A DNA stretch of 64,000 nt from Pseudomonas sp. BMS12. Lineage in GTDB: Bacteria > Pseudomonadota > Gammaproteobacteria > Pseudomonadales > Pseudomonadaceae. Numbering within the stretch: the first letter of the stretch is position 1; every line of letters starts with the position of its first letter. The position numbers were made by a program, and so were the translations under genes. Location of the stretch: positions 162,421 to 226,420 of the forward strand of contig NZ_LSOF01000004.1 in NCBI RefSeq assembly GCF_001592875.1, given 5' to 3'. Shown one piece after another: positions 1-64,000 of the stretch. The notes below the pieces were generated by a model. It worked only from the letters and a program-made list of their open reading frames with translations, was not told the DNA's origin and ran no database searches.

Positions 1-1
1 C

Positions 2-718
2 CAGATTCCGCACCTGCTGCAGACTCGCCGCGTGCTGGCCATCGACCTGCGCGGTCATGGTCGTTCCGGCAAGCCGCGCCAGCGCTACAGCATGAGCCTG
101 TTCGCTGGCGACGTAGCGGCGCTGATCGAGCACCTGGGCCTGCAGCGAGTGCATCTGGTGGGCATCTCCATGGGCGGCATGGTCGGCTTCCAGCTGGGTG
201 TCGAGCGCCCGGAACTGCTGCGCAGCCTGACCATAGTCAACAGCGCCCCGGAGGTGAAGGTGAAGAAAGCCGCCGACCTCTGGCAACTGGCCAAGCGCTG
301 GAGCCTGTCGCGCCTGCTGAGCCTGGAGACCATAGGCCGCGGCCTCGGCCGCATCCTCTTTCCCTATCCCGAGCAGGCCGAACTGCGCGCCAAGGTCGAA
401 CAGCGCTGGGCGCAGAACGACAAGCGCGCCTACCTGGCTAGCCTGGATGCCATCATCGGCTGGGGCGTGCGGGAACGCCTGAGTGCAATCACCTGTCCTA
501 CGCTGGTCATCAGCGGTGACCGCGATTACACCCCGGTCAGCCTGAAGGAAGCCTACGTGGCGGAGCTGGCCGATGCCCGCCTGCTGGTGATCGAACGCTC
601 GCGCCATGCCACGCCTATGGACCAGCCGCAACGCTTCAATGCCGCCCTGGATGATTTCCTCGCCCAGGTCGAGCGCAACCAACCACAATCCCCAAACAAG
701 GACCCACAACCATGCTGA
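2..718 (+). CDS. Alpha/beta-fold hydrolase, 5' end outside window
   Basis: The reading frame is already open at the first bases, so the start codon lies upstream. The protein is an alpha/beta hydrolase of the esterase / epoxide-hydrolase-like group. It shows an oxyanion-side strand motif DLRGHGRS, the nucleophile elbow GISMGG with the catalytic Ser, the acid in GDRDYTP and the catalytic His in RSRHATP near the C-terminus. No signal peptide can be judged. The last 7 bases overlap the start of the cyclophilin gene, so the two are translationally coupled. From memory, the same hydrolase-ppiA pairing occurs in P. aeruginosa (PA3226-PA3227). The substrate cannot be read from sequence. Confidence 0.85.
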
Positions 719-1266
719 AGCAACTTCTCCTCGCTGCCTGTGGCCTGCTGCTGAGTACCAGCCTGCTGGCCGCGGAAAATCCCCATGTGCTGCTGACCAC
801 CAGCTACGGCGATATCGAGCTGGAGCTGAATGCCGAGAAGGCGCCGATCAGCACGCAGAACTTCCTCGGCTATGTCGAATCCGGTTTCTACAACGGCACC
901 CAGTTCCATCGGGTCATCCCCAACTTCATGATTCAGGGCGGCGGCTTCGATGCCGACATGCGCGAGAAGGACACCTTCAAGCCGATCAAGAACGAGGCCG
1001 ACAACGGCCTGCGCAACGACCGTGGCACCATCGCCATGGCCCGCACCCAGGTGGTCGACTCGGCCACCAGCCAGTTCTTCATCAACCACAAGGACAATGA
1101 TTTCCTCAATCACGGCGGCCGTGACTTCGGCTACGCGGTGTTCGGCAAGGTGGTGCGCGGCATGGATGTGGTCGACCGCATCGCCAAGGTGCGCACCGGC
1201 AACCGCGGCATGCACCAGAACGTGCCGGTGGAGCCGGTGCTGATCCTCAACGCGAAGAAGCTCTAA
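712..1266 (+). CDS. ppiA: Periplasmic peptidyl-prolyl cis-trans isomerase, cyclophilin type
   Basis: A 184-residue cyclophilin that isomerises Xaa-Pro bonds during folding of exported proteins. A Sec signal peptide occupies about residues 1-21 (hydrophobic core [11 protein letters not shown], cleavage near LLAA), placing it in the periplasm. The core shows the cyclophilin active-site block [13 protein letters not shown] and the later SQFFIN segment. Length and signal peptide match PpiA rather than the cytoplasmic PpiB. It starts inside the last codons of the upstream hydrolase and probably shares its transcript. Its stop codon overlaps the restored stop of the convergent frameshifted gene. 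Confidence 0.93.
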
Positions 1267-1762
1267 GCGCGCTCGCCCTGGGACTGCAGAAGTTCCAGGG
1301 CTGTTTCGCCATCACCGCGAGCCAGGCGCAGCAGTTCCATACGCCGCGCCAGCTCCTCGGCGGACAGGCCGTAGTTTCCGGCAACGCCGCATGGCAGCCG
1401 GCCAGCGCCAGCGACATGCGCACACCCCGCACCTGCGGCTGGCGTCCCTCCCGATACAGCCAGCCGACCATCTCGTTCGACGCCACGCGTACCAGCCCGA
1501 AACCGGCCACATCATCCCAGCGCACGGAGTGCGCGCGGAACAGCGAACAGAAGGTAAAACCCTCCTGCTCCAGACGCAGATAATTGGCGCCCGGCAGCAG
1601 CGCGATGGCCGCGATCAGACTGCCCAGGCCGAACACCGTCAGGCACAACCAGCCCAGCGCGCGACCGTCGCGCAGCATCAGCACGGCGATCACGCAGAAA
1701 CCCAGGCACAGCAGCAGGATACCCAGCCACTTCCAGGGCCTGGGGCGCAGCGTGCGGCTCAT
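1263..1762 (-). pseudogene. Small membrane protein (STM3941-like), broken by a one-base frameshift
   Basis: The frame opens at the ATG at 1762 (sharing 4 bases with the upstream phosphatase gene). It encodes two hydrophobic segments (about residues 12-32 and 36-55) and a PH-like beta region resembling STM3941-family proteins. After about residue 127 (near base 1379) the frame turns into Cys/Trp/Pro-rich nonsense. In the next frame a sensible helix begins immediately (YGLSAEELARRMELLR) and runs 36 residues to a stop at 1263-1265. Restoring one G in the CCGG run near 1378-1381 would give a continuous protein of about 165 residues. Either the gene is newly inactivated or the base was lost in sequencing. 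Function unknown. Confidence 0.72.
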
Positions 1763-2079
1763 CGCAGATAGCCCCCGACCTTGCGTTGCAGCAGCTCGAC
1801 CAGCTCGGGCTGCATGTACTGGTAGTCATCGGGAATGCCCAGGCAGACCACCCGCCGCCCCTTGAGCAGCGCCCCGAAACGTTGTTGCAGGCGGCGCTGG
1901 TGTACCCGCTCCATGACGAAGATCAGCTCGGCCCACTCGACTTGTTCGCTGGACAGCGTCACCTCGGCATCCGTGGCCAGGCCGGCTGAATCGGTTTCCA
2001 CGCCAGGCCAGCCGGCGAACAGCTGCTCGGCCGTGGGGCTGCGCAAGCGGTTGCGGCTGCAGATAAACAGTGCACGCAT
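1759..2079 (-). CDS. Low-molecular-weight protein tyrosine phosphatase-like protein
   Basis: A 106-residue protein of the COG4551 type, shorter than classical LMW phosphatases of about 150 residues. The N-terminal loop FICSRNRLRSPTAE corresponds to the phosphate-binding P-loop region (C-x5-R-S), and a later Asp-containing segment (GIPDDYQYM) may be the general acid. It is cytoplasmic with no signal. The gene lies one base downstream of the acetyltransferase gene and overlaps the next gene by an ATGA junction, so the three form one leftward transcript. Enzymatic activity is inferred from the loop only. Confidence 0.8.
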   Translation of the reverse strand: MRALFICSRNRLRSPTAEQLFAGWPGVETDSAGLATDAEVTLSSEQVEWAELIFVMERVHQRRLQQRFGALLKGRRVVCLGIPDDYQYMQPELVELLQRKVGGYLR

Positions 2080-2080
2080 C

Positions 2081-3211
2081 TCAGACCCCGTCGCAGCGAT
2101 ACGGCAATAGGCTGCGCGCCTCTTCCATATAGGCCCGCACGCCTGCCCGCTCCTGCTCCAGAAAGTCGGCCACCGCCGCGCGCAAGCCGGGGTGCAGCAG
2201 GTAGTGCCAGGAGCGCGTCAGCACCGGCTCGAAACCGCGGATCAGCTTGTGCTCGCCCTGAGCGCCAGCGTCGAAACGCTGCAGACCGGCACCGATGGCG
2301 AACTCGATGCCCTGGTAGAAGCAGGTCTCGAAGTGCAGGCGATCGAAGTCATCGAGGCAGCCCCAGTAGCGACCATAGAAAGTGTCGCCGTCGACCAGAC
2401 TGAAGGCCATGGCCAGCGGCTGGCCGGCGGCACGGGCAAACACCAGGCGAATCGCCTCGGGCATGCGCGCGGCCAGCAGGCTGAAGAACTCCCGCGTCAG
2501 ATAGGGCGCCCGACCGCGCACATGGTAGGTGTTGGCGTAGCAGGCATAGACGAAGTCCCAGTCCGCTTCCGTCAGCTCGCTGCCCTGGTGCCAGGTGAAT
2601 TCGATGCCCTGCCCGGCCACCTGCTCGCGTTCCTTGCGCAGCTGCTTGCGCTTGCGCGAGGTCAGGGCATCGAGAAAGTCCTGAAAGTCGCGGTAGCCAC
2701 GGTTGAACCAGTGGAACTGGCAACCATCGCGCGCCAGCCAGCCCTGGCGCTGCGCCAGCACGGCATCATCTCCCGCCTCGGTGAAATTGATATGCAGGCC
2801 CGACAGGCTCTGCGCCGCCAGCTCGACTTCAAGCTCGGCCAGCAGCAGATTGGCCGCTGCTGCATTGCCCAGCAGGCGCGGCCCCGCCACCGGACTGAAC
2901 GGCACGGCGCCAAGCAGCTTGGGGTAGTAGGCGATACCGGCGCGATGGCAGGCATCGGCCCAGGCCATGTCGAACACGTATTCGCCGTAGGAGTGCTGCT
3001 TGCGGTAGGTAGGCAGCGCGGCCAGCGCCCTGCCCTGCGCGTCGCATAGAACGCGATGCGCCGCCTGCCAGCCGGATCCCTCGCCCAGGCTGCCGCTGTC
3101 TTCCAGGCTGCTCAGAAAAGCATGACGCAGGAAAGGCTGCTGACGGGGCAACAGAGCGTCCCAGGCGGCGGGAGCGATCTCGTGCAGCGAGTTCAGGCAC
3201 AACAGGGACAT
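2081..3211 (-). CDS. GNAT-fold acyltransferase, FemAB-like (PF04339 / DUF482 family)
   Basis: A 376-residue protein matching the peptidogalycan biosynthesis/recognition (DUF482, COG3146) family, a FemAB-like GNAT fold of uncertain substrate. Recognisable segments are the N-terminal LPRQQPFLRHAFLSSLE, the middle block SRKRKQLRKEREQ and the C-terminal GAQGEHKLIRGFEP, all characteristic of the family. There is no signal peptide. It is the first gene of a leftward set with the phosphatase-like and small membrane protein genes. The family is widespread in proteobacteria without an assigned reaction. Confidence 0.85.
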   Translation of the reverse strand: MSLLCLNSLHEIAPAAWDALLPRQQPFLRHAFLSSLEDSGSLGEGSGWQAAHRVLCDAQGRALAALPTYRKQHSYGEYVFDMAWADACHRAGIAYYPKLLGAVPFSPVAGPRLLGNAAAANLLLAELEVELAAQSLSGLHINFTEAGDDAVLAQRQGWLARDGCQFHWFNRGYRDFQDFLDALTSRKRKQLRKEREQVAGQGIEFTWHQGSELTEADWDFVYACYANTYHVRGRAPYLTREFFSLLAARMPEAIRLVFARAAGQPLAMAFSLVDGDTFYGRYWGCLDDFDRLHFETCFYQGIEFAIGAGLQRFDAGAQGEHKLIRGFEPVLTRSWHYLLHPGLRAAVADFLEQERAGVRAYMEEARSLLPYRCDGV

Positions 3212-3279
3212 CGGCGCGGCTCGGGCGTGGGCAAAGCGGCACTATATCGCCCGCATGGGCTCGCGGCGAAGCGGCAATG

Positions 3280-3304
3280 AAAAAGCCCCGCACAGAGGCG
3301 GGGC
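3280..3304 (-). terminator. Rho-independent terminator of the porin gene
   Basis: On the minus strand a GCCCCGC / GCGGGGC stem with a short loop is followed by five U residues. It lies 27 bases after the porin stop codon, a typical intrinsic terminator. Confidence 0.9.
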
Positions 3305-3331
3305 CAAGAAGGAGCAGCGAAGAACTTGTAG

Positions 3332-4621
3332 TTAGAAGACGTACTGAGCGCGGAAAACCATGCCGTCGCCATCGTCGTCGCCAGCAGTGTTCTCTGCATT
3401 GTCGACGCTGGACTTGACGTACACACCGCTCAGCTTGACCGAGTCGTTGACGTACCAGTTCACGCCGATGTTGTGCACCTTGCCTTCGACGTCGTCGCTC
3501 GGGTCGATACCCACGCTGTCGTCTTCCATGGTCAGGTAGTCGTAGCGGTAGAAGACTTCCCAGGCGCCAATGGCCTTGTCGGCCGGCTTGATGCTGTCGA
3601 ACTTGCCCAGCTTGTAGCCGCGAGCTTCGCCGGTCAGGGTGTAGGCCACCTGAGCGTAGTAGCCGTCGCCTTCCAGGTCGTCCACGCCAGCGTCCTTGGA
3701 ATCGAGGGTACGGCTGATGTACTCACCCTGGATGGAGAACGGGCCGAAGGCGGCAGCGGCTTCCAGGCCGAAGGCTTTGTCGTCGCCCCAGTTGCCTTTG
3801 TGGCCACCGAGCACCAGACGGTTGCCGTTGGTACCGGCATCGTTACCACCGTTGGTGACCACGCCACGGATGCCCAGGCGGCTCTTCACGGAGGAGTCGT
3901 AGTTCTCGACGTCGTTCAGGTCACGCTGGGCGTAGTTGACGCCGAAGTGCAGTACGTTGCCGGCTTCGTGCATCGGGGCGAACACGCCGCGCAGGTTGAA
4001 CTGCTTGACGCTCTCACCGTCTTCGTCGTTGGTGTCCTTGGCGAATACACCGGCGGAACCGTACAGGGAATCCATGGCACTGCCGGAAACCTGCAGACCC
4101 ATGCCATTCTCGCTACCGTTGGCCCAGCCAACCATGTCGTAGGCGGCGTTACGCTCCTGGGCAGTCACCCACTTGGAGCTGGTGGCCTTTTCCAGACCGA
4201 ATTCCGGGTCGAAACGACCGACCTTGATCTGTACCGGGGAGAAGCCGTTGTAGGCGATGGAGGCTTCGTCGAAGTAGCCGTCGCTCTCGCTGCCAGCGTT
4301 GTGCGAGAAGTCGTAGTTGATCTGCCAGGCCCAGTCGCCGTAGGCGACACCGCCCAGCTCGAGGAAGGCGCGGCGGAAGTAGGCGGCGTCGGCGTTATCG
4401 CCATCCTTGGTGTAGAAGCCGTCGAAGGTGCTGTAGTCGGCCTGCAGACGGCCGCCGACTTTGAAGCTGAACTGTTTGTCGGTGGTGCCGACTTCCAGGC
4501 CACCCTTGGTCTTGATCATGAGATCGGCGCCGTCGGTGGTAACGGTACCGGCGAAAGCCTGGGCGGAAACGGCCAGGGCCAGGGCGCTGGCGACGAAACC
4601 GGCAAGGTGCTTACGGATCAT
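3332..4621 (-). CDS. oprP: Phosphate/polyphosphate-selective porin, OprO/OprP family
   Basis: A 429-residue outer-membrane porin. The signal peptide spans about residues 1-24 (ending AQAFA). It is followed by alternating amphipathic strands rich in Gly/Tyr/Asp and a terminal Phe (QYVF) as needed for Bam-dependent insertion. Segments [16 protein letters not shown] and [10 protein letters not shown] are typical of Porin_O_P. In P. aeruginosa OprP takes up phosphate and OprO polyphosphate; only one copy is present here and I cannot tell the specificity. A well-formed Pho box upstream supports phosphate-starvation control. From memory, its position beside the bufferin operon matches PA3279/PA3280. 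Confidence 0.92.
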
Positions 4622-4721
4622 TGAAGGATTCCCCTATTGGTCTTTAGAAAACACTGGGCACTGGCCCTTGGTGTTGGGGGGGAATCTTGGCGGGGGGTTA
4701 TTTCAGACCAGTTTCTTTAGC

Positions 4722-4739
4722 ATGAAAGTTTAATTACAG
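4722..4739 (-). promoter_or_regulatory. Pho box (PhoB site) upstream of the porin gene
   Basis: Reading the minus strand, the sequence is CTGTAAT, a 4-base A/T spacer (TAAA), then CTTTCAT. Each half matches the PhoB half-site CTGTCAT at 6 of 7 positions and the total is the canonical 18 bp. It lies about 100 bases upstream of the porin ATG in an A+T-rich stretch, as expected for a PhoB-activated promoter. PhoB binding itself is inferred. Confidence 0.8.
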
Positions 4740-4766
4740 AGGAACTTTTTACTTCTATTTGAAATA

Positions 4767-4801
4767 AGCCGTCAGCCCTTGCCGGAGCTGGGCTGACGGC
4801 T
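4767..4801 (-). terminator. Terminator at the end of the bufferin operon
   Basis: A perfect 12-bp inverted repeat (AGCCGTCAGCCC and its complement) with an 11-base loop begins 10 bases after the DoxX stop codon. On the minus strand it is followed by a U-rich stretch (TTATTTC). It separates the operon from the Pho-controlled porin promoter. Confidence 0.85.
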
Positions 4802-4811
4802 GTCTGCAGCC

Positions 4812-5408
4812 TCAGCGTCGACGCCAGACACGCGCCAGCCAGTGATCGATGCTCAACCAGCGCCCGGCACCGACGAAGAACAGGGTCACCAGCATGATCA
4901 GATAGGTGGCGGCGAATTCGATGCCGTTGTTGAGCACCACGAACTTGCCGCTGGCGGTCAGCCAGTCGTAGTTGCCGTGCTCCTTGAGAATCTCCCGCGC
5001 CCGCTCGATCTTCTCCGCCGAGGCCAGCACCCGCTCGTTGGCAAAGGGCGCGGAGGGATCGGCAATCGCCTGCCAACCATAGGGCCAGTGCACGGCGGCG
5101 ATGGCCACCAGCATGGTGACGATCAGCGGAATGCTGATCCAGCGTACGGCCAGGCCGAACAGCAGCAGGATCGCCCCGCCCGCCTCGGTCAGCGCCGCCA
5201 GCCAGGCCAGCAGGGCCGGGAATGGCAGGCCAAGACCCCAGTCCGGATTGCCGAACCAGGCGATGGTCGACTCCATATCGGCCAGCTTGTGCGTGCCGGC
5301 CATCCAGAAAATCGGCACCAGATACAGGCGCAACAGCAACGGGCCGATGAAGTCGAGACGGCGAGTGGCGTCCAGGCAGTCCTGGAGGCGGTTGAACAGG
5401 GTCAGCAT
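4812..5408 (-). CDS. DoxX family membrane protein of the bufferin operon
   Basis: A 198-residue integral membrane protein of the DoxX/DoxD family with about four hydrophobic segments (for example LLLRLYLVPIFWMAG and ATYLIMLVTLFFVGAG). I start it at the ATG at 5408, preceded by GGAG with a 6-base spacer; the frame stays open upstream inside bufC. It is the last gene of the operon, 25 bases after bufC. DoxX-like proteins commonly accompany bufferin biosynthesis genes. A role in redox or quinone chemistry at the membrane is a guess from the family. Confidence 0.88.
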   Translation of the reverse strand: MLTLFNRLQDCLDATRRLDFIGPLLLRLYLVPIFWMAGTHKLADMESTIAWFGNPDWGLGLPFPALLAWLAALTEAGGAILLLFGLAVRWISIPLIVTMLVAIAAVHWPYGWQAIADPSAPFANERVLASAEKIERAREILKEHGNYDWLTASGKFVVLNNGIEFAATYLIMLVTLFFVGAGRWLSIDHWLARVWRRR

Positions 5409-5433
5409 GGGAGTCTCCATGTGCGGCGAAGCG

Positions 5434-6138
5434 TCAGGTTGCGGGGGGAAACCAGATGTCCTGGCGCTGCCAGTCATCCAGCAGCGCGCGGGCATTGGCG
5501 AAGTAGTGTTTGTCGGCGGCCAGGCCATTACTCTCGGCCAGGTCGAGCAGCGCCTCGCAGCTCGCCTCGCCGGCCTGCAGGCGCAGCGCCAGGTGATAGG
5601 CGAAGGCGGACAGCTGCTGGAAGCGCACCTTGTCCGTGCGATCACGCCAGACCAGCAGGCAGGTCGGTTCGGCCGGTGCAACGGCAGGCTGGAAATCCGC
5701 AGCGATGCGCTGCACCGGCCAGGCATAGGCCAGTGGCCAGGCCAGCGGTGACCAACCAAGCTCGGGCAGCTCGTCGACCGCCACCTCCAAGGCCAGTTCG
5801 ACCCGCTCGTAATGCGCCAGCTCGGCAAGAAACGCCGGGTCGCCCGGTTCGGCGACGAAAGCCTCCGCCAGCCAGTCGACGAACTCCGCGCCGATCTGCA
5901 AAAAGTACGGTGTGCGGCAGCGATGCTGGCTCAAGAAGGCACGCACCAGCCGCTGCCAGCGCGCGTCCTTAAACAGACTGCGCAACACCGGAAAGCCGCC
6001 GCTGAGAAACCCCTCCAGATTGTTGAAGAACAGCGTCTCGTAGACCGCCATCCGCGCAGTGCTGACGCCAGGTAGCAGCTCCACGCCCTGTGGATCGCGA
6101 ATACGTGCGGCGAAGCGCGTCTGATCGGCACGACTCAT
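5434..6138 (-). CDS. bufC: DUF2063 protein, bufferin partner BufC
   Basis: A 234-residue soluble protein. The N-terminal DUF2063 domain (about residues 1-110, with RMAVYETLFFNNLEGFL and the TPYFLQIGAEFVDWL block) is followed by a second domain ending DIWFPP. DUF2063 proteins pair with DUF692/MNIO enzymes and are thought to present the precursor peptide or assist modification. The start ATG overlaps the bufB stop codon (bases 6135-6138), so the two are translationally coupled, in keeping with a heteromeric complex. From memory, the P. aeruginosa counterpart is PA3282. Confidence 0.9.
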   Translation of the reverse strand: MSRADQTRFAARIRDPQGVELLPGVSTARMAVYETLFFNNLEGFLSGGFPVLRSLFKDARWQRLVRAFLSQHRCRTPYFLQIGAEFVDWLAEAFVAEPGDPAFLAELAHYERVELALEVAVDELPELGWSPLAWPLAYAWPVQRIAADFQPAVAPAEPTCLLVWRDRTDKVRFQQLSAFAYHLALRLQAGEASCEALLDLAESNGLAADKHYFANARALLDDWQRQDIWFPPAT

Positions 6139-6962
6139 TGCCCGGCCTCCTGCTGCAGGCCGCGAATGCGTGCAACCTCGGCGTACAGTTCGGCCACCGG
6201 AGGGAAGTTGAAGTCGCGCTCCAGCAGGGTCGGACGCACGCCGTGCCGCTCGTAGCAGTGCGCCAGCAGCGCCCACACCGGGTCGCACACCGGCGCGCCG
6301 TGGGTGTCGATCTTCAGCTCGGCGCTCTCGTCGAAGTGCCCGGCCATGTGCAGGTAGGCGATGCGCTCGCCCGGCATGGCCGCGACATAGTCCTTCGCGT
6401 CGAAGCCGAAGTTGTGCGCGTTGACGAAGACATTGTTGAGGTCCAGCAACAGCCGGCAATCGGCCTCCTCCAGCACGGCGCGAACGAACTGCACCTCGTC
6501 CAGCGCACCGGGCAGGCGCGCATAGGCGGAAACGTTCTCGATGATCAGCGGCCGCTCCAGCACTTGCTCGACGGTACGGATGCGCGCGGCCACCCGGCGC
6601 ACCGTCTCGTCGTCGAAGGGCAACGGCATCAGGTCGTAGAGCTGGCCGTCGTCGGCGCAGGCCGACAGGTGCTCGCTGTAGCCACGAATGCCGTGCTCGT
6701 CGAGAAAGCCCTTGATGGCGCCCAGCAACTCGAAGTCGAGCGGCGCGGTGCCACCCAGATTGAGCGACAGGCCATGACAGAGAAACGGCATGTGCTCGCT
6801 CAGCTCGCGCAGCTGGCGACCGAAACGGCCACCTACACCGATCCAGTTCTCCGGGGCGATCTCGAGGAAATCCAGCCGAGCCTCGGGCGGGTCATCACGC
6901 AGTGCCGCCAGCAGGCCGCGACGCAGGCCAAGGCCCGCGCCCTCGACGAAGTTCGTGAGCAT
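6135..6962 (-). CDS. bufB: DUF692 / MNIO-family multinuclear iron oxidative enzyme, bufferin maturase BufB
   Basis: A 275-residue TIM-barrel enzyme of the DUF692 (MNIO) family. These enzymes use two or three iron ions to oxidise Cys residues of ribosomal peptides to heterocycles. Metal-ligand motifs can be read in order: FLEIAPENW, HGLSLNLGG, YSEHLS, IENVSAY, LLDLNNVFVNAHN, YLHMAGH, IDTHGAPV and ERDFNFP. I start it at the ATG at 6962, nine bases after the bufA stop; the longer in-frame N-terminus is Arg-rich read-through of bufA. It is coupled to bufC by a 4-base overlap. The exact chemistry on this precursor is inferred. Confidence 0.93.
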   Translation of the reverse strand: MLTNFVEGAGLGLRRGLLAALRDDPPEARLDFLEIAPENWIGVGGRFGRQLRELSEHMPFLCHGLSLNLGGTAPLDFELLGAIKGFLDEHGIRGYSEHLSACADDGQLYDLMPLPFDDETVRRVAARIRTVEQVLERPLIIENVSAYARLPGALDEVQFVRAVLEEADCRLLLDLNNVFVNAHNFGFDAKDYVAAMPGERIAYLHMAGHFDESAELKIDTHGAPVCDPVWALLAHCYERHGVRPTLLERDFNFPPVAELYAEVARIRGLQQEAGQ

Positions 6963-6970
6963 GGCCGACC

Positions 6971-7264
6971 TTACTCGGTCTTGTCCGCGCCACACTTGCC
7001 TTCGCCGCACTTGCCCTCGGCGACCTTGTCGGTGCCGCTTGCCTCGGCACCGCATTTACCTTCGGCAGCCTTGGCTTCGCCCTTCATCTCGGCACCGCAC
7101 TTTCCTTCGCCGCAGGAGCCTTCGTGATCCTTTTCGTGAGCCGCCAGGCTGTAGCCGCTGCTCAGCTCCTGGGCCGCGAAGGGATTGCTGCCAGCCTGGA
7201 CAGCAAAGGCACTGCTCAGCAGGGCGGCACCGAGGGTAATGGCTAGAGTATTGCGTTGTTTCAT
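6971..7264 (-). CDS. bufA: Bufferin precursor peptide with EGKCG repeats, BufA
   Basis: A 97-residue low-complexity protein. A Sec signal peptide covers residues 1-24 (core LAITLGAALLSSAFAVQA). The mature part is rich in Gly, Glu, Lys and Ala and holds five Cys, all followed by Gly: one SCG and four EGKCG units. This is the EGKCG type of bufferin, a secreted RiPP-like peptide whose core Cys residues are modified by the MNIO enzyme encoded next. In characterised bufferins the product binds copper in the periplasm; that function here is inferred. A candidate ECF promoter and a leader hairpin precede it. Confidence 0.9.
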   Translation of the reverse strand: MKQRNTLAITLGAALLSSAFAVQAGSNPFAAQELSSGYSLAAHEKDHEGSCGEGKCGAEMKGEAKAAEGKCGAEASGTDKVAEGKCGEGKCGADKTE

Positions 7265-7293
7265 GGAGTTTCTCCGGTTGTGATTGGCAATCC

Positions 7294-7311
7294 AGGGGCT
7301 TTTCGGCCCCT
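7294..7311 (-). other. Leader hairpin upstream of bufA
   Basis: A 6-bp inverted repeat (AGGGGC / GCCCCT) with a 6-base loop lies between the candidate ECF promoter and the bufA start, so it would be in the 5' UTR. It has no U tract after it. It could stabilise the mRNA or mark the end of the sigma/anti-sigma transcript. Function unknown. Confidence 0.45.
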
Positions 7312-7320
7312 ATGCCTCAC

Positions 7321-7348
7321 TAGACGGAGAAGGTCGCGCGGCGTTACA
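7321..7348 (-). promoter_or_regulatory. Candidate ECF-sigma promoter of bufA
   Basis: The minus strand reads TGTAAC, a 16-base spacer, then CGTCTA. This is the -35 AAC plus -10 CGT layout of many ECF sigma promoters. It is placed 57 bases upstream of the bufA ATG and just downstream of the sigma/anti-sigma genes, which makes the ECF factor of this operon its natural reader. No transcript data are available here. Confidence 0.65.
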
Positions 7349-7370
7349 GCACAGGTGGGATTTTTCTCGC

Positions 7371-7601
7371 TCAGCCTTCGCGACGCTGCTGCGCCAGGCG
7401 CTCGGCCAAGGCGTCCAGCTCTGGCACCGGCCGCTCCGGCAGTTGGCGCAACACCGCCTGGCTCAGCTTCATCTGGCGGATGAAACGTCGGCAATGGCGA
7501 CACATCGCCAGATGGGCGCGCACGCTGATGCGCTCGCGCAGGCGCAACTGGCCGTCGAGATAATCGCTGGAATGGGCTACCAGTTCCTTACAACTCAGCA
7601 T
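7371..7601 (-). CDS. Zinc-finger anti-sigma factor (ZAS-like), soluble
   Basis: A 76-residue protein with the anti-sigma zinc motif H-x3-C-x2-C (HLAMCRHC, about residues 30-37) and an upstream Cys/His region (CKELVAHSSDYLDG), typical of zf-HC2 anti-sigma domains. No membrane segment is present, so it is probably a cytoplasmic sensor. Its ATG overlaps the end of the sigma gene by 7 bases, giving stoichiometric coupled expression. It presumably sequesters the ECF sigma factor until metal or oxidative stress releases it; the signal is inferred. Confidence 0.85.
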   Translation of the reverse strand: MLSCKELVAHSSDYLDGQLRLRERISVRAHLAMCRHCRRFIRQMKLSQAVLRQLPERPVPELDALAERLAQQRREG

Positions 7602-8197
7602 TGGCCGGTCTCCTCGAAATGCTCCAGGGTGGCGAACACCTTGAGCCGGGCACGGTGCAAGAGCACCCGGACATTGGAGAGCGAGATGTCGAGAAGATTA
7701 CAAATCTCCTCCAATTCCAGGCCCTGACGCTCGCGCAGTAGCAACACGCTGGACTGCAGCTCCGACAGGCTGGCGATGGTCTTTTCCAGACACTCGCGCA
7801 ACTCTTCCTCGGCCAGCAGGGCCTCGGGAGTGTCCTGTTCCCACTGACTGGGCGGGGTCTGCCAGTGGCCATCCTCGGCAAAGCGTTCGGTACCGACACT
7901 GCCGTGCGGCGCCGGCAGGTCGTCCAGCAGCGGCTCGCGACGCTGCTGCTTGAGCCGGCTCTTGGCAGTGTTGGCGGTGATGGTCAGCAGCCAGGTCTTC
8001 AGGCTGGAACGCTGCTGGAAACCGGCCAGGTTGCGCACCACGGCCAGCCAGGCGTCCTGCACCACCTCATCGGCATTGCGGCTGCCGACGATGGCATAGG
8101 CCACCGCGCGCATCGCGCCTTGATAGGTGCCGACCAGCAGGCGGAAGGCCTGCTGGTCACCGGCCAGCAGGCGGGCCAGCAGCTGCTGTTCATCCAT
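7595..8197 (-). CDS. ECF-family RNA polymerase sigma factor
   Basis: A 200-residue group IV sigma factor. Region 2 spans about residues 10-80 (NADEVVQDAWLAVVRNLAGF and TWLLTITANTAKSRL). A linker rich in acidic and Pro residues follows, then region 4 about residues 130-185 (LSELQSSVLLLRERQGLELEEI and LSNVRVLLHRARLKV). It overlaps the anti-sigma gene. Its likely target is the TGTAAC-N16-CGTCTA promoter of bufA downstream. From memory it corresponds to PA3285. It lies 45 bases downstream of the KAS III gene on the same strand and may partly be read through from it. Confidence 0.93.
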   Translation of the reverse strand: MDEQQLLARLLAGDQQAFRLLVGTYQGAMRAVAYAIVGSRNADEVVQDAWLAVVRNLAGFQQRSSLKTWLLTITANTAKSRLKQQRREPLLDDLPAPHGSVGTERFAEDGHWQTPPSQWEQDTPEALLAEEELRECLEKTIASLSELQSSVLLLRERQGLELEEICNLLDISLSNVRVLLHRARLKVFATLEHFEETGQC

Positions 8198-8217
8198 GTG
8201 GAGCTCCAGGCAAGGCT

Positions 8218-8238
8218 CGGGCGCCGTGATGGCGCCCG
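8218..8238 (-). other. GC-rich hairpin between the KAS III and sigma genes
   Basis: A perfect 8-bp stem (CGGGCGCC / GGCGCCCG) with a 5-base loop fills the short gap after the KAS III stop codon. No U tract follows on either strand, so it is at best a weak or Rho-assisted terminator. It may tune read-through into the sigma gene. Confidence 0.5.
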
Positions 8239-8242
8239 CGTA

Positions 8243-9367
8243 TCAGGCTTTTCGGCGCAGGATCACGCTACCGATCGAGTAACCGGCGCCAAACGAACTG
8301 AGCACGCCCAGCGCGCCGCTCGGCAAGTCGTCCTGGTGCTTGTGGAAGGCGATCACCGAACCGGCCGAACTGGTGTTGGCGTAGGTGTCGAGGATCACCG
8401 GCGCCTCGTGCGCTTCGGCATCGCGGCCCAGCAGCTTGCGGGCGATCAGCAGGTTCATGTTGAGGTTGGCCTGGTGCAGCCAGAAGCGCTTCACGTCACC
8501 GACATTGAGCTGGTTCTCGGCCAGGTGCGCGCCGATCAGCTCGGCCACCATCGGGCACACGTCGCGGAAGACCTTGCGGCCTTCCTGAACGAACAGCTTG
8601 TCCTTGGCACCGATGCCCTCTTCCGCCGCGCGGTTGAGGAAGCCGAAGTTGTTGCGGATGTTGTTGGAGAACTGGGTCAGCAGCTTGGTGCCGACGATGT
8701 CCCACTGGTGCGCCGAAGTGGCCTGGTCGGCACGTTCGATGATCACCGCGGTGGCGGCATCGCCGAAGATGAAATGGCTGTCGCGGTCACGGAAGTTGAG
8801 GTGGCCGGTGCAGATCTCCGGGTTGACCATCAGCACGGTGCGCGCCTGGCCGGTAGCAATGGCGTTGGTCGCGGCCTGGATACCGAAGGTGGCAGAGGAA
8901 CAGGCCACGTTCATGTCGTAGCCCCAGCCATTGATGCCGAGGGCCGCCTGCACTTCGATGGCCACGGCCGGGTAGGCACGCTGCAGGTTGGAACAGGCGA
9001 CGATCACCCCATCGATGTCCTCGACCGTACGCCCGGCGCACTGCAGAGCCTGTTTGGCCGCCGCGACCGACATCTCGCAGAGGATGCCCCACTCGTCGTT
9101 GGAGCGCTCGGGGATTCGCGGCGTCATGCGCCGAGGGTCGAGGATGCCGTCCTTGTCGGTGACGAAGCGGCTCTTGATGCCGGACGCTTTCTCGATGAAG
9201 GCGACACTCGACTCGCTCAGGGCCTCGACTTCACCACGCTCGATGGCGTCGGCATTTTCGGCGTTGAACAGCTGAACGTAGGCGTTGTAGGAAGCCACCA
9301 GCTCTTCGTTGGAGATGCTGTTAGCCGGGGTATACAGGCCAGTGCCACTGATTACGGCGTTGTGCAC
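8243..9367 (-). CDS. Beta-ketoacyl-ACP synthase III-like enzyme (PA3286 type)
   Basis: A 374-residue thiolase-fold condensing enzyme. The Cys-His-Asn triad is visible: Cys in [10 protein letters not shown] (about residue 156), His in [10 protein letters not shown] and Asn in [10 protein letters not shown] choose the GTG at 9367, preceded by AGAGG with an 8-base spacer. It matches the length and N-terminus of the P. aeruginosa KAS III homologue PA3286, which, as I recall, condenses medium-chain acyl-CoA with malonyl-ACP and so shunts beta-oxidation products into fatty-acid synthesis. The frame extends further upstream but without a start-like context. Confidence 0.9.
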
Positions 9368-9781
9368 GGGACATTCCTCTTCTTGTATCGCCGCAGGCGG
9401 CTGACGGATCGACGGCACCCGGCAGCGAGGCCAGGGCACAAATTCGGTTGCAGGTGCGGCTAGAGAATCAGGCAGCTTGGCACCGTGCAGCAAGGCGCAG
9501 AGTTTGCCACAGCCAGACATCTGGTGCTGCCATCACAAACAGGCAGCGGATTGGCGGCATGGACACTTGCGCTCCTGTAAAGATGCTCGTAAAAGCAGCA
9601 AAGACACAGGTTTATTACAGTAAAAATCGGCAAACAGGCCGATATCGAACAATAAAGTCGACTCTCGGACAGCGCCGAACAGGCCCGCGCTTTTGTCGAC
9701 TCAGAATAGCCAGCCCAGGCAATTTTTGACCGACCATTCCAGAACCAGCAGAATCGCCACTCTCACGGCAAGGAGCCCACC
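9368..9781. other. Intergenic region between divergent KAS III and LysE genes
   Basis: A 414-base non-coding stretch that becomes A+T-rich around 9590-9660, where promoters for both divergent genes are likely. I found no clear operator, RNA gene or mobile element in it. Confidence 0.5.
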
Positions 9782-10420
9782 ATGCTTGGCACCCACGATC
9801 TCGCCCTGTTCGTCGTTTCCGGCCTGTTGCTGAACATGGCTCCCGGCCCGGACTCACTGCTGATCATGGCGCGCAGCGCCACCCAGGGTTGGCGCGCCGG
9901 CTCGGCGGCGGCGCTGGGCATAGGGGCCGGCACCTGCGTGCACATAGTCGCCGCCGCGCTGGGCATGTCCGCCCTGCTCGCCACCTCGGCCACGGCGTTC
10001 ATGCTGGTCAAGCTGATCGGCGCCGCCTACCTGCTGTATATCGGCATCGGCATGCTGCTGGCCAAGCGCAAGGAGACGGTCGAGCCAAGCGCGCCCGCGC
10101 TGCCGGCCCTGCCCTACGGGCGCATTTTCGTCCAGGGCTTCCTGACCAACGTGCTCAATCCCAAGGTTGCGCTGTTCTTCCTCGCCTTCGTGCCGCAGTT
10201 CATCAGCCCGGACGCCGAACACAAGGCGCTGGCCTTCCTCCTGCTGGGCGCCATCTTCAATCTCAACGGCATGCTCTGGTGCCACCTGCTGGCACTGTCC
10301 ACCACCTTCGCCCAGCAACGCCTGCAGGTCGGCCGGCGCGTCGGCTTGTGGCTGGAGCGCTGCACCGGCGGCCTGTTTACCTTGCTCGGCGTGAAGCTGG
10401 CATTGGCCGAGCGGGTCTGA
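9782..10420 (+). CDS. LysE/RhtB family amino-acid exporter
   Basis: A 212-residue inner-membrane protein with about six hydrophobic segments and the family signature MAPGPDSLLIMARS near the N-terminus. A second conserved block is QGFLTNVLNPKVALFF in the middle. Members export amino acids or their derivatives. It is followed 62 bases later by a second LysE-type gene in the same direction, probably one transcript. Substrate not predictable. Confidence 0.9.
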   Translation: MLGTHDLALFVVSGLLLNMAPGPDSLLIMARSATQGWRAGSAAALGIGAGTCVHIVAAALGMSALLATSATAFMLVKLIGAAYLLYIGIGMLLAKRKETVEPSAPALPALPYGRIFVQGFLTNVLNPKVALFFLAFVPQFISPDAEHKALAFLLLGAIFNLNGMLWCHLLALSTTFAQQRLQVGRRVGLWLERCTGGLFTLLGVKLALAERV

Positions 10421-10482
10421 GACTTGTGACATCCATCGACCAGCCGTTAGCGTCGATCCATCCATAAACCGAGAAAAGCACC

Positions 10483-11094
10483 ATGGCCCTGCACACCTGG
10501 CTGATCTACCTCACCGCAGTTATCGGCCTGGCCCTGACCCCAGGCCCCAACGGCCTGCTCGCCCTGACTCACGGCGCGCTGTACGGTCACCGCCGTACCC
10601 TGTGGACGGTGAGTGGCGGCGTGCTCGGCTTCGTCTTGCTAATGGCGCTGTCGATGTTCGGCCTGGCCGCCCTGCTCAAGGCCTCGGCCCATGCCCTGCT
10701 GGTACTCAAGTGGCTCGGCGGCGCCTACCTGATCTGGCTCGGCATCCAGCTGTGGCGCTCGCCGGCGCTGCAACTCACACCCCTGCAGGCGAGCGACCCG
10801 CGTCCGGCCGCACAACTGTTTCGCCAGGGCCTGCTGTCGGCCGTGTCCAACCCCAAGGTGATCCTGTTCTACGGTGCCTTCCTGCCGCAGTTTCTCGACC
10901 CGGCGCGCAGCCTCTGGCTACAGTTCGCGATCATGGCCACCACCTTCGCCCTGGTCGAAGGCCTGGTGGAGTACCTGCTGGCCCGCACCGCACAGCGCAC
11001 CCGGCCGTGGCTGGAGCGTGCCGGGCGCAGCTTCAACCGCTGCTGCGGCGGGCTGTTCGCCGCCATGGGCGCTGCACTGCCACTAACCCGCTGA
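10483..11094 (+). CDS. LysE/RhtB family amino-acid exporter
   Basis: A 203-residue paralogue of the preceding exporter. The signature is ALTPGPNGLLALTHG at residues 16-30, with the central block RQGLLSAVSNPKVILFYGAFLP split by a loop and about six membrane helices. The two neighbours differ enough that they are an old duplication or separate acquisitions. The 3' end overlaps the convergent 71-residue gene by 12 bases. Confidence 0.9.
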   Translation: MALHTWLIYLTAVIGLALTPGPNGLLALTHGALYGHRRTLWTVSGGVLGFVLLMALSMFGLAALLKASAHALLVLKWLGGAYLIWLGIQLWRSPALQLTPLQASDPRPAAQLFRQGLLSAVSNPKVILFYGAFLPQFLDPARSLWLQFAIMATTFALVEGLVEYLLARTAQRTRPWLERAGRSFNRCCGGLFAAMGAALPLTR

Positions 11095-11298
11095 ACCGAC
11101 GAAAGCCAGACGCCGCACGCCGGCACAGGCCAACAGCGCGCCACACTGGCGCGCACTGGCCTCCGACTCATCCAGCCACAACAACCAGCGTCCGCCCTGC
11201 GCCTCCAGCCGCCATTCGCGGGGTGCATCCGGCGCCCCGAGGCACCGACGCAGAGCGGGCTCGTCCAGGTTCGTTTCGATCAGCACGGCATGCAGCAT
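11083..11298 (-). CDS. Small uncharacterised protein, 71 residues
   Basis: A short gene with a strong ribosome-binding site (GGAGG five bases before the ATG at 11298). It lies 44 bases downstream of the AhpD-like gene on the same strand. The product is soluble, has a compact alternating pattern (WRLEAQGGRWLLWLDESEA) and two Cys near the C-terminus. I do not recognise a family. Spacing suggests it is co-transcribed with the AhpD-like gene. The end overlaps the LysE gene on the other strand. Confidence 0.6.
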   Translation of the reverse strand: MLHAVLIETNLDEPALRRCLGAPDAPREWRLEAQGGRWLLWLDESEASARQCGALLACAGVRRLAFVGSAG

Positions 11299-11342
11299 GG
11301 CGACCTCCCACAGGTAAACGGACAATGACGTGAGGCCATTCC

Positions 11343-11789
11343 TCACTTCGTCGGCTGCATGGCGAAGCCGACACCGAAGCGATTCCAGGCGTTGATGGTG
11401 GCGATGGCCAGGGTCAGCTCGGCGATTTCGCCCTGATCGAACTGCGCGGCCACCTGTTCGTACACGGCATCCGGAGCATGCCGTTCGGCCAGCAGGGTCA
11501 GGCTGTCGGTCCACAACAGGGCGGCACGCTCGCGCTCGCTGAAGAACGGCGCATCTTCCCAGGCACCCGGCGCCAGCAGGCGGCGGGCGGACTCGCCGTG
11601 GTTCAGCGCCTCGGCGCCGTGCATGTCCAGGCACAGGGCGCAGCCGTTGAGTTGCGAGGCGCGAACCTTAACCAGCTCGCGCAGCGAGGTCTCAAGGGAG
11701 AAGGCGGCCTGGGTCTGCTCCAGGGCATACAGGGCCTTGAACACGTGGGGGGCGGTCTGGTGATAGTTGTTGCGCTGGCTGGTCATCAT
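11343..11789 (-). CDS. AhpD-like carboxymuconolactone decarboxylase family protein
   Basis: A 148-residue alkylhydroperoxidase/CMD-fold protein. The redox motif C-x2-C followed by H (CALCLDMH, about residues 51-58) is the AhpD-type active site. Other family segments are LRELVKVRASQLNG and ELTLAIATINAWNR. It probably reduces peroxides or organic substrates with a thiol partner. It is divergent from a LysR regulator 114 bases away, which may control it together with the small downstream gene. Confidence 0.9.
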   Translation of the reverse strand: MMTSQRNNYHQTAPHVFKALYALEQTQAAFSLETSLRELVKVRASQLNGCALCLDMHGAEALNHGESARRLLAPGAWEDAPFFSERERAALLWTDSLTLLAERHAPDAVYEQVAAQFDQGEIAELTLAIATINAWNRFGVGFAMQPTK

Positions 11790-11903
11790 GGCGATTTCTC
11801 CGCAAGTGGCCCGATGTCGTATCGGGAATGGTTGCCACTGTATTGATCAGCCATTGCAAGATAAATTAGCCAGCAACGTAAACATTGTGCGGAGAAACGG
11901 ACA

Positions 11904-12824
11904 ATGGCCTTCGACCGCCTGGAAGCGATGCGCGCCTTCTGCCGTATCGTCGAACTCGGTAGCTTCACCCGCGCGGCAGAGGCCCTGGGCCTGGCCAAGA
12001 CCACGGTGTCCGGTCAAGTGGCGGCCCTGGAAGCACAGCTCGGGGTCAAGCTGCTGCACCGCACCACCCGCCGCGTGTCGCCGACCACCGATGGCAGTGC
12101 CTACTACGAACGCGCGCGCGCCGTCCTGGACGACCTCGACGAGCTGGAAACCACGATGTCGCAGAACCGCGGCCTGGCCCGGGGCCGGGTGCGGGTGGAA
12201 ATGCCCACTCCGGTCGGCCGCTTCCTGGTCATCCCCGCCCTGCCCGATTTCGTCGCCCACTACCCGCAGATCCGCCTGGACGTCGGCTGCAGCGAGCGGG
12301 TCGTCGACCTGGTGCAGGAAGGAGTGGACTGTGCCATCCGCGGTGGCCCGGTGCACGACCCGGACCTGGTCTGCAAACCCATCGGGCAGATGCGTTTCAC
12401 CGTCTGCGCCTCGGCCGCCTACATGGCGGACAAACCGCCGCTGCAGCACCCGCGCGACCTCGCTGCGCTGCGTTACCTGGCCTTCATCTACCCCGCCAGC
12501 GGGCGACAGAAGGTCAATGTGCTGCGACGCGGCGAGGAGCGCTTCGTCATCGAGCAGGAACCGGCCATGCGCTTCAACAGCGGCGGCACCTATGTGGCTG
12601 CGGCTGAGGCCGGCCTGGGCTTCGTCACCGTGCCCAGCGCCGAGGCACAGCAACCGCTGGCCGAAGGCCGGCTGGTGGAGCTGCTACCGGATTGGCGCCT
12701 GGAGAGCATGAACATGAGCCTGGTCTACCCCTACTCGCGCCACCTGTCGGCGCGGGTACGTGCCTTCGTCGACTGGGCCGCCGCGCTGATGGCCGAAGAC
12801 CCGCTGTGGCGGACAGCGCCTTGA
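11904..12824 (+). CDS. LysR family transcriptional regulator
   Basis: A 306-residue LTTR. The N-terminal winged helix-turn-helix spans about residues 1-60 (FTRAAEALGLAKTTVSGQV), followed by a periplasmic-binding-like effector domain to about residue 295. Transcribed away from the AhpD-like gene, it probably autoregulates and controls that gene from the shared 114-base gap. The effector is unknown. Confidence 0.92.
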   Translation: MAFDRLEAMRAFCRIVELGSFTRAAEALGLAKTTVSGQVAALEAQLGVKLLHRTTRRVSPTTDGSAYYERARAVLDDLDELETTMSQNRGLARGRVRVEMPTPVGRFLVIPALPDFVAHYPQIRLDVGCSERVVDLVQEGVDCAIRGGPVHDPDLVCKPIGQMRFTVCASAAYMADKPPLQHPRDLAALRYLAFIYPASGRQKVNVLRRGEERFVIEQEPAMRFNSGGTYVAAAEAGLGFVTVPSAEAQQPLAEGRLVELLPDWRLESMNMSLVYPYSRHLSARVRAFVDWAAALMAEDPLWRTAP

Positions 12825-12911
12825 AAGCGCCCGCATCGCAGCAAGCCGAGGGCGACGTTCTTGGGTAAGCTGTGCACGCCCTGCCCACCCGCTGTACCAC
12901 CCGGTCCTTGC

Positions 12912-13634
12912 ATGCGCCTATTCGCCGCCATCCTGCTGTTGCTGTGCCACCCGACCTTCGCCGCCGAGCGTGCGCTGCGCTTCTCGGTCACCGAGAGCTG
13001 GGCCATGCCGCTGATGCGCTACGAACAGGGACAGGCCGCCGGCGGCATCCTCTACGACCTGCACAAACGCCTGGCGCAGAAGGTCGGCCGACGTGCCGAA
13101 CAACTCGTGCTGCCGCGCCAGCGCGTGCAGCAGATACTGGAGCGCGGCGAGATCGACGTGCGCTGCTACGTCAACCCGGCCTGGGTCAAGGAGTCCCATT
13201 ACCAGTACATCTGGAGCCTGCCGTTCATGGTGCAGCGCGACCTGATCGTCACCCGCCAGAGCGAAAACACCCTGCCCGGCAGCCATAGCGGCGAGCGCAT
13301 CGGCACGGTACTGGGCTTCATCTACCCCACGCTGGAGCCGCAGATCGCCAGCGGCCTGGTGCAGCGCGACGATGCCCGCACCCAGGAACAGGTGCTGGAA
13401 AAGCTCGAAGCCGGACGCTACCGCTTCGCCGTGAGCAATCAACTGACCCTGGACTGGTTCAATCGCCGCCAGCAGCAGGAACAGCGCCTGCGTCCGCTCG
13501 GCGAGCTCGCCGCCGACCTGGTTTCCTGCCTGGTGCGCGACGAACCGGACGTCCCCACCCAGAAGCTGCTGCGGGCCATGGTGCAGATGCGTCAGGACGG
13601 CGAGTTCGATGCCATCCTGGCCCGCTACCGCTGA
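12912..13634 (+). CDS. Periplasmic solute-binding protein-like (SBP_bac_3), orphan
   Basis: A 240-residue protein with a Sec signal peptide (about residues 1-17, LFAAILLLLCHPTFA) and the two-lobed extracellular solute-binding family 3 fold. Segments AGGILYDLHKRLAQ and GEFDAILARYR are typical. I place the start at the ATG at 12912 because the longer frame lacks a signal-peptide-compatible N-terminus. No ABC permease or ATPase is nearby, a common situation for these proteins in Pseudomonas. Ligand unknown. Confidence 0.82.
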   Translation: MRLFAAILLLLCHPTFAAERALRFSVTESWAMPLMRYEQGQAAGGILYDLHKRLAQKVGRRAEQLVLPRQRVQQILERGEIDVRCYVNPAWVKESHYQYIWSLPFMVQRDLIVTRQSENTLPGSHSGERIGTVLGFIYPTLEPQIASGLVQRDDARTQEQVLEKLEAGRYRFAVSNQLTLDWFNRRQQQEQRLRPLGELAADLVSCLVRDEPDVPTQKLLRAMVQMRQDGEFDAILARYR

Positions 13635-13927
13635 GCGCCGAACTCCCCCAGGCACTGCTGGGAAACCTGCTGCAGGCGCTTGACCAGCCCCTCGGGCAGC
13701 TGCGGTTTCTCCAGCTCGGCGATTTCCGCCGTACTGAAGTCGCGCGCGATGCGCTGCACCGTGCAGTCGCAATAGAGCAAGGCGCGCTGCTTGCCCAGCG
13801 GCTTGCTGGCGCTGTCGATGCAGCTCTGGCGAAAGGTGTTCTTGACCTCTGGCGGCCACTCCCCGGCCTTGGCAGTTAGACAGGGCAATAGCAAGGCCCA
13901 GAGAACCAATCGCTGGAAGCGCTGCAT
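13625..13927 (-). CDS. Small exported cysteine-containing protein
   Basis: A 100-residue protein with a signal peptide (about residues 1-21, VLWALLLPCLTAKA) and a mature helical domain carrying four Cys (SCID, YCDC, QQCLG). This suggests disulfides in the periplasm. Start at the ATG at 13927 with GAGGAA seven bases upstream. It resembles a conserved Pseudomonas protein of unknown function. The 3' end overlaps the convergent solute-binding-protein gene by 10 bases. Confidence 0.75.
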   Translation of the reverse strand: MQRFQRLVLWALLLPCLTAKAGEWPPEVKNTFRQSCIDSASKPLGKQRALLYCDCTVQRIARDFSTAEIAELEKPQLPEGLVKRLQQVSQQCLGEFGAQR

Positions 13928-13983
13928 ATGAATATTCCTCGCTATGCGCAATTGGCCAGCAGGGCCAAGCACGCGGCTGCTCG

Positions 13984-14430
13984 TCACTGCGCCAGAACCT
14001 GCGGCGGCTTGTCATCCGGACGCAGATCGAAACCGACCCGGTTTTCGCTGACCACATGGAAGTAATGCACGCTGCCGGGTTCCACCTTCACCGCCAGCTC
14101 CTTGTGCAAGCGCCCCATGCCGCACAGGGTGTCGTCCAGCGGGTCGAGGGTCAGGCCCAGCACGCGGGTGCCGGCCGGCACCTGGAAGCTGGCCACCTCG
14201 GCCATGCCGATGCGCGCGGCGAGCTTGCGATCCACTTCGATGGCGACATAGCAGCCACCGCCCATCAGGCCCATGTCACGGTTGACGATCAGCTGGCCAC
14301 CGTTCTGGCGTTCTTCCTGGTAGGCCAGCAAACGGTCGCTGGGGACCGCGGTGATGTTCTCGGGGTCGGGACGGAACGAGGAGCAACCAGCCAGTAGAAC
14401 CAGGGGAAGTACGGCGAGGAACGAACGCAT
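13984..14430 (-). CDS. Lipoprotein, DUF2846-like
   Basis: A 148-residue lipoprotein. The lipobox LLAGC at about residues 12-16 gives Cys16 for lipidation, and Ser+2 favours the outer membrane. The body has a beta-rich pattern (GGCYVAIEVDRKLAARIG, then VPAGTRVLGLTLDP) like DUF2846 proteins. I start at the ATG at 14430, which gives a standard lipoprotein signal. It lies 56 bases upstream of the small exported protein on the same strand. Function unknown. Confidence 0.78.
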   Translation of the reverse strand: MRSFLAVLPLVLLAGCSSFRPDPENITAVPSDRLLAYQEERQNGGQLIVNRDMGLMGGGCYVAIEVDRKLAARIGMAEVASFQVPAGTRVLGLTLDPLDDTLCGMGRLHKELAVKVEPGSVHYFHVVSENRVGFDLRPDDKPPQVLAQ

Positions 14431-14603
14431 GGAAGCCCTCCTTGGGCGTGCGTGGGGTCGCTGCAGTATTGGCGCTAAGAAGCCGGTGCTCAAGCCCTGC
14501 CAACTTTTGCGTGCGCCAAGCTGCCGCGCAGGTGTAACGGCATATATCGACCGCAGCGATAGCCAATAGCAGGGGCCTCAATTTCTGCGCGCCGCGCCCC
14601 AAT

Positions 14604-14620
14604 GGTTTGATTGGCCCCGT
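14604..14620 (+). repeat. Conserved upstream motif, copy 1 (DUF2790 pair)
   Basis: GGTTTGATTGGCCCCGT, 17 bases, recurs with one change at 15138-15154. Each copy sits about 130 bases before a DUF2790 gene, and similarity continues for some 40 bases downstream (both copies reach a CTGCCGCAGCG). It is either a shared promoter/operator or simply duplicated upstream DNA. Confidence 0.55.
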
Positions 14621-14733
14621 GAGAGCGATTCGGGCCGAAGCCCTGCCGCAGCGTCCCGCCCGTCGTCACGACCGGCACATCCGCCGCCAGCTTCCCCGCC
14701 TCCCTTGCCCAACCACTGACAGGAGAAATGAGC

Positions 14734-15000
14734 ATGAAAACCACCGCAATCCTTTCCGCCGTAATCGCCAGCCTCTCGCCTTTGGCCTTCGCCGACCAAG
14801 CCGCCCCAGTCGGCGCCGGCGTTCCGGTGGTGGACTACCACTACGGCCTGCACCTGGACATCGCCCAGGTATTGCAACGCACCGACAACTCGGCCAAGAC
14901 CGGCGTGGTAGAGACGGTAATGACCTACCGCGACAGCCAGGGCGAAGTGCACAAGTTGCGCTACCTGGAGCTGGGCGGTCAGTCCAACCAGAATGGCTGA
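14734..15000 (+). CDS. DUF2790 small periplasmic protein, copy 1
   Basis: An 88-residue exported protein. The signal peptide runs to about residue 20 (AVIASLSPLAFA), followed by the DUF2790 core VVDYHYGLHLDIAQVL and EVHKLRYLELGG. I prefer the second ATG (14734) because the AGGAG then has an 8-base spacer and the product aligns end to end with the neighbouring copy. DUF2790 proteins are Pseudomonas-specific, small, periplasmic and of unknown function. It is followed by a strong hairpin terminator. Confidence 0.85.
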   Translation: MKTTAILSAVIASLSPLAFADQAAPVGAGVPVVDYHYGLHLDIAQVLQRTDNSAKTGVVETVMTYRDSQGEVHKLRYLELGGQSNQNG

Positions 15001-15010
15001 CACACCTATC

Positions 15011-15048
15011 AACGAGGCCGGGGCTGTGCAAGCGACCCCGGCCTCGTT
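15011..15048 (+). terminator. Hairpin terminator after DUF2790 copy 1
   Basis: A perfect 13-bp stem (AACGAGGCCGGGG and complement) with a 12-base loop starts 10 bases after the stop codon. The downstream T-richness is weak, but position and stem strength support termination. Confidence 0.75.
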
Positions 15049-15137
15049 GCGTGTGGGCGTCACGCAACCTGCGCCGACATCGACGCGGTTGATGCCTATT
15101 AGCAGAACCATCGATTTCTTCGGCACCGGCGAGCGGT

Positions 15138-15154
15138 GGTTTGATTAGCCCCGT
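15138..15154 (+). repeat. Conserved upstream motif, copy 2 (DUF2790 pair)
   Basis: GGTTTGATTAGCCCCGT, one mismatch from the copy at 14604-14620 and at nearly the same distance from its gene (about 128 bases). It supports duplication of the gene together with its control region. Confidence 0.55.
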
Positions 15155-15265
15155 AGAGCGAATCGCAGAACGCTGCCGCAGCGCCCCGCACCCCGTCCGA
15201 GTGTGTACACAGGCTGCAGAGCTTCGCGTTGACCTCATCCAGACAATTGACGGGAGAACACTCGT

Positions 15266-15532
15266 ATGAAAATCGCATCCATCGTTTCCGCCGTGATTTC
15301 CAGCCTCGCCCCGCAGGTCTTCGCCGATCCCGTCAAGGACATTGGCGCGCACATTCCGGCCGTGGACTACCACTATGGCATGCAACTGGACATTGCCAGC
15401 GTGCTGCAGCGTACCGACAACTCGGACAAGACTGGCGTGGTGCCGACCATCGTGATCTACCGCGACAGCCTCGGTGAGGTGCACAAGCTGCGCTATCTGG
15501 AATGGGGCGGCAAGACCAACCAGAACGGCTGA
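15266..15532 (+). CDS. DUF2790 small periplasmic protein, copy 2
   Basis: An 88-residue paralogue of the preceding gene, same length, with signal peptide ending near QVFA and the core AVDYHYGMQLDIASVLQ plus EVHKLRYLEWGG. The two copies are identical over much of the mature domain (for example QRTDNS, KTGVV, TNQNG/SNQNG) but differ in the signal peptide, so they are tandem duplicates under purifying selection. Function unknown. Confidence 0.87.
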   Translation: MKIASIVSAVISSLAPQVFADPVKDIGAHIPAVDYHYGMQLDIASVLQRTDNSDKTGVVPTIVIYRDSLGEVHKLRYLEWGGKTNQNG

Positions 15533-15547
15533 AACCCGCCAGACCAG

Positions 15548-15579
15548 CAGGCCAGGGCCGCAGCCGCGCCCCTGGCCTG
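15548..15579 (+). terminator. Hairpin between DUF2790 copy 2 and the GlxA-type regulator
   Basis: A 10-bp stem (CAGGCCAGGG / CCCTGGCCTG) with a GC-rich loop lies in the 54-base gap between two convergent genes, with no strong U tract. Likely a shared terminator. Confidence 0.6.
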
Positions 15580-15586
15580 ATTGCCT

Positions 15587-16537
15587 TCAGGCGCCGCGAA
15601 AACTGTGGCGCCAGGCGCTGGGCGAGACGCCGAAGGCGCGACCGAAGTGGTGGCGCAGCGAAACCGGCGAGCCGAACCCGGCCAGCGCGGCGATCGCCTC
15701 CACGCTCTGCTCGGTGCCTTCCAGCAGGCGCTGGCTCAAGGCCAGACGCTCGGCCAGCAGCCAGTCGCCCAGGGTGCTGCCGGTGAGCTGGCGAAAGTGT
15801 CGGGTGAAGGTGCGCCGACTCATCAGCACCCGCTCGGCCAGGCTGTCGAGGCTATGGGCCTGATCGAGATGAGCTCGCACCCAGTCGAGCAGGTCGGCCA
15901 GGCGGCCATCCCGCGCGGTGGCCGGCAGCGGCTGCTCGACGAACTGCGCCTGGCCACCCTGACGATGTGGCGGCACCACCAGGCGGCGCGCCACCCGGTT
16001 CGCCACTTCGGCGCCCTGCTGCTGACGTAGCAGGTGCAGGCAACAATCGATGCCGGCGGCGGTGCCTGCCGAGGTCAGCAGCCCGTCGTCATCCAGATAG
16101 AGCACATCGGCGTCCACCGTCACCCGGGCAAAGCGCTCGGCAAATTCGCGTGCCCAGGCCCAGTGCGTCGTGGCCCGGCGGCCATCGAGCAGGCCGGCCT
16201 CGGCCAGCACGTACGCGCCCAGACACAGGCCGACCAGGCGCGCACCACGCCCATGGGCACGCACCAGGGCATCGAGCAACGGCTGCGGCGGGCGCTCGGC
16301 CGGGTCATGCCAGCTCGGCACTATCACCGTCTGCGCCCACTCCAGGGCCTCCAGGCCATGCGCCACCTGCAGATCGAAGCCGGCCGTGGTGCCCAGCCTG
16401 CCCGGCGTTGCCGCACACACCCGCAACTCGTACAGATCGGCGCCCGGGCCCAACTCGCCGAATACCAGGCACGGCACGGACAGGTGGAAAGGCGTGATCT
16501 GCTCGAAAGCGACCACGGCGATACGGTGAGCGGGCAT
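15587..16537 (-). CDS. GlxA family transcriptional regulator (DJ-1/PfpI plus AraC HTH)
   Basis: A regulator of about 316 residues. The N-terminal DJ-1/PfpI-like domain (residues 1-170) includes the nucleophile-elbow-like GLCLGAYVLAEAGLL and HWAWAREFAERF. The C-terminal AraC double helix-turn-helix (about 215-310) includes LAERVLMSRRTFTRHFRQ and AGFGSPVSLRHHFGRAFG. Start chosen at the ATG at 16537 with GGAG seven bases upstream; an ATG 18 bases earlier is possible. It is divergent from an isochorismatase-like hydrolase 124 bases away, its likely target. Confidence 0.9.
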   Translation of the reverse strand: MPAHRIAVVAFEQITPFHLSVPCLVFGELGPGADLYELRVCAATPGRLGTTAGFDLQVAHGLEALEWAQTVIVPSWHDPAERPPQPLLDALVRAHGRGARLVGLCLGAYVLAEAGLLDGRRATTHWAWAREFAERFARVTVDADVLYLDDDGLLTSAGTAAGIDCCLHLLRQQQGAEVANRVARRLVVPPHRQGGQAQFVEQPLPATARDGRLADLLDWVRAHLDQAHSLDSLAERVLMSRRTFTRHFRQLTGSTLGDWLLAERLALSQRLLEGTEQSVEAIAALAGFGSPVSLRHHFGRAFGVSPSAWRHSFRGA

Positions 16538-16661
16538 GGCATTGCTCCGGGCCAATGACTTGGCCCGATCTTAGCGCAAGCTGGCGTACGGGCCACTCAC
16601 ACCGAACACCGCGGCGGGCGAACAATCGCTGCCAACGCCAACCCGCACCGAGGAACCCAGC

Positions 16662-17288
16662 ATGCAAGCTCAACCCAAACGCGCCCTGATCGTCATCGAC
16701 GTGCAGAACGAATACGTCACCGGCAACCTGCGCATCGAATACCCGCCCATCGAACAGTCCCTGGCCAATATCGCCGCCGCCATGGATGCCGCCCACGCCG
16801 CCGGCATCCCGGTGATCGTGGTGCAACATCTGCTGCCGGCGAGTGCGCCGCTCTTCGCCAGTGGCGGCCCCGGCGCCGAGCTGCACCCCGTGGTGGTCGA
16901 GCGCCCGCGCGACCACTTCATCCGCAAGCAGATGGCCAGCTCCTTCGCCGGCACCGACCTGGCCGCCTACCTGCAGCAACAGAGAATCGACACCCTCAGC
17001 GTGGTCGGTTACATGACCCACAACTGCAACGACTCCACCGTGCGCCAGGCCCATCACCAAGGTTGGAAGGTCGAGTTCCTGCACGATGCCGCCGGCTCAC
17101 CGTCCTACCGCAACGCCATCGGCGCGGCCAGCGCCGAGGAGATCCACCGGGTGTTCAGCGTGGTCATGCACACCGGCTTCGCCGCCGTGCTGAGTACCGC
17201 CGACTGGCTCAAGGCCCTGCACACCGGCGAGGTGCCGCAGCCAGACAACATCTATCTGTCCAATCGCCGCGCCCTGGAAACCCGCTGA
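16662..17288 (+). CDS. Isochorismatase-family cysteine hydrolase
   Basis: A 208-residue cytoplasmic hydrolase of the isochorismatase/nicotinamidase fold. The catalytic Asp lies in VIDVQNEY (about residue 13), a Lys lies in the IRKQMASSF segment and the nucleophilic Cys in YMTHNCNDSTV (about residue 126). Members hydrolyse C-N or C-O bonds in amides such as N-carbamoyl compounds or nicotinamide. It is transcribed divergently from the GlxA-type regulator and followed by a clear terminator. Substrate not readable. Confidence 0.9.
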   Translation: MQAQPKRALIVIDVQNEYVTGNLRIEYPPIEQSLANIAAAMDAAHAAGIPVIVVQHLLPASAPLFASGGPGAELHPVVVERPRDHFIRKQMASSFAGTDLAAYLQQQRIDTLSVVGYMTHNCNDSTVRQAHHQGWKVEFLHDAAGSPSYRNAIGAASAEEIHRVFSVVMHTGFAAVLSTADWLKALHTGEVPQPDNIYLSNRRALETR

Positions 17289-17295
17289 ACCGGGA

Positions 17296-17322
17296 AGCCC
17301 GCACGCACTCGCCGTGCGGGCT
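17296..17322 (+). terminator. Terminator after the isochorismatase-like gene
   Basis: A 10-bp stem AGCCCGCACG / CGTGCGGGCT with a 7-base loop starts 7 bases after the stop codon and is followed by TTC-rich sequence. It isolates phoA from upstream transcription. Confidence 0.85.
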
Positions 17323-17351
17323 TCATCACATTTGCACATTTGCTCCACATC

Positions 17352-17369
17352 CTGTCACCGCCCTTTAAC
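17352..17369 (+). promoter_or_regulatory. Probable Pho box upstream of phoA
   Basis: CTGTCAC, a 4-base spacer, then CTTTAAC. The first half matches CTGTCAT at 6 of 7 positions, the second at 4 of 7, in the canonical 18-bp frame. A -10-like TAAGGT begins 10 bases downstream (17380-17385), the usual spacing for PhoB-dependent promoters. It is weaker than the porin site but sits in front of a classic Pho-regulon gene. Confidence 0.5.
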
Positions 17370-17473
17370 CTGCCCTCCGTAAGGTCGCCTTGCTCCACCC
17401 TTTCCGGGGCCAGGCAAGAGACGCTGGCGTAGTCCCGAACGCACCCACAACCACCTGCACAGGGACTATCCGC

Positions 17474-18910
17474 ATGAGCACCCGTTATCCGCTGGCTCTT
17501 TCCATCGCCATCTCCACCGCCATCCTCGGCAGCGCCGCTCCGGCCTTCGCCGACGACGCGCGCGAAGCCAAGGCCTTGATGAACCGTGAAGCCCGTGGCG
17601 ACATCACCCAGTTCGGCGGCGCCAGCCGCGTGCGCGCCGAGCTGACCGACGCCCTGCGTGCCCAGCTGATCGACAAGACCGCCAAGAACGTGATCCTGCT
17701 GATCGGTGATGGCATGGGCGACTCCGAGATCACCATCGCGCGCAACTATGCGCTGGGTGCCGGTGGTTTCTTCAAGGGCATCGACGCCCTGCCGGTCACC
17801 GGTCAGTACACTCACTACGCCCTGCACAAGGACAGCGGCCTGCCGGACTACGTGACCGACTCGGCCGCCTCTGGCACCGCCTGGTCCAGCGGCGTGAAGA
17901 CCTACAACGGCGCCCTCGGCGTGGATATCCACGAGAAACCGCACAAGACCCTGCTGGAGATTGCCAAGCAGATGGGCAAGGCCACCGGCAACGTCTCCAC
18001 CGCGGAAATCCAGGACGCCACCCCGGCGGCGCAGATGTCCCACGTCACCGGCCGCAAGTGCTACGGCCCGAAGGCCACCAGCGTGCAGTGCCCGAGCAAT
18101 GCGCTGGAGAACGGCGGCCTCGGCTCGATCACCGAGCAGATGCTCAACGTGCGTCCCGACGTAGTTCTCGGCGGCGGCGCCGCGACCTTCGCCGAAACCG
18201 CCACCGCCGGCAAATGGGCTGGCAAGACCCTGCGCGAGCAGGCACAGCTGCGCGGCTTCACGATTGTCGAAGACCTGAGCCAGCTGAAGGCGGTACGCAA
18301 GGCCAACCAGAAGCAACCCGTGCTCGGCCTGTTCGCCCAGGGCAACATGCCGGTGCGCTGGCTCGGCCCAAAGGCCAGCTACCACGGCAACCTCGACCTG
18401 CCGGCCGTGACCTGCGAAAGCAATCCGGCACGTAGTGCGGACGTACCGACCCTAGCCGACATGACCGGCAAGGCCATCGAACTGTTGAAAGGCAACTCCA
18501 AGGGCTTCTTCCTGCAGGTCGAAGGCGCGTCCATCGACAAGCAGGACCACGCCGCCAACCCGTGCGGGCAGATCGGCGAGACCGTCGATCTCGACGAAGC
18601 CGTGCAGAAGGCTCTGGCCTTCGCCAAGGCCGATGGCCACACCCTGGTGATCGTCACCGCCGACCACGCGCACTCCAGCCAGATCGTCGCGCCGGATACC
18701 GCAGCGCCCGGCCTGACCCAACTGCTGACCACCAAGGATGGTGCGCCGATGGCCATCAGCTACGGCAACTCGGAAGGCTCCTCCCAGGAGCACACCGGTA
18801 GCCAGCTGCGCATCGCCGCATACGGCCCGCAAGCCGCCAATGTCACCGGCCTGACCGACCAGACCGACCTGTTCTTCACCATTCGCAATGCGATGAACAG
18901 CAAGAACTGA
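17474..18910 (+). CDS. phoA: Periplasmic alkaline phosphatase PhoA
   Basis: A 478-residue alkaline phosphatase releasing inorganic phosphate from organic phosphates in the periplasm. The signal peptide spans about residues 1-28 (ending APAFA). Metal and active-site blocks are visible: [11 protein letters not shown], the nucleophilic Ser in [31 protein letters not shown] and the late His in EHTGSQ. I use the ATG at 17474, preceded by AGGGA, since it gives a proper signal peptide. A probable Pho box lies about 105 bases upstream. From memory it matches PA3296, next to the HIT gene as here. Confidence 0.95.
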
Positions 18911-18963
18911 TCGGCCCGTGCTAGGCAGGGCTCCCTCCCCTGGCCCTGCCCTCGCACATGAAA

Positions 18964-18993
18964 AACGCCGCGCCCCTGACGGGACGCGGCGTT
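18964..18993. terminator. Bidirectional terminator between phoA and HIT genes
   Basis: The stem AACGCCGCG / CGCGGCGTT has a T-rich tail on the plus strand and an A run before it that gives U residues on the minus strand. It serves both convergent genes. Confidence 0.88.
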
Positions 18994-19015
18994 GTTGTTT
19001 CTGCCGCGACGGCGC

Positions 19016-19453
19016 TTAGCCGGCGATACGCTTGACCAACCGCGCCTGCAGCGCCTGCAGCTGCTCGGCGTCCGCCTGGTGGGCAGCGTGGATGCCGAGC
19101 TGCTCACCGTCATAGCGCGGCACGATGTGCACGTGGATGTGATAGACCGTCTGCCCCGCCGGTGCGCCGTTGAACTGCGCCACCTGCACTCCGGCTGGCT
19201 CCAGCTCGTCCACCACGGCCTGGGTCAGCTTGCGCACCACGGCCATCACCTTGGCCAGGTTGGCGTCGTCGATCTCCAGGATATTGCGGGCCTCGGCATG
19301 CTTGGGAATCACCAGGCAATGGCCGTAGGACTGCGGAAACAGGTCGAGGAAGGCCAGCACGTCCTCGTCTTCGTACAGCTTGTAGCAGGGCGCTTCACCA
19401 CGAATGATCTTGGCGAAGATGTTCTGGGGGTCATAGCTGCCATGCAGGCTCAT
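19016..19453 (-). CDS. HIT family protein
   Basis: A 145-residue histidine-triad nucleotide-binding hydrolase with the signature HIHVHIVPR (about residues 105-113) and the family N-terminal segment FAKIIRGEAPCYKLYEDED. HIT proteins hydrolyse or transfer nucleoside monophosphates. Cytoplasmic. It is convergent with phoA; from memory the same arrangement is seen in P. aeruginosa (PA3295-PA3296). The physiological substrate is not known. Confidence 0.92.
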   Translation of the reverse strand: MSLHGSYDPQNIFAKIIRGEAPCYKLYEDEDVLAFLDLFPQSYGHCLVIPKHAEARNILEIDDANLAKVMAVVRKLTQAVVDELEPAGVQVAQFNGAPAGQTVYHIHVHIVPRYDGEQLGIHAAHQADAEQLQALQARLVKRIAG

Positions 19454-19542
19454 CGGGTGTCTCCAGTGACCTTGGTTCGATGCAGCGCACCATACCGGCT
19501 TCTGCCGGCGGGCAGAATCCCGACGCGCGCGAAGAGTGCACT

Positions 19543-20289
19543 TCAGTCGCCGATATAGCGCCGCACGATCTGCGCATAGCTACCGTCGGCGACGACCTCA
19601 CCCAGGGCCTTGGCATAGCGCTGGACGAAGTTCGGCTGCGTGCTCTTCTTGCTGAAGGCCACCTCCGCCGCCTCGCTGGAAACCACCACCTCGGTGGGTT
19701 CGATCAGCTTGTCCAGGCCCAACTGGCGCAGCTCGTAACGGCCGCTGTGCTCGTCGGCGATCAGCCCGTCGATACGGCGATGCTCGATCATTCGCCACAG
19801 GTTGAGACGCTGACTGTTGAACGAAACCCGCTCGGCGAACTGCGGGTCGCGCATCAGTTGCTGGTAGTCCTCGCCGTAGGCCACATCGATCTGCGCGCCC
19901 AGACGGAACTCACCGTGGCGCAGCTCCAGCAGGCTGCGCACCGGCCAGCGCTGGTGCGCCTCGCGGCGCATGAACAGGATGTTGCGCGAGGGCGGTAGCA
20001 CCGCGCCGGAGAAGTAGGCATAGCGCTCGCGTTCGGGCTTCCTGAAAGCTCCGGGGAGAATGTCCAGGCGCCCCAGCTCCAGCTCCTTCAGGGCCCGCGC
20101 CCAGGGCAGCTTGCGCAGGTGCGTGGTGCAGCCCAAGCGCCGCAGCACTTCGCGATTGAGGTCGACATCGATGCCGTGCACCGTGCCATCGTCGCTGGCC
20201 ATGCTGAAGGGCGGATCGCTATCCCAGCGCAGGGACTTTTCACAAGCCAGGGCCATGCCGGGCAAACCGAGCAATAGCAGCGCCAGCAT
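19543..20289 (-). CDS. Periplasmic solute-binding protein-like (SBP_bac_3), orphan
   Basis: A protein of about 248 residues with a signal peptide (LALLLLGLPGMALA) and the family 3 binding fold. Visible segments are GIDVDLNREVLRRLG, LPWARALKELELGRLDILPG and a C-terminal DGSYAQIVRRYIG. The start is uncertain: an ATG at 20289 gives a short signal peptide, and the frame extends to a TTG at 20337 with no good ribosome site for either. No transporter genes adjoin it. Ligand unknown. Confidence 0.8.
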   Translation of the reverse strand: MLALLLLGLPGMALACEKSLRWDSDPPFSMASDDGTVHGIDVDLNREVLRRLGCTTHLRKLPWARALKELELGRLDILPGAFRKPERERYAYFSGAVLPPSRNILFMRREAHQRWPVRSLLELRHGEFRLGAQIDVAYGEDYQQLMRDPQFAERVSFNSQRLNLWRMIEHRRIDGLIADEHSGRYELRQLGLDKLIEPTEVVVSSEAAEVAFSKKSTQPNFVQRYAKALGEVVADGSYAQIVRRYIGD

Positions 20290-20525
20290 GCGCAAATGCG
20301 TCAGCCTGGCGGAACGGCATACAGCGGCTATCTGCAAGATCGGTACTCATCACGGCCCCGGGTCGGAGCTGATTCTAGTGCGCAGAGCAGGAAATGCCAT
20401 GCGCCAATTGGCGCACTCATGCGGCGCGGCAACCTGCGACGCAGAGCCTGCGCCGCCAGCCCGGCACATGACCTGGCCGGCAATGCCGGCTATCCTGACC
20501 GCCCAGCCAGCTCCCGGGAGTTCAC

Positions 20526-22368
<1,843 letters not shown>

Positions 22369-22451
22369 GACCCGCGCCCTTGTGCCACGCCACCGCGCTG
22401 GTTAAGGTCAGCCCCTCGGCAGGAAGCCCACCGCAACAGCAAGGAACCCCA

Positions 22452-23270
22452 ATGCGCCTCGCCCTAGCTCTCACCATCAGCCTCCTCGGCCTGCAGGCGC
22501 AGGCGGCCGATTGCCCGCCCCTCACCGATTTCGACGACCTGCACCAGCTCGGCCAGCGGGCCGAACAGGGCGACAGCTGTACCAGCCGCGATCTGGCCCG
22601 CTACTACGACAGTCAGGGGGTCGATACCTTCGCCCGCTACTACTACCAGATGGCCGCCAGCCAGGGGGACCGCAGCGTCGACGCACGCCTGCTGGAGATG
22701 TACCTCGCCACCGCCGATGCCGGCGAACGCTCCCTGTACCGCGACTGGCTGGAGCAGGCCGCCGTGGCTGGCGTGGCCGCGGCCCAACGCGAGATGGGCA
22801 GCTACCTGCTGGCGCGCGACCCGGATGAAGAACAGCGCATGGACGCCATGCACTGGTTCGAACTGGCTGCCAAACAGGCTGACCGGCAAGCCCAGTTCCT
22901 CCTCGCCGAGCAGTACTGGAGCGACCAGCGCGGTGGCGAGGACCTGGCCGGAGGCGACGAGCGCGGCGCCCACTTCGCCAGCGACGACAACAAAGCCCTG
23001 AGCTGGCTGTGCAAGTCGGCCCTGGCCGGCTACCCCCGCGCCCAGTTCGTCCTCAGCGAGGCCTACAGTTATGGTCGCGGTATGCCCAGCGATCAGGAGC
23101 AGCGCCACCTGTGGCTGGAAAAGGCCGCGGCGGGCGGCGATGCAGACGCCATCGTCTGGCTCGACGACAGCGACCGCGCCTGGTACACCCGTGCCGAGAA
23201 CTGGCTCAAACGGCAACTGAGCGACGCCGAGGCCCGCTGCCCAGACAGTGTCGCCCAGGTGGAACAATGA
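22452..23270 (+). CDS. Exported SEL1-like repeat protein
   Basis: A 272-residue protein with a signal peptide (residues 1-20, ending LQAQA) and several Sel1/TPR-like helical repeats: GVAAAQREMGSYLL, DRQAQFLLAEQYW and YPRAQFVLSEAYSYGRG followed by LWLEKAAAGGDADA. Such repeats bind partner proteins, often at the cell envelope. The start at 22452 has AAGGAA upstream and gives the signal peptide. It is the first of three rightward genes for exported proteins. Function unknown. Confidence 0.85.
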   Translation: MRLALALTISLLGLQAQAADCPPLTDFDDLHQLGQRAEQGDSCTSRDLARYYDSQGVDTFARYYYQMAASQGDRSVDARLLEMYLATADAGERSLYRDWLEQAAVAGVAAAQREMGSYLLARDPDEEQRMDAMHWFELAAKQADRQAQFLLAEQYWSDQRGGEDLAGGDERGAHFASDDNKALSWLCKSALAGYPRAQFVLSEAYSYGRGMPSDQEQRHLWLEKAAAGGDADAIVWLDDSDRAWYTRAENWLKRQLSDAEARCPDSVAQVEQ

Positions 23271-23354
23271 CCCGCCGTATCCAGTAGATGCACACGGGCG
23301 CCGCTGCAGGTATCTTCAGCGGCCATCGAGCCCCCAGCCAGAACCACCCGCACC

Positions 23355-23921
23355 ATGAGTAGTACCCTCCTGCGCAGCGCCCTGCTCTGCCTCGGCATCC
23401 TCTGCGCCAGCCCCGGCTTCGCCAAGGTCGAAGTCGAAGCCGGCGAACAGAAGCCCCTCGGCCGCGTCCTTGTCGCCAAGATTTCCGAAGACATCGCCCC
23501 CGGCGACTACGAAGCCCTGCTCAAGGGCCTGCGCGGCCAGCCCGGCCAGTTCGCCCGCAAGATCGTGCTGCTCGACAGCATCGGCGGCAGCACCGCCGAG
23601 GCCATCCGCATGGGCCGCCTACTGCGCGAAACCGGCTTCGATGCCCTGGTGCCCTCGACCGGCGTTTGCCAGGGCAGCTGCGTCTACCTGCTGGCCGCCG
23701 GGCGCAAGAAGACCGTGCGCGGCTATGTCGGCATCCATCGCCCGCACTACCCTGCCGGCGAATCGGCCCAGGCCAGCCGCGCCGGCATGCCCTACAACCC
23801 GGCCGGCTACCTGCGCGAGATGGGCGTGGCACCCAACCTCGCCGCCGACATGCAGGCCATCGAACCGCAACGCATGAAGGTGCTCAGCGCCCAGGAACTG
23901 GCGCGCTACCGCCTCAACTGA
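23355..23921 (+). CDS. Exported ClpP/crotonase-like protein (COG3904-like)
   Basis: A 188-residue protein with a signal peptide (about 1-23, ending PGFA). The core resembles the periplasmic ClpP-like COG3904 group: KIVLLDSIGGSTAEAIRMGR, then GVCQGSCVYLLAAG with two Cys that may form a disulfide, then YVGIHRPHY. The Ser of the CVYLLAAG region and the His of GIHRP are candidate catalytic residues, but activity is not established. It lies 84 bases after the SEL1 gene and 24 before a lipoprotein gene. Confidence 0.78.
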   Translation: MSSTLLRSALLCLGILCASPGFAKVEVEAGEQKPLGRVLVAKISEDIAPGDYEALLKGLRGQPGQFARKIVLLDSIGGSTAEAIRMGRLLRETGFDALVPSTGVCQGSCVYLLAAGRKKTVRGYVGIHRPHYPAGESAQASRAGMPYNPAGYLREMGVAPNLAADMQAIEPQRMKVLSAQELARYRLN

Positions 23922-23945
23922 ACACCCGGGCAAGGAGGCCCGAAC

Positions 23946-24326
23946 ATGCATAGAACCCTGCTGGCACTGGCCCTGCTGCCTCTGCTCGGTGGCTGCGAGG
24001 TACTCATCCTCGGCTCCTGCCTGCTGCGCCAGGACCCGGTCCTGCTGCCCGAGAGCCTGCCCGCCGGGCAGGTCGGCCAGCCCTATGCCGAAGGTGTCGA
24101 ACTGCTCGGCGCCACCGCCCCGCCCTATGTGATAGGCGTGGCAGACGAAGGCGCGCTGCCGCCGGGGCTGAGCCTGAGCTACGAGCCGCGTGATCGCCAC
24201 GCCTTCATCACCGGCACACCGCAACAGCCAGGCCACTACGAGCTGCTGATCCAGGCCCGCACCTACGGCACCCAGTGCACTGGCCAGCAAGCGCAGCGCC
24301 GCTACCGGATCGACATCAAGCCCTGA
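23946..24326 (+). CDS. Small lipoprotein with Ig-like (He_PIG-type) domain
   Basis: A 126-residue lipoprotein. The lipobox LLGGC gives lipidation at about residue 17. The body has the putative-Ig pattern LPAGQVGQPYAEGVEL, GALPPGLSLSY and ITGTPQQPGHYEL typical of He_PIG domains, which bind or stabilise surface proteins. Probably co-transcribed with the upstream ClpP-like gene. Confidence 0.78.
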   Translation: MHRTLLALALLPLLGGCEVLILGSCLLRQDPVLLPESLPAGQVGQPYAEGVELLGATAPPYVIGVADEGALPPGLSLSYEPRDRHAFITGTPQQPGHYELLIQARTYGTQCTGQQAQRRYRIDIKP

Positions 24327-24358
24327 CGCACTATCACCGCCACAAGAAAGGATTCCCA

Positions 24359-24400
24359 ATGCGCCTACTGCTCCGCACTGGCGAGGAAAAGAGTGATTAG
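24359..24400 (+). pseudogene. Possible remnant of a gene start cut by the acyltransferase insertion
   Basis: AAAGGA and ATG are followed by only 14 codons (MRLLLRTGEE...) before a stop. The first codons look like the beginning of a signal peptide, then the sequence changes character at about 24376 where the A+T-richer acyltransferase DNA begins. It may be what is left of the fourth gene of the exported-protein set. Weak evidence. Confidence 0.35.
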
Positions 24401-25530
24401 CTTTTCCATTTTCTGACGATCATTCTGTTGACGCTTGTGGTGGCTGCCCTGAGGGCATTCTTGTCTTCTGCAAAGCGTGCGATCAGCTTTGCTAACGCAA
24501 TTGAGAGGGTAATCGTGAGAGCAGAGATGGCTAGCGATCTTGGTAGCGAGCCATAGATGTATAGCTGTGATACCCCAAGAACGAACAGCATGATTGGGAA
24601 ATGTATTACGTACAGCGTGTACGAGTAGCTTGCCTGACCATGAAACCACGCCGGAAACCTGGTCGCCCCGCCCATGATCATCGCTAGGTAGCACGCGAAC
24701 CATAAGCCAGAGGAGAGACGGAAATAATTGAGCGGATCACTCCACACGTGTTTTGGTGGTGAGCTCTGCAGCCATACCCAGACGACAGTCACCGCCATGA
24801 CGCCTGTCATGAGGATGAATAGGCGGCTAAACAATCGGTTGTTCATCTCTGGCTTGCTCTGATGGATGAATGCAAGCGCAAAGCCTGCAAACCATACGGG
24901 CGCTAGGATGTAAAACAGCGAGACTTTGCGAGTGACGGATAGCGTGACTAGCAACAGAGCAACCGCAAGCCATTTCCGAGTGGGCCATATCGCCAGCGCT
25001 CCTGCCAAAACGTAGTACCAGGCTTCGTAAGACAAGCTCCAGAGCGGGCCGTTGACAGTGGGCGTATTGGTTTTGAATCCGTTAAGGAATGCCAGTGCAC
25101 CGAACAGTTCTTTGGCGACTACCGTGTACTCGGAACGCACGAATGTGACGCCTGGGATGGACAGTAGAGAACGGGTTCCCGATGGAAAGAACAGTGGTAC
25201 AACGGCCGCGATCAGGACCATCAGTGCCAACGCCGCGATAAGCGGAGGGTACAGCCTGAGCGCTCGGTCTCGACCATACCGCACGATATCAAAAGCGCCG
25301 TTCTTGGCTGAATTGTTGTAGACCGATTTCCCGATGAGGAAGCCGCTCAGAACAAAGAAGACCATAACCGAAAGCTGAGTGAAGTAACCAACGACGGTCG
25401 CCCCCTTCTGGAGTGTAGGTAGCAGTAACGTCTGATTTGTATGACCGAACAGCACGATGAGGGCAGAGAAAGCCCGGATGGAGTCAAGCTGAAGGGATTG
25501 GTCTCGTGTGATGCGTACCACGGTGAGCAT
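24397..25530 (-). CDS. Acyltransferase 3 family membrane protein, probably acquired
   Basis: A 377-residue polytopic membrane protein of the OafA/acyltransferase 3 family, which O-acylates surface polysaccharides or lipids. It has about ten hydrophobic segments, the N-terminal DSIRAFSALIVLFGH with the catalytic His, and RYGRDRALRLYPPL. Base composition is clearly lower in G+C than the neighbours, with unusual codon choice, and it is flanked by a broken gene start on one side and a repeat block on the other. Both point to horizontal acquisition. The start may instead be the GTG nine bases inside (GAGG spacing is better). Confidence 0.85.
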   Translation of the reverse strand: MLTVVRITRDQSLQLDSIRAFSALIVLFGHTNQTLLLPTLQKGATVVGYFTQLSVMVFFVLSGFLIGKSVYNNSAKNGAFDIVRYGRDRALRLYPPLIAALALMVLIAAVVPLFFPSGTRSLLSIPGVTFVRSEYTVVAKELFGALAFLNGFKTNTPTVNGPLWSLSYEAWYYVLAGALAIWPTRKWLAVALLLVTLSVTRKVSLFYILAPVWFAGFALAFIHQSKPEMNNRLFSRLFILMTGVMAVTVVWVWLQSSPPKHVWSDPLNYFRLSSGLWFACYLAMIMGGATRFPAWFHGQASYSYTLYVIHFPIMLFVLGVSQLYIYGSLPRSLAISALTITLSIALAKLIARFAEDKNALRAATTSVNRMIVRKWKS

Positions 25531-25692
25531 CCTCTGCCCATTATTGAGGTGCGCAATGGTCGCACTTTGCCGTCAACCGCGCATCCCTTGATAGGTCAAT
25601 AGGGGACAGACCACTTTTTTGGCGACCAGTAATCAACTCTTAATCGCCGCACTTTCCTCGGCCCTACCTACAGACTTCGCCTTGCACGGCGA

Positions 25693-25728
25693 GTTACTTT
25701 CTATTTGCACGCGCAAATAGAAAGTAAC
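25693..25728. repeat. Perfect 16-bp inverted repeat
   Basis: GTTACTTTCTATTTGC and its exact complement are separated by four bases (ACGC). It resembles a palindrome family that recurs in Pseudomonas intergenic DNA with varying centre. A cruciform or RNA hairpin is possible. Confidence 0.8.
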
Positions 25729-25864
25729 CAAAGAGAAAGCGCGCCCGGCATCCGGGTCTGGCCGTGCCAGACTTCCCTCCCTCCGGTGCTGCTCCGAGGG
25801 TCGTCACGATGGGGTTTGGGCTCCGAGGTGCTTGGGAGCTTGTTCGGAGATGGCAAAGCACAGC

Positions 25865-25934
25865 TGTAGGAGGGGCCTTGGCCGGGACTGCTGGCAACTG
25901 CGGGGCTTGTGTAGCGGCCAAGGCTCCTCCTACC
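25865..25934. repeat. Inverted pair of REP-like units
   Basis: TGTAGGAGGGGCCTTGGCC at 25865 faces GGCCAAGGCTCCTCCTACC ending at 25934, with a short spacer. The units have the Pseudomonas REP layout (GTAGGAG...GC-rich stem). Confidence 0.7.
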
Positions 25935-25986
25935 AGAAGCGCTGGCGTCGAGTATTTCTGGCTGTTCGGCAATGGTGCTGGCCTTA

Positions 25987-26008
25987 TCGCGGCTGGAGCC
26001 GCTCCCAC
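25987..26008. repeat. REP-like unit
   Basis: TCGCGGCTGGAGCCGCTCCC plus AC, a variant of the REP copies at 26761 and 33671 (differing by compensating changes in the GACT/AGTC versus GGCT/AGCC stem). Confidence 0.7.
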
Positions 26009-26483
26009 GAAATCACGCGAGACTGTCAGGCAACTCCAAACGCCCCCTTCAGAAGGGTGAGCAGAATCGTTGTGTAAGGGGCCGGCCGGGCAGGCTTGAG
26101 CCGCATGGATGCCGCAAAAGCGACGATGGGCCATGGATGGCCCTTCGACGCGGGGCCCTGGAACATCGATGGAGTGAAACGTAGCGAAGCGGAGTAACAG
26201 CCGCAGGCTGGCCCGAAGGGCGAGCGAAGCGAGTAACGCACCCGGAGCGAAGCGCAGGGCCGAATGCAGGGGCAAGCCCTTTTGGTTCCTTTTGGCGGGG
26301 CCGGCCATCCGGGCGACTGCCAAAAGGAGCACGCCCAGCAGGGCGGAACTGAAGCAGCCAGCAACTAGGTAAATAGCAGCGGCACGAAGCCCTCAAACAA
26401 AGCTCGCGACCCGCTCCACTCCCGAAAATGCCAGAGGGGAGTTACAGTGCCGCCCAATTCCGCACAACCCCGAGCCAAACCCG

Positions 26484-26696
26484 ATGAGCAACGACCCCCT
26501 CCACGGCCTAACCCTGAAGGCCATCCTCCAGGCCCTGGTCGACAAACACGGTTGGGAGCGCCTCGGCCAGCTCATTGCCATCCGCTGCTTCACGCACGAG
26601 CCCAGTGTCGAATCCAGCCTCAAGTTCCTGCGCAAGACGCCCTGGGCGCGGGAGAAGGTGGAAGCGCTCTACATCAAGGACATCGCCGGCCGCTGA
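26484..26696 (+). CDS. VF530 family DNA-binding protein (DUF2132)
   Basis: A 70-residue helical protein matching VF530/DUF2132 across its whole length (LHGLTLKAILQALVDKHGW, LRKTPWAREKVEALYI). These small proteins are predicted to bind DNA. A monocistronic gene between the repeat block and another REP unit. Confidence 0.9.
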   Translation: MSNDPLHGLTLKAILQALVDKHGWERLGQLIAIRCFTHEPSVESSLKFLRKTPWAREKVEALYIKDIAGR

Positions 26697-26760
26697 ACCT
26701 TGGGAACAGACCAGGGTTTGAGCCTTGGCCGTGAAGCAGGCCAGCCCGGCGCTGCTGGTT

Positions 26761-26784
26761 ATCGCGACTGAAGTCGCTCCCACG
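26761..26784. repeat. REP unit
   Basis: A 24-base sequence beginning ATCGCGACTGAAGTCGCTCC is exactly repeated at 33671-33694 inside hrpA. The GCGACTGAAGTCGC core is palindromic. It lies after the VF530 gene. Confidence 0.85.
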
Positions 26785-26916
26785 GAAAGCAGATTTCCTC
26801 AGAACGCGGGCGCTCACGGTAAGCAGGAGCCGGGCCCTGCACAAATGTTCTAAACACGCCTCTGGCAAACCCGTTAACGTCGCCTTTGGGCGAACGAACT
26901 TTCTCCGGGGCACTCA

Positions 26917-27753
26917 GTGACGACGCGCAATTGGATCGACCTGACGCAGGATGCCGACACCGGCATCGAGTCGATCCGTGCCCACTTCGAGGGCCACGCC
27001 TACGACCCGCACTGGCACGACAGCTACCTGGTGGGCGTCACCGAGCAGGGCGTGCAGCAGTTCAACTGCCGGCGCGAGAAGCACCTGAGCACGCCGGGCA
27101 AGGTAATACTGCTGGAGCCGGGCGAGATTCACGACGGCCATGCGCCGACCGCGGAAGGCTTCACCTATTCGATGCTCTACCTCGACCCGCAGTGGCTGGA
27201 GCGCGAGCTGCATGCGTTGTTCGAGCACGCGCCGGCGGACAGTACGCCGAGCTTCGCCAATATCCTGAATAACGACAGCCGCCTGGCCGGCGCCATAGTC
27301 CGGGCCTTCCAGAGCCTGCATGAGGGCGACCTGCGTATCGTGCGGCAGACCGCCATCGACGATCTGCTCGGCACCATGACCAGCCGCCTGCAGTGGCGCA
27401 AACGCGAGAACCCGGACCCGCGCCTGCCGCTGGTGGCGCAGCGAGCGCGCGACTTCCTGCATGCGCATTTCGATCAGGACATCGGCCTGGACGACACCGC
27501 CGCGGCCTGCGGGGTGGATCGCTTCCGCCTCAGCCGCGCCTTCAAGAGCGCCTTCGGCGTCGCCCCGCACGCCTACCTGATCCAGCTGCGCCTGGCCAAG
27601 GCGCGCCAGCGGCTGGCCCGTGGTGACACGCCGGCCGAGGTGGCCAGCTCCCTGGGCTTCGCCGACCAGAGCCACCTGGGCCGCTGGTTCCGCCGCGCCT
27701 ACCAGCTCACCCCCGCCGATTACCGTCGCCGCTGCTCAAAGCTTCCAGACTGA
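26917..27753 (+). CDS. AraC family transcriptional regulator
   Basis: A 278-residue regulator. The N-terminal cupin-like AraC ligand domain (about residues 10-160, with HWHDSYLVGVTEQGVQQF and EPGEIHDGH) is followed by two C-terminal helix-turn-helix motifs (IGLDDTAAACGVDRFRLSRAF and VASSLGFADQSHLGRWFRR). GTG start. It lies 96 bases upstream of a LysE exporter gene on the same strand, a pairing common in Pseudomonas that suggests it senses the exported compound. Confidence 0.92.
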   Translation: MTTRNWIDLTQDADTGIESIRAHFEGHAYDPHWHDSYLVGVTEQGVQQFNCRREKHLSTPGKVILLEPGEIHDGHAPTAEGFTYSMLYLDPQWLERELHALFEHAPADSTPSFANILNNDSRLAGAIVRAFQSLHEGDLRIVRQTAIDDLLGTMTSRLQWRKRENPDPRLPLVAQRARDFLHAHFDQDIGLDDTAAACGVDRFRLSRAFKSAFGVAPHAYLIQLRLAKARQRLARGDTPAEVASSLGFADQSHLGRWFRRAYQLTPADYRRRCSKLPD

Positions 27754-27849
27754 TTCTCCGCCGCGCCGCAGCATGGGCCTTCCTTATTACGGAGAGCCGC
27801 CGGCATGCGCCATCGCAACCCACCACAACGCAGCACAGGGAACTGAATC

Positions 27850-28446
27850 ATGCAGTCCCTGCTGCCCTTCCTGCTGTTCGCCTTCGTCGCCACCATCACA
27901 CCGGGGCCGAGCAATATCCTGGTGCTCAGCCATGGCGCACGTTTCGGCCTGCGCGCCACCCTGCCGCTGGTACTGGGCGCCTGCCTGGCCGCGGCGCTGA
28001 TCGTGCTGCTGGTCGGCCTCGGCCTGGGTGAGACGCTGCTGCGCTACCCGCGCGTGCAGCAGGTGATGAGCTGGGGCGGCGCCCTGTGGCTGAGCTGGCT
28101 GGCCTGGCAGCTGCTGCGCAGCGCGGCCACACCATTGGGCGCTGCCGGCGACCAGCGCGAACTGGGGCCGCTGGGCGCGGCGCTGCTGCAACTGGTCAAT
28201 CCCAAGGTGTGGATGATGGCGGTCGCGGTGGTCAGCGTGTTCGCCGCCGGCAGCGCGGACAAGGCCGGGCGGGTGCTGCAGTTGTCGCTGATCTTCCTGC
28301 TCATGGCCCTGCCCTGCATGAGCGCCTGGGCCCTGCTCGGCGCCGGTAGCAACCGCCTGTTGCAGTCGCCCCGGCGAATGCAGCGCTTCAACCAGCTGCT
28401 GGCCGTGCTGCTGTTCGTTTCGACCTGGCTGGCGGTGCTGCTCTAG
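27850..28446 (+). CDS. LysE/RhtB family amino-acid exporter
   Basis: A 198-residue inner-membrane exporter with signature TITPGPSNILVLSHG at residues 15-29, the central LLQLVNPKVWMMAVAV block and about six helices. It is the third LysE-type gene of the window and is probably controlled by the AraC regulator immediately upstream. Followed by a hairpin-forming repeat. Confidence 0.9.
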   Translation: MQSLLPFLLFAFVATITPGPSNILVLSHGARFGLRATLPLVLGACLAAALIVLLVGLGLGETLLRYPRVQQVMSWGGALWLSWLAWQLLRSAATPLGAAGDQRELGPLGAALLQLVNPKVWMMAVAVVSVFAAGSADKAGRVLQLSLIFLLMALPCMSAWALLGAGSNRLLQSPRRMQRFNQLLAVLLFVSTWLAVLL

Positions 28447-28451
28447 CCCGC

Positions 28452-28520
28452 CGTCATTTCCGCGCTTGCGGGAAACCGGAACCCGTAGCACCTGGGCTCC
28501 CGCCTGCGCGGGAGCGTCGG
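28452..28520. repeat. Hairpin-forming intergenic repeat between convergent genes
   Basis: Two adjacent hairpins: TTTCCGC...GCGGGAAA and a perfect 8-bp GCTCCCGC / GCGGGAGC (28496-28515). The CGTCATTTCCGCGCTTGCGG layout resembles the CGTCATTCCCGCG-type dispersed repeats. It probably also terminates both flanking genes. Confidence 0.65.
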
Positions 28521-28541
28521 GCGTGGGAGTTCGGGGTCGTC

Positions 28542-29078
28542 TTAGGACTTGAAAGCCTTCACCGCTTCCAGCCACTCGGCCTCGAGGCGGTTCTGTTCCA
28601 CCTCCAGCCCCTGCGCCAGCATCGCCTCGCGGTGCGCGTCGATCTCGCGGACCATCTGGCTGAGGTCGCTGCTGTTACCGTCCAGCTGGTGCATCTGGCT
28701 TACGCCCAGGTGATAGAAGCGCAGCAGCCGCATGGCGCTGGCATCGCCCGCCGCCACGCCAGCCTTGACCTGGTGCATGACGTTGGTAACGCGCATCAGG
28801 CTGCGCTTGAGGCGCCAGCCGTACACCGCCGCCGCCATGAACGGCCGCGCCCAGAGTTGCTGGCGCACCAGCAGCACGCTCAAGGCCAAGCCGAGCAGCA
28901 CGCCGAGCAGGTTCCACTTGAAGTTATCACCGCCGGGCGTGCCGAACAGCTGGGTGCTGGCAGTGGCACAGAGCATGGCCAGCACCAGGAAGATGGCGGC
29001 GAGCACGAAGGTGCTGCGCCGGGTCTGCTGGCGGTACAGCTCGGGGTTCATGGGCTGGATTTCGAACAGGCTGGTCAT
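28542..29078 (-). CDS. DUF3087 membrane protein
   Basis: A 178-residue protein matching DUF3087 (MNPELYRQQTRRSTFV, then GGDNFKWNLLGVLLGLAL). It has two membrane helices (about residues 23-42 and 55-75) and a long cytoplasmic helical tail (NSSDLSQMVREIDAHREAML). I start at the ATG at 29078; the upstream frame is not protein-like. Function unknown. Confidence 0.85.
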   Translation of the reverse strand: MTSLFEIQPMNPELYRQQTRRSTFVLAAIFLVLAMLCATASTQLFGTPGGDNFKWNLLGVLLGLALSVLLVRQQLWARPFMAAAVYGWRLKRSLMRVTNVMHQVKAGVAAGDASAMRLLRFYHLGVSQMHQLDGNSSDLSQMVREIDAHREAMLAQGLEVEQNRLEAEWLEAVKAFKS

Positions 29079-29252
29079 GGCGATCACGCTGGGCAACGAA
29101 AGGTCGCCACCTTGCCTGATCGGCCCTGAGAGGTCGAGCCCGAGGTTGTGGCAAGACGTGCTGCATCCTTTCTGGCCTGCGGGCCGGTACGAGCTGCGGC
29201 GCCGCCGCGCCAATGCAGCTAAAGTGCGCAGAACCTTCCCAGGAGGATCCGC

Positions 29253-30251
29253 GTGAACACCAGGCTATTGCGGCTCGCCTTGCTCGGCGCGGCGCTGCTC
29301 GGCGCGCCCGCGCAGGCGGCGACAGACACCGACTACAGCATCACATTCGCCACCCTGCAGGGCAGCCAGCTGCATCTGTTGATTAGCGAGGAGACGGTAC
29401 GCTCCACCTGCTACTGGGGTCGCCATAGCTGCAAGCAGAAACCCCTCGGTGCCAAGCTGTATCGCCTGGTGCTGCCGGTGGAAAGCCACTGGATCGGCTT
29501 TGCCGAGGCACGCCGCAAGTGGCAGAAAATCCGTGAGGCCCGCCGTGCCGATAGCTTCTGGGGCAACGAACTGGCAGGCGATGCGCTAATTCTGTTCGAC
29601 CAGGAGGGCGCTGCGGTCTGTCCCCTGTCAGCGCAGCCCAGCACCTGCAGCGCCGCGCAGGATATCCCCGCCCCCCTTCAGCAGCGCCGCCCGGCCCGGC
29701 ACGATCCGCGCCTGCTGGCCGGTGACAAGGTGTATCGACTGCCCAACGCGCAGGTGGAGCACGACCTGCACGGCCGCGAGGGTTACCGCCAATTCCGTGA
29801 GGCGATAAGTCGCGACATGCGCCACGACGGCCAGAGCGCCCAGCTCGTCGGGCCGGTCGGGGCGCGTTATCTGGTCGGCATGGAGCAATATGCCGCGGCG
29901 GGCGAATCCCCGCTGTTGGCGCAGCTCTACGACATCGCCGATGACAGCACGCGGCCCGTGCGCATCAAAGGCCTGCCGGCCGATGTCACCGTCAGTTCGC
30001 TGGATGTGGTGAGCAAGGACGACGATGTGCTGTTTCTGCTCAATCTGTTCCGCTATTCGAAAGACAGCCACGAGCTGGAGTACACGCAGGACATCATCTA
30101 TTCCGCCCGGAACAACGACTGGATCAAGATCACTGCGATCGAACGCCCGCTACCCCGCCACCTGCTGTGGGACGCCGACCACGCGCGCTTCATTCAGGTG
30201 CAGTGGAACCACCAGCGCGATGGCATCGAGATCCTCCCGCGCGCTTACTGA
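29253..30251 (+). CDS. Exported protein of unknown function, 332 residues
   Basis: Signal peptide about residues 1-23 (ALLGAALLGAPAQA). The mature protein has four Cys in two pairs (STCYWGRHSCK and CPLSAQPSTC), suggesting disulfides, and a beta-rich C-terminal half (YLVGMEQYAAAG, DVTVSSLDVVSKDDDVLFLL). No family recognised. It starts 174 bases from the divergent DUF3087 gene and ends 20 bases before the convergent diguanylate cyclase gene. Confidence 0.75.
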   Translation: MNTRLLRLALLGAALLGAPAQAATDTDYSITFATLQGSQLHLLISEETVRSTCYWGRHSCKQKPLGAKLYRLVLPVESHWIGFAEARRKWQKIREARRADSFWGNELAGDALILFDQEGAAVCPLSAQPSTCSAAQDIPAPLQQRRPARHDPRLLAGDKVYRLPNAQVEHDLHGREGYRQFREAISRDMRHDGQSAQLVGPVGARYLVGMEQYAAAGESPLLAQLYDIADDSTRPVRIKGLPADVTVSSLDVVSKDDDVLFLLNLFRYSKDSHELEYTQDIIYSARNNDWIKITAIERPLPRHLLWDADHARFIQVQWNHQRDGIEILPRAY

Positions 30252-30271
30252 GCTGTTCCGCGCCCAGCCCC

Positions 30272-31369
30272 TCAGAGCACTTCGATGCGGTCGCGGCCGT
30301 TGGCCTTGGCCAGATAAAGCGCGCGGTCGGCACGATCGAGCATGCTCTGGGCGCTGTCGTCGACGCAGAACTCGGTGACGCCGAAGCTGGCCGTCTTGTG
30401 CCGCACCGTCTTGAACTCGCACTCGCGCACCAGGCGTTGCAGGGTTTTCGCCACGGCCAGGGCCTGCTGCTGGTCGGCCTCGGGCAGGATCACCAGAAAC
30501 TCTTCGCCACCCAGACGGCCAACCTGATCGACGACGCGCACGCTGTTGCTCAGCAGCTTGGCGAACTGGCGCAATACGCTGTCACCCACGGCATGCCCAT
30601 GGCTGTCGTTGACCTGCTTGAAGTGGTCGATATCGATCAGGATCACCGAGAAACGGGTGTCGTAGCGCTGCGCCCGGGCAATCTCGTCGCTGAACAGCTG
30701 GTCGATATGGGTACGGTTCCACAGCCCGGTAAGGCCGTCCAGGCTGGCACTCAGTGCCAGCTGGCGCTGATGCAGGAACATGATCTTGTGCGCCTTCTCC
30801 AGCACGAAGGCGCAGACGAAGCCGAAGGACAAGGAGGCCAATATCCAGCCCAGGTGCAGCCACTGCAGGCCGTCTTGCAGTTCCGCGCCCAGGCTCACCA
30901 CCACCAACGCCACGGTGGAAATACTGGCAGTCAGGGTCGCCTGGCGCAGGTTCAGGCCGGAGACGGTGAAGGTCCACATCAGGTTGAGGTAGATCTCCGG
31001 CAGGAAGTAGGCGAAATCGGAGTTGCCGCTGTTGAATGCCAGGTTGGCCAGCACCGCACTGATCGGCGCCGCGCACAGCAGCAGGATCATGCGTTGGCGC
31101 CAGGCCTCGCTGTAGCTCATCAGGCCGACGGCCAGCAGCACTGCAGGCACCAGGAGGCCATGCACCAACAGGCGCAGCTGTTGGTGATCCTGCGCCACAT
31201 GCTGCTCGATGGCGGTGTAGACGAAATACAGCAGCATGGTCAGGAAGGCGCCGGAGCGGATCTGCGGCAGCTTGGCCTGGCGATACCAGTGCGCGAACTC
31301 CTCGCGCGTGGCAACCGGCGTGCCGCGCAAGGGGTCCAGCGACTGCTTCAGCCTGTCGATCAAGCTCAC
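30272..31369 (-). CDS. Membrane diguanylate cyclase (GGEEF)
   Basis: A protein of about 365 residues that makes c-di-GMP. The N-terminal half has five to six membrane helices. The GGDEF domain (about residues 205-360) contains DIDHFKQVNDSHGHAVGD and the intact active site GGEEF. An RxxD inhibitory site lies five residues before it (RVVDQVGRLGGEEF), so product feedback is expected. I prefer the GTG at 31369, preceded by AGGAG with a 6-base spacer; an ATG at 31405 gives 12 more residues. The sensed signal is unknown. Confidence 0.9.
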   Translation of the reverse strand: MSLIDRLKQSLDPLRGTPVATREEFAHWYRQAKLPQIRSGAFLTMLLYFVYTAIEQHVAQDHQQLRLLVHGLLVPAVLLAVGLMSYSEAWRQRMILLLCAAPISAVLANLAFNSGNSDFAYFLPEIYLNLMWTFTVSGLNLRQATLTASISTVALVVVSLGAELQDGLQWLHLGWILASLSFGFVCAFVLEKAHKIMFLHQRQLALSASLDGLTGLWNRTHIDQLFSDEIARAQRYDTRFSVILIDIDHFKQVNDSHGHAVGDSVLRQFAKLLSNSVRVVDQVGRLGGEEFLVILPEADQQQALAVAKTLQRLVRECEFKTVRHKTASFGVTEFCVDDSAQSMLDRADRALYLAKANGRDRIEVL

Positions 31370-31477
31370 TGACAACTCCTGTTGATGGTCGAGCACGGCA
31401 TGCACCGGCGCCGGCCATCCCGAAGCCGACGCACTGTGTGTCGGCCGAGCTTAGGCTGGCATGAGATCAAAATGCCA

Positions 31478-34400
31478 TCAAGTTTCGACTTGACTCCACT
31501 GCTTGCTCAGGCGCTTGTCCGACACAGCCATTTTTGTGCCCAGTTGCTGGGCGAACAGCGAGACGCGGTATTCCTCCAGCATCCAGCGGTACAGCACCAG
31601 CTCGGGGTCGCGCTTGCCTTCCTGAGCGTGCTTGGCGGTACGCGCCTGGTACTGCTCCCAGGCGGCGCTGAGCTCGCCAGTCCATACGCGGTCGCGCTGC
31701 ACCTGGGCGCCGACCTTGTCCAGGCGCTGCTCGATGGCCTTGAGGTAGCGCGGGATTTCCTTCAACCACTCGCCCGGCGTCTCGCGCACGAAGCCGGGAT
31801 AGACCAGGTTGGCCAGCTGCTGCTTGATATCGTTGAGGGCCATGGCCTGGGCCAGGTCGATCTTGCCCTTGAAGCGTTTCTGCAGGCCGTGGGTGAGCTT
31901 GAGAATATCCAGGGTGAGCCTGGCGATACGCTCGGCGTGGGCGGTCCAGTCGCCACGCTTTTTCTCGGCCAGGGCTGCCAGCGCTGCGCCATCGCGGGGC
32001 AGGCTGGCTTCGCCTTCAAGCACGCAGGCGTCGAGGCTGGCCAGCAGGATGTCCTCGACCAGCGCCTCGGGGCGGCCCAGCTCACGGTACAGCAGGCCCA
32101 GCTCGGTCAGCCCCGGCAGCTTGCCGCGCAGGTACTTGGCCGGCTCGGCCAGTTGCTGCAGCAACAGTTTCTGCAGGGCGCGGCGGTGCTGGAAATCGGC
32201 CTCGGCCTGGGTCGGGAAGCGTCCTTCCTTGACCACCCCGCCCTCTTCCACCAGTGCCGGGAACACGGTCATGGAGAGTCCGGCGATCTTCTGCTGGGTC
32301 TTCTCGGCGACCTGGGCGAAGGCCTTGGCCTCGACCGGCTTCTGTTCCTGCTTCTGCTGCGGAATGGCCAGGGCGGCCTGGCTGGCCTCGGCGAAGCGCG
32401 CGGTCAGCTCAGCCAGGTCGCGGCCTTCGCCAAGGAACTTGCCACGGGCGTCGACCACTTCCAGGTTCATCTTCAGATGGCTTTCCAGCTGCTGCGCCGC
32501 CTCTTCCCAGGCCTCGTCGGCAACGCGGGCGCCGGTCATGCGGGTCAGCTCACGGCCGAGGGACTCCGGCAGGCTGCCCTGGCCGAAGGCGATCTTGGCC
32601 AGCGCGGCGCCGACGAAGTCCGGCACCGGCACGAAGTTCTTGCGCAGGGCCTTGGGCAGGTTGCGCACCAGGGCGATGGCCTTGGCCTCGATCAGCCCCG
32701 GCACCAGCCATTCCAAACGCTCGGGGGGTAGCTGCGGCAACAGCGGCGCCGGCACGCGCAGGGTCACGCCGTCGCGTGGGTGGTTGGGCTCGAAGTGGTA
32801 GCTCAGCGGCAGCTGCAGTTCGCCGAGCTGGAGAATGTCCGGGTACTGGGCGGCGGTAACCTCCTTGGCATCGCGGGCCAGCACGTCTTCCTCGCGCATG
32901 ATCAGCAGCTGCGGATTCTTCGCGCTCTCGGCCTTGTACCAGCTCTCGAAGGTGGCGGCCTGATGGATCTCCTGCGGGATGCGCGCCTCGTAGAAGGCGA
33001 ACAGGGTTTCCTCGTCGGCCAGGATGTCGCGGCGGCGGGCCTTGGCCTCCAGCTCGTCGAGGCGCTCCAGCAGCTCGCGGTTGGCCGCCAGGCACTTGGC
33101 GCGGCTGTTGATCTCGCCGCGCACCAGGCCTTCGCGGATAAACAGCTCGCGCGACACCGCCGGATCGACCGGGCCGAAGTGCACCGGGCGGCGGCCGACC
33201 ACGATCAGGCCGTACAGGGTGACCTGCTCGAAGGCCACGACCTGGCCGCGGCGCTTCTCCCAGTGCGGCTCGAAGTGGTTTTTCTTGATCAGATGGCCGG
33301 CCAGCGGCTCGATCCAGTCCGGCTCGATCTTGGCGACCATGCGGGCGAACAGCTTGGTGGTTTCCACCAGCTCGGCGGCCATCACCCAGGTCGGCTTCTT
33401 GCGGCCGATCACGCTGGACGGGTGAATCCAGAAGCGCCGCTGGCGGGCGCCGAGGTAGTCGCCGTCCTCGCTCTTCTGGCCGATCTGACTGAGCAGGCCG
33501 GACAGGATCGCCTTGTGCACGGCGGCGTAGCTCTTGGCACGCTGCGCCGCTTCGCTGGCCTCGGCCTGCTCGCGGGCGATGACGTTGACCTTGGTGTCCT
33601 TGGTTGGTTGCGGGCGCGCATCGCTCTTGTGGGAGGAACCTTGGCCGCGACCAGAGCCCTGCGCAGAAGCATCGCGACTGAAGTCGCTCCCACGAGCATT
33701 GCCGAGTTGCAGTTCGCGGGCGATCAGCACCAGCTGGCGGTGGGCATCACGCCATTCGCGCAGGCGCATGTAGTTGAGGAAGTTCTTCTTGCACCAGTTG
33801 CGCAGCGGGTTGCTGCCCAGTTCCTGGCGTTTTTCCTCGAAGCCGCGCCACAGGTTGATCAGCGCGGCGAAGTCGGAATCCACGTCCTTCCACTGCGCGT
33901 GGGCCTGGTCGGCGGCCTGCTGACGATCCATCGGCCGCTCGCGCGGGTCCTGCACGGACAGCGCCGAGGCGACGATGAGAATCTCGTCCAGCGAGCCGAG
34001 CTTGGCCGCCTCCAGCACCATGCGCCCCAGGCGCGGGTCGATGGGTAGGCGCGCCAGCTGGCGGCCGATAGGGGTCAACTGGCTCTCGCGGTTGACCGCC
34101 GAGAGCTCCTGCAGCAGGTTGAAACCGTCGCTGATGGCCTTGCCATCCGGCGGCTCGATAAAGGGGAAGTCCTCGATGCTGCCCAGGCGCAGATGGAGCA
34201 TCTGCAGGATCACCGCCGCCAGGTTGGTGCGCAGGATCTCCGGGTCGGTGAACTCGGGGCGGCCGAGGAAATCCTCCTCGCTGTACAGGCGGATGCAGAT
34301 GCCCGGCTCGACCCGCCCGCAACGGCCCTTGCGCTGGTTGGCGCTGGCCTGGGACACCGCCTCGATGGGCAGGCGCTGCACCTTGGCGCGGTAGCTGTAG

Positions 34401-35530
34401 CGGCTGATGCGCGCCGTACCCGAGTCAATCACGTAGCGAATGCCCGGCACGGTCAGCGAGGTTTCCGCGACGTTGGTGGCCAGCACGATCTTGCGCCCGG
34501 CCATGGGCGCGAAGATCTTCTGCTGCTCGGCCGGGGTCAGCCGCGCGTACAGCGGCAGCACCTCGGTGAAGCGCAGGTTGGCCTTGCGCAGCACCTCGGC
34601 GGCCTCGCGAATCTCGCGCTCGCCGGGGAGGAACACCAGCACATCGCCGGGACGCTTGCCTTCGGCGCGCTCGTGGACGGCGATCTCGTCCAGCGCGGCG
34701 AGAATGCCCTGGTCGACGGTGAGGTCGTCGAGCAGGCTCTCGCCCTCCTCGTCCACCTCGGCGGCCAGCGGGCGGTACCAGGTCTCTACCGGGTAGGTGC
34801 GGCCAGAGACCTCGATGATCGGGGCGTTATTGAAGTGCTTGCTGAACCGCTCCAAGTCGATGGTCGCCGACGTGATGATCAGCTTCAGATCGGGGCGGCG
34901 CGGCAGCAGGGTCTTCAGGTAGCCGAGGAGGAAGTCGATGTTGAGGCTGCGTTCGTGCGCCTCGTCGACGATGATGGTGTCGTACTTCTCCAGGAAGCGG
35001 TCGTGCTGGGTTTCGGCGAGCAGGATACCGTCGGTCATCAGCTTGATCAGCGTGCTGTCCTTGCTCTGATCCTCGAAACGCACCTGATAGCCGACCAGCT
35101 CGCCCAGCGGCGTGCTGATTTCCTCGGCCACGCGGGTCGCCACGCTACGCGCGGCCAGGCGGCGCGGCTGGGTGTGGCCGATCAGGCCATGCACGCCGCG
35201 ACCGATATCCAGGCAGATCTTCGGCAGCTGGGTGGTCTTGCCCGAGCCGGTTTCGCCGGCGATCACCAGCACCTGGTGCTCCTGCAATGCCTTCTTGATC
35301 TCGTCGCGCTTGGCGGCGATCGGCAGCGCGTCGTCGAAGCGAATGCTCGGGATGCTGCGCTGGCGCGCCTCGACCTTGGCACAGGAAGCCTGGAAACGCT
35401 CCAGCCACTGGGCCTGCTTGGCTTCGTCCGGTTTCTTCTGCAGCTCGTGCAACTGGCGGCGCAGGCGATGACGGTCGGCCAGCAGGGCCTGGTCTAGATT
35501 CTTCAGCAGGGGGTCACGGGTGTCGGTCAT
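31478..35530 (-). CDS. hrpA: ATP-dependent RNA helicase HrpA (DEAH box)
   Basis: A 1350-residue helicase, close to E. coli HrpA (about 1300). Walker A GETGSGKTTQLPKI, the DEAH box DEAHERS and the SAT-type motif TSATIDLERF lie in the first third, followed by the HA2/OB-like region and the long C-terminal DUF3418 part. It unwinds RNA and rescues stalled ribosomes. The start at 35530 gives the usual N-terminus; the upstream frame is not conserved-looking. Around residues 612-635 the protein includes translated REP DNA (GSDFSRDASAQ...), an in-frame insertion in a linker. Confidence 0.95.
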   Translation of the reverse strand: MTDTRDPLLKNLDQALLADRHRLRRQLHELQKKPDEAKQAQWLERFQASCAKVEARQRSIPSIRFDDALPIAAKRDEIKKALQEHQVLVIAGETGSGKTTQLPKICLDIGRGVHGLIGHTQPRRLAARSVATRVAEEISTPLGELVGYQVRFEDQSKDSTLIKLMTDGILLAETQHDRFLEKYDTIIVDEAHERSLNIDFLLGYLKTLLPRRPDLKLIITSATIDLERFSKHFNNAPIIEVSGRTYPVETWYRPLAAEVDEEGESLLDDLTVDQGILAALDEIAVHERAEGKRPGDVLVFLPGEREIREAAEVLRKANLRFTEVLPLYARLTPAEQQKIFAPMAGRKIVLATNVAETSLTVPGIRYVIDSGTARISRYSYRAKVQRLPIEAVSQASANQRKGRCGRVEPGICIRLYSEEDFLGRPEFTDPEILRTNLAAVILQMLHLRLGSIEDFPFIEPPDGKAISDGFNLLQELSAVNRESQLTPIGRQLARLPIDPRLGRMVLEAAKLGSLDEILIVASALSVQDPRERPMDRQQAADQAHAQWKDVDSDFAALINLWRGFEEKRQELGSNPLRNWCKKNFLNYMRLREWRDAHRQLVLIARELQLGNARGSDFSRDASAQGSGRGQGSSHKSDARPQPTKDTKVNVIAREQAEASEAAQRAKSYAAVHKAILSGLLSQIGQKSEDGDYLGARQRRFWIHPSSVIGRKKPTWVMAAELVETTKLFARMVAKIEPDWIEPLAGHLIKKNHFEPHWEKRRGQVVAFEQVTLYGLIVVGRRPVHFGPVDPAVSRELFIREGLVRGEINSRAKCLAANRELLERLDELEAKARRRDILADEETLFAFYEARIPQEIHQAATFESWYKAESAKNPQLLIMREEDVLARDAKEVTAAQYPDILQLGELQLPLSYHFEPNHPRDGVTLRVPAPLLPQLPPERLEWLVPGLIEAKAIALVRNLPKALRKNFVPVPDFVGAALAKIAFGQGSLPESLGRELTRMTGARVADEAWEEAAQQLESHLKMNLEVVDARGKFLGEGRDLAELTARFAEASQAALAIPQQKQEQKPVEAKAFAQVAEKTQQKIAGLSMTVFPALVEEGGVVKEGRFPTQAEADFQHRRALQKLLLQQLAEPAKYLRGKLPGLTELGLLYRELGRPEALVEDILLASLDACVLEGEASLPRDGAALAALAEKKRGDWTAHAERIARLTLDILKLTHGLQKRFKGKIDLAQAMALNDIKQQLANLVYPGFVRETPGEWLKEIPRYLKAIEQRLDKVGAQVQRDRVWTGELSAAWEQYQARTAKHAQEGKRDPELVLYRWMLEEYRVSLFAQQLGTKMAVSDKRLSKQWSQVET
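33626..33696. repeat. Inverted REP pair inside hrpA
   Basis: GTGGGAGGAACCTTGGCCGC at 33629 faces an inverted unit at 33671-33694 that is identical over 24 bases to the intergenic REP at 26761-26784. The pair is read in frame through the hrpA linker. REPs are normally intergenic, so this is an unusual site. Confidence 0.85.
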
Positions 35531-35717
35531 CGGGAGGGCGCGGCGGCTACGGCAAGGCCGGCGATTGTCGCAGCCAGACCGGGGCTTGCCCAGCCCGAAG
35601 GGAGCGACGGACGGCTGACGCCAGAATGAGAACCCTTGATCCCGATCAATCCGGGGCGCCATCGTCGCCGGCAGGATATGGCCAAATGCCAGTTAACTCG
35701 CGTGCAGAAAAACCATC

Positions 35718-37184
35718 ATGAAAAGCTGGATCCTCGATCTCTCACTGAAATACAAGTTCTGGGCCGTCAATCTGGTGGCTTTCGCCACCACCCTGCTGCT
35801 GGTGCTGTTCGCCATGCAGCAGGAGCAGCAGGGCCGCGCCACGGTGGCGCACGAGGCCGCCCAGGCCCAGGCCACACTGTTGGCAGCCTGGCCGGCCGAG
35901 GCCGCTCTGCCCACCGGTAGCCAGGCGCAGCGCTTTGCGACCGATGCACAGCCGCCATTTGGCCTGCCGCGCAATGCACGGGGCTGGACGCCCCTGCAGC
36001 ACGACGAGCTGTGGGGCGACTCCCCGCTGATCGGCGCCTGGGTGCAGGACGGCAGCAATGGCCAGCGGCTGGCCGTGCCGGCAAAGGCAGCCAGCCTATG
36101 GCAGGTCTTCACGGAGCGCGCCGGTGCCTATGCCCTCGCCGTGGCCTTATTGATGCTGTTGTTGCTGGGCGCCTCGCAGCTGCTGATCCGTTTCATCCTC
36201 GGCCACCTCAACCAGCTGAAGGATGTGATGCTGCACGTGGAGCGCAGCGGCGACCTGGCGGCCCGCGCCGAACTGAGCAGCCGTGACGAAGTGGGCCAGA
36301 TGGCCGGTGCCTTCAACGCCATGCAGGCCGGCTATCAGCGGGTGGTAGGCACCGTCGCCCAGGCCGCCGCCAGCCTCGATGAAGGTGCGCGACGCCTGGC
36401 CGCGAGCATGGAGCAGGTACGCGGCGGCATGCTCGGCCAGCAGGCCGAGACCGACCAGGCCGCTACCGCGATCAACGAGATGTCCGCCACCGTGCACGAG
36501 ATCGCCCGCCACGCCAGCGACACCCGCGACCAGTCCGCCGAAGCCGACCGCCTCAGCGGCGTCGGCCAGCAGGTGGTGGCACGCGCCGGCAGCGCCATCG
36601 CCAGCCTTTCCAGCGGCGTGCAGCAGACTGCCGAGATGATCCAGAAGCTGGCCGAGGACAGCCGCACCATCGGCGGCATGGTCGAGACCATCCACGGCAT
36701 CGCCGAACAGACCAACCTGCTCGCCCTAAACGCCGCCATCGAAGCGGCACGCGCCGGCGAGATGGGCCGCGGCTTCGCCGTGGTGGCCGACGAGGTGCGC
36801 AACCTGGCCAAGCGCGTGCAGGACTCCACCGACGAGATCACCAAAATGATCGGCAATCTGCAGGCGGCCAGCCGCGATGCCGTGGAGTTCATGCAGGAAA
36901 GCTCGCTCAAGGCCGATCAATGCGTGCAGGAGGCCAACGCCACCGGCGAGGCCCTGGGTGACATCGCCCAGGCCGTGGCCCTGATGCGCGACAGCAACAC
37001 GCAGATCGCCGTGGCCGCCGAGCAGCAGACCCAGGTGGCCGAGGAGATGACCCGCTCGGTGGTGGGCATCCGCGACGTCACCGAACAGACCGTGCAGCAG
37101 ACCCTGGCCTCGGCCAGTACCAGTGCCGAACTGGTGGGCCTGGCCGACGACCTGGGCAAGGCGATTCGCAAGCTCAAGCTCTAG
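35718..37184 (+). CDS. Methyl-accepting chemotaxis protein
   Basis: A 488-residue chemoreceptor. Two membrane helices (about residues 13-31 and 134-157) bound a short periplasmic domain of about 100 residues. A HAMP domain (about 160-215) and the cytoplasmic signalling domain follow, with hairpin tip [19 protein letters not shown] and the [18 protein letters not shown] block. The small ligand domain has no recognisable type. It stands alone, divergent from hrpA. Confidence 0.93.
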
Positions 37185-37246
37185 CACCTGGCCATCCGCG
37201 GGGCCGCCAGGCAGAATCGGGCTCTACCGACCGATACGAGCCGACC

Positions 37247-38500
37247 ATGACCGCACGCTGGCAATGGGTTCTCGCACAAATCGGCAGGCGCCTGTGGTTC
37301 CGCGCCAGCCTGTTTTCCCTGCTCGGCGTGGTCAGCGCGCTGCTGGCACTGGCCTTCAAGGACTATGTGCCGGAAAGCCTGGCCAACAGCGTCGGCGCCG
37401 ATGCGGTGGACAAGATCCTCAACATCATCGCCACCAGTATGCTCACGGTCACCACCTTCTCCCTGAGCATCATGGTCGCCGCCTACTCCTCGGCCACCAG
37501 CACCGTCACCCCGCGCGCCACCCCGCTGGTGATGGAAGACAACATCACCCAGAACGCCCTGGGCACCTTTATCGGTTCCTTCCTGTTCAGCGTGGTCGGC
37601 ATCATCGCCCTGAGCACGGGCGCCTATGGCAACAAGGGCCGGGTGCTGATGTTCGTGGTCACCATCGCCGTGATCGCCCTGATCGTCCTCGCCCTGCTGC
37701 GCTGGATCGACCACCTGGCCCAACTCGGCCGCGTCGGCGAAACCAGCGACCGCGTGGAGCACGCCACCTGCGAAGCCCTGCGCGACCGTCTGCGGCTGCC
37801 GAACCTGGGCGGCAACCGCCTGGTCTCACGCGAAGCCATCCCGGCAAACGCGCGCGCGATCCACCCGCACTACATCGGCTATGTGCAACACATCGACATG
37901 CCCGCGCTGGCCGAGCTGAGCGCCAGCCCGGACAGCGCTATCTATCTGCTGGCCATGCCGGGCAGCTTCATCACCCCTGGCGAGCCACTAGCAGCGGTAC
38001 TGGGAATCGACCCCGCCGAGGACGACCGACTGCGCGCCGCCTTCAGCGTCGGCAAGTGCCGCTCCTTCGAGCAGGACCCCCGCTTCGGTGCCGCCGTGCT
38101 GGCAGAAATCGCCTCGCGCGCCCTGTCGCCCGCCGTCAACGACCCCGGCACGGCCATCGACATCCTCGGCCGCGGCGTACGTGTGCTGGCCCTGTGGACA
38201 CAGGTCGACGGCGAAACACCGGACGGGCTCGACTGCAGCCGCATCCACGCACCGGACCTGCTGCTGAGCGACCTGTTCGATGACCTGTTCACCCCGATCG
38301 CCCGCGATGGCGCGGCCCTGATCGAGGTCGGCATTCGCCTGCAGAAGGACCTGCTCAACCTGGCCCTGCTCGACCCGCGCTACCGGGCCGACGCCCGGCG
38401 CCACTCCAGCCTGGCGCTCAAGCGCGCCGAAGCGGTACTGACGCTGGAGGAAGACAAGCAGCGCCTGCGCGAACTCTCGGCCGAGGTGCTGGCCCTCTAG
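37247..38500 (+). CDS. DUF2254 membrane protein
   Basis: A 417-residue protein matching DUF2254. Four membrane helices occupy the first 150 residues (for example TVTTFSLSIMVAAYSSAT and TFIGSFLFSVVGIIALS). The soluble C-terminal part carries the conserved FITPGEPLAAVLG and ALSPAVNDPGTAIDIL. Function unknown. It starts 62 bases after the chemoreceptor gene and ends with a 4-base overlap with the convergent amidohydrolase gene. Confidence 0.88.
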   Translation: MTARWQWVLAQIGRRLWFRASLFSLLGVVSALLALAFKDYVPESLANSVGADAVDKILNIIATSMLTVTTFSLSIMVAAYSSATSTVTPRATPLVMEDNITQNALGTFIGSFLFSVVGIIALSTGAYGNKGRVLMFVVTIAVIALIVLALLRWIDHLAQLGRVGETSDRVEHATCEALRDRLRLPNLGGNRLVSREAIPANARAIHPHYIGYVQHIDMPALAELSASPDSAIYLLAMPGSFITPGEPLAAVLGIDPAEDDRLRAAFSVGKCRSFEQDPRFGAAVLAEIASRALSPAVNDPGTAIDILGRGVRVLALWTQVDGETPDGLDCSRIHAPDLLLSDLFDDLFTPIARDGAALIEVGIRLQKDLLNLALLDPRYRADARRHSSLALKRAEAVLTLEEDKQRLRELSAEVLAL

Positions 38501-40182
38501 TCAGCACTCGCAGCAAACTCATACGGGAACCCCGCGGCCCGATACACCTCATCGCCACCAAGCAGAGTCCACAGCACCTTGGCCTGGCCTATCTGCGCTG
38601 GCGATAACGTGAAGATGTCTCGGTCCAGCACCAGCAGGTCGGCCTGCTTGCCCACCTCCAGCGAGCCAGTCTGCTTCTCCTGGCGCAGGGTGTAGGCGGC
38701 ATCCAGCGTGTAGGCGCGGATCGCCGCCTCCAAACTGGGCAAGCTACGTGCGCCGAGGCTAAGGGCGTTTTGCATGATCCCAAGCGGCGACAGCGGATTC
38801 ACATCCCAATCCGAACTGAGCGTGACCCGTGCCCCGCTGTCATACAACGCACGCAGCGGCAGCAACTGGTAGGCACGCTCACCGATCAGCGGCTGGTTGT
38901 CCTTGAGGAAGGACGGGGCGAAATAGCGGCTGGGCTGGAAGTCGGCAATCACGCCCAACTGGCGAAAGCGCGGCAGATCTACCTGGTCGACCAGCTCAAC
39001 ATGGGTCAGACGATGGCGACCGAGTCCAGTCTGCTCGATCACATCAAGCGCATCGCGTACCGCCTGGTCGCCGATGGTGTGAATGTGCAGGTCGAAGCCC
39101 ACCGCCGACAGCTCACGGGCGTAGCGCGCCAAGCGCTGTGGCGTGAAGTAGTACAGGCCGCGCGGATCGACGCCCGCCAGGCTGTGTTGGTAGGGCTGGC
39201 GCAGGCGCGCGGTGGTGTTGTGCACGATACCGTCGACATACAGCTTGATCTGGGTGATATGCAGCAGATCGTCATCATCGCCCGGCTGGTACAGCGCCTT
39301 GAGCTGGGCCAGCTGCTCGCCATCGTCCAGCTGCGGGTAGGCCCACAGGCCGAGGCTGGTGCGCGCCTTGAGGCGATTCTCACGCGCCGCCTTCTGCCAG
39401 GCCTCTAGGTGGCCACGACGCCAAAACACCCGCGCATCGGCCACCGAGGTGATGCCGTTGCGCGCCAGCTCGCCCTGGCCGTCCAGCACCGCCTGGTAAT
39501 ACACCTGATGCAGCGCCCTAGAGGGTGGCAGAGCCTTATCCATCACCAAGTCGCCAGCGCTGTCGAGTACCACACCGGTGGCCCTGCCCTGCGTGTCGCG
39601 CAGGATTACGCCGCCCTCGGGATCGGCTCCTGCGTGGTCGAAACCGGCCAGCTGCAGCGCCTTGCTGTTGAGCCAGTAGGAGTGCGAGGTCTCCTCCATC
39701 AGGGCGATGGGCAGATCGGAGGCGATCTCGTCGAGCAACTCGCGCGGGCTCTCGCCGCTATCAAGCAGGGTGTGCAGGCTGAAGCCGCTGCCCAGCAGCC
39801 ACTCGCTCTCGGTTTGCTCGGCACACTGGCCAACCTCATCCAGCCACTTGTCCAAGGTATCGTCCGCATCCAGCGGGCAGTCGCCCTGGGCCTCGGACGA
39901 GGCGTCCAACACATGAGCATGGGTATCCTGGAATCCGGGGAGTACCAGGCGACCGCCGAGGTCGACGACATCGGTATCGTCGTCGACATGCTTGTCGACC
40001 TCCGCCCGGTTACCGATGGCCAATATCCTGCCCGTGTGACTCACAGCAAGGGCTTCTGCCCAGGGCTGGGCCGCGTTCACCGTATAGATGCGGGCGTTGT
40101 GCAGCACCAAGCTGGCGCCGGTTTCGTCAGCCTGGACCAGTGGTGCTAGCAGGGCCGCACAAAGCGGCAGACAGCGATACAT
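38497..40182 (-). CDS. Exported amidohydrolase, YtcJ-like
   Basis: A 561-residue metal-dependent hydrolase of the amidohydrolase 3 (YtcJ/N-substituted formamide deformylase) family with a signal peptide (residues 1-18, ending LVQA). The metal-binding HxH appears in GFQDTHAHVLD, a further His in DLHIHTIGDQAV, and the conserved SDWDVNPLSPLG near the end. Start at the ATG at 40182 (GAGG upstream), which follows a terminator by 16 bases, so it probably has separate or read-through expression from the agmatine cluster. Substrate unknown, presumably an amide or formamide. Confidence 0.88.
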   Translation of the reverse strand: MYRCLPLCAALLAPLVQADETGASLVLHNARIYTVNAAQPWAEALAVSHTGRILAIGNRAEVDKHVDDDTDVVDLGGRLVLPGFQDTHAHVLDASSEAQGDCPLDADDTLDKWLDEVGQCAEQTESEWLLGSGFSLHTLLDSGESPRELLDEIASDLPIALMEETSHSYWLNSKALQLAGFDHAGADPEGGVILRDTQGRATGVVLDSAGDLVMDKALPPSRALHQVYYQAVLDGQGELARNGITSVADARVFWRRGHLEAWQKAARENRLKARTSLGLWAYPQLDDGEQLAQLKALYQPGDDDDLLHITQIKLYVDGIVHNTTARLRQPYQHSLAGVDPRGLYYFTPQRLARYARELSAVGFDLHIHTIGDQAVRDALDVIEQTGLGRHRLTHVELVDQVDLPRFRQLGVIADFQPSRYFAPSFLKDNQPLIGERAYQLLPLRALYDSGARVTLSSDWDVNPLSPLGIMQNALSLGARSLPSLEAAIRAYTLDAAYTLRQEKQTGSLEVGKQADLLVLDRDIFTLSPAQIGQAKVLWTLLGGDEVYRAAGFPYEFAASAD

Positions 40183-40198
40183 GGAGCGATCCTCAAGC

Positions 40199-40226
40199 AA
40201 AAAAAACCATGCCCGCTCGGGCATGG
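40199..40226 (-). terminator. Terminator after the Tat-exported agmatine-deiminase-like gene
   Basis: On the minus strand CCATGCCCG / CGGGCATGG forms a 9-bp stem with a 2-base loop and is followed by eight U residues. It lies between the agmatine-deiminase-like gene and the YtcJ-like gene, very close to the latter's start codon. Confidence 0.9.
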
Positions 40227-40282
40227 CACAAGCGGGGAAAGTTGGTCAGATCCCCGATGGAAGCAGGTCATGAAAGGCTAGA

Positions 40283-41407
40283 TCACAGGCGTGGCATGTT
40301 CTTGGTCACGCAATGGATACCGCCGCCGCCAGCCGCGATCGGATCGATATTGACCTGCACGATGGCGCGCCCCGGATAGAGCTGAGTGAGCAGATCCTTG
40401 CAGTACTTGTCCGCCGCCGCGTCGCCGAACTGCGGGGCAATCACTGCGCCGTTGATTGGCAGGTAGTTGATGTAGCCGGGGGCGAAGTCCGGGTTGTTGC
40501 GGGTGTACACATTGCTGCGCACCTTGAGGGGCGGCGGCAGGGTGTGCACCACCAGCTTGCGGCCGTCGGCGTCGGTGGCCGCCTTGAGGATATTCAGGTG
40601 AGTGCGGGTCACTGCGTAGTCGTAGGACTTGGGGTCGTTGTCCAGGTTGGCGATGACCACGCCCGGTTTGACGAAGCGCGCGTAGAAGTCGACGTGGGCG
40701 TCGGTGATGTCCTTGCCCTTGATGCCGGGCAGCCAGATGATCTTGCGAAGGCCGAGACTAGCCTTCAGCTCGGCCTCGATCTGGGCTTTGCTCATGCCCG
40801 GGTTACGGTTGCTGTTGACCCAGCAGCTCTCGGTCATGATCGCCGTACCGTGGCCGTCCACTTCGATACCACCACCTTCGCCCACCAGTTGGCTGCCGAT
40901 GTAGTCGGCATACAACTCGTAGCTCAGGGTATCGGCGACCAGTGTGTCGTTGCCGGAACGCTGTTTGCCGCCCCAGCCGTTGAAGTTGAAGTCGACCAGG
41001 CCGCGACCGCCCTGGCCGTCGACCACGAAGCTGCCGCCGTAGTCGCGTACCCATATGTCATCCAGTGGCATGGTGAGGAACTTGATATTGCTGGTGCCAC
41101 ACTTCTGCTTGGCCTGGCTCAGCTGGTTGGCACGGCATAACACAGTCACCGGCTGGTACCTGGCAATGGTCTTTGCCAACAGGGCGATGCAATTGTTGAC
41201 CGGCGTGGCCCAGTCCTCCCAGATCGCCGTGGAGGCGGCGAAGGCCAGGATCACCCGCTCCTGCGGGGCATGCTCGTCAGGCATGTACCAGCTGCCGGCC
41301 AGGGCCGCGCGCGCCCGTGGCGTGCCGATGCCCAGACCCAGGGTGGCGACGGCGCCGATACCGGCGGCCATAGTCAGGTGTTTCATGAAGTCGCGACGCG
41401 TAGACAT
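40283..41407 (-). CDS. Tat-exported agmatine deiminase-family protein
   Basis: A 374-residue protein of the peptidyl-arginine-deiminase/agmatine deiminase (PAD_porph) family with a twin-arginine signal (STRRDFMK followed by a hydrophobic stretch ending ARA). The guanidine-modifying site is intact: DDIWVRDYGGSF, EGGGIEVDGHG, DAHVDFYARF and the nucleophilic Cys in GGGGIHCVT. The Tat signal implies folded export to the periplasm, unlike cytoplasmic AguA encoded 4 kb away. It probably converts agmatine or a related guanidine to the carbamoyl compound outside the cytoplasm; substrate inferred. Confidence 0.88.
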   Translation of the reverse strand: MSTRRDFMKHLTMAAGIGAVATLGLGIGTPRARAALAGSWYMPDEHAPQERVILAFAASTAIWEDWATPVNNCIALLAKTIARYQPVTVLCRANQLSQAKQKCGTSNIKFLTMPLDDIWVRDYGGSFVVDGQGGRGLVDFNFNGWGGKQRSGNDTLVADTLSYELYADYIGSQLVGEGGGIEVDGHGTAIMTESCWVNSNRNPGMSKAQIEAELKASLGLRKIIWLPGIKGKDITDAHVDFYARFVKPGVVIANLDNDPKSYDYAVTRTHLNILKAATDADGRKLVVHTLPPPLKVRSNVYTRNNPDFAPGYINYLPINGAVIAPQFGDAAADKYCKDLLTQLYPGRAIVQVNIDPIAAGGGGIHCVTKNMPRL

Positions 41408-41498
41408 GCTATGTCCCTCTTCTCGTTGGGGGGTTGTGCGGCGCCATCCATGGCTTGCTGCTCCCTAGCGCGGCACGGGCCGGCGGCCCGCCACCGGC

Positions 41499-42230
41499 TC
41501 AAAAACTCTTGTTGACGCCCAACACCAAGGTCGCCGAGCAGACGTCGTCGAAGCCCATGTAGTTGGCGCATTCGCTGTTCGAAAGATCGGTGTCGACGTA
41601 GCTGGCCGACCAGTTGAGGCCGAACAATTCCTTGCTCAGCTTGAGCTGCCATTCGCGGTAGCTGTCGCGGGTGTCGCCGCTGCCACCCTGCAGCAGCGGG
41701 TCCTTGAGGTCGACATTGCCGTAGCGCAGGTCCAGGGCCACGTCCGCCGGCAGCGGGGTCTCGTAGCCGACGTAGCTGTACAGGTAGCTCTGGTCGCCGC
41801 CGAGGTTGTCGGAGTAGTAGGCACCGAGCTTGGCGCCGTAGGCTGTGAGCTGGCTGAAGTACTCGCCATAGTTGAGTTCGCTCTGGCGCGGGTATTCGTA
41901 CTGGAAGTAGGCGCTGTCGAGGCTGATGTCGTCGCTGATCTGCCAGTTGTAGCCGGCGTAGTAGTCCAGCTCCTGGCGGGTGTTGCTGCCCAGGCCGAAG
42001 TCGACGTTGGAGCTCCACACCCCGACGTACAGGCCGCTGCTATGACTGAGGGTGGCCGAGCCCTGCAGGGCCGGGTCGTTCTGCGTCTGCGAGATGCCGC
42101 GGGTGCGGTAGTCGCTGTAGACGCCGGCATCCAGGTACAGGGCGAAGTCGTCGTTCAGTTCGATGGCCTGGCTCAGGCCCCAGGGGGCGAACAGAGTGAT
42201 GGCTAGGGCGGCCTTGGACGGGTACTGCAT
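41499..42230 (-). CDS. TorF-family putative outer-membrane porin
   Basis: A 243-residue beta-barrel protein (TIGR02001/TorF type) with a signal peptide (about 1-21, ending SQA), the typical SDYRTRGISQTQNDPALQG N-terminal strand, alternating strands, and a terminal Phe (VNKSF). Start at the ATG at 42230. It lies 91 bases upstream of the Tat-exported deiminase gene and 221 downstream of the polyamine-binding-protein gene, so it may admit polyamines or agmatine across the outer membrane. Confidence 0.85.
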   Translation of the reverse strand: MQYPSKAALAITLFAPWGLSQAIELNDDFALYLDAGVYSDYRTRGISQTQNDPALQGSATLSHSSGLYVGVWSSNVDFGLGSNTRQELDYYAGYNWQISDDISLDSAYFQYEYPRQSELNYGEYFSQLTAYGAKLGAYYSDNLGGDQSYLYSYVGYETPLPADVALDLRYGNVDLKDPLLQGGSGDTRDSYREWQLKLSKELFGLNWSASYVDTDLSNSECANYMGFDDVCSATLVLGVNKSF

Positions 42231-42310
42231 GGTGCGGCTCCTTTCTTGTTGTTGTGGGCATGGCTTCGCCATACCGCGCCGGTGACGCGGCGGCGGTTAG
42301 CGCTGGTTTA

Positions 42311-42451
42311 GAACCTGATCAAAGTCTCGCGAGCTAGAGCCGGGCTAGGCGGAGAGAGGCCGAGCGCGCGGAGTTTACGAGCGGTAAATGAGCACCCGAG
42401 GCCTCTTTCCAACAACGCCCAGCCGACGCGCAGCAGACTTTGCACAGGTTC
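42311..42451. mobile_element. 141-bp MITE-like element with terminal inverted repeats
   Basis: The ends are GAACCTGATCAAAGTCT (42311-42327) and its inverted partner AGACTTTGCACAGGTTC (42435-42451), matching at 15 of 17 positions. The flanks carry TTA on both sides (42308-42310 and 42452-42454), which looks like a target-site duplication. There is no gene inside. The right-hand TTA is the stop codon (TAA) of the polyamine-binding-protein gene. No transposase of this kind is in the window. Confidence 0.7.
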
Positions 42452-43546
42452 TTAGTGGGCGGTGGTCTTGAAGGTGGTCCAGGCGCGCATGCGCGCACGC
42501 ATGGAGCGCTGCGGGATGTCCTTGCCGGGGATCAGCCGCGCGTAGGTGGCTTCGTCGACGTAGATGTCCGGGTTGTTACGCATGTCGGCATCGACCATCG
42601 GCCGCGCCTTAGCACTGGAGGTCGGGTAGCCGGTGAAGTTGCTGATCGCTGCCATGTTCTGCGGGCGCATGACGAAGTTGATGAAGGCGTAGGCGTATTC
42701 CGGGTGCCTGGCGTCCACCGGGATGGCCATGGTGTCCATCCACACCGTGGTGCCCTCGCGCGGGATGTGGAAGCGGAAATCCGCTGCCTTGCCGGCACCG
42801 CTCGCGGCGCGCTGGGCCTGGGTGACGTCGCCGCTGTAGCCAAGCGACAGGCACAGGTCGCCGTTGACCAGGTCGGTAACCGGCTGCGACTGGAACTTGC
42901 GGATATAGGGCTTGATCGACACCAGCAGCTCGGTGGCGGCCTTGAGGTCTTCCGGCTCGGCACTGCGCGGTGAGCGGCCGAGGTAGTTGAGCACCACGGC
43001 CATGACTTCGTCCGGCGAATCGATCATGGAGATGCCGCAGTCGGCGAACTTGGCCGCGTTCTCCGGCTTGAACAGCAGGTCGAGGCTGTTCACTGGCGCG
43101 TTGGCCATGCGCTTGCCGATCATCTCGGCGTTGTAGGTGATGCCGATGCTGCCCCAGGTGTAGGGCACGGTGGCGTGGCGCGAATACGGGTACTGCGTCT
43201 GCAGGCTACGCAGGCCCGGCTCGATGTCGGCCAGGTGCTGCAGCTTGTCCGGATCGAGCTTCTGCAACGCGCCGGCACGCATCAGCCTCTCGGCCACTGT
43301 GTCGCCGGGGAAGATCAGGTCGTAGCCGCTGCCACCTGCCATCATCTTGGCTTCCAGCGTCTCGCTGCCTTCCATGACGTCGTAGATCACCTTGATGCCG
43401 GTCTCCTGGGTGAAGTTGGCGAGGGTGTCCTCGGCGAAGTAGTCGGCCCAGTTGTACAGGCGCAGGGTCTTGTCCTCGGCGGCGGCCGAAGCCTGGGCAA
43501 AACACAGCGCCAGGGCGGCGCACAGCAGGGTTTTCTTTTTGTTCAT
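42452..43546 (-). CDS. Polyamine ABC transporter substrate-binding protein (PotF/SpuD-like)
   Basis: A 364-residue periplasmic binding protein. The signal peptide (about 1-23) is followed by LRLYNWADYFAEDTLANF, which opens the mature domain exactly as in PotD/PotF/SpuD, and later GYDLIFPGDTVAERL and TMAIPVDARHPEYAYAFINF. It should bind putrescine-type polyamines or agmatine. It starts 2 bases after the aguB stop, so it is in the aguAB operon. No permease or ATPase gene is present. The stop codon coincides with the edge of the MITE-like element. Confidence 0.92.
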   Translation of the reverse strand: MNKKKTLLCAALALCFAQASAAAEDKTLRLYNWADYFAEDTLANFTQETGIKVIYDVMEGSETLEAKMMAGGSGYDLIFPGDTVAERLMRAGALQKLDPDKLQHLADIEPGLRSLQTQYPYSRHATVPYTWGSIGITYNAEMIGKRMANAPVNSLDLLFKPENAAKFADCGISMIDSPDEVMAVVLNYLGRSPRSAEPEDLKAATELLVSIKPYIRKFQSQPVTDLVNGDLCLSLGYSGDVTQAQRAASGAGKAADFRFHIPREGTTVWMDTMAIPVDARHPEYAYAFINFVMRPQNMAAISNFTGYPTSSAKARPMVDADMRNNPDIYVDEATYARLIPGKDIPQRSMRARMRAWTTFKTTAH

Positions 43547-43548
43547 GG

Positions 43549-44457
43549 TCAGGCTCCCCGATGGTTCCAGTGGCTATGCAGGTGGCGGCCATCCAGGCCC
43601 AGCAGCGCTCCGTACATCTCCGGGCGGCGGTCGCGATAGATGCCCCAGGTCATGCGCTCTTCGCGCATGGCGGCGAGGTCCAGCTCGCGCACCAGCACGC
43701 CGCTAGTGTCGCGGTCGGCCTCGGCGAGCAGCTTGCCCTTGTGGTCGGTGATGAAGGACGAGCCGTAGAAGCTCATCTGCAGCGCCGGATCGGTAGTCGC
43801 CACCTCGCGGCCGACACGGTTGGCGGCGATCACCGGAACGATGTTGGCGGCGGCATGGCCGCGCTGGGTCAGCTGCCAGTGGTCGCGCGAATCCAGCGCC
43901 GCGGCGCCCGGCTCTGAGCCGATGGCGGTCGGATAGAGCAGCACTTCGGCGCCCTGCAAGGCCAGGCAACGGGCGGTCTCGGGGAACCACTGATCCCAGC
44001 AGATACCGACGCCGATGCGCCCGACAGCGGTATCCCAGACGCGGAAGCCGGTATCGCCGGGGCTGAAGTACTCCTTCTCCTGGTAGCCGATGGCGTTGGG
44101 GATGTGGGTCTTGCGGTACACGCCGAGCAGGCGGCCGTCGGCATCGGCCACGGCCAGGGAGTTGAAGTAGGCGTTGCCGGCCTTCTCGTACCAGCTCAGC
44201 GGCAACACCACGCCCAGCTCGCCGGCCAGGGCGGCGAAGCGCTTGAGTAGCGGGCTGTGCTCGTACTCCTCGGCCAGCGCCAGGTGCTTGTGATCCTGCT
44301 CGATGCAGAAGTACGGCGTGGCGAACAGCTCCTGCAGCAGGATCAGTCGCGCGCCACGGGCGGCGGCCTCGCGCACTAGCTGCTCGGCGCGGTCGAGGTT
44401 GTCTTTGAGGTCCCAGCTGCAGGCGAACTGGGTGGTGGCGACGGTCAGTCTGCTCAT
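43549..44457 (-). CDS. aguB: N-carbamoylputrescine amidase
   Basis: A 302-residue nitrilase-fold enzyme converting N-carbamoylputrescine to putrescine, CO2 and ammonia, the second step of the agmatine route. The Glu-Lys-Cys triad is visible: Glu in LLQELFATPYF, Lys in YRKTHIPN and Cys in GICWDQWFPE. It directly follows aguA with a 4-base gap, which confirms the pathway assignment. Confidence 0.95.
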   Translation of the reverse strand: MSRLTVATTQFACSWDLKDNLDRAEQLVREAAARGARLILLQELFATPYFCIEQDHKHLALAEEYEHSPLLKRFAALAGELGVVLPLSWYEKAGNAYFNSLAVADADGRLLGVYRKTHIPNAIGYQEKEYFSPGDTGFRVWDTAVGRIGVGICWDQWFPETARCLALQGAEVLLYPTAIGSEPGAAALDSRDHWQLTQRGHAAANIVPVIAANRVGREVATTDPALQMSFYGSSFITDHKGKLLAEADRDTSGVLVRELDLAAMREERMTWGIYRDRRPEMYGALLGLDGRHLHSHWNHRGA

Positions 44458-44461
44458 GGCC

Positions 44462-45514
44462 TTACCCCTTCAACGGCCAGCGCGGCTGCTGCTGGGTGAT
44501 GCAGTGCACCCCGCCGCCGCCATGGGCCAGTTGGTTGATCCGCACGGGTACCACCTCGCGACCGGGGAAGGCCATACGCAGGGTGTCTGCGGCCACCTGG
44601 TCGGCAGCAATGCCATAGGCCGGCATGATGATGGCGCCGTTGCAGATGTAGAAGTTGGTGTAGGAGGCGCAGAAAACCTCTGCCTCGGTATCTACTGCGT
44701 CGGTGGCCTCGTAGAGTTCGAGCAGCTCGAAATGGCGGCCCTTGGCATCGGTGGCCAGCTCCAGGGCGCGGCGGTTCTCGCGCACCACTTCGGCGTATAC
44801 CGAGCCGTGGTCGTGAGTGGCGTCCACCAGCAGTGCGCCGGGCTTGGCGAAGGCACACACGCCGTCGACGTGGCCGTCGGTCATGTCGCCGGTGACGTAC
44901 TGCGGATCGCCCGGCAGCCAGATGGTTTTCTTCACGCCGAGCAGGCGGGCGAAGATCTCCTCCATCTCAGCCTTGCTCATGCCCGGGTTGCGGTTTGGGT
45001 TGAGCAATACCGACTCGGTGGTGATCAGCGTGCCCTCGCCGTCCACATGGATGGCGCCGCCTTCGTTGGACAGCGGCGTGCCGAAACACTCCAGACCCAG
45101 GCCGTTGAGGATGCGGCGCGCCAGGCTCTCGTCAAGGCCGTGTTCGGACTTACCGCCCCAGGCATTGAAGCGCCAGCTGACGCCGGCCAGACCCAGCTGC
45201 GGGTGGCAGACGAAGCTCGGACCGGAGTCGCGGCACCAGCTGTCATCCACCGCCAGTTCGATCAGTTCGATACCTTTGCCGCACAGTTCGCGAGCGCGGA
45301 ACGCCGCCGACGGGTCGACCACCATCTTCACCGGCTCGAAGCGGGCGATGGCGTTAGCGACGCGAGCGAAGTCGACCTGCACCTCGCTCAGGGTCACGCC
45401 CCAGCCAGACTCCCACAGCGGCTGATTGTGCGGCCAGACCATCCAGGTGGCGGCGTGTGGAGCCCACTCGGCGGGCATGAACCAAGCGTTCGAAGCGACT
45501 GCGTTCTGTTGCAT
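44462..45514 (-). CDS. aguA: Agmatine deiminase
   Basis: A 350-residue cytoplasmic enzyme hydrolysing agmatine to N-carbamoylputrescine and ammonia. The catalytic Cys lies in GGGGVHCITQQQP near the C-terminus, with DDSWCRDSGPSF, NEGGAIHVDGEG and DGHVDGVCAF providing the other guanidine-binding and catalytic residues. No signal peptide. It is the first gene of the leftward polyamine operon and is divergent from a LysR regulator 134 bases away. Confidence 0.95.
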   Translation of the reverse strand: MQQNAVASNAWFMPAEWAPHAATWMVWPHNQPLWESGWGVTLSEVQVDFARVANAIARFEPVKMVVDPSAAFRARELCGKGIELIELAVDDSWCRDSGPSFVCHPQLGLAGVSWRFNAWGGKSEHGLDESLARRILNGLGLECFGTPLSNEGGAIHVDGEGTLITTESVLLNPNRNPGMSKAEMEEIFARLLGVKKTIWLPGDPQYVTGDMTDGHVDGVCAFAKPGALLVDATHDHGSVYAEVVRENRRALELATDAKGRHFELLELYEATDAVDTEAEVFCASYTNFYICNGAIIMPAYGIAADQVAADTLRMAFPGREVVPVRINQLAHGGGGVHCITQQQPRWPLKG

Positions 45515-45552
45515 ACAAGTGCCTTTCAGTTAAGTCTTTGTTATCACTGAAA

Positions 45553-45566
45553 ACCGCGAATGCGGT
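45553..45566. promoter_or_regulatory. Candidate operator between aguA and the LysR gene
   Basis: ACCGC-GAAT-GCGGT, a perfect 5-bp dyad with 4-base centre, lies in the 134-base gap between the divergent genes. It could be a regulator-binding site. Short, so only suggestive. Confidence 0.3.
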
Positions 45567-45648
45567 GATGACTTGCATGCTAGGCCTGTAAAAAAGGCAC
45601 AACAAACGATAGATTTTGCACATTTCTGATTAGCTGAGCTTATCGACC

Positions 45649-46518
45649 ATGTTGAAACACTGGCCTCCTCTGAACGCCCTGCGCGGCTTCGAAGCCGCCG
45701 CCCGCCTGGGCAGCTTTCACAAGGCAGCCGAGGAGCTGCACCTCACCCAGTCGGCGATCAGCCAGCAGATTCGCAGCCTGGAAAGCTTCCTTGAACAGCC
45801 GCTGTTCTTCAGAAGCGGGCGCAGCGTGGCGCTGACCGATGCCGGCTTCGACCTGCTCAGCACCACCCAAGCGCTATTGCAGCAACTGGCCGTGGGCATT
45901 CGCCGCCTGGAGCAGTACCGCAAGCCCAACCAGCTGGTGGTCAACACCACCCCGGCCTTCGCCCGCCACTGGCTGGTGCCGCGCCTGGGTGATTTCCACC
46001 GACTGCATCCGCAGGTGGATCTGTGGCTATTCACCAGCGACGAGGTGCCGGACATGGCCAGCCAGACCATCGATATCGCCGTGCGCGACGACCTAAGCGC
46101 CCAGGCCGAGTGCAGCTTCCGCGTGCTACTAGAGGACCGCCTCTACCCGGCCTGCCACCCCAGCCTGGTGGCCACACCAGCGGGCGAACGCACCACCCTG
46201 CATGGCGAGCGCGAAATGGACTGGGCCCACTGGCAAGTGCAGGGCGGCGCCGATATCGGCCAGCACAGCCAGGGCCTGAACTTCTCCGATCCCGGCCTGT
46301 TGCTGGACGCCGCCAGCGCCGGTCTGGGCATCGCCCTGGTCAGCGAGCTGCTAGCCAGCCCGGCGCGGGAGCAAGGCCTGCTGCAGCCACTCAGCGAACA
46401 ACGGGTACGCGGCCCACGCTGGACCTGGCTGGTGCACCGCGACAGCGAGAACGACCCGCTCACCCGCCAGTTCTGCGCCTGGCTGGAGCAGCGCCTGAAC
46501 CCCGGCAGCAGCAGCTGA
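45649..46518 (+). CDS. LysR family regulator (GcvA-like), probable agmatine-operon regulator
   Basis: A 289-residue LTTR. N-terminal HTH about residues 8-65 (FEAAARLGSFHKAAEELHLTQSAIS), followed by an effector domain with FARHWLVPRLGDFHRLHP and DIAVRDD typical of the GcvA/AmpR subgroup. Its position divergent from aguA suggests control of the polyamine operon, but in P. aeruginosa the aguBA operon is controlled by the TetR-type AguR, so this would be a different arrangement. Confidence 0.9.
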   Translation: MLKHWPPLNALRGFEAAARLGSFHKAAEELHLTQSAISQQIRSLESFLEQPLFFRSGRSVALTDAGFDLLSTTQALLQQLAVGIRRLEQYRKPNQLVVNTTPAFARHWLVPRLGDFHRLHPQVDLWLFTSDEVPDMASQTIDIAVRDDLSAQAECSFRVLLEDRLYPACHPSLVATPAGERTTLHGEREMDWAHWQVQGGADIGQHSQGLNFSDPGLLLDAASAGLGIALVSELLASPAREQGLLQPLSEQRVRGPRWTWLVHRDSENDPLTRQFCAWLEQRLNPGSSS

Positions 46519-46581
46519 AACCACTCGTCAGCCGTTATGATCGCGACATCGCTCAACAGCTCAACCAGAAACGGAGCAGTC

Positions 46582-46986
46582 ATGCCCTTCATCACCACCC
46601 GCACCGTTCTGTTCGGCGACTGCGACCCGGCCGGCATCGTCTACACGCCGCGCATTGCCTACTTCGCCATCGAGGCGGTCCACGAATTCCTCTCCCACCG
46701 CCTCGGCGGCGAGGGGCTGCGCAAGGTGTTCGCCATGGGCATCCTGCCGCCGGCACGGGCGCTGTCGATCGAGTTTGTTTCGCCCATGACCTGGGACGAG
46801 GTGATCAGCATCGAAGTGCGCAGCGAACCACCGGGCGCCACCTCATTCTGCTTCGCCGTGGAGGGTCGCCAGGCATCGGGAGAGGTGACCTTCCGCGCCT
46901 CGATGACCCAGGTGAGCATCTGCCCCGAGAGCAAGCAGCCGACCGCCCTCCCCGCTGCATTGCGCCAGGCGCTGAGCAACGACTGA
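46582..46986 (+). CDS. Hotdog-fold acyl-CoA thioesterase (4-HBA-CoA thioesterase/YbgC-like)
   Basis: A 134-residue hotdog protein. The motif FGDCDPAGIVYTPRI near residues 10-24 carries the catalytic Asp of the YbgC/4-hydroxybenzoyl-CoA thioesterase subfamily. Start at the ATG at 46582 after GGAGCAGTC. It hydrolyses an acyl-CoA of unknown chain type. It shares a bidirectional terminator with fadD1. Confidence 0.88.
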   Translation: MPFITTRTVLFGDCDPAGIVYTPRIAYFAIEAVHEFLSHRLGGEGLRKVFAMGILPPARALSIEFVSPMTWDEVISIEVRSEPPGATSFCFAVEGRQASGEVTFRASMTQVSICPESKQPTALPAALRQALSND

Positions 46987-47002
46987 GTCACCACTGAAAC
47001 GA

Positions 47003-47028
47003 AAAAGCCCCGCCGAAGCGGGGCTTTT
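47003..47028. terminator. Bidirectional terminator between thioesterase and fadD1
   Basis: AAAAGCCCCGC / GCGGGGCTTTT forms an 11-bp stem with a 4-base loop, U-rich on both strands, located between the two convergent stop codons. Confidence 0.93.
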
Positions 47029-47042
47029 CAGGCTGCAGAGGA

Positions 47043-48731
47043 TCAGGCCGTGGCGGCGATCTTCTTCAGCTCTTCGTCACGCAGTTCGCGGCGCAGGATC
47101 TTGCCGACGTTGGTGGTCGGCAGGCTGTCGCGGAACTCGACCGAGCGCGGCACCTTGTAGCCGGTCAGGTTGGCACGCATGTGCTCCATCACCTGCTCCT
47201 TGCTCAGGCTCTCGCCCGGGCGCACCACCACGAAGACCTTGATCGCCTCGCCCGACTTCTCGTCCGGCACGCCGATGGCGGCGCACTGCAGCACGCCCGG
47301 CAGGGTGGCGAGCACGTCTTCCAGCTCGTTCGGATACACGTTGAAGCCGGACACCAGGATCATGTCCTTCTTGCGGTCGACGATGCGCAGGTAGCCGTCG
47401 TCCTGAATCACCGCGATGTCGCCGGTACGCAGCCAGCCGTCCTGGAGAATCTCGTCGGTGGCTTCCTGACGCTGCCAGTAGCCCTTCATCACTTGCGGGC
47501 CCTTGACGCACAGTTCGCCACGCTCGCCCAGCGGCAGGTCATTGCCCTCGTCGTCGATCACCTTGCACAGGGTCGACGGTACCGGGATGCCGATGGTGCC
47601 GATCTGGATGTTCTGGTACGGGTTGACGGTGGCGACCGGACTGGTCTCGGTCATGCCGTAGCCTTCGCAGATGGAGCAGCCGGTGACTTCCTTCCAGCGC
47701 TCGGCAGTGGCCAGTTGCAGAGCCATGCCGCCGGACAGGGTCAGCTTCAGGCTGGACAGGTCCAGACGACGGAAGTCTTCGCTGTTGCACAGGGCGACGA
47801 ACAGGGTGTTGAGACCGACGAAGGTGGTGAACTTCCAGTTGCCCAGTTCCTTCACCGTGCCCGGCAGGTCGCGCGGGTTGGTAATCAGGATGTTGTGGTT
47901 ACCGGTCAGCATCATCGCCATGCAATGGAAGGTGAAGGCGTAGATGTGGTACAGCGGCAGCGGGCAGATGACGATCTCGCAGCCTTCGCCCAGGTTGGAG
48001 CCCATCAGCGCCTTGGACTGCAGCATGTTGGCCACCAGGTTGCGGTGGGTCAGCATGGCGCCTTTGGCCACACCGGTGGTGCCGCCGGTGTACTGCAGCA
48101 CGGCGATGTCGCCATTGCTCGGGTTGGCTTCGGTGAGCGGCTTGCCACGCCCCAGGGCCAGGGCCTTATTCAGTTTGACGGCCTGCGGCAGGTTGAAGGC
48201 CGGCACCATCTTCTTCACATGCTTGACCACGGCATTGACCAGCAGGCGCTTGAGCGGCGGCAGCAGGTCGCCGACTTCGGTGACGATCACATGCTTGACG
48301 CCGGTCTTGGGCAGCACTTCCTCGGCCAGGTGGGCCATGTTGGCCAGGCAGACCAGGGCTTTGGCGCCGGAGTCGTTGAACTGGTGTTCCATTTCCCGCG
48401 CGGTGTACAGCGGGTTGGTGTTGACCACGATCAGGCCGGCACGCATGGCACCGAATACCACTACCGGGTATTGCAGGACGTTGGGCAGCTGCACGGCGAT
48501 GCGGTCGCCGGCCTTGAGGTCGGTGTGATTCTGCAGGTAGGCGGCGAAGACGCCGGAAAGTTCGTACAGCTCGCCGTAGGTCAGGGTCTTGCCCATGTTG
48601 CTGAAAGCAGGCTTATCGGCAAAGCGTTGGCAGGACTCTTTCAGTACGGCCTGGATGTTGGGGTACTGGTCGGCATCGATTTCGGAGGAGATCCCGACAG
48701 GGTATTTGTCCTTCCAGAAGTTATCAGTCAT
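47043..48731 (-). CDS. fadD1: Long-chain fatty-acid--CoA ligase FadD1
   Basis: A 562-residue acyl-CoA synthetase activating long-chain fatty acids for beta-oxidation at the inner membrane. The AMP-binding motif YTGGTTGVAKGAML, EGYGMTETSPV and DRKKDMILVSGFNVYPNE (linker/C-terminal domain) are intact, as is the catalytic Lys near the C-terminus (NVGKILRRELRD). The N-terminus and ending (ELKKI) agree with P. aeruginosa FadD1 (PA3299) as I recall it. It follows fadD2 by 230 bases, with a terminator between them. Confidence 0.95.
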   Translation of the reverse strand: MTDNFWKDKYPVGISSEIDADQYPNIQAVLKESCQRFADKPAFSNMGKTLTYGELYELSGVFAAYLQNHTDLKAGDRIAVQLPNVLQYPVVVFGAMRAGLIVVNTNPLYTAREMEHQFNDSGAKALVCLANMAHLAEEVLPKTGVKHVIVTEVGDLLPPLKRLLVNAVVKHVKKMVPAFNLPQAVKLNKALALGRGKPLTEANPSNGDIAVLQYTGGTTGVAKGAMLTHRNLVANMLQSKALMGSNLGEGCEIVICPLPLYHIYAFTFHCMAMMLTGNHNILITNPRDLPGTVKELGNWKFTTFVGLNTLFVALCNSEDFRRLDLSSLKLTLSGGMALQLATAERWKEVTGCSICEGYGMTETSPVATVNPYQNIQIGTIGIPVPSTLCKVIDDEGNDLPLGERGELCVKGPQVMKGYWQRQEATDEILQDGWLRTGDIAVIQDDGYLRIVDRKKDMILVSGFNVYPNELEDVLATLPGVLQCAAIGVPDEKSGEAIKVFVVVRPGESLSKEQVMEHMRANLTGYKVPRSVEFRDSLPTTNVGKILRRELRDEELKKIAATA

Positions 48732-48891
48732 GGAAGCCTACTCCTGAGCAACAGCTTGTCTACACCGCGCGTAATGGCGGTTGTTTGTTGTGATGTTTTG
48801 ACCTTGACGCGAGGTGGGGACTGGCGCAAAGCGTGCCGAGAGTAGCAGCTTTGCCAGGGAGCGCCTAGCACCAAACATGGTCGCCCTGGTC

Positions 48892-48922
48892 AAAAAAATG
48901 ACCGATCATTACTGATCGGTCA
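48892..48922 (-). terminator. Terminator after fadD2
   Basis: On the minus strand the perfect 10-bp dyad TGACCGATCA / TGATCGGTCA with a 4-base loop is followed by seven U residues. It ends fadD2 transcription and implies that fadD1 has its own promoter in the remaining 160 bases. Confidence 0.88.
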
Positions 48923-48961
48923 CTTCCTGATTACCTGGGCGAAAACTCGATCTGAAGCAGA

Positions 48962-50650
48962 TCAGGCGATGTCGCGCAGCTCGCGACGGAGGATCTTACC
49001 GACCGGGGTCATCGGCAGTGCGTCCTTGAGGACGATGTGCTTGGGCACCTTGTAGCCGGTGAAGTTTTCCCGGCAGAAGGCCTTCAGCTCGTCCACCGTC
49101 ACACCGCCTTCGCGCGGCACGACGAACAGCTTGACCGCCTCGCCGGACTTCTCGTCCGGCACGCCGATGGCCGCGCAGCTGGCGACTTTCGGGTGGGCCA
49201 TGACCACGTCCTCGATCTCGTTGGGATACACGTTGAAGCCGGAGACTATGATCATGTCCTTCTTGCGGTCGACGATGCGTACATAGCCGTCCGGGTCGAT
49301 CACCGCGATGTCGCCAGTCTTGAACCAGCCTTCGGCGTCGAGCACCTCGGCGGTGGCCTCTTCGCGCTGCCAGTAGCCCTTCATGACTTGCGGACCCTTG
49401 ATGCACAGCTCGCCGCGCTCACCAATGGGCTGTTCCACTCCGTTATCGTCGATCACCTTGAGCGCGGTGCCAGCCACCGGAATGCCCACGGTGCCCAGGC
49501 GCGCCAGTGTGCCGTAGCAGTTGGTGGTAGCAACCGGAGAGGTCTCGGTCAGGCCGTAGCCCTCGACTACCGGGCAGCCGGTGATCTGCTCCCAGCGCTC
49601 GGCCGTGGCCTTGACCAGTGCAGTGCCGCCCGAGTTGGTCAGCTTGAAGTTGGAGAAATCGAGGTTCTTGAACTCGGGATGATCCATCAGCGCGACGAAC
49701 AGGGTATTGAGGCCCAGCAGCGCGGAGAACTTCCACTTGCCCAGTTCCTTGATGAAGCCAGGAATGTCGCGCGGGTTGGTGATCAGGACGTTGTGGTTAC
49801 CGTTGACCATCATGCACATGCAGTTCGCGGTGAAGGCATAGATATGGTAGAGCGGCAGCGGCGCAATCATGATCTCGCCGCCCTCCTTCATCAGCGGCAA
49901 GCCATCATCGCCAAGCTGCTGCATGCAGTTGTGGATCTGCTGCATGTTGGCCACCAGGTTGCCGTGGGTCAGCATGGCGCCCTTGGCCACACCTGTGGTG
50001 CCACCGGTGTACTGCAGCACTGCCACGTCATCCAGGCCAACCTTGGCCGGCTTCAACGCATGGCCCTTGCCGGCGCGCAGTACATCCTTGAAGGACAGCG
50101 CCTGCGGCAGGTGGTAATCCGGCACCAGCTTCTTGACCTTCTTCACCACGGTATTGACCAGCCAACCCTTGAGGCTTGGCAGCATGTCGCCCATGCGTGC
50201 CTCGATCAGGTACTCGATCTGGGTGTCGGGCAGCACTTCCTGCACCGACTTGCCGAAGGTGTTGAGGTACACCAGGGCGCGCACGCCGGCATCGTTGAAC
50301 TGATGACGCATCTCGCGCACGGTGTACAGCGGGTTGGTGTTGACCACGATAAGGCCGGCGCGCATGGCGCCGAACACGGCGATGGGGTACTGCAGCACGT
50401 TGGGCATCTGCACGGCGATGCGGTCGCCGGGCTTGAGGTCGGTGTTCTGCTGCAACCAGGCACCAAAAGCGGCCGAGTAGCGCTCCACTTCCGCGTAGCT
50501 GAGGGTGACCCCGAGGTTGCTGAAGGCTGGCCGGTCGGCAAACTTCTTGCACGACCGCTCGAACACCTCGACCACCGAGCGGTAGGCGGTCAGATCGATC
50601 TGGTTGGAGACTCCGGTCGGGCGCTTGTCGTCCCAGAAATCAGGTTGCAT
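48962..50650 (-). CDS. fadD2: Long-chain fatty-acid--CoA ligase FadD2
   Basis: A 562-residue paralogue of FadD1, same length and domain order: YTGGTTGVAKGAML, EGYGLTETSPV, DRKKDMIIVSGFNVYPNE and PVGKILRRELRD. Differences cluster in the N-terminal third, consistent with FadD2 having shorter-chain preference in P. aeruginosa (PA3300). Its place next to the lipase-like hydrolase and PhaJ1 genes supports the fadD2 assignment. Confidence 0.94.
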   Translation of the reverse strand: MQPDFWDDKRPTGVSNQIDLTAYRSVVEVFERSCKKFADRPAFSNLGVTLSYAEVERYSAAFGAWLQQNTDLKPGDRIAVQMPNVLQYPIAVFGAMRAGLIVVNTNPLYTVREMRHQFNDAGVRALVYLNTFGKSVQEVLPDTQIEYLIEARMGDMLPSLKGWLVNTVVKKVKKLVPDYHLPQALSFKDVLRAGKGHALKPAKVGLDDVAVLQYTGGTTGVAKGAMLTHGNLVANMQQIHNCMQQLGDDGLPLMKEGGEIMIAPLPLYHIYAFTANCMCMMVNGNHNVLITNPRDIPGFIKELGKWKFSALLGLNTLFVALMDHPEFKNLDFSNFKLTNSGGTALVKATAERWEQITGCPVVEGYGLTETSPVATTNCYGTLARLGTVGIPVAGTALKVIDDNGVEQPIGERGELCIKGPQVMKGYWQREEATAEVLDAEGWFKTGDIAVIDPDGYVRIVDRKKDMIIVSGFNVYPNEIEDVVMAHPKVASCAAIGVPDEKSGEAVKLFVVPREGGVTVDELKAFCRENFTGYKVPKHIVLKDALPMTPVGKILRRELRDIA

Positions 50651-50846
50651 TGTTGTTATTCCCCTTGCCCTGAATGTGCTGGCCAGCCGCCTGCGAAGGC
50701 GACCGGGCTGTGCCGGAACTTAGCAGCTCACCAGGCGTTGGCAAATAGCCGAGGCCGCTCATTGACCACGTGAATCTTTGCCATGCATTACGGCGATTCT
50801 CCGGGGCCTGAGCTATAGCTAGGATTCCCCCTCTGCCAAACCCATC

Positions 50847-51572
50847 ATGACCCGACTCGCTTTACTTACGCTGCTTGCCCTGCTCTGCCCAGCGACGCGG
50901 GCCGAACCGCGCCTGGCGACGCTGGAATACCCGCCCTACAGCTCCACCCAACTGGACGGCGGCGGCAGCATCGTCGAACTGACCCGACGCGCCTTCGCCA
51001 CCCAGGGCTACACGCCACAGATCGACTTCCTGCCCTGGGCGCGAGTACGGGCCGAGCTGCGCAGCGGCAGCTATCAGGGCGCCCTGGCGCTATGGCCACA
51101 GGAAATAAAGGAAGAAGACCTGACAGCCTCGCGGCCATTGTTCTATAGCCAGCTCGGCCTGTTCGCCCGCAAGCAGGCCCCGGTGAGCTTCACCAGGCTT
51201 GAGGATTTGCGCGGGCAGAAGGTCGGAATCGTCCGTGGCTACGGCTATCCGCCGCGCATCCTCGCCTCCGGCATCGTCGCCGAAGAAGCGGTGGACGACA
51301 TCAGCAACCTGCGCAAGCTCGCCGCCCGGCGCTTCGACCTGGTGCTGCTGGAACGCATCGTCGGCGAGCATCTGATCGCCGGCGAGCGCGAGCTACGCGG
51401 CCAACTGGCGTGGCAGGAACCCGCCCTGGAGCGCATTCCGCTGGTCGTCGGGTTCACCACGCGCAATGCCGGCCAACCGGACTGGGCCGCCATCTATGAG
51501 CGCGGCCTGCGCGAGCTGCACGCCAATGGCGAGTACACCCGCATTCTCAGACGCTACGCGGTGCCGCGCTGA
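50847..51572 (+). CDS. Periplasmic solute-binding protein-like (SBP_bac_3), orphan
   Basis: A 241-residue exported protein with signal peptide (about 1-19, LALLTLLALLCPATRA) and the binding-protein pattern YPPYSSTQLDGGGSIVELTRRAF, DFLPWARVRAELRSGSYQGAL split over two strands, and GQKVGIVRGYGYPP. It is the third such orphan in the window. No transporter genes are adjacent. Ligand unknown. Confidence 0.82.
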   Translation: MTRLALLTLLALLCPATRAEPRLATLEYPPYSSTQLDGGGSIVELTRRAFATQGYTPQIDFLPWARVRAELRSGSYQGALALWPQEIKEEDLTASRPLFYSQLGLFARKQAPVSFTRLEDLRGQKVGIVRGYGYPPRILASGIVAEEAVDDISNLRKLAARRFDLVLLERIVGEHLIAGERELRGQLAWQEPALERIPLVVGFTTRNAGQPDWAAIYERGLRELHANGEYTRILRRYAVPR

Positions 51573-51638
51573 ACCACCCTTTGCGCAATCCGCTGAGCCA
51601 TGCACAATGCCGCGACCTCCCGGGCACAAGGACCCGCC

Positions 51639-52583
51639 ATGCAGCAAGAACACACCTGGATCGGCGCCAGCGACGGCACCACCTTGCACCTGACCCGCTG
51701 GCACTCGGGCAGCACACCGAAAGCGGCGCTGATGATCGCCCACGGCATGGCCGAGCACTCGGCCCGCTACGCCCGCCTGGCCGGCGAGCTGGTGGAGGCC
51801 GGCTACGAGGTGTACGCCATCGACCAACGCGGCCATGGCCAGACCGCGCAGCGCGGCATCCAGGGCCATTACGCCGACCGCGATGGCTGGAACAAGGTGG
51901 TCGGCGACCTCGCCACCCTCAACCACCACATCCGCAAGCAGCACCCGCAGGCACCGATCTTCCTGCTCGGCCACAGCATGGGCAGCTACATCGGCATGGC
52001 CTATCTGATGCAGCACAGCTGCAGCCTGCAGGGCGCCATCCTGTCCGGCTCCAACTACCAGCCGCTGGGCCTGTACAAGGCAGCCGCGTTGATCGCCCGC
52101 TTCGAGCGCTGGCGCCTCGGCCCGACCGGACGCAGCAAGCTGATCGACTTCCTCTCATTCGGCTCGTTCAACAAGGCCTTCAAGCCCAACCGAACCGCCT
52201 TCGACTGGCTCAGCCGCGACCCGGACGAGGTCGACAAGTACGTCAACGACCCGCAGTGCGGCTTCATCTGTACCACCCAGCTGTGGTGCGACCTGATGGA
52301 AGGCTTCCAGCAGATCACCCCGGTACGCAACCTGGCGCAGATCGACAGCGATCTGCCGCTGCTGGTGATCGGCGGCGCATGCGACCCAGTCAGCGACGGC
52401 AAACGCCTCGGCGACCTGGCCGGCGCACTGCGCACGGCAGGCATCCAGGACGTCGAACTGAAGATCTATCCCGAAGCCCGTCATGAGCTGCTCAACGAGA
52501 GCAACCGCGACGAGGTCACCAACTACCTGCGCGACTGGCTGGAGCGGGCCCTGGCCCGCAGCCGCCAGTGCCCCACTCCCTAG
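51639..52583 (+). CDS. Monoacylglycerol lipase-like alpha/beta hydrolase
   Basis: A 314-residue serine hydrolase of the Hydrolase_4 (lysophospholipase/monoacylglycerol lipase) family: DQRGHGQT, nucleophile elbow GHSMGSYIG, the acid in GGACDPVSDG and the His in EARHELLNE. Start at the ATG at 51639 with AAGGA upstream. No signal peptide. It lies 13 bases upstream of phaJ1 and beside fadD2, so it may release fatty acids for activation. From memory it corresponds to PA3301. Confidence 0.88.
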   Translation: MQQEHTWIGASDGTTLHLTRWHSGSTPKAALMIAHGMAEHSARYARLAGELVEAGYEVYAIDQRGHGQTAQRGIQGHYADRDGWNKVVGDLATLNHHIRKQHPQAPIFLLGHSMGSYIGMAYLMQHSCSLQGAILSGSNYQPLGLYKAAALIARFERWRLGPTGRSKLIDFLSFGSFNKAFKPNRTAFDWLSRDPDEVDKYVNDPQCGFICTTQLWCDLMEGFQQITPVRNLAQIDSDLPLLVIGGACDPVSDGKRLGDLAGALRTAGIQDVELKIYPEARHELLNESNRDEVTNYLRDWLERALARSRQCPTP

Positions 52584-52596
52584 TAAGGAACCGACC

Positions 52597-53067
52597 ATGA
52601 GCCAGATCACCAACATCCCCTACGACAAGCTTGAAGTCGGCCAGCAGGCCAGCTTTGCCAAGACCGTCGAAGAGCGCGATATCCAGCTGTTCGCTGCCGT
52701 ATCCGGCGACAACAACCCCGTGCACCTGGACGCCGCCTTCGCCGCCGAGACGATGTTCAAGGAACGCATCGCCCACGGCATGTTCAGCGGCGCCCTGATC
52801 AGCGCGGCCATCGCCTGCAACCTGCCCGGCCCGGGCACCATCTACCTCGGCCAGCAGCTCAAGTTCACCCGCCCGGTGAAACTCGGCGACACCCTGACGG
52901 TGAAACTGGAAGTGCTGGAAAAACTGCCCAAGGGCCGCGTACGCCTGGCCACCCGCGTGTTCAACCAGAACGACGAGCAAGTGGTGGACGGCGAAGCCGA
53001 AGTCCTCGCACCGCGTGCCGAGCAGACCCTGAACATGCCGGAGATGCCCAAGGTCACCGTCGGCTGA
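52597..53067 (+). CDS. phaJ1: MaoC-like (R)-specific enoyl-CoA hydratase PhaJ1
   Basis: A 156-residue hotdog hydratase with the catalytic Asp/His pair in SGDNNPVHLD and the downstream RIAHGMFSGALIS block. These enzymes hydrate enoyl-CoA to (R)-3-hydroxyacyl-CoA, linking beta-oxidation to polyhydroxyalkanoate or rhamnolipid precursors. Length and position match P. aeruginosa PhaJ1 (PA3302) as recalled. Co-transcribed with the hydrolase and ended by a strong terminator. Confidence 0.9.
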   Translation: MSQITNIPYDKLEVGQQASFAKTVEERDIQLFAAVSGDNNPVHLDAAFAAETMFKERIAHGMFSGALISAAIACNLPGPGTIYLGQQLKFTRPVKLGDTLTVKLEVLEKLPKGRVRLATRVFNQNDEQVVDGEAEVLAPRAEQTLNMPEMPKVTVG

Positions 53068-53088
53068 TCCAGGCTAAGGTCGCGTTCT

Positions 53089-53118
53089 AAAAAGGCCGCT
53101 CAATGAGCGGCCTTTTTT
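53089..53118 (+). terminator. Terminator after phaJ1
   Basis: AAGGCCGCT / AGCGGCCTT with a 5-base loop, followed by a run of six T residues, 22 bases after the phaJ1 stop. The A run before it also gives weak termination for the opposite strand. Confidence 0.93.
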
Positions 53119-53148
53119 ATCTCTAGCCCTGTGGGATAGGGGAAAGCA

Positions 53149-54015
53149 CTACTGCGACTCCTGGCGAGCGACCCGCACGCTGGCAGTCATGCCTGCGCTC
53201 AAGGGCAGGTCCTGCGGGATGTTTTCCAGTTCGATACGCACCGGGATGCGTTGGGCCAGGCGCACCCAGTTGAAGGTCGGCTCGACATTGGCCAGCAGTT
53301 GCGCGTCCGCCACCGCGTTGCGGTCGGTGATGCCGCGGCTGATGCTCTGCACCTTGCCCTGCAGTCGTTCGTCGCCGCTCATAAGGATCACCTCGACTGG
53401 CGCGCCGACACGGATGCCGGGCAACTTGGTCTCCTCGAAATAGGCCTGCACGTAGAACGAGTCATCGGCCACCAGCGCCATCACCGCCTGGCCGGCCTGA
53501 ACGTAGTTGCCCTGGGCCAGATGCAGGTTGGTGATCTGACCATCGCGCGGGGCACGCACCTCGCTGCGCTTGAGGTTGAGTTCGGCCAGCTTGACCTCGG
53601 CCTCGGCCTGCTGCAGTTCGGCGCGAGCAATCGCGGCGTTGATCTGGGCGTTCTCACGCAGCTCGGCGCTGATCGCCTGCGGCCCCAGGTGGGCACGCCG
53701 GCTGGCCTCGTGCTCGCGCAGGTTGAGCTGCTGGCGCTGGGTTTCGGCCAGGGCTCGCGCCTTGTCCAGCGCGGCCTGGTAGCGCTCGCGGTCGATGCTC
53801 ATCAGCAGATCGCCCGCCTTGACCTGCTGGTTGTCCTGCACCTTGAGTTCGACCACCCAGCCGGACACATCCGGGGCAATGGTCACCACATCGGCTCGCA
53901 CCCGCGCGTCGCGGGTCCAGGGCGCAATCATGTAGAAGTGCCACAGCCACCAGCCGGCCAGCACGGCCACCAGCACCACGACCAGGGTCACCACAACACG
54001 GGGAAACGCATTCAT
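53149..54015 (-). CDS. HlyD-family efflux membrane-fusion protein (AaeA-like)
   Basis: A 288-residue periplasmic adaptor: one N-terminal membrane helix (residues 5-25, VVVTLVVVLVAVLAGWWLW), a lipoyl half motif with IAPDVSGWVVELKVQDNQ, a coiled-coil hairpin (about 75-150) and second lipoyl/barrel part VRAPRDGQITNLHLAQGNYV. Start at the ATG at 54015 with GGAG upstream. With DUF1656 and FUSC genes immediately upstream it forms an AaeAB-type system, probably exporting aromatic acids. Confidence 0.9.
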   Translation of the reverse strand: MNAFPRVVVTLVVVLVAVLAGWWLWHFYMIAPWTRDARVRADVVTIAPDVSGWVVELKVQDNQQVKAGDLLMSIDRERYQAALDKARALAETQRQQLNLREHEASRRAHLGPQAISAELRENAQINAAIARAELQQAEAEVKLAELNLKRSEVRAPRDGQITNLHLAQGNYVQAGQAVMALVADDSFYVQAYFEETKLPGIRVGAPVEVILMSGDERLQGKVQSISRGITDRNAVADAQLLANVEPTFNWVRLAQRIPVRIELENIPQDLPLSAGMTASVRVARQESQ

Positions 54016-54025
54016 TGCCAACTCC

Positions 54026-54232
54026 TCACCAGGTGGCCAGCGTCGCGAGCAGCGCCGCCAGCACACAGACATACAGGGCACAGTCGAACAACGCCTCGTG
54101 CCAGATCCAGCGCGCCAGGCCGGCACGCTGCAACACCAGGCGCAGCGCACCGGTCAGCAGCAGCGCCAGCAGCGCATACAGCAGCATCGGGCTGAGCAGC
54201 ACGCCGCCCAGGGCCCACTCACGCAATGCCAT
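54026..54232 (-). CDS. DUF1656 small membrane protein (AaeX-like)
   Basis: A 68-residue protein with two membrane helices (about 12-33 and 50-66) and the DUF1656 pattern LREWALGGVLLSPML. It overlaps the FUSC gene by 14 bases and precedes the HlyD gene by 10. DUF1656 proteins always accompany AaeA/AaeB-type pumps; exact role unknown. Confidence 0.9.
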   Translation of the reverse strand: MALREWALGGVLLSPMLLYALLALLLTGALRLVLQRAGLARWIWHEALFDCALYVCVLAALLATLATW

Positions 54233-56228
54233 CGGGTTCTCCTTGGCGCTCGCACCACTGGCGCCAGCTATGAGTCAATTGCAGCAAAGCCGCCTCGGCC
54301 AGGCGCAGTTCGATGGCCGGGGGCTGCTCACGCAGCGCTTGCGTCAGCGCCTGGGCAGGTGCATTCAGCGCCTGTGCACGCTGCAACGCTGGCCCCTGGC
54401 GCAACTGCTCACTCACCGTGGCAAGAAAGCGCTGCTCGGCCTTGTCCGCAGCATTGCCGGCCGCCGCCAGGCAGGCGCGCAGATGCAGCAGTTCGTCACC
54501 CAGGTCGAGGCTGTCGACCCCGTCATCCCAGCGGCTACGCCCGGACTCCGGCAGCTGCGGGTAGTAGCGCGCCAGCTGCAACAGGCGATCGGCCATGCGC
54601 CCGCCAAACCAGTTCTCGGCACCGCTCAGTGCCCGTGAACACAGGCGCGCCAGGTCATCCAGGGTCGCCTTGAGCAGGCGACGCCCATGCCAGAGCGGGT
54701 TGCGCAGCACGATCAGGCGCAGTGCCAGCACCGCACAGCCCACGCCGATCAGCATGGCCAGCGCCTCGTTGAGGAAGAAGGCGACGTCATAAACCATCGC
54801 GTTGCTCGGCGCGCAGAGCACGATGAAATGCATGCTGAAAGAGGTGGCAGTCCCGGCCAGAGCCGGCCGGGACATGCCCAGCAGGCCGAAGAACAGCGGC
54901 ACGCCCATCGCCAGGCAGAGCATGGCGAAGCTGCTCAGCTGCGGCAGCAGTATCTGCCCGACCAAGAAGGCCACCGGCAGTGCATAGAAGATGCCGCGCA
55001 GAAAGGACATGCCGATCAGGTCGGCATTCTCGCGGCTGGCAAACAGGCTGCACACCACCGCACCCAGAAGCAGCGCGCCACTGGCAGCAGGCCAGCCGGT
55101 GGCCAGCCAGAAGGCCGACAAGGCCAGCAGCGTCAGGCAACTGCGCATGCCATATACGGCGGCCGTCTGTATGTCGCGGTGCCAGGACAATGCCGGCGGC
55201 GCATCGACAGGCGCCTGGCCGGCCTCCACCGCCGCCTGGGCCTGCTGCGCCCGCAGCAACTGCCGCACCAGCAGGCTCAGACGGGCAAGGCAGTAATGGC
55301 GGGCCGAGCTCAGCTCGCCGCCATCGGCTTGCGCACGCAGGTGGTCCCGCAGCGCTTCCAGCTGGGCCGGATCGGCAGCGGTCAGTTGCGCCTGCACCTG
55401 ATCCAGGTAAGGCGCCAGCTCACCGGCATCGCGCACGTCCAGTTGCTGCCACTGGCGAGCGACCCCACGAGCCAGCCGCAGCAGGCCGAGCAATTCCCGG
55501 CTCAGCGCACGCAAGGCGCGGGCTCGCTGGCGGCCGCGACTGCCCTCGAACCAGGCGTGCTCACGCTGGGCATCCACCGCCACGATGCGCCCCAGGGTTT
55601 CCAGCAGCCCCTGGCGCCCCGCCTCACGGCCCTGCAAGGCCGCCGCCGCGGCCTGGCAGCCACCGAGCCAGGCTGCGCGTGCCTGCTGCACCAGTTGGTG
55701 CTCCACCCGCTGCGGCCAGAGCACGGCGCTGATGGCCATCGAACAGAGGATGCCGAGGCAGATCTCGGTACAGCGCGCCACCGCCTCGTCGAACACCAGC
55801 AAAGGCTTGCCGACGATGGGCAGGCAGATGATCGCCACTGTGTAGCCGGCCAGCACGAAGGAATAGGCCCAGGCGCTGCGCAACAGGGTCGAGGCGGCGG
55901 TACACAGGCCCAGCCACAGCGCCATCACCAGCAGAAAGAGCCAGGGCGCTTGCGCGAACAAGCCCATGAACACCACCGCCATGACGGTGCCAACCAGTGT
56001 ACCGAGCAGGCGCGCCAAGCCTTTCTGCACCACCATGCCAGCCAGCGGCTGGGCCACGATAAAGGCCGTCATCAGCGCCCACTGCGGCTGTTCGAGCCCG
56101 AAACGCATGGCGCACCACAACGCCAACCCAGCACTGAGCAGGGTTTTGACCGCGAACTGCAGAGCCATGCGGCTGGGAATCAGAAAGGCCGAGAGGGAAT
56201 CACGCACTGCGGACACCAGGAAGGGCAT
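54219..56228 (-). CDS. FUSC-family efflux transporter (AaeB-like)
   Basis: A 669-residue inner-membrane protein with two blocks of about five to six helices (near residues 10-170 and 350-500) each followed by a soluble helical domain, the layout of FUSC/AaeB exporters. Family pieces are PQWALMTAFIVAQPLAGMVVQ and the second-half AFWLATGWPAASGALLLGAVV. I use the ATG at 56228; the frame can be extended to a TTG 42 bases upstream. First gene of the leftward efflux operon, divergent from the TetR gene across a palindromic operator. Confidence 0.9.
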   Translation of the reverse strand: MPFLVSAVRDSLSAFLIPSRMALQFAVKTLLSAGLALWCAMRFGLEQPQWALMTAFIVAQPLAGMVVQKGLARLLGTLVGTVMAVVFMGLFAQAPWLFLLVMALWLGLCTAASTLLRSAWAYSFVLAGYTVAIICLPIVGKPLLVFDEAVARCTEICLGILCSMAISAVLWPQRVEHQLVQQARAAWLGGCQAAAAALQGREAGRQGLLETLGRIVAVDAQREHAWFEGSRGRQRARALRALSRELLGLLRLARGVARQWQQLDVRDAGELAPYLDQVQAQLTAADPAQLEALRDHLRAQADGGELSSARHYCLARLSLLVRQLLRAQQAQAAVEAGQAPVDAPPALSWHRDIQTAAVYGMRSCLTLLALSAFWLATGWPAASGALLLGAVVCSLFASRENADLIGMSFLRGIFYALPVAFLVGQILLPQLSSFAMLCLAMGVPLFFGLLGMSRPALAGTATSFSMHFIVLCAPSNAMVYDVAFFLNEALAMLIGVGCAVLALRLIVLRNPLWHGRRLLKATLDDLARLCSRALSGAENWFGGRMADRLLQLARYYPQLPESGRSRWDDGVDSLDLGDELLHLRACLAAAGNAADKAEQRFLATVSEQLRQGPALQRAQALNAPAQALTQALREQPPAIELRLAEAALLQLTHSWRQWCERQGEPDGIA

Positions 56229-56335
56229 TGATGAGAAAGGTAGTTGTATGCGCTGAATTCGACCAAGCAAACAAAGCTAATTATTAGCCAGCTATCTTTT
56301 ATTCGTCCAGCCGAATTCATGACGGCTAGGGGTTG

Positions 56336-56365
56336 CCATTAATTAATTGATCGGTTAATTAATGG
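56336..56365. promoter_or_regulatory. Palindromic operator of the TetR regulator
   Basis: CCATTAATTAA and its exact complement TTAATTAATGG are separated by 8 bases (TTGATCGG). The right arm ends 3 bases before the TetR start codon, and the site lies in the only A+T-rich stretch between the two divergent efflux operons. Autoregulation and repression of both sides is the natural reading. Confidence 0.75.
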
Positions 56366-56368
56366 CAC

Positions 56369-57013
56369 ATGAACGAATTACCTCCTACTCCGCGCGCACC
56401 GGGCCGACCAACCGCAGCAGCCACCGTGCCGCGCGCACAACTGCTGGATATCGCCACCGACCTGTTCGCCCACCAGGGCATCCGGGCCACCAGCCTGCGC
56501 GCCATCGCCGAGCGCGCTGGAGTCACTCCGGCCCTGCTCAACTACTACTTCGGCGGCAAGGAAAAGCTGGTCGACGCCATGGTCGAAGAGCGTTTCCTGC
56601 CACTGGTGGTCCGCGCCGCCGAAGGCCTGCAGCGCGCCGGCGAAGACCCGCAGGCACTGGTCGAGGCTTTTATCCGCGAGATGGGTCGCAACGTTGCCGA
56701 GCAACCCTGGCTGCCCCAGCTGTGGGTGCGCGAGATCCTCTGCGAAGGTGGCGTACTGCGTGAGCGCCTGGTCGATCGCGTCGCCCCCCTAGTGCCACTG
56801 CTGCTGGCCCAGCGCTTTGCCGCCGCGCAGGCACGCGGCGCGCTCAATGCCGAGCTCGACCCACGCCTGCTGGTGGTTTCGCTGATCGGCCTGACCCTGC
56901 TCCCCTACGCCGCCGCCCCTATCTGGCGCGGTGTCTTCGCCAACCCGCAGATCGGCGATGACGCGCTGATCGCCCACACCCTCGCCCTGCTCAAGGGCGG
57001 GATGGAGCCCTGA
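56369..57013 (+). CDS. TetR family transcriptional regulator
   Basis: A 214-residue repressor. The N-terminal HTH (about residues 22-68) contains RAIAERAGVTPALLNYYFGGKEKL; the C-terminal domain is of the CerR-like type (ALVEAFIREMGRNVAEQPWLP). Stop codon one base before the next gene, so it is co-transcribed with the MFP/ABC exporter genes. It probably binds the palindrome that overlaps its own start region and responds to a substrate of one of the two pumps. Confidence 0.92.
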   Translation: MNELPPTPRAPGRPTAAATVPRAQLLDIATDLFAHQGIRATSLRAIAERAGVTPALLNYYFGGKEKLVDAMVEERFLPLVVRAAEGLQRAGEDPQALVEAFIREMGRNVAEQPWLPQLWVREILCEGGVLRERLVDRVAPLVPLLLAQRFAAAQARGALNAELDPRLLVVSLIGLTLLPYAAAPIWRGVFANPQIGDDALIAHTLALLKGGMEP

Positions 57014-57014
57014 G

Positions 57015-57977
57015 ATGCATCGCCTCCTCCTGAGCTGCCTGCTGCTCGTCTGCCTGGCTGGCTGCGATTCGACCGAAGAACGGCTGCTCGGCGCCCTGGA
57101 ATGGGATCGCGTGGGCCTGCCTGCCGAAGCCTCGGAAACCATCCTCAGCTGGAAGGTGGCCGAGGGCGAGCGGGTCGAGGCTGGCCAGTTGCTGCTGGAG
57201 CTAGACCCGCGCCGCCAGGAGGCGCGTCTGGCCCAGGCTCGCGGCGAGGTTGCGCAGGCCGCCGCGCGCCTGGCCGAACTGAGCAACGGCGCGCGCAGCG
57301 AGACCATCGATTCGGCCCGCGCCACCTTGGCGCGCAACCGCGCCGAACTGACCGATGCCGAGCGCAACTTCCAGCGCATCGCCGCCCTCTACCAGCGCAA
57401 GCAGGTGGCCATCGCCGAACTGGACCGCTCACGCGCTGCCCGCGACCAGGCCAGTGCCGCCACCCGCAGCGCCGAAGCGCAGCTGCTTGAGCTGACCAAC
57501 GGCACCCGCCCGGAACAGCTGGAACAGGCCGCAGCCGCGCTGGATGCCGCCCGTGGCAACCTGGCCCAACTGCAGGTCGGCCGCGAGCACCTGAGCCTGC
57601 GCGCCCCGCGGGCTGGCCTGGTCGACGCGCTGCCGTTCAAGGTCGGCGACCAGCCACCGGTCGGTGCCGAACTGGTCAGCCTGCTGGTCGGCGAAGCCCC
57701 CTATGCACGCGTGTTCATCCCTGCCAGCGTGCGCGCGCAGATACAGGTCGGCGACGCCATGCAGGTCTTCATCGAAGGTATCGAACAACCCTTCGCTGCC
57801 TGCGTGCGCAGCATCCGCAGCGAAGCCAGCTTCACCCCCTACTACGCCCTCACCGGCGACGACGCCAGCCGCCTGATGTACCGCGCCGAGTTGCTGCTCG
57901 AAGGCGAGGCCGCGCGGCAACTGCCCGCGGGCCTGCCGCTGTATGCGCAGCGTATCCGCGAAGAACAAGCACGATGA
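57015..57977 (+). CDS. HlyD-type membrane-fusion lipoprotein (YbhG-like)
   Basis: A 320-residue periplasmic adaptor with a lipoprotein signal (lipobox LAGC, Cys about 17), the lipoyl half motif WKVAEGERVEAGQLLLELDP, a long coiled coil (about 75-170) and the second half LRAPRAGLVDALPFKVGD. E. coli YbhG is similar but not a lipoprotein. It overlaps the ABC ATPase gene by 4 bases. Confidence 0.9.
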   Translation: MHRLLLSCLLLVCLAGCDSTEERLLGALEWDRVGLPAEASETILSWKVAEGERVEAGQLLLELDPRRQEARLAQARGEVAQAAARLAELSNGARSETIDSARATLARNRAELTDAERNFQRIAALYQRKQVAIAELDRSRAARDQASAATRSAEAQLLELTNGTRPEQLEQAAAALDAARGNLAQLQVGREHLSLRAPRAGLVDALPFKVGDQPPVGAELVSLLVGEAPYARVFIPASVRAQIQVGDAMQVFIEGIEQPFAACVRSIRSEASFTPYYALTGDDASRLMYRAELLLEGEAARQLPAGLPLYAQRIREEQAR

Positions 57978-58912
57978 ACGGTGACCCGCTGGTTATCCGC
58001 GCCCGCGGCCTGAGCAAGCGTTTCGGCGAACTCACGGCGGTGGACCAGCTGGACCTGTCCGTGCGCCGCGCCGAGGTCTTCGGCTTTCTCGGCCCCAACG
58101 GCTGCGGCAAATCCACCACCATTCGCATGCTCTGCGGTCTGCTGCAGCCCAGTGCCGGCGAAGTCGAGGTGCTGGGCTACCAGATACCGCGCGACGCCGA
58201 GGAGCTGAAACGGCGCATCGGCTACATGACCCAGAAGTTCTCCCTGTACGAGGACCTCACGGTGCAGGAAAACCTCGAGTTCCTCGCGGCCGTGCAAGGC
58301 ATCGGCCGCCGCGAAACGCGCCAACGCATCGAGGAACTGCTGGAGCGCTACTGGCTCGCCGACCGTCGCAACCAGATGGCCGGCACCATGAGCGGCGGCC
58401 AGAAGCAGCGCCTGGCCCTGGCCGGCGCCGTGCTGCACAAGCCCGACCTGCTGCTGCTCGACGAGCCCACCAGCGCCGTCGACCCGCAGTCGCGGCGTGA
58501 ATTCTGGGACTCGCTGTTCGAGCTGGCCGAGGCCGGTACCACCCTGCTGGTCTCCACCCACTACATGGACGAAGCCGAGCGCTGCACCCGCCTGGGCATT
58601 CTCGACGCTGGCCGCCTGGTGGCCGATGGCAGCCCGCGCGAACTGATGGATGCCCTGCCACGCAACCCGCTGCTGATCGAATGCGCCCAGCCTCGCCAGG
58701 CCCAGCGTGCCCTGCAGGGGCACCCGGCGGTGCTGGCCACGGCGCAGATCGGCGCGACACTGCGTGTGCTATGTGCCACCGACGATGCCCGCACCGTGAT
58801 CGCCAGCGCCCTGCGCCAGGCCGGCGTCGAAGCCACGCTGAAAGATGGCGAAGCCAACCTGGAAGACGTGTTCGTCGCCGTTACCCACAAACCCGTGGAA
58901 GCCCGACCATGA
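57974..58912 (+). CDS. ABC exporter ATP-binding protein (YbhF/CcmA type)
   Basis: A 312-residue ATPase of the ABC-2 exporter class: Walker A GPNGCGKSTTI, signature MSGGQKQRLALAGAVL, Walker B LLLLDEPTSAVDP and the switch His in STHYMDE. It has one nucleotide-binding domain, unlike E. coli YbhF with two, so a homodimer is expected. ATGA overlap with the permease gene. Confidence 0.94.
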   Translation: MNGDPLVIRARGLSKRFGELTAVDQLDLSVRRAEVFGFLGPNGCGKSTTIRMLCGLLQPSAGEVEVLGYQIPRDAEELKRRIGYMTQKFSLYEDLTVQENLEFLAAVQGIGRRETRQRIEELLERYWLADRRNQMAGTMSGGQKQRLALAGAVLHKPDLLLLDEPTSAVDPQSRREFWDSLFELAEAGTTLLVSTHYMDEAERCTRLGILDAGRLVADGSPRELMDALPRNPLLIECAQPRQAQRALQGHPAVLATAQIGATLRVLCATDDARTVIASALRQAGVEATLKDGEANLEDVFVAVTHKPVEARP

Positions 58913-59994
58913 ACCTGCGCCGCATGGCCGCCATCGTCCTCAAGGAGCTGCGCCAGCTGCGCCGCGACAAGCTGACCTTCGCCATGATCGCCGGCATTCC
59001 CCTGCTGCAACTGGTGCTGTTCGGCTACGCCATCAACATGGACGTGCGCGGCATCGAGGCCGCCGTACTCGACCAGGCGAACACCATGCGTTCACGCGAA
59101 GCGGTGGCCGAAATCGCCTCCAGCCAGGTGATCGATGTGCAATACCACCTCGACGACCCGCAGCAGATCGATCATCTGCTGCGCCAGGGCAAGATCAGTG
59201 CGGCGCTGGTGGTGCCCCAGGATTTCGAAGCCCGCCTGCAACGCCCGGACCCCAGCCGCCCACCGCTGCAACTGGTAGTGGACGGCTCGGACCAGAGCGT
59301 CCAGGCCTCAGCCCGCCAGCTGGCAGCCTACCCCCTGCCCGGCTGGGGCGGCCAGCCAGGGGTGGAAGTGGTGAACTTCTACAATCCGGAACGCCTGGCG
59401 CCGCTGAATACCGTGCCGGGCCTGCTCGGGGTGATCCTGACCATGACCATGGTGATGTTCACCGCCGTGGCCCTGGTGCGCGAGCGCGAGCACGGCAACC
59501 TGGAGCTGCTGATCGCCACCCCGGTGTCGCCCTGGGAACTGACCATCGGCAAGGTGCTGCCCTTCGTCGGCATCGGCCTGATCCAGGTCAGCGTGATCCT
59601 GGTCGTCAGCCACTGGTTGTTCGCTGTGCCGGTACGCGGTTCGCTGCTGGAGCTGTATGGCGCGTCGCTGCTGTTCATCGTCGCCAGCCTGGCCCTCGGC
59701 GTATGGCTGTCGACCCTGGCCAGCACCCAGTTCCAGGCCATGCAGATGGCCTTCTTCACCTTCCTGCCGCAGATCCTGCTGTCCGGTTTCATGTTCCCCT
59801 TCGCCGGCATGCCCAGGGTGGCGCAGTGGATCGCCGAGTTCATGCCGCTGACCCATTACCTACGCCTGTCGCGCGGCATCATGCTGCGCGAGGCCGGGCT
59901 GCACGAACTGTGGCTGGAGGTTCTGGTGCTGCTGCTGTTCTGCGCGGTACTGCTGAGCCTGGCGGTGGCACGCATCCACAAGCGCCTGGACTGA
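58909..59994 (+). CDS. ABC-2 type permease (YbhS/YbhR type)
   Basis: A 361-residue inner-membrane protein with one N-terminal helix, a large periplasmic segment (about residues 45-170) and five C-terminal helices (for example GVILTMTMVMFTAVALV). The ABC-2 motif EREHGNLELLIATPVSPWE is intact. It overlaps the ATPase gene by 4 bases. Only one permease gene is present where E. coli has ybhS and ybhR, so it probably works as a homodimer. Confidence 0.92.
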   Translation: MNLRRMAAIVLKELRQLRRDKLTFAMIAGIPLLQLVLFGYAINMDVRGIEAAVLDQANTMRSREAVAEIASSQVIDVQYHLDDPQQIDHLLRQGKISAALVVPQDFEARLQRPDPSRPPLQLVVDGSDQSVQASARQLAAYPLPGWGGQPGVEVVNFYNPERLAPLNTVPGLLGVILTMTMVMFTAVALVREREHGNLELLIATPVSPWELTIGKVLPFVGIGLIQVSVILVVSHWLFAVPVRGSLLELYGASLLFIVASLALGVWLSTLASTQFQAMQMAFFTFLPQILLSGFMFPFAGMPRVAQWIAEFMPLTHYLRLSRGIMLREAGLHELWLEVLVLLLFCAVLLSLAVARIHKRLD

Positions 59995-60078
59995 CGCGAT
60001 GTTTTAGCGGATATGTCGCCACCTCCCGCCTGACGGCAGCGCGCACTATGCTGGCGGCAACCGCTGTGGAGAATCGCC

Positions 60079-60957
60079 ATGCGTCCACACCTAGCCTTGC
60101 TGGCAGTGCTCAGCACCTTCGTCCTGCTGACGGCCTGCAGCCGTTTCGACCTGGCCTACCGCAACCTCGACTGGCTGCTGAACTGGCGCATCGCCAGCTA
60201 CCTCGACCTAAACCAACAGCAAAAGGCCTGGCTCGAACCACGCATCGACCAACACCTGGCCTGGCATTGCAGCACCCAGCTGCCACAGCTGGCCGACTGG
60301 CTGGAGCAGGACCGCGCCGACCTGGCGGCCGGCACACTGGATGCCACTCACCTGCACAGGCGTTTCGCCGACCTGCACGAATCCCTCGGCATCCTGACTG
60401 GCGAAATCGGCCCGACCGCCGCCGGCCTGTTGCAACAGCTCAATCCGCTGCAGGTGCAGCAGCTACGCGAAGCGATGGCGGAGGAAAACGCCAAGCTGCA
60501 CCGCGAGTTCGTCGCGCCGCCGCTGAGCGAGCAGATCGCCAAACGCACCGAGAGCACCGAGGAGCGCCTGCTGCCCTGGTTCGGCGAGCTCGATAAAGAC
60601 CAGCAGGCCCGGGTCCAAGCCTGGTCCGTGCGGCGCGGCGAGCAGAATCGCCTGTGGCTGGACAGCCGCGAGCGCTGGCAAACAGCGCTGCTGCAAGCCC
60701 TGGACGGCCGTCGCAGCGCCGACTTCGCACAACGCATCGACACCCTGCTGCGCGACCGCCAGCGCTACTGGAGCGAGGAATACCGCCAGGCCTTCGCCGC
60801 AGGCGAGCGCGACCTGGCGCAGCTGCTCGGCGATCTACTCGCCAGTGCCGATGCCACGCAGCGCCAGCACTTGCAGCAGCGACTCGACGACCTGCACGAG
60901 GACATCGCCGGACTGACCTGTACTCCGACTACAGAGCCGGCAGTCGCCAGTCGATAG
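60079..60957 (+). CDS. DUF6279 family lipoprotein
   Basis: A 292-residue lipoprotein with lipobox LLTAC (Cys about 20) followed by [18 protein letters not shown], the hallmark of DUF6279 proteins. The rest is predominantly helical and charged. Function unknown. The 3' end overlaps the convergent ung gene by 29 bases, a fairly long convergent overlap. Confidence 0.85.
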
Positions 60958-61621
60958 GCGTCAGGCCGCACTGCTCCAGGTATTTGTTGGTGCGGCTGAA
61001 ATGGCCGTTGCCGAGGAAGCCCCGGTAGGCCGACAGCGGCGACGGGTGCGCCGACTTCAGCACCAGGTGGCGGGTGGTATCGATCAGTTTCTGCTTGCTC
61101 TGTGCATGCGCGCCCCAGAGCAGAAACACCAGCTTGCCCGGACGCGCGTTGACCGCCTCGATCACTTTGTCGGTAAACGGCTCCCAGCCCTTCTTGGCGT
61201 GCGAGCCCGCATTGGCCTGCTCCACCGTCAGCGAGGTGTTGAGCAGCAGCACGCCCTGCTCGGCCCAGCTCTGCAGGTAGCCGTGCGCGGGAATATCGAT
61301 GTTCAGGTCGCGCTTGAGCTCCTTGAAGATATTCACCAGCGACGGTGGCGCTGGCACGCCCGGCTGCACCGAGAAGCACAGACCGTGGGCCTGGCCGGGG
61401 CCGTGGTATGGGTCCTGACCGATGATCACCACCTTGACCTGCTCCAGCGGCGTGGAGTTGAGCGCATTGAAGATCAGCGGCGCCGGCGGAAAGATCACCT
61501 TGCCGGCGGCCTTCTCGGCCCGCAGGAACTCGCCCAGTTCGCGCATGTATGGCTTGTCGAACTCCTCGCGCAGGGCCGCCTTCCAGCCCGGTTCGAGTTT
61601 GATGCGGTCGTCGGTGGTCAT
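60929..61621 (-). CDS. ung: Uracil-DNA glycosylase
   Basis: A 230-residue family 1 UDG removing uracil from DNA. The water-activating loop [14 protein letters not shown] with the catalytic Asp, the uracil-binding [18 protein letters not shown] segments and the leucine loop [11 protein letters not shown] are all intact. Start at the ATG at 61621. Confidence 0.97.
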
Positions 61622-61860
61622 GCGCGGGTTCCTGCGGCGAAAACGAAAGCGGCACGCTAGGCAAGGCACCGGGGCAAGTCAAGGCAACGCTGCTTAGCCC
61701 TGAAAGGAATGAGCCGAACCTCGACACTAACCCGCCGTTACATCGCACTCTATGTATGGGCTCCCATAAGCCACATGCGCCGCCATCACGCCGCTGGATG
61801 CGCCTTGCCGGGGCCAGGAGCGCGACCAAGACTGCAGACTCCAACCCACGGAGCACCACC

Positions 61861-62274
61861 ATGGACAGCACCAGCGGAATCAGTCGCGCACGCCTGGAAC
61901 AGGCGCTGGAACACTCCACCTTCGCCCAGTTGCTGGGCGCCGAACTGCTCGACTTCGAGCCGGGCAAGGTCAGCCTGCAAGTCGCCAACCGCCCGGACCT
62001 ATGCCAGCACCACGGCTACATGCACGGCGCGGTGGTCGGCTTCATGGTCGACAGCGGCTGCGCCTGGGCCGCCGCCTCGCTGGTAGGCGACGTGGTCACC
62101 AGCGAATACAAACTCAACCTGCTCGCCCCGGCACTGGGCGAGCGCCTGATCTGCCGCAGCGAAGTGCTCAAGGCTGGCCAGCGCCAGGCCGTGTGCCGGG
62201 CCGATGTGTTTGCCGTGAAGGATGGCGCGGAAAAACTGGTCGCCACCGGCCTGGCGACCATCGCGCGGGTCTAA
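61861..62274 (+). CDS. Hotdog-fold thioesterase (PaaI-like)
   Basis: A 137-residue hotdog protein of the PaaI/YigI-like acyl-CoA thioesterase group, with HHGYMHGAVVGFMVDSGCAWAA split around the central helix containing the catalytic-type His-Gly and Asp, and TSEYKLNLLAPALGERL as the second strand block. Start at the ATG at 61861. Convergent with the HMG-CoA reductase gene. Substrate unknown. Confidence 0.87.
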   Translation: MDSTSGISRARLEQALEHSTFAQLLGAELLDFEPGKVSLQVANRPDLCQHHGYMHGAVVGFMVDSGCAWAAASLVGDVVTSEYKLNLLAPALGERLICRSEVLKAGQRQAVCRADVFAVKDGAEKLVATGLATIARV

Positions 62275-62293
62275 ACCCGCGCAATACCCTGCA

Positions 62294-63466
62294 TCAGCGG
62301 TTGCGCCCCAACGCATCATGGCTGCTGACCCAGTCGCCGGCCAATATTGCCGAGGTCAGCGACACGTCGCCGGCCAGCACCACCGCCGCGATGATCTCCG
62401 CCAGCTTGTCGGCCTTGCCGGCACCCACGCAGCCGAGCATGTCCAGGCATTCGCGCTGGGTCGGCAGACCGGTGCCGCCGCCGTGGGTGGCGCAGATCAC
62501 CGCCGGCAGGGTCACTGACCAGTAGTAGTCGCCGTTGTCCAGCAACTGGCCATAGGTGATGCCGCCATGTGATTCGGCGACGTTGGCCGCATCCTGCCCG
62601 GTGGCGATGAACATCGCCGCCAGACCGTTGGCCGCATGCGCACCGCTGTAGGCCGAGCCGGCCTGAAAGGCGCCCACGGCGGCAATCTGTCGATAGCGGT
62701 AGAGGTTGGCGGGGTCGACCCGCAGCAGCTCGTGGGCCACCTCACGCTTGAGGGTGAACTCGGCGATCACCCGCTTGCCGCGCGTCTGGATCATGTTCAT
62801 CGCCGAGTGTTTCTTGTCCGTGTCGATGGCGCCGGAGAGGATGTAGCGCGGCTGTAGCGGATGGTTGGCCTTGATCCACTCGCAGGCGGCGAAGGTGGCC
62901 TTGCTGGTCATGTTCTGCCCTGCGGCATCGCCGGTGGTGTAGCAGAAGCGGGTGTAGAGCATGTTGGCCACAGGGTACTGCTCGATCTCGAACAGCTTGC
63001 CGCTGCGCGTGGTGGTCTCGGTGATCGCCTTGATCGTCTCGAACTCGCTGACCAGCCAGGCGCCGAATTCGCGCGCCTGCAGGGCATCCTCGAACATGAA
63101 TACCGGCGCACGCTGCATGGAATGCTTGACCACAGTGGTCTTCACCCCACCGGACGCGCTGATGGCGCGCATGCCCCGGCTGTAGCTGGCCAGCAGCGTG
63201 CCTTCGGTGGTGGCCATGGGAATGTAGAAATCGCCCCGCGCATGCTCGCCCTCGATACGCAGCGGCCCCGCCACACCCAGCGGCATCTGCACCACGCCGA
63301 TGAAGTTCTCGATATTGCCCTGGGTCACAGCCGGGTCGATGACGTACTGGCCGACCACATCCAGCGCTGCGCCGGTCTGCTCCTTGATGAAGTCGCGGCG
63401 CGTAGTGGCCTGCTCCTGGGTGTAATCGTTGGCGGGGTTACGGGGAATCGAGGCGCCTCGTGACAT
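62294..63466 (-). CDS. Hydroxymethylglutaryl-CoA reductase
   Basis: A 390-residue HMG-CoA reductase. The catalytic set is visible: Glu in ENFIGVVQMPLGVAGPL, Lys in SGAIDTDKKHSAMN, Asp in GGGTGLPTQRECLDMLG and the C-terminal His in SSHDALGRNR, with the coenzyme-binding DAAGQNM. The pattern is closer to the class I (biosynthetic) motifs than to the class II enzyme of P. mevalonii, so it may make mevalonate from HMG-CoA. Start at the ATG at 63466 with AGGAG upstream. No other mevalonate genes are in the window. Confidence 0.9.
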   Translation of the reverse strand: MSRGASIPRNPANDYTQEQATTRRDFIKEQTGAALDVVGQYVIDPAVTQGNIENFIGVVQMPLGVAGPLRIEGEHARGDFYIPMATTEGTLLASYSRGMRAISASGGVKTTVVKHSMQRAPVFMFEDALQAREFGAWLVSEFETIKAITETTTRSGKLFEIEQYPVANMLYTRFCYTTGDAAGQNMTSKATFAACEWIKANHPLQPRYILSGAIDTDKKHSAMNMIQTRGKRVIAEFTLKREVAHELLRVDPANLYRYRQIAAVGAFQAGSAYSGAHAANGLAAMFIATGQDAANVAESHGGITYGQLLDNGDYYWSVTLPAVICATHGGGTGLPTQRECLDMLGCVGAGKADKLAEIIAAVVLAGDVSLTSAILAGDWVSSHDALGRNR

Positions 63467-63734
63467 CTTGCTCTCCTGCACATTCGGATGGGTCGCGGAA
63501 CGGATGAGCTTAGGTGGTAATCCGTCGTTCCGAGTATGCCCATGACCCGCAACCGAGGCTTGCCCAAGGACGCCAAAGAGGTGATCGAACGTGTCAGCCA
63601 GGGCGGGTCTGGAAGATGCTCCACATGGCCAGCTCTGGCCGTCTGGATTGGCTAAACCCGACCATAGCTTTCGAGCGGTCACGGGCGAAAAGTAAAGGAG
63701 CCGCCGGCGTGGCCGCCTTTAACACATGCTTACT
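63467..63734. other. Intergenic DNA upstream of HMG-CoA reductase
   Basis: 268 bases without a convincing gene. A short open frame near 63541 (MTRNRGLPKDAKEVIE...) has no family I recognise and no clear ribosome-binding site. The region presumably holds the promoter of the reductase gene. Confidence 0.4.
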
Positions 63735-64000
63735 ATGAGGCAACTCCGCCTCGGCATCCTGGTGATGAACCCACGGGATAACGTCGACTTCATCCAGGGT
63801 GACTTCACCGAAGACAGCGTGCTCCGAAGATCCTGGCCAAGTTCAACAGCCGTCAGCCCGACCTGACCATCTCCGACATCGCGCCCAACATCAGCGGCGT
63901 GGCGGAGACCTTCCTCAAGGACGTGCGCAGCTCGTTCGAGAAAGTGATGATCCGCAAACCTGAAGCCTCCCGCCCACGCTCCCGCAAGGTGCACCTGGTC
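63735..64000 (+). pseudogene. rlmE: Decayed fragment of RlmE (FtsJ/RrmJ) 23S rRNA methyltransferase
   Basis: Pieces of RlmE follow one another in the right order. NVDFIQGDFTEDSVL lies in frame with the ATG at 63735. After a one-base deletion near 63825, ILAKFNSRQPDLTISDIAPN and then ISG lie in the next frame. The sequence next jumps directly to FLKDVRSSFEKVMIRKPEASRP, missing some 50 residues of the central domain (the DQPRAMYL...KIFQGEGF part). The N-terminal 70 residues with the SAM-binding loop are also absent. This is a non-functional relic or the edge of a rearrangement, continuing beyond the window. Confidence 0.75.

Follow-up and report, generated by a model that had tools for sequence, protein, structure and literature searches.

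Few RiPP classes are as abundant as the peptides with EGKCG motifs, and what triggers their production is unsettled. According to PMC13097082, EGKCG products are copper-associated 5-thiooxazole peptides, the 'captophorins'. One EGKCG cluster, from Microbulbifer, did not respond to copper (PMC12538549), and Haemophilus influenzae is reported to have an ECF sigma factor, RpoE2, that answers hypochlorite (PMC7907618). The same gene order has been described in P. aeruginosa, where fabH3-PA14_21550-PA14_21560 encode, in sequence, FabH, an ECF sigma factor and a putative anti-sigma factor (PMC3875570, PMC7950407 and PMC8120321), and PA3285 is the protein for which group ECF293 is named (PMC8999054). 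PA14_21570-21600 form a four-gene co-expressed operon followed by oprO. In published P. aeruginosa data, an operon that is probably the hvfABCX counterpart is induced by HOCl, HOSCN and colistin, and MexT and NrdR have been reported as further inputs to the P. aeruginosa genes.

Organization of the locus

The window, a stretch of 64,000 nucleotides of Pseudomonas sp. BMS12 DNA, contains six leftward genes that an earlier note had described as a single ECF-controlled bufferin operon. All six ORFs were found on the minus strand (4812-8197), where they had been placed beforehand, and curated models agreed with the families named (Table 1). The terminator said to bound the operon was borne out by a hairpin of -28.5 kcal/mol (z -6.6; 0/200 shuffles equally stable), and the description of an ECF sigma factor with a soluble zinc-finger anti-sigma factor beside an MNIO-type RiPP metallophore cluster, with its EGKCG precursor and DoxX protein, also stood.

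Table 1. Features of the locus (positions within the window)
Feature	Position	Strand	Evidence or remark
OprP/OprO-type porin, neighbour outside the system	3332-4621	-	PF07396, 316 bits
Intrinsic terminator of the hvf operon	4767-4801	-	12-pair stem, then TTATTT
hvfX, DoxX-type membrane protein	4812-5420	-	NF050144
hvfC, DUF2063/RRE partner protein	5434-6138	-	NF050145; PDB 3dee, E 1e-14
hvfB, MNIO (DUF692) maturase	6135-6962	-	PF05114, 320.5 bits; NF003818; PDB 3bww, E 2e-68
hvfA-type RiPP precursor	6971-7264	-	97 aa; signal-like N-terminus; NF050137
ECF-type promoter element TGTAAC-N16-CGTCTA	7321-7348	-	Upstream of hvfA
Soluble zinc-type anti-sigma factor, zf-HC2	7371-7601	-	76 aa; PF13490 and NF052368 over cut-off
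ECF sigma factor	7595-8197	-	200 aa; Pfam sigma-70 regions 2 and 4 over cut-off
FabH-type beta-ketoacyl-ACP synthase III (P. aeruginosa fabH3 type)	8243-9367	-	NF005703, 670 bits (cut-off 304)

The start of the anti-sigma gene overlaps the stop of the ECF gene, and a separate promoter element sits between the anti-sigma and precursor genes. Since the precursor gene has this element of its own, the six genes probably form two transcription units. The ECF/anti-sigma pair belongs with the fabH-type gene upstream, beyond 4767-8197, and the locus consists of two linked units, fabH-ECF-antisigma and hvfABCX, joined by the promoter element. PA14_21570-21600 are probably equivalent to hvfABCX, judging by the order of the genes and by family annotation (UPF0276 for PA3283), with oprO placed by the PA3281/oprO order in P. 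aeruginosa. A search with azurin found no P. aeruginosa genome among 398 genomes (best match 73%).

The product is of the EGKCG type

The precursor contains five cysteine residues, in one EGSCG and four EGKCG motifs. It scored 52.1 bits against NF050137 (cut-off 19.5) and 55.7 bits against the HvfA equivalog NF050188 (cut-off 95); the latter cut-off being missed, the precursor is of the HvfA family without being certified as HvfA itself. HvfB, HvfC and HvfX all exceeded their NCBIfam cut-offs (393.8/360 bits for NF003818, 260.5/142 for NF050145 and 236.2/80 for NF050144). The earlier note's term 'bufferin' did not hold in the strict sense, as the MNIO protein passed the HvfB model and fell below the cut-off of the bufferin maturase (BufB) model (247.1 versus 310 bits). 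No Pfam family, DUF2282/BufA2 included, was found in the precursor at E ≤ 0.1, and NCBIfam gave HvfA-type models only. On these model matches, the four genes are hvfABCX of the EGKCG type (HvfA/oxazolin, now 'captophorin'), not a strict-sense bufferin cluster.

Could the cluster nevertheless be a strict-sense bufferin system that a copper sensor switches on in response to the metal? The two share an enzyme class, EGKCG products bind copper (PMC13097082), and a few EGKCG and bufferin clusters have been linked to copper in the literature. However, the precursor and maturase match the HvfA and HvfB models rather than BufB, two other MNIO loci elsewhere in the same genome do exceed the BufB cut-off, hvfA is preceded by an ECF-type promoter, and the Microbulbifer cluster cited above did not respond to copper. 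We consider a copper-regulated bufferin highly improbable. The product class is already known, and it is the regulation that is a new variant. The claim that the system is little described can be kept for the latter alone: captophorin chemistry (PMC13097082) and the Haemophilus hypochlorite ECF system (PMC7907618) are published, whereas we found no description of the promoter and zinc anti-sigma wiring of EGKCG clusters in the literature searched.

A conserved promoter element upstream of hvfA

TGTAAC was present at -85 to -71, counted from the gene start, upstream of 38/38 hvfA genes of this lineage, a set in which some genomes occur twice (e.g. L070/L134), and was followed 16 nt later by CGTC in 34 of the 38. 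For comparison, 100 of the 6963 ATG-ORFs in these loci, hvfA included, had TGTAAC at that distance. Across 32 sites most columns of the spacer varied (0.38-0.81), and a single one stood at 0.94; the 100% TGTAAC in this set arises partly by construction because the sites were picked by a TGTAAC search. Genome-wide, the promoter pattern was not enriched (2 matches versus 11 for the reversed control pattern). The only two exact matches to TGTAAC-N16-SGTCNA in the genome itself lay before hvfA and before msrB-gpx, and two matches carry little weight because the reversed pattern yields 11.

As a candidate second target, msrB had the strict element in 7/40 Pseudomonas genomes with the ECF gene and 1/20 without it (60 genomes; p 0.25), and the block around msrB was conserved also in genomes without the ECF gene. 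A relaxed element anywhere within 300 nt was found in 16/40 and 2/20 respectively (p 0.019, not corrected for phylogeny). As a further target of the sigma factor, msrB is suggestive only. Motif matches inside the ECF coding region (L346, L347, L351 and L356; minus strand in L352 and L355) were dropped, because they reflect the codons of a conserved Cys-Asn stretch.

The fabH-ECF-antisigma unit and its relation to hvf

The fabH-ECF-antisigma unit, with fabH upstream of the ECF gene, was intact in all 80 loci found by the ECF gene. In 26 of these hvfA was also present, which is above chance, and in 54 it was not seen as far as the stretches reach. The idea of a single six-gene system was therefore given up, and the sigma factor serves more than hvf. 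Among 199 Pseudomonas genomes, an ECF ortholog (E ≤ 1.6e-89) was found in 117 and HvfB of this lineage (at least 73% identity) in 15, and the ECF gene was present in 15/15 of the latter (Fisher p 0.0005, computed with 118/81 and ignoring relatedness); 88/199 tests of relatedness were made without phylogeny correction.

These counts raise the question of whether the two units are mere neighbours, the sigma/anti-sigma pair serving fabH or other genes, hvfABCX being driven otherwise and the co-location being historical. The unit present in 80/80 loci with hvfA in only 26 would fit this, as would remnants of hvfC (L066, right after the anti-sigma gene) and of hvfX (L026), which show that hvf can vanish while the ECF/anti-sigma pair remains. 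Against it, the element was kept in 10/26 loci with hvf lying 1.9-4.5 kb from the anti-sigma gene, and in four genomes with hvf unlinked, either on another contig (G008, G109 and G153) or 30 kb away (G118). Furthermore, 6 of the 54 loci that lack hvf have it in front of the ECF gene, and it recurs in other families, near the same ECF type in 5/12 loci versus 0.0145 expected, where it faces an EGKCG precursor in two cases and a BufA2 bufferin in one. In the remaining 7/12 no element was seen within the 300 nt searched, and one of these (L354) has an element farther out. We regard mere neighbourhood as unlikely.

The recurrence of the element next to this ECF type in other families, and its presence in front of the sigma gene where hvf is missing, also argue against its being read by another sigma factor, such as SigX, AlgU or PvdS, with the adjacent ECF a bystander or cascade member. 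SigX overexpression does induce the P. aeruginosa fabH3-ECF-antisigma operon (PMC3875570), and PvdS control of PA3285 is predicted in a review (PMC8999054); even so, a different sigma factor seems to us very unlikely.

In a survey of EGKCG precursors near ECF genes, the ECF gene lay in the stretch in 4/40 genomes and a zinc anti-sigma match in 2/40; it used one ECF query and covered 40 of 76 matching genomes, four contig-end matches and 32 genomes falling outside it.

The anti-sigma factor has an invariant putative zinc site

The 200-residue sigma factor matches PF04542 and PF08281 over cut-off, with regions 2 and 4 and no region 3. Its partner scored 39.4 bits against PF13490 (cut-off 22.2), and Cys4, His30, Cys34 and Cys37 were conserved in 80/80 loci (L004-L083). 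The ligands (HxxxCxxC and an upstream cysteine) were also invariant in 36/36 rows of an alignment that included 10 from other families and left out L347 and L350. A structural model (pLDDT 91.5) gave 11 Foldseek matches, all of them anti-sigma chains (RsiW, RslA, ChrR and the SigK partner) and none at E ≤ 0.001; the best structure comparison had Z 7.2, with an rmsd of 6.0 over 70. The 76-residue protein has the motif and the domain of the ZAS type, and is predicted to bind zinc and the sigma factor and to be released upon oxidation.

A proposed thiol-stress switch

It is very likely that the hvf cluster is switched on by the neighbouring sigma factor, restrained by the zinc-finger protein. We put the probability of the whole explanation, two-unit sigma/zinc anti-sigma control of hvfABCX, at about 0.7. 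The fabH-ECF-antisigma unit would supply a sigma factor kept inactive by the cytoplasmic anti-sigma factor; thiol-reactive oxidants or zinc loss would disarm the zinc site, and the freed sigma factor would transcribe hvfABCX from TGTAAC-N16-CGTCTA. By analogy with relatives described in the literature, HvfB and HvfC would then convert the EGKCG (perhaps also EGSCG) cysteine residues of HvfA into 5-thiooxazoles before export. The expected mass loss is 4 Da for each modified cysteine; for FonA, with two repeats, 8 Da has been reported. The mature peptide would reach the periplasm, with HvfX as a putative membrane accessory, and may bind Cu(I), as its relatives do, buffering copper released by oxidants.

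The putative cargo differs between loci, with EGKCG captophorins in Pseudomonas, L352 and L355, a BufA2 bufferin in L350, a radical-SAM/DUF3641 protein in L348 and L354 and a DUF547 protein in L345. The ECF/zinc-anti-sigma pair with TGTAAC-N16-NGTC may be a thiol/zinc-stress switch with exchangeable cargo in Gammaproteobacteria, a generalization that we hold tentatively, at a little under even odds. Such a switch would join a Pseudomonas zinc/thiol sensor to copper buffering, and would explain induction of a peptide metallophore by chlorine oxidants instead of copper. The conserved promoter and zinc anti-sigma factor make thiol attack testable as the signal for a widespread peptide family. If correct, the explanation would assign a role to a P. 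aeruginosa sigma factor that is an orphan at present, and would make sense of an operon, so far unexplained, that responds strongly to the immune oxidants HOCl and HOSCN.

Comparison with known systems

HvfABC(X) of H. influenzae and gonophorin of Neisseria have the EGKCG precursor, HvfB-family MNIO enzyme, HvfC and HvfX in common with this locus, as judged by curated models (PMC13097082). Compared with these captophorins, the present locus differs in the fabH-linked ECF/zinc anti-sigma pair directly upstream and in the conserved hvfA promoter, and its precursor scores below the cut-off of the full-length HvfA equivalog model. RpoE2 (PMC7907618) and the N. meningitidis anti-sigmaE MseR (PMC2893595) are reported to belong to ECF systems linked to hypochlorite or methionine sulfoxide repair in EGKCG hosts. 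A parallel in regulation is Caulobacter sigF-nrsF with CC3254-3257 (PMC3511200), where an ECF sigma factor and anti-sigma factor control precursor, DUF692, DUF2063 and DoxX genes, and the promoter GTAACC-N16-CGAA resembles TGTAAC-N16-CGTC in layout. However, the Caulobacter precursor is a DUF2282 protein whereas the present one is of the EGKCG type, and NrsF is a membrane anti-sigma factor with periplasmic cysteine residues, in contrast with the soluble zinc-type protein found here, in which Pfam detected zf-HC2 only and no NrsF membrane domain.

Gene families at the locus

Profile searches matched Pfam regions 2 and 4 in the ECF sigma factor, and curated models placed the anti-sigma factor in the zf-HC2 family and the precursor in the HvfA family (NF050137, 52.1 bits against a cut-off of 19.5). 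The precursor, whose N-terminus appeared signal-like by eye, contains five cysteine residues (one EGSCG and four EGKCG) and failed the full-length HvfA model (55.7 bits against 95). The models for HvfB (393.8 bits against 360), HvfC (260.5 against 142) and HvfX/DoxX (236.2 against 80) were all passed. The earlier note had read these genes as an ECF-controlled bufferin operon bounded by a terminator. The system is real and was correctly spotted, and the terminator is a strong hairpin, but the bufferin label does not hold, since HvfB failed the bufferin maturase (BufB) model (247.1 bits against 310), and the boundary was incomplete.

Features of the hvf locus and its neighbours
Feature	Position	Strand	Remark
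OprP/OprO porin	3332-4621		downstream neighbour
Hairpin terminator	4767-4801		strong; closes the hvf operon
Six leftward genes	4812-8197	-	ORFs; families named by curated models
TGTAACG-N15-CGTCTA	7348-7321	-	between anti-sigma and hvfA
FabH-type gene	8243-9367		upstream neighbour

Two further MNIO clusters lie on other contigs of the same genome (L001, 1165-3101; L002, 1172-3089); each encodes a maturase that exceeds the BufB cut-off, together with a DUF2063 partner. The small cysteine-rich ORFs before these maturases matched no Pfam family at E <= 0.001.

A constant ECF unit with a separable hvf partner

Scanning genomes with the ECF protein yielded 275 loci, of which the best 80 were analysed; these come from Pseudomonas or from MAGs whose titles say Gammaproteobacteria or Pseudomonadaceae. 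Within these best 80, FabH upstream and an anti-sigma factor downstream of the ECF were present in 80/80, whereas hvfA was present in only 26, lying within 600 nt after the anti-sigma gene in 16 and 1.9-4.5 kb off in the other ten. No hvfA was found in the remaining 54 loci, where up to 6 kb downstream was covered and several ended at contig ends; there an OprP-type porin often stood immediately 3' of the anti-sigma gene. An hvfC remnant (L066, 6905-7297) and an hvfX remnant (L026, 8573), both beside an intact ECF/anti-sigma pair, point to loss of hvf. Thus fabH-ECF-antisigma is the constant unit, and hvfABCX a frequent yet separable partner.

ECF and the window's hvf lineage co-occur across Pseudomonas. 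Among 199 genomes, 117 carried an ECF ortholog (E <= 1.6e-89), and HvfB identities fell into 15 at 73-100% with the next at 62%; the ECF was present in all 15 genomes with HvfB at least 73% identical, a count that ignores relatedness.

Cys4, His30, Cys34 and Cys37 of the anti-sigma factor were retained in 80/80 loci and invariant in a 36-row alignment with ten rows from other families, which is the ligand pattern of zinc anti-sigma factors, and the spacing matches the one in RsrA. A predicted structure (pLDDT 91.5) gave 11 structure matches, all anti-sigma chains and all weak (none at E <= 0.001).

A promoter element before hvfA

TGTAAC was found at -85 to -71 from the hvfA start in 38/38 loci of the window's hvf lineage, followed after 16 nt by CGTC in 34 (the exceptions being GGTC, TGTC, ACTC and ACTC), and the sequence between the boxes was mostly variable. 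As background, TGTAAC occurred within 150 nt upstream of 100/6963 ORFs (ATG start, at least 90 aa, hvfA counted) of the 80 ECF loci. The element was kept where hvf and ECF were unlinked, either on separate contigs (genomes G008, G109 and G153) or about 30 kb apart (G118). Pseudomonas also has a second hvfABC lineage (L094-L179), in which HvfB shares 54-62% identity with the window's protein and a close HvfX is usually missing from the neighbourhood. In these clusters, whether or not the genome carries the ECF, no element was found upstream of the first Met.

Before the ECF itself, a match 63-70 nt upstream was seen in 6/54 hvf-less loci and in 0/26 hvf-bearing ones, at a score reached by 0.385% of random 150-nt windows. 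A second exact match in the window's own genome (L105, 1502-1529, minus strand) precedes msrB and a glutathione peroxidase gene, with a MarR-type ORF beyond; this site would fit oxidant repair, and its conservation is only suggestive.

The family assignments and promoter are supported; recognition of the promoter by this sigma factor, the signal and the function are inferred. In the proposed mechanism, loss of zinc or attack by thiol oxidants would disarm the zinc anti-sigma factor, the freed sigma factor would transcribe hvfABCX, HvfBC would modify HvfA, and its product would buffer periplasmic copper.

The probable P. aeruginosa counterpart

From gene order and annotation rather than sequence, we take the four genes PA14_21570-21600 to be hvfABCX. 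P. aeruginosa is named among carriers of captophorins, the EGKCG products that include H. influenzae oxazolin, bear 5-thiooxazoles and bind copper (PMC13097082). PA14_21570-21600 was highlighted as up under HOCl and HOSCN (PMC7950407) and rose 10- to 15-fold in a colistin RNA-seq study (PMC8120321); a ZnuA-study table gives PA3282-PA3284 values of 4.1-5.0, with the direction read from context (PMC4542158). A Microbulbifer EGKCG cluster was reported as not expressed under copper (PMC12538549), which speaks against copper as the trigger. In a review, PA3285 is classed as ECF293, is given no anti-sigma factor and is predicted to be under PvdS control (PMC8999054); contrary to it, the present loci argue for an anti-sigma factor. 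The P. aeruginosa oprO/PA3281 intergenic region is reported as recurrently mutated in cystic fibrosis isolates (PMC8190622), and in the window the corresponding gap is occupied by the hvf terminator and the region upstream of the porin gene. Part of hvf regulation may already be covered by an iModulon paper on P. aeruginosa (PMC9023270).

The ECF type beyond Pseudomonas

The ECF type occurred in 13/274 Gammaproteobacteria, own genome counted (E <= 1e-46, with no matches from there to 1e-28). The 12 other genomes span ten families, and a small zinc-type anti-sigma gene followed the ECF in 12/12. TGTAAC-N16-N[GA]TCNA lay within 300 nt beside the ECF in 5/12 loci (0.0145 expected from crude shuffles), and also in L354, where the 300 nt searched had been misplaced at a contig end. 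In L352 and L355, which belong to one family, the element faces an EGKCG precursor accompanied by HvfX; in L345 it faces a DUF547 protein, and in L348 (2133-3332) and L354 (2131-2995) a radical-SAM/DUF3641 protein. The latter proteins are presumably ArsS-like, which suggests an arsenic or thiol link. EGKCG precursors in general were seldom near an ECF (4/40 neighbourhoods).

In L350 (997-1368) the element faces a BufA2 bufferin precursor (95.3 bits against 60) with a BufB maturase (371.8 against 310). An MNIO survey describes sigma and NrsF genes for Buf1 clusters but not for Buf2, and in the available part it names no such genes for the EGKCG type (PMC12452194); the ECF and element beside the BufA2 cluster of L350 differ from this. 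For the window's system, the product class is already known; the novelty lies in its regulatory module.
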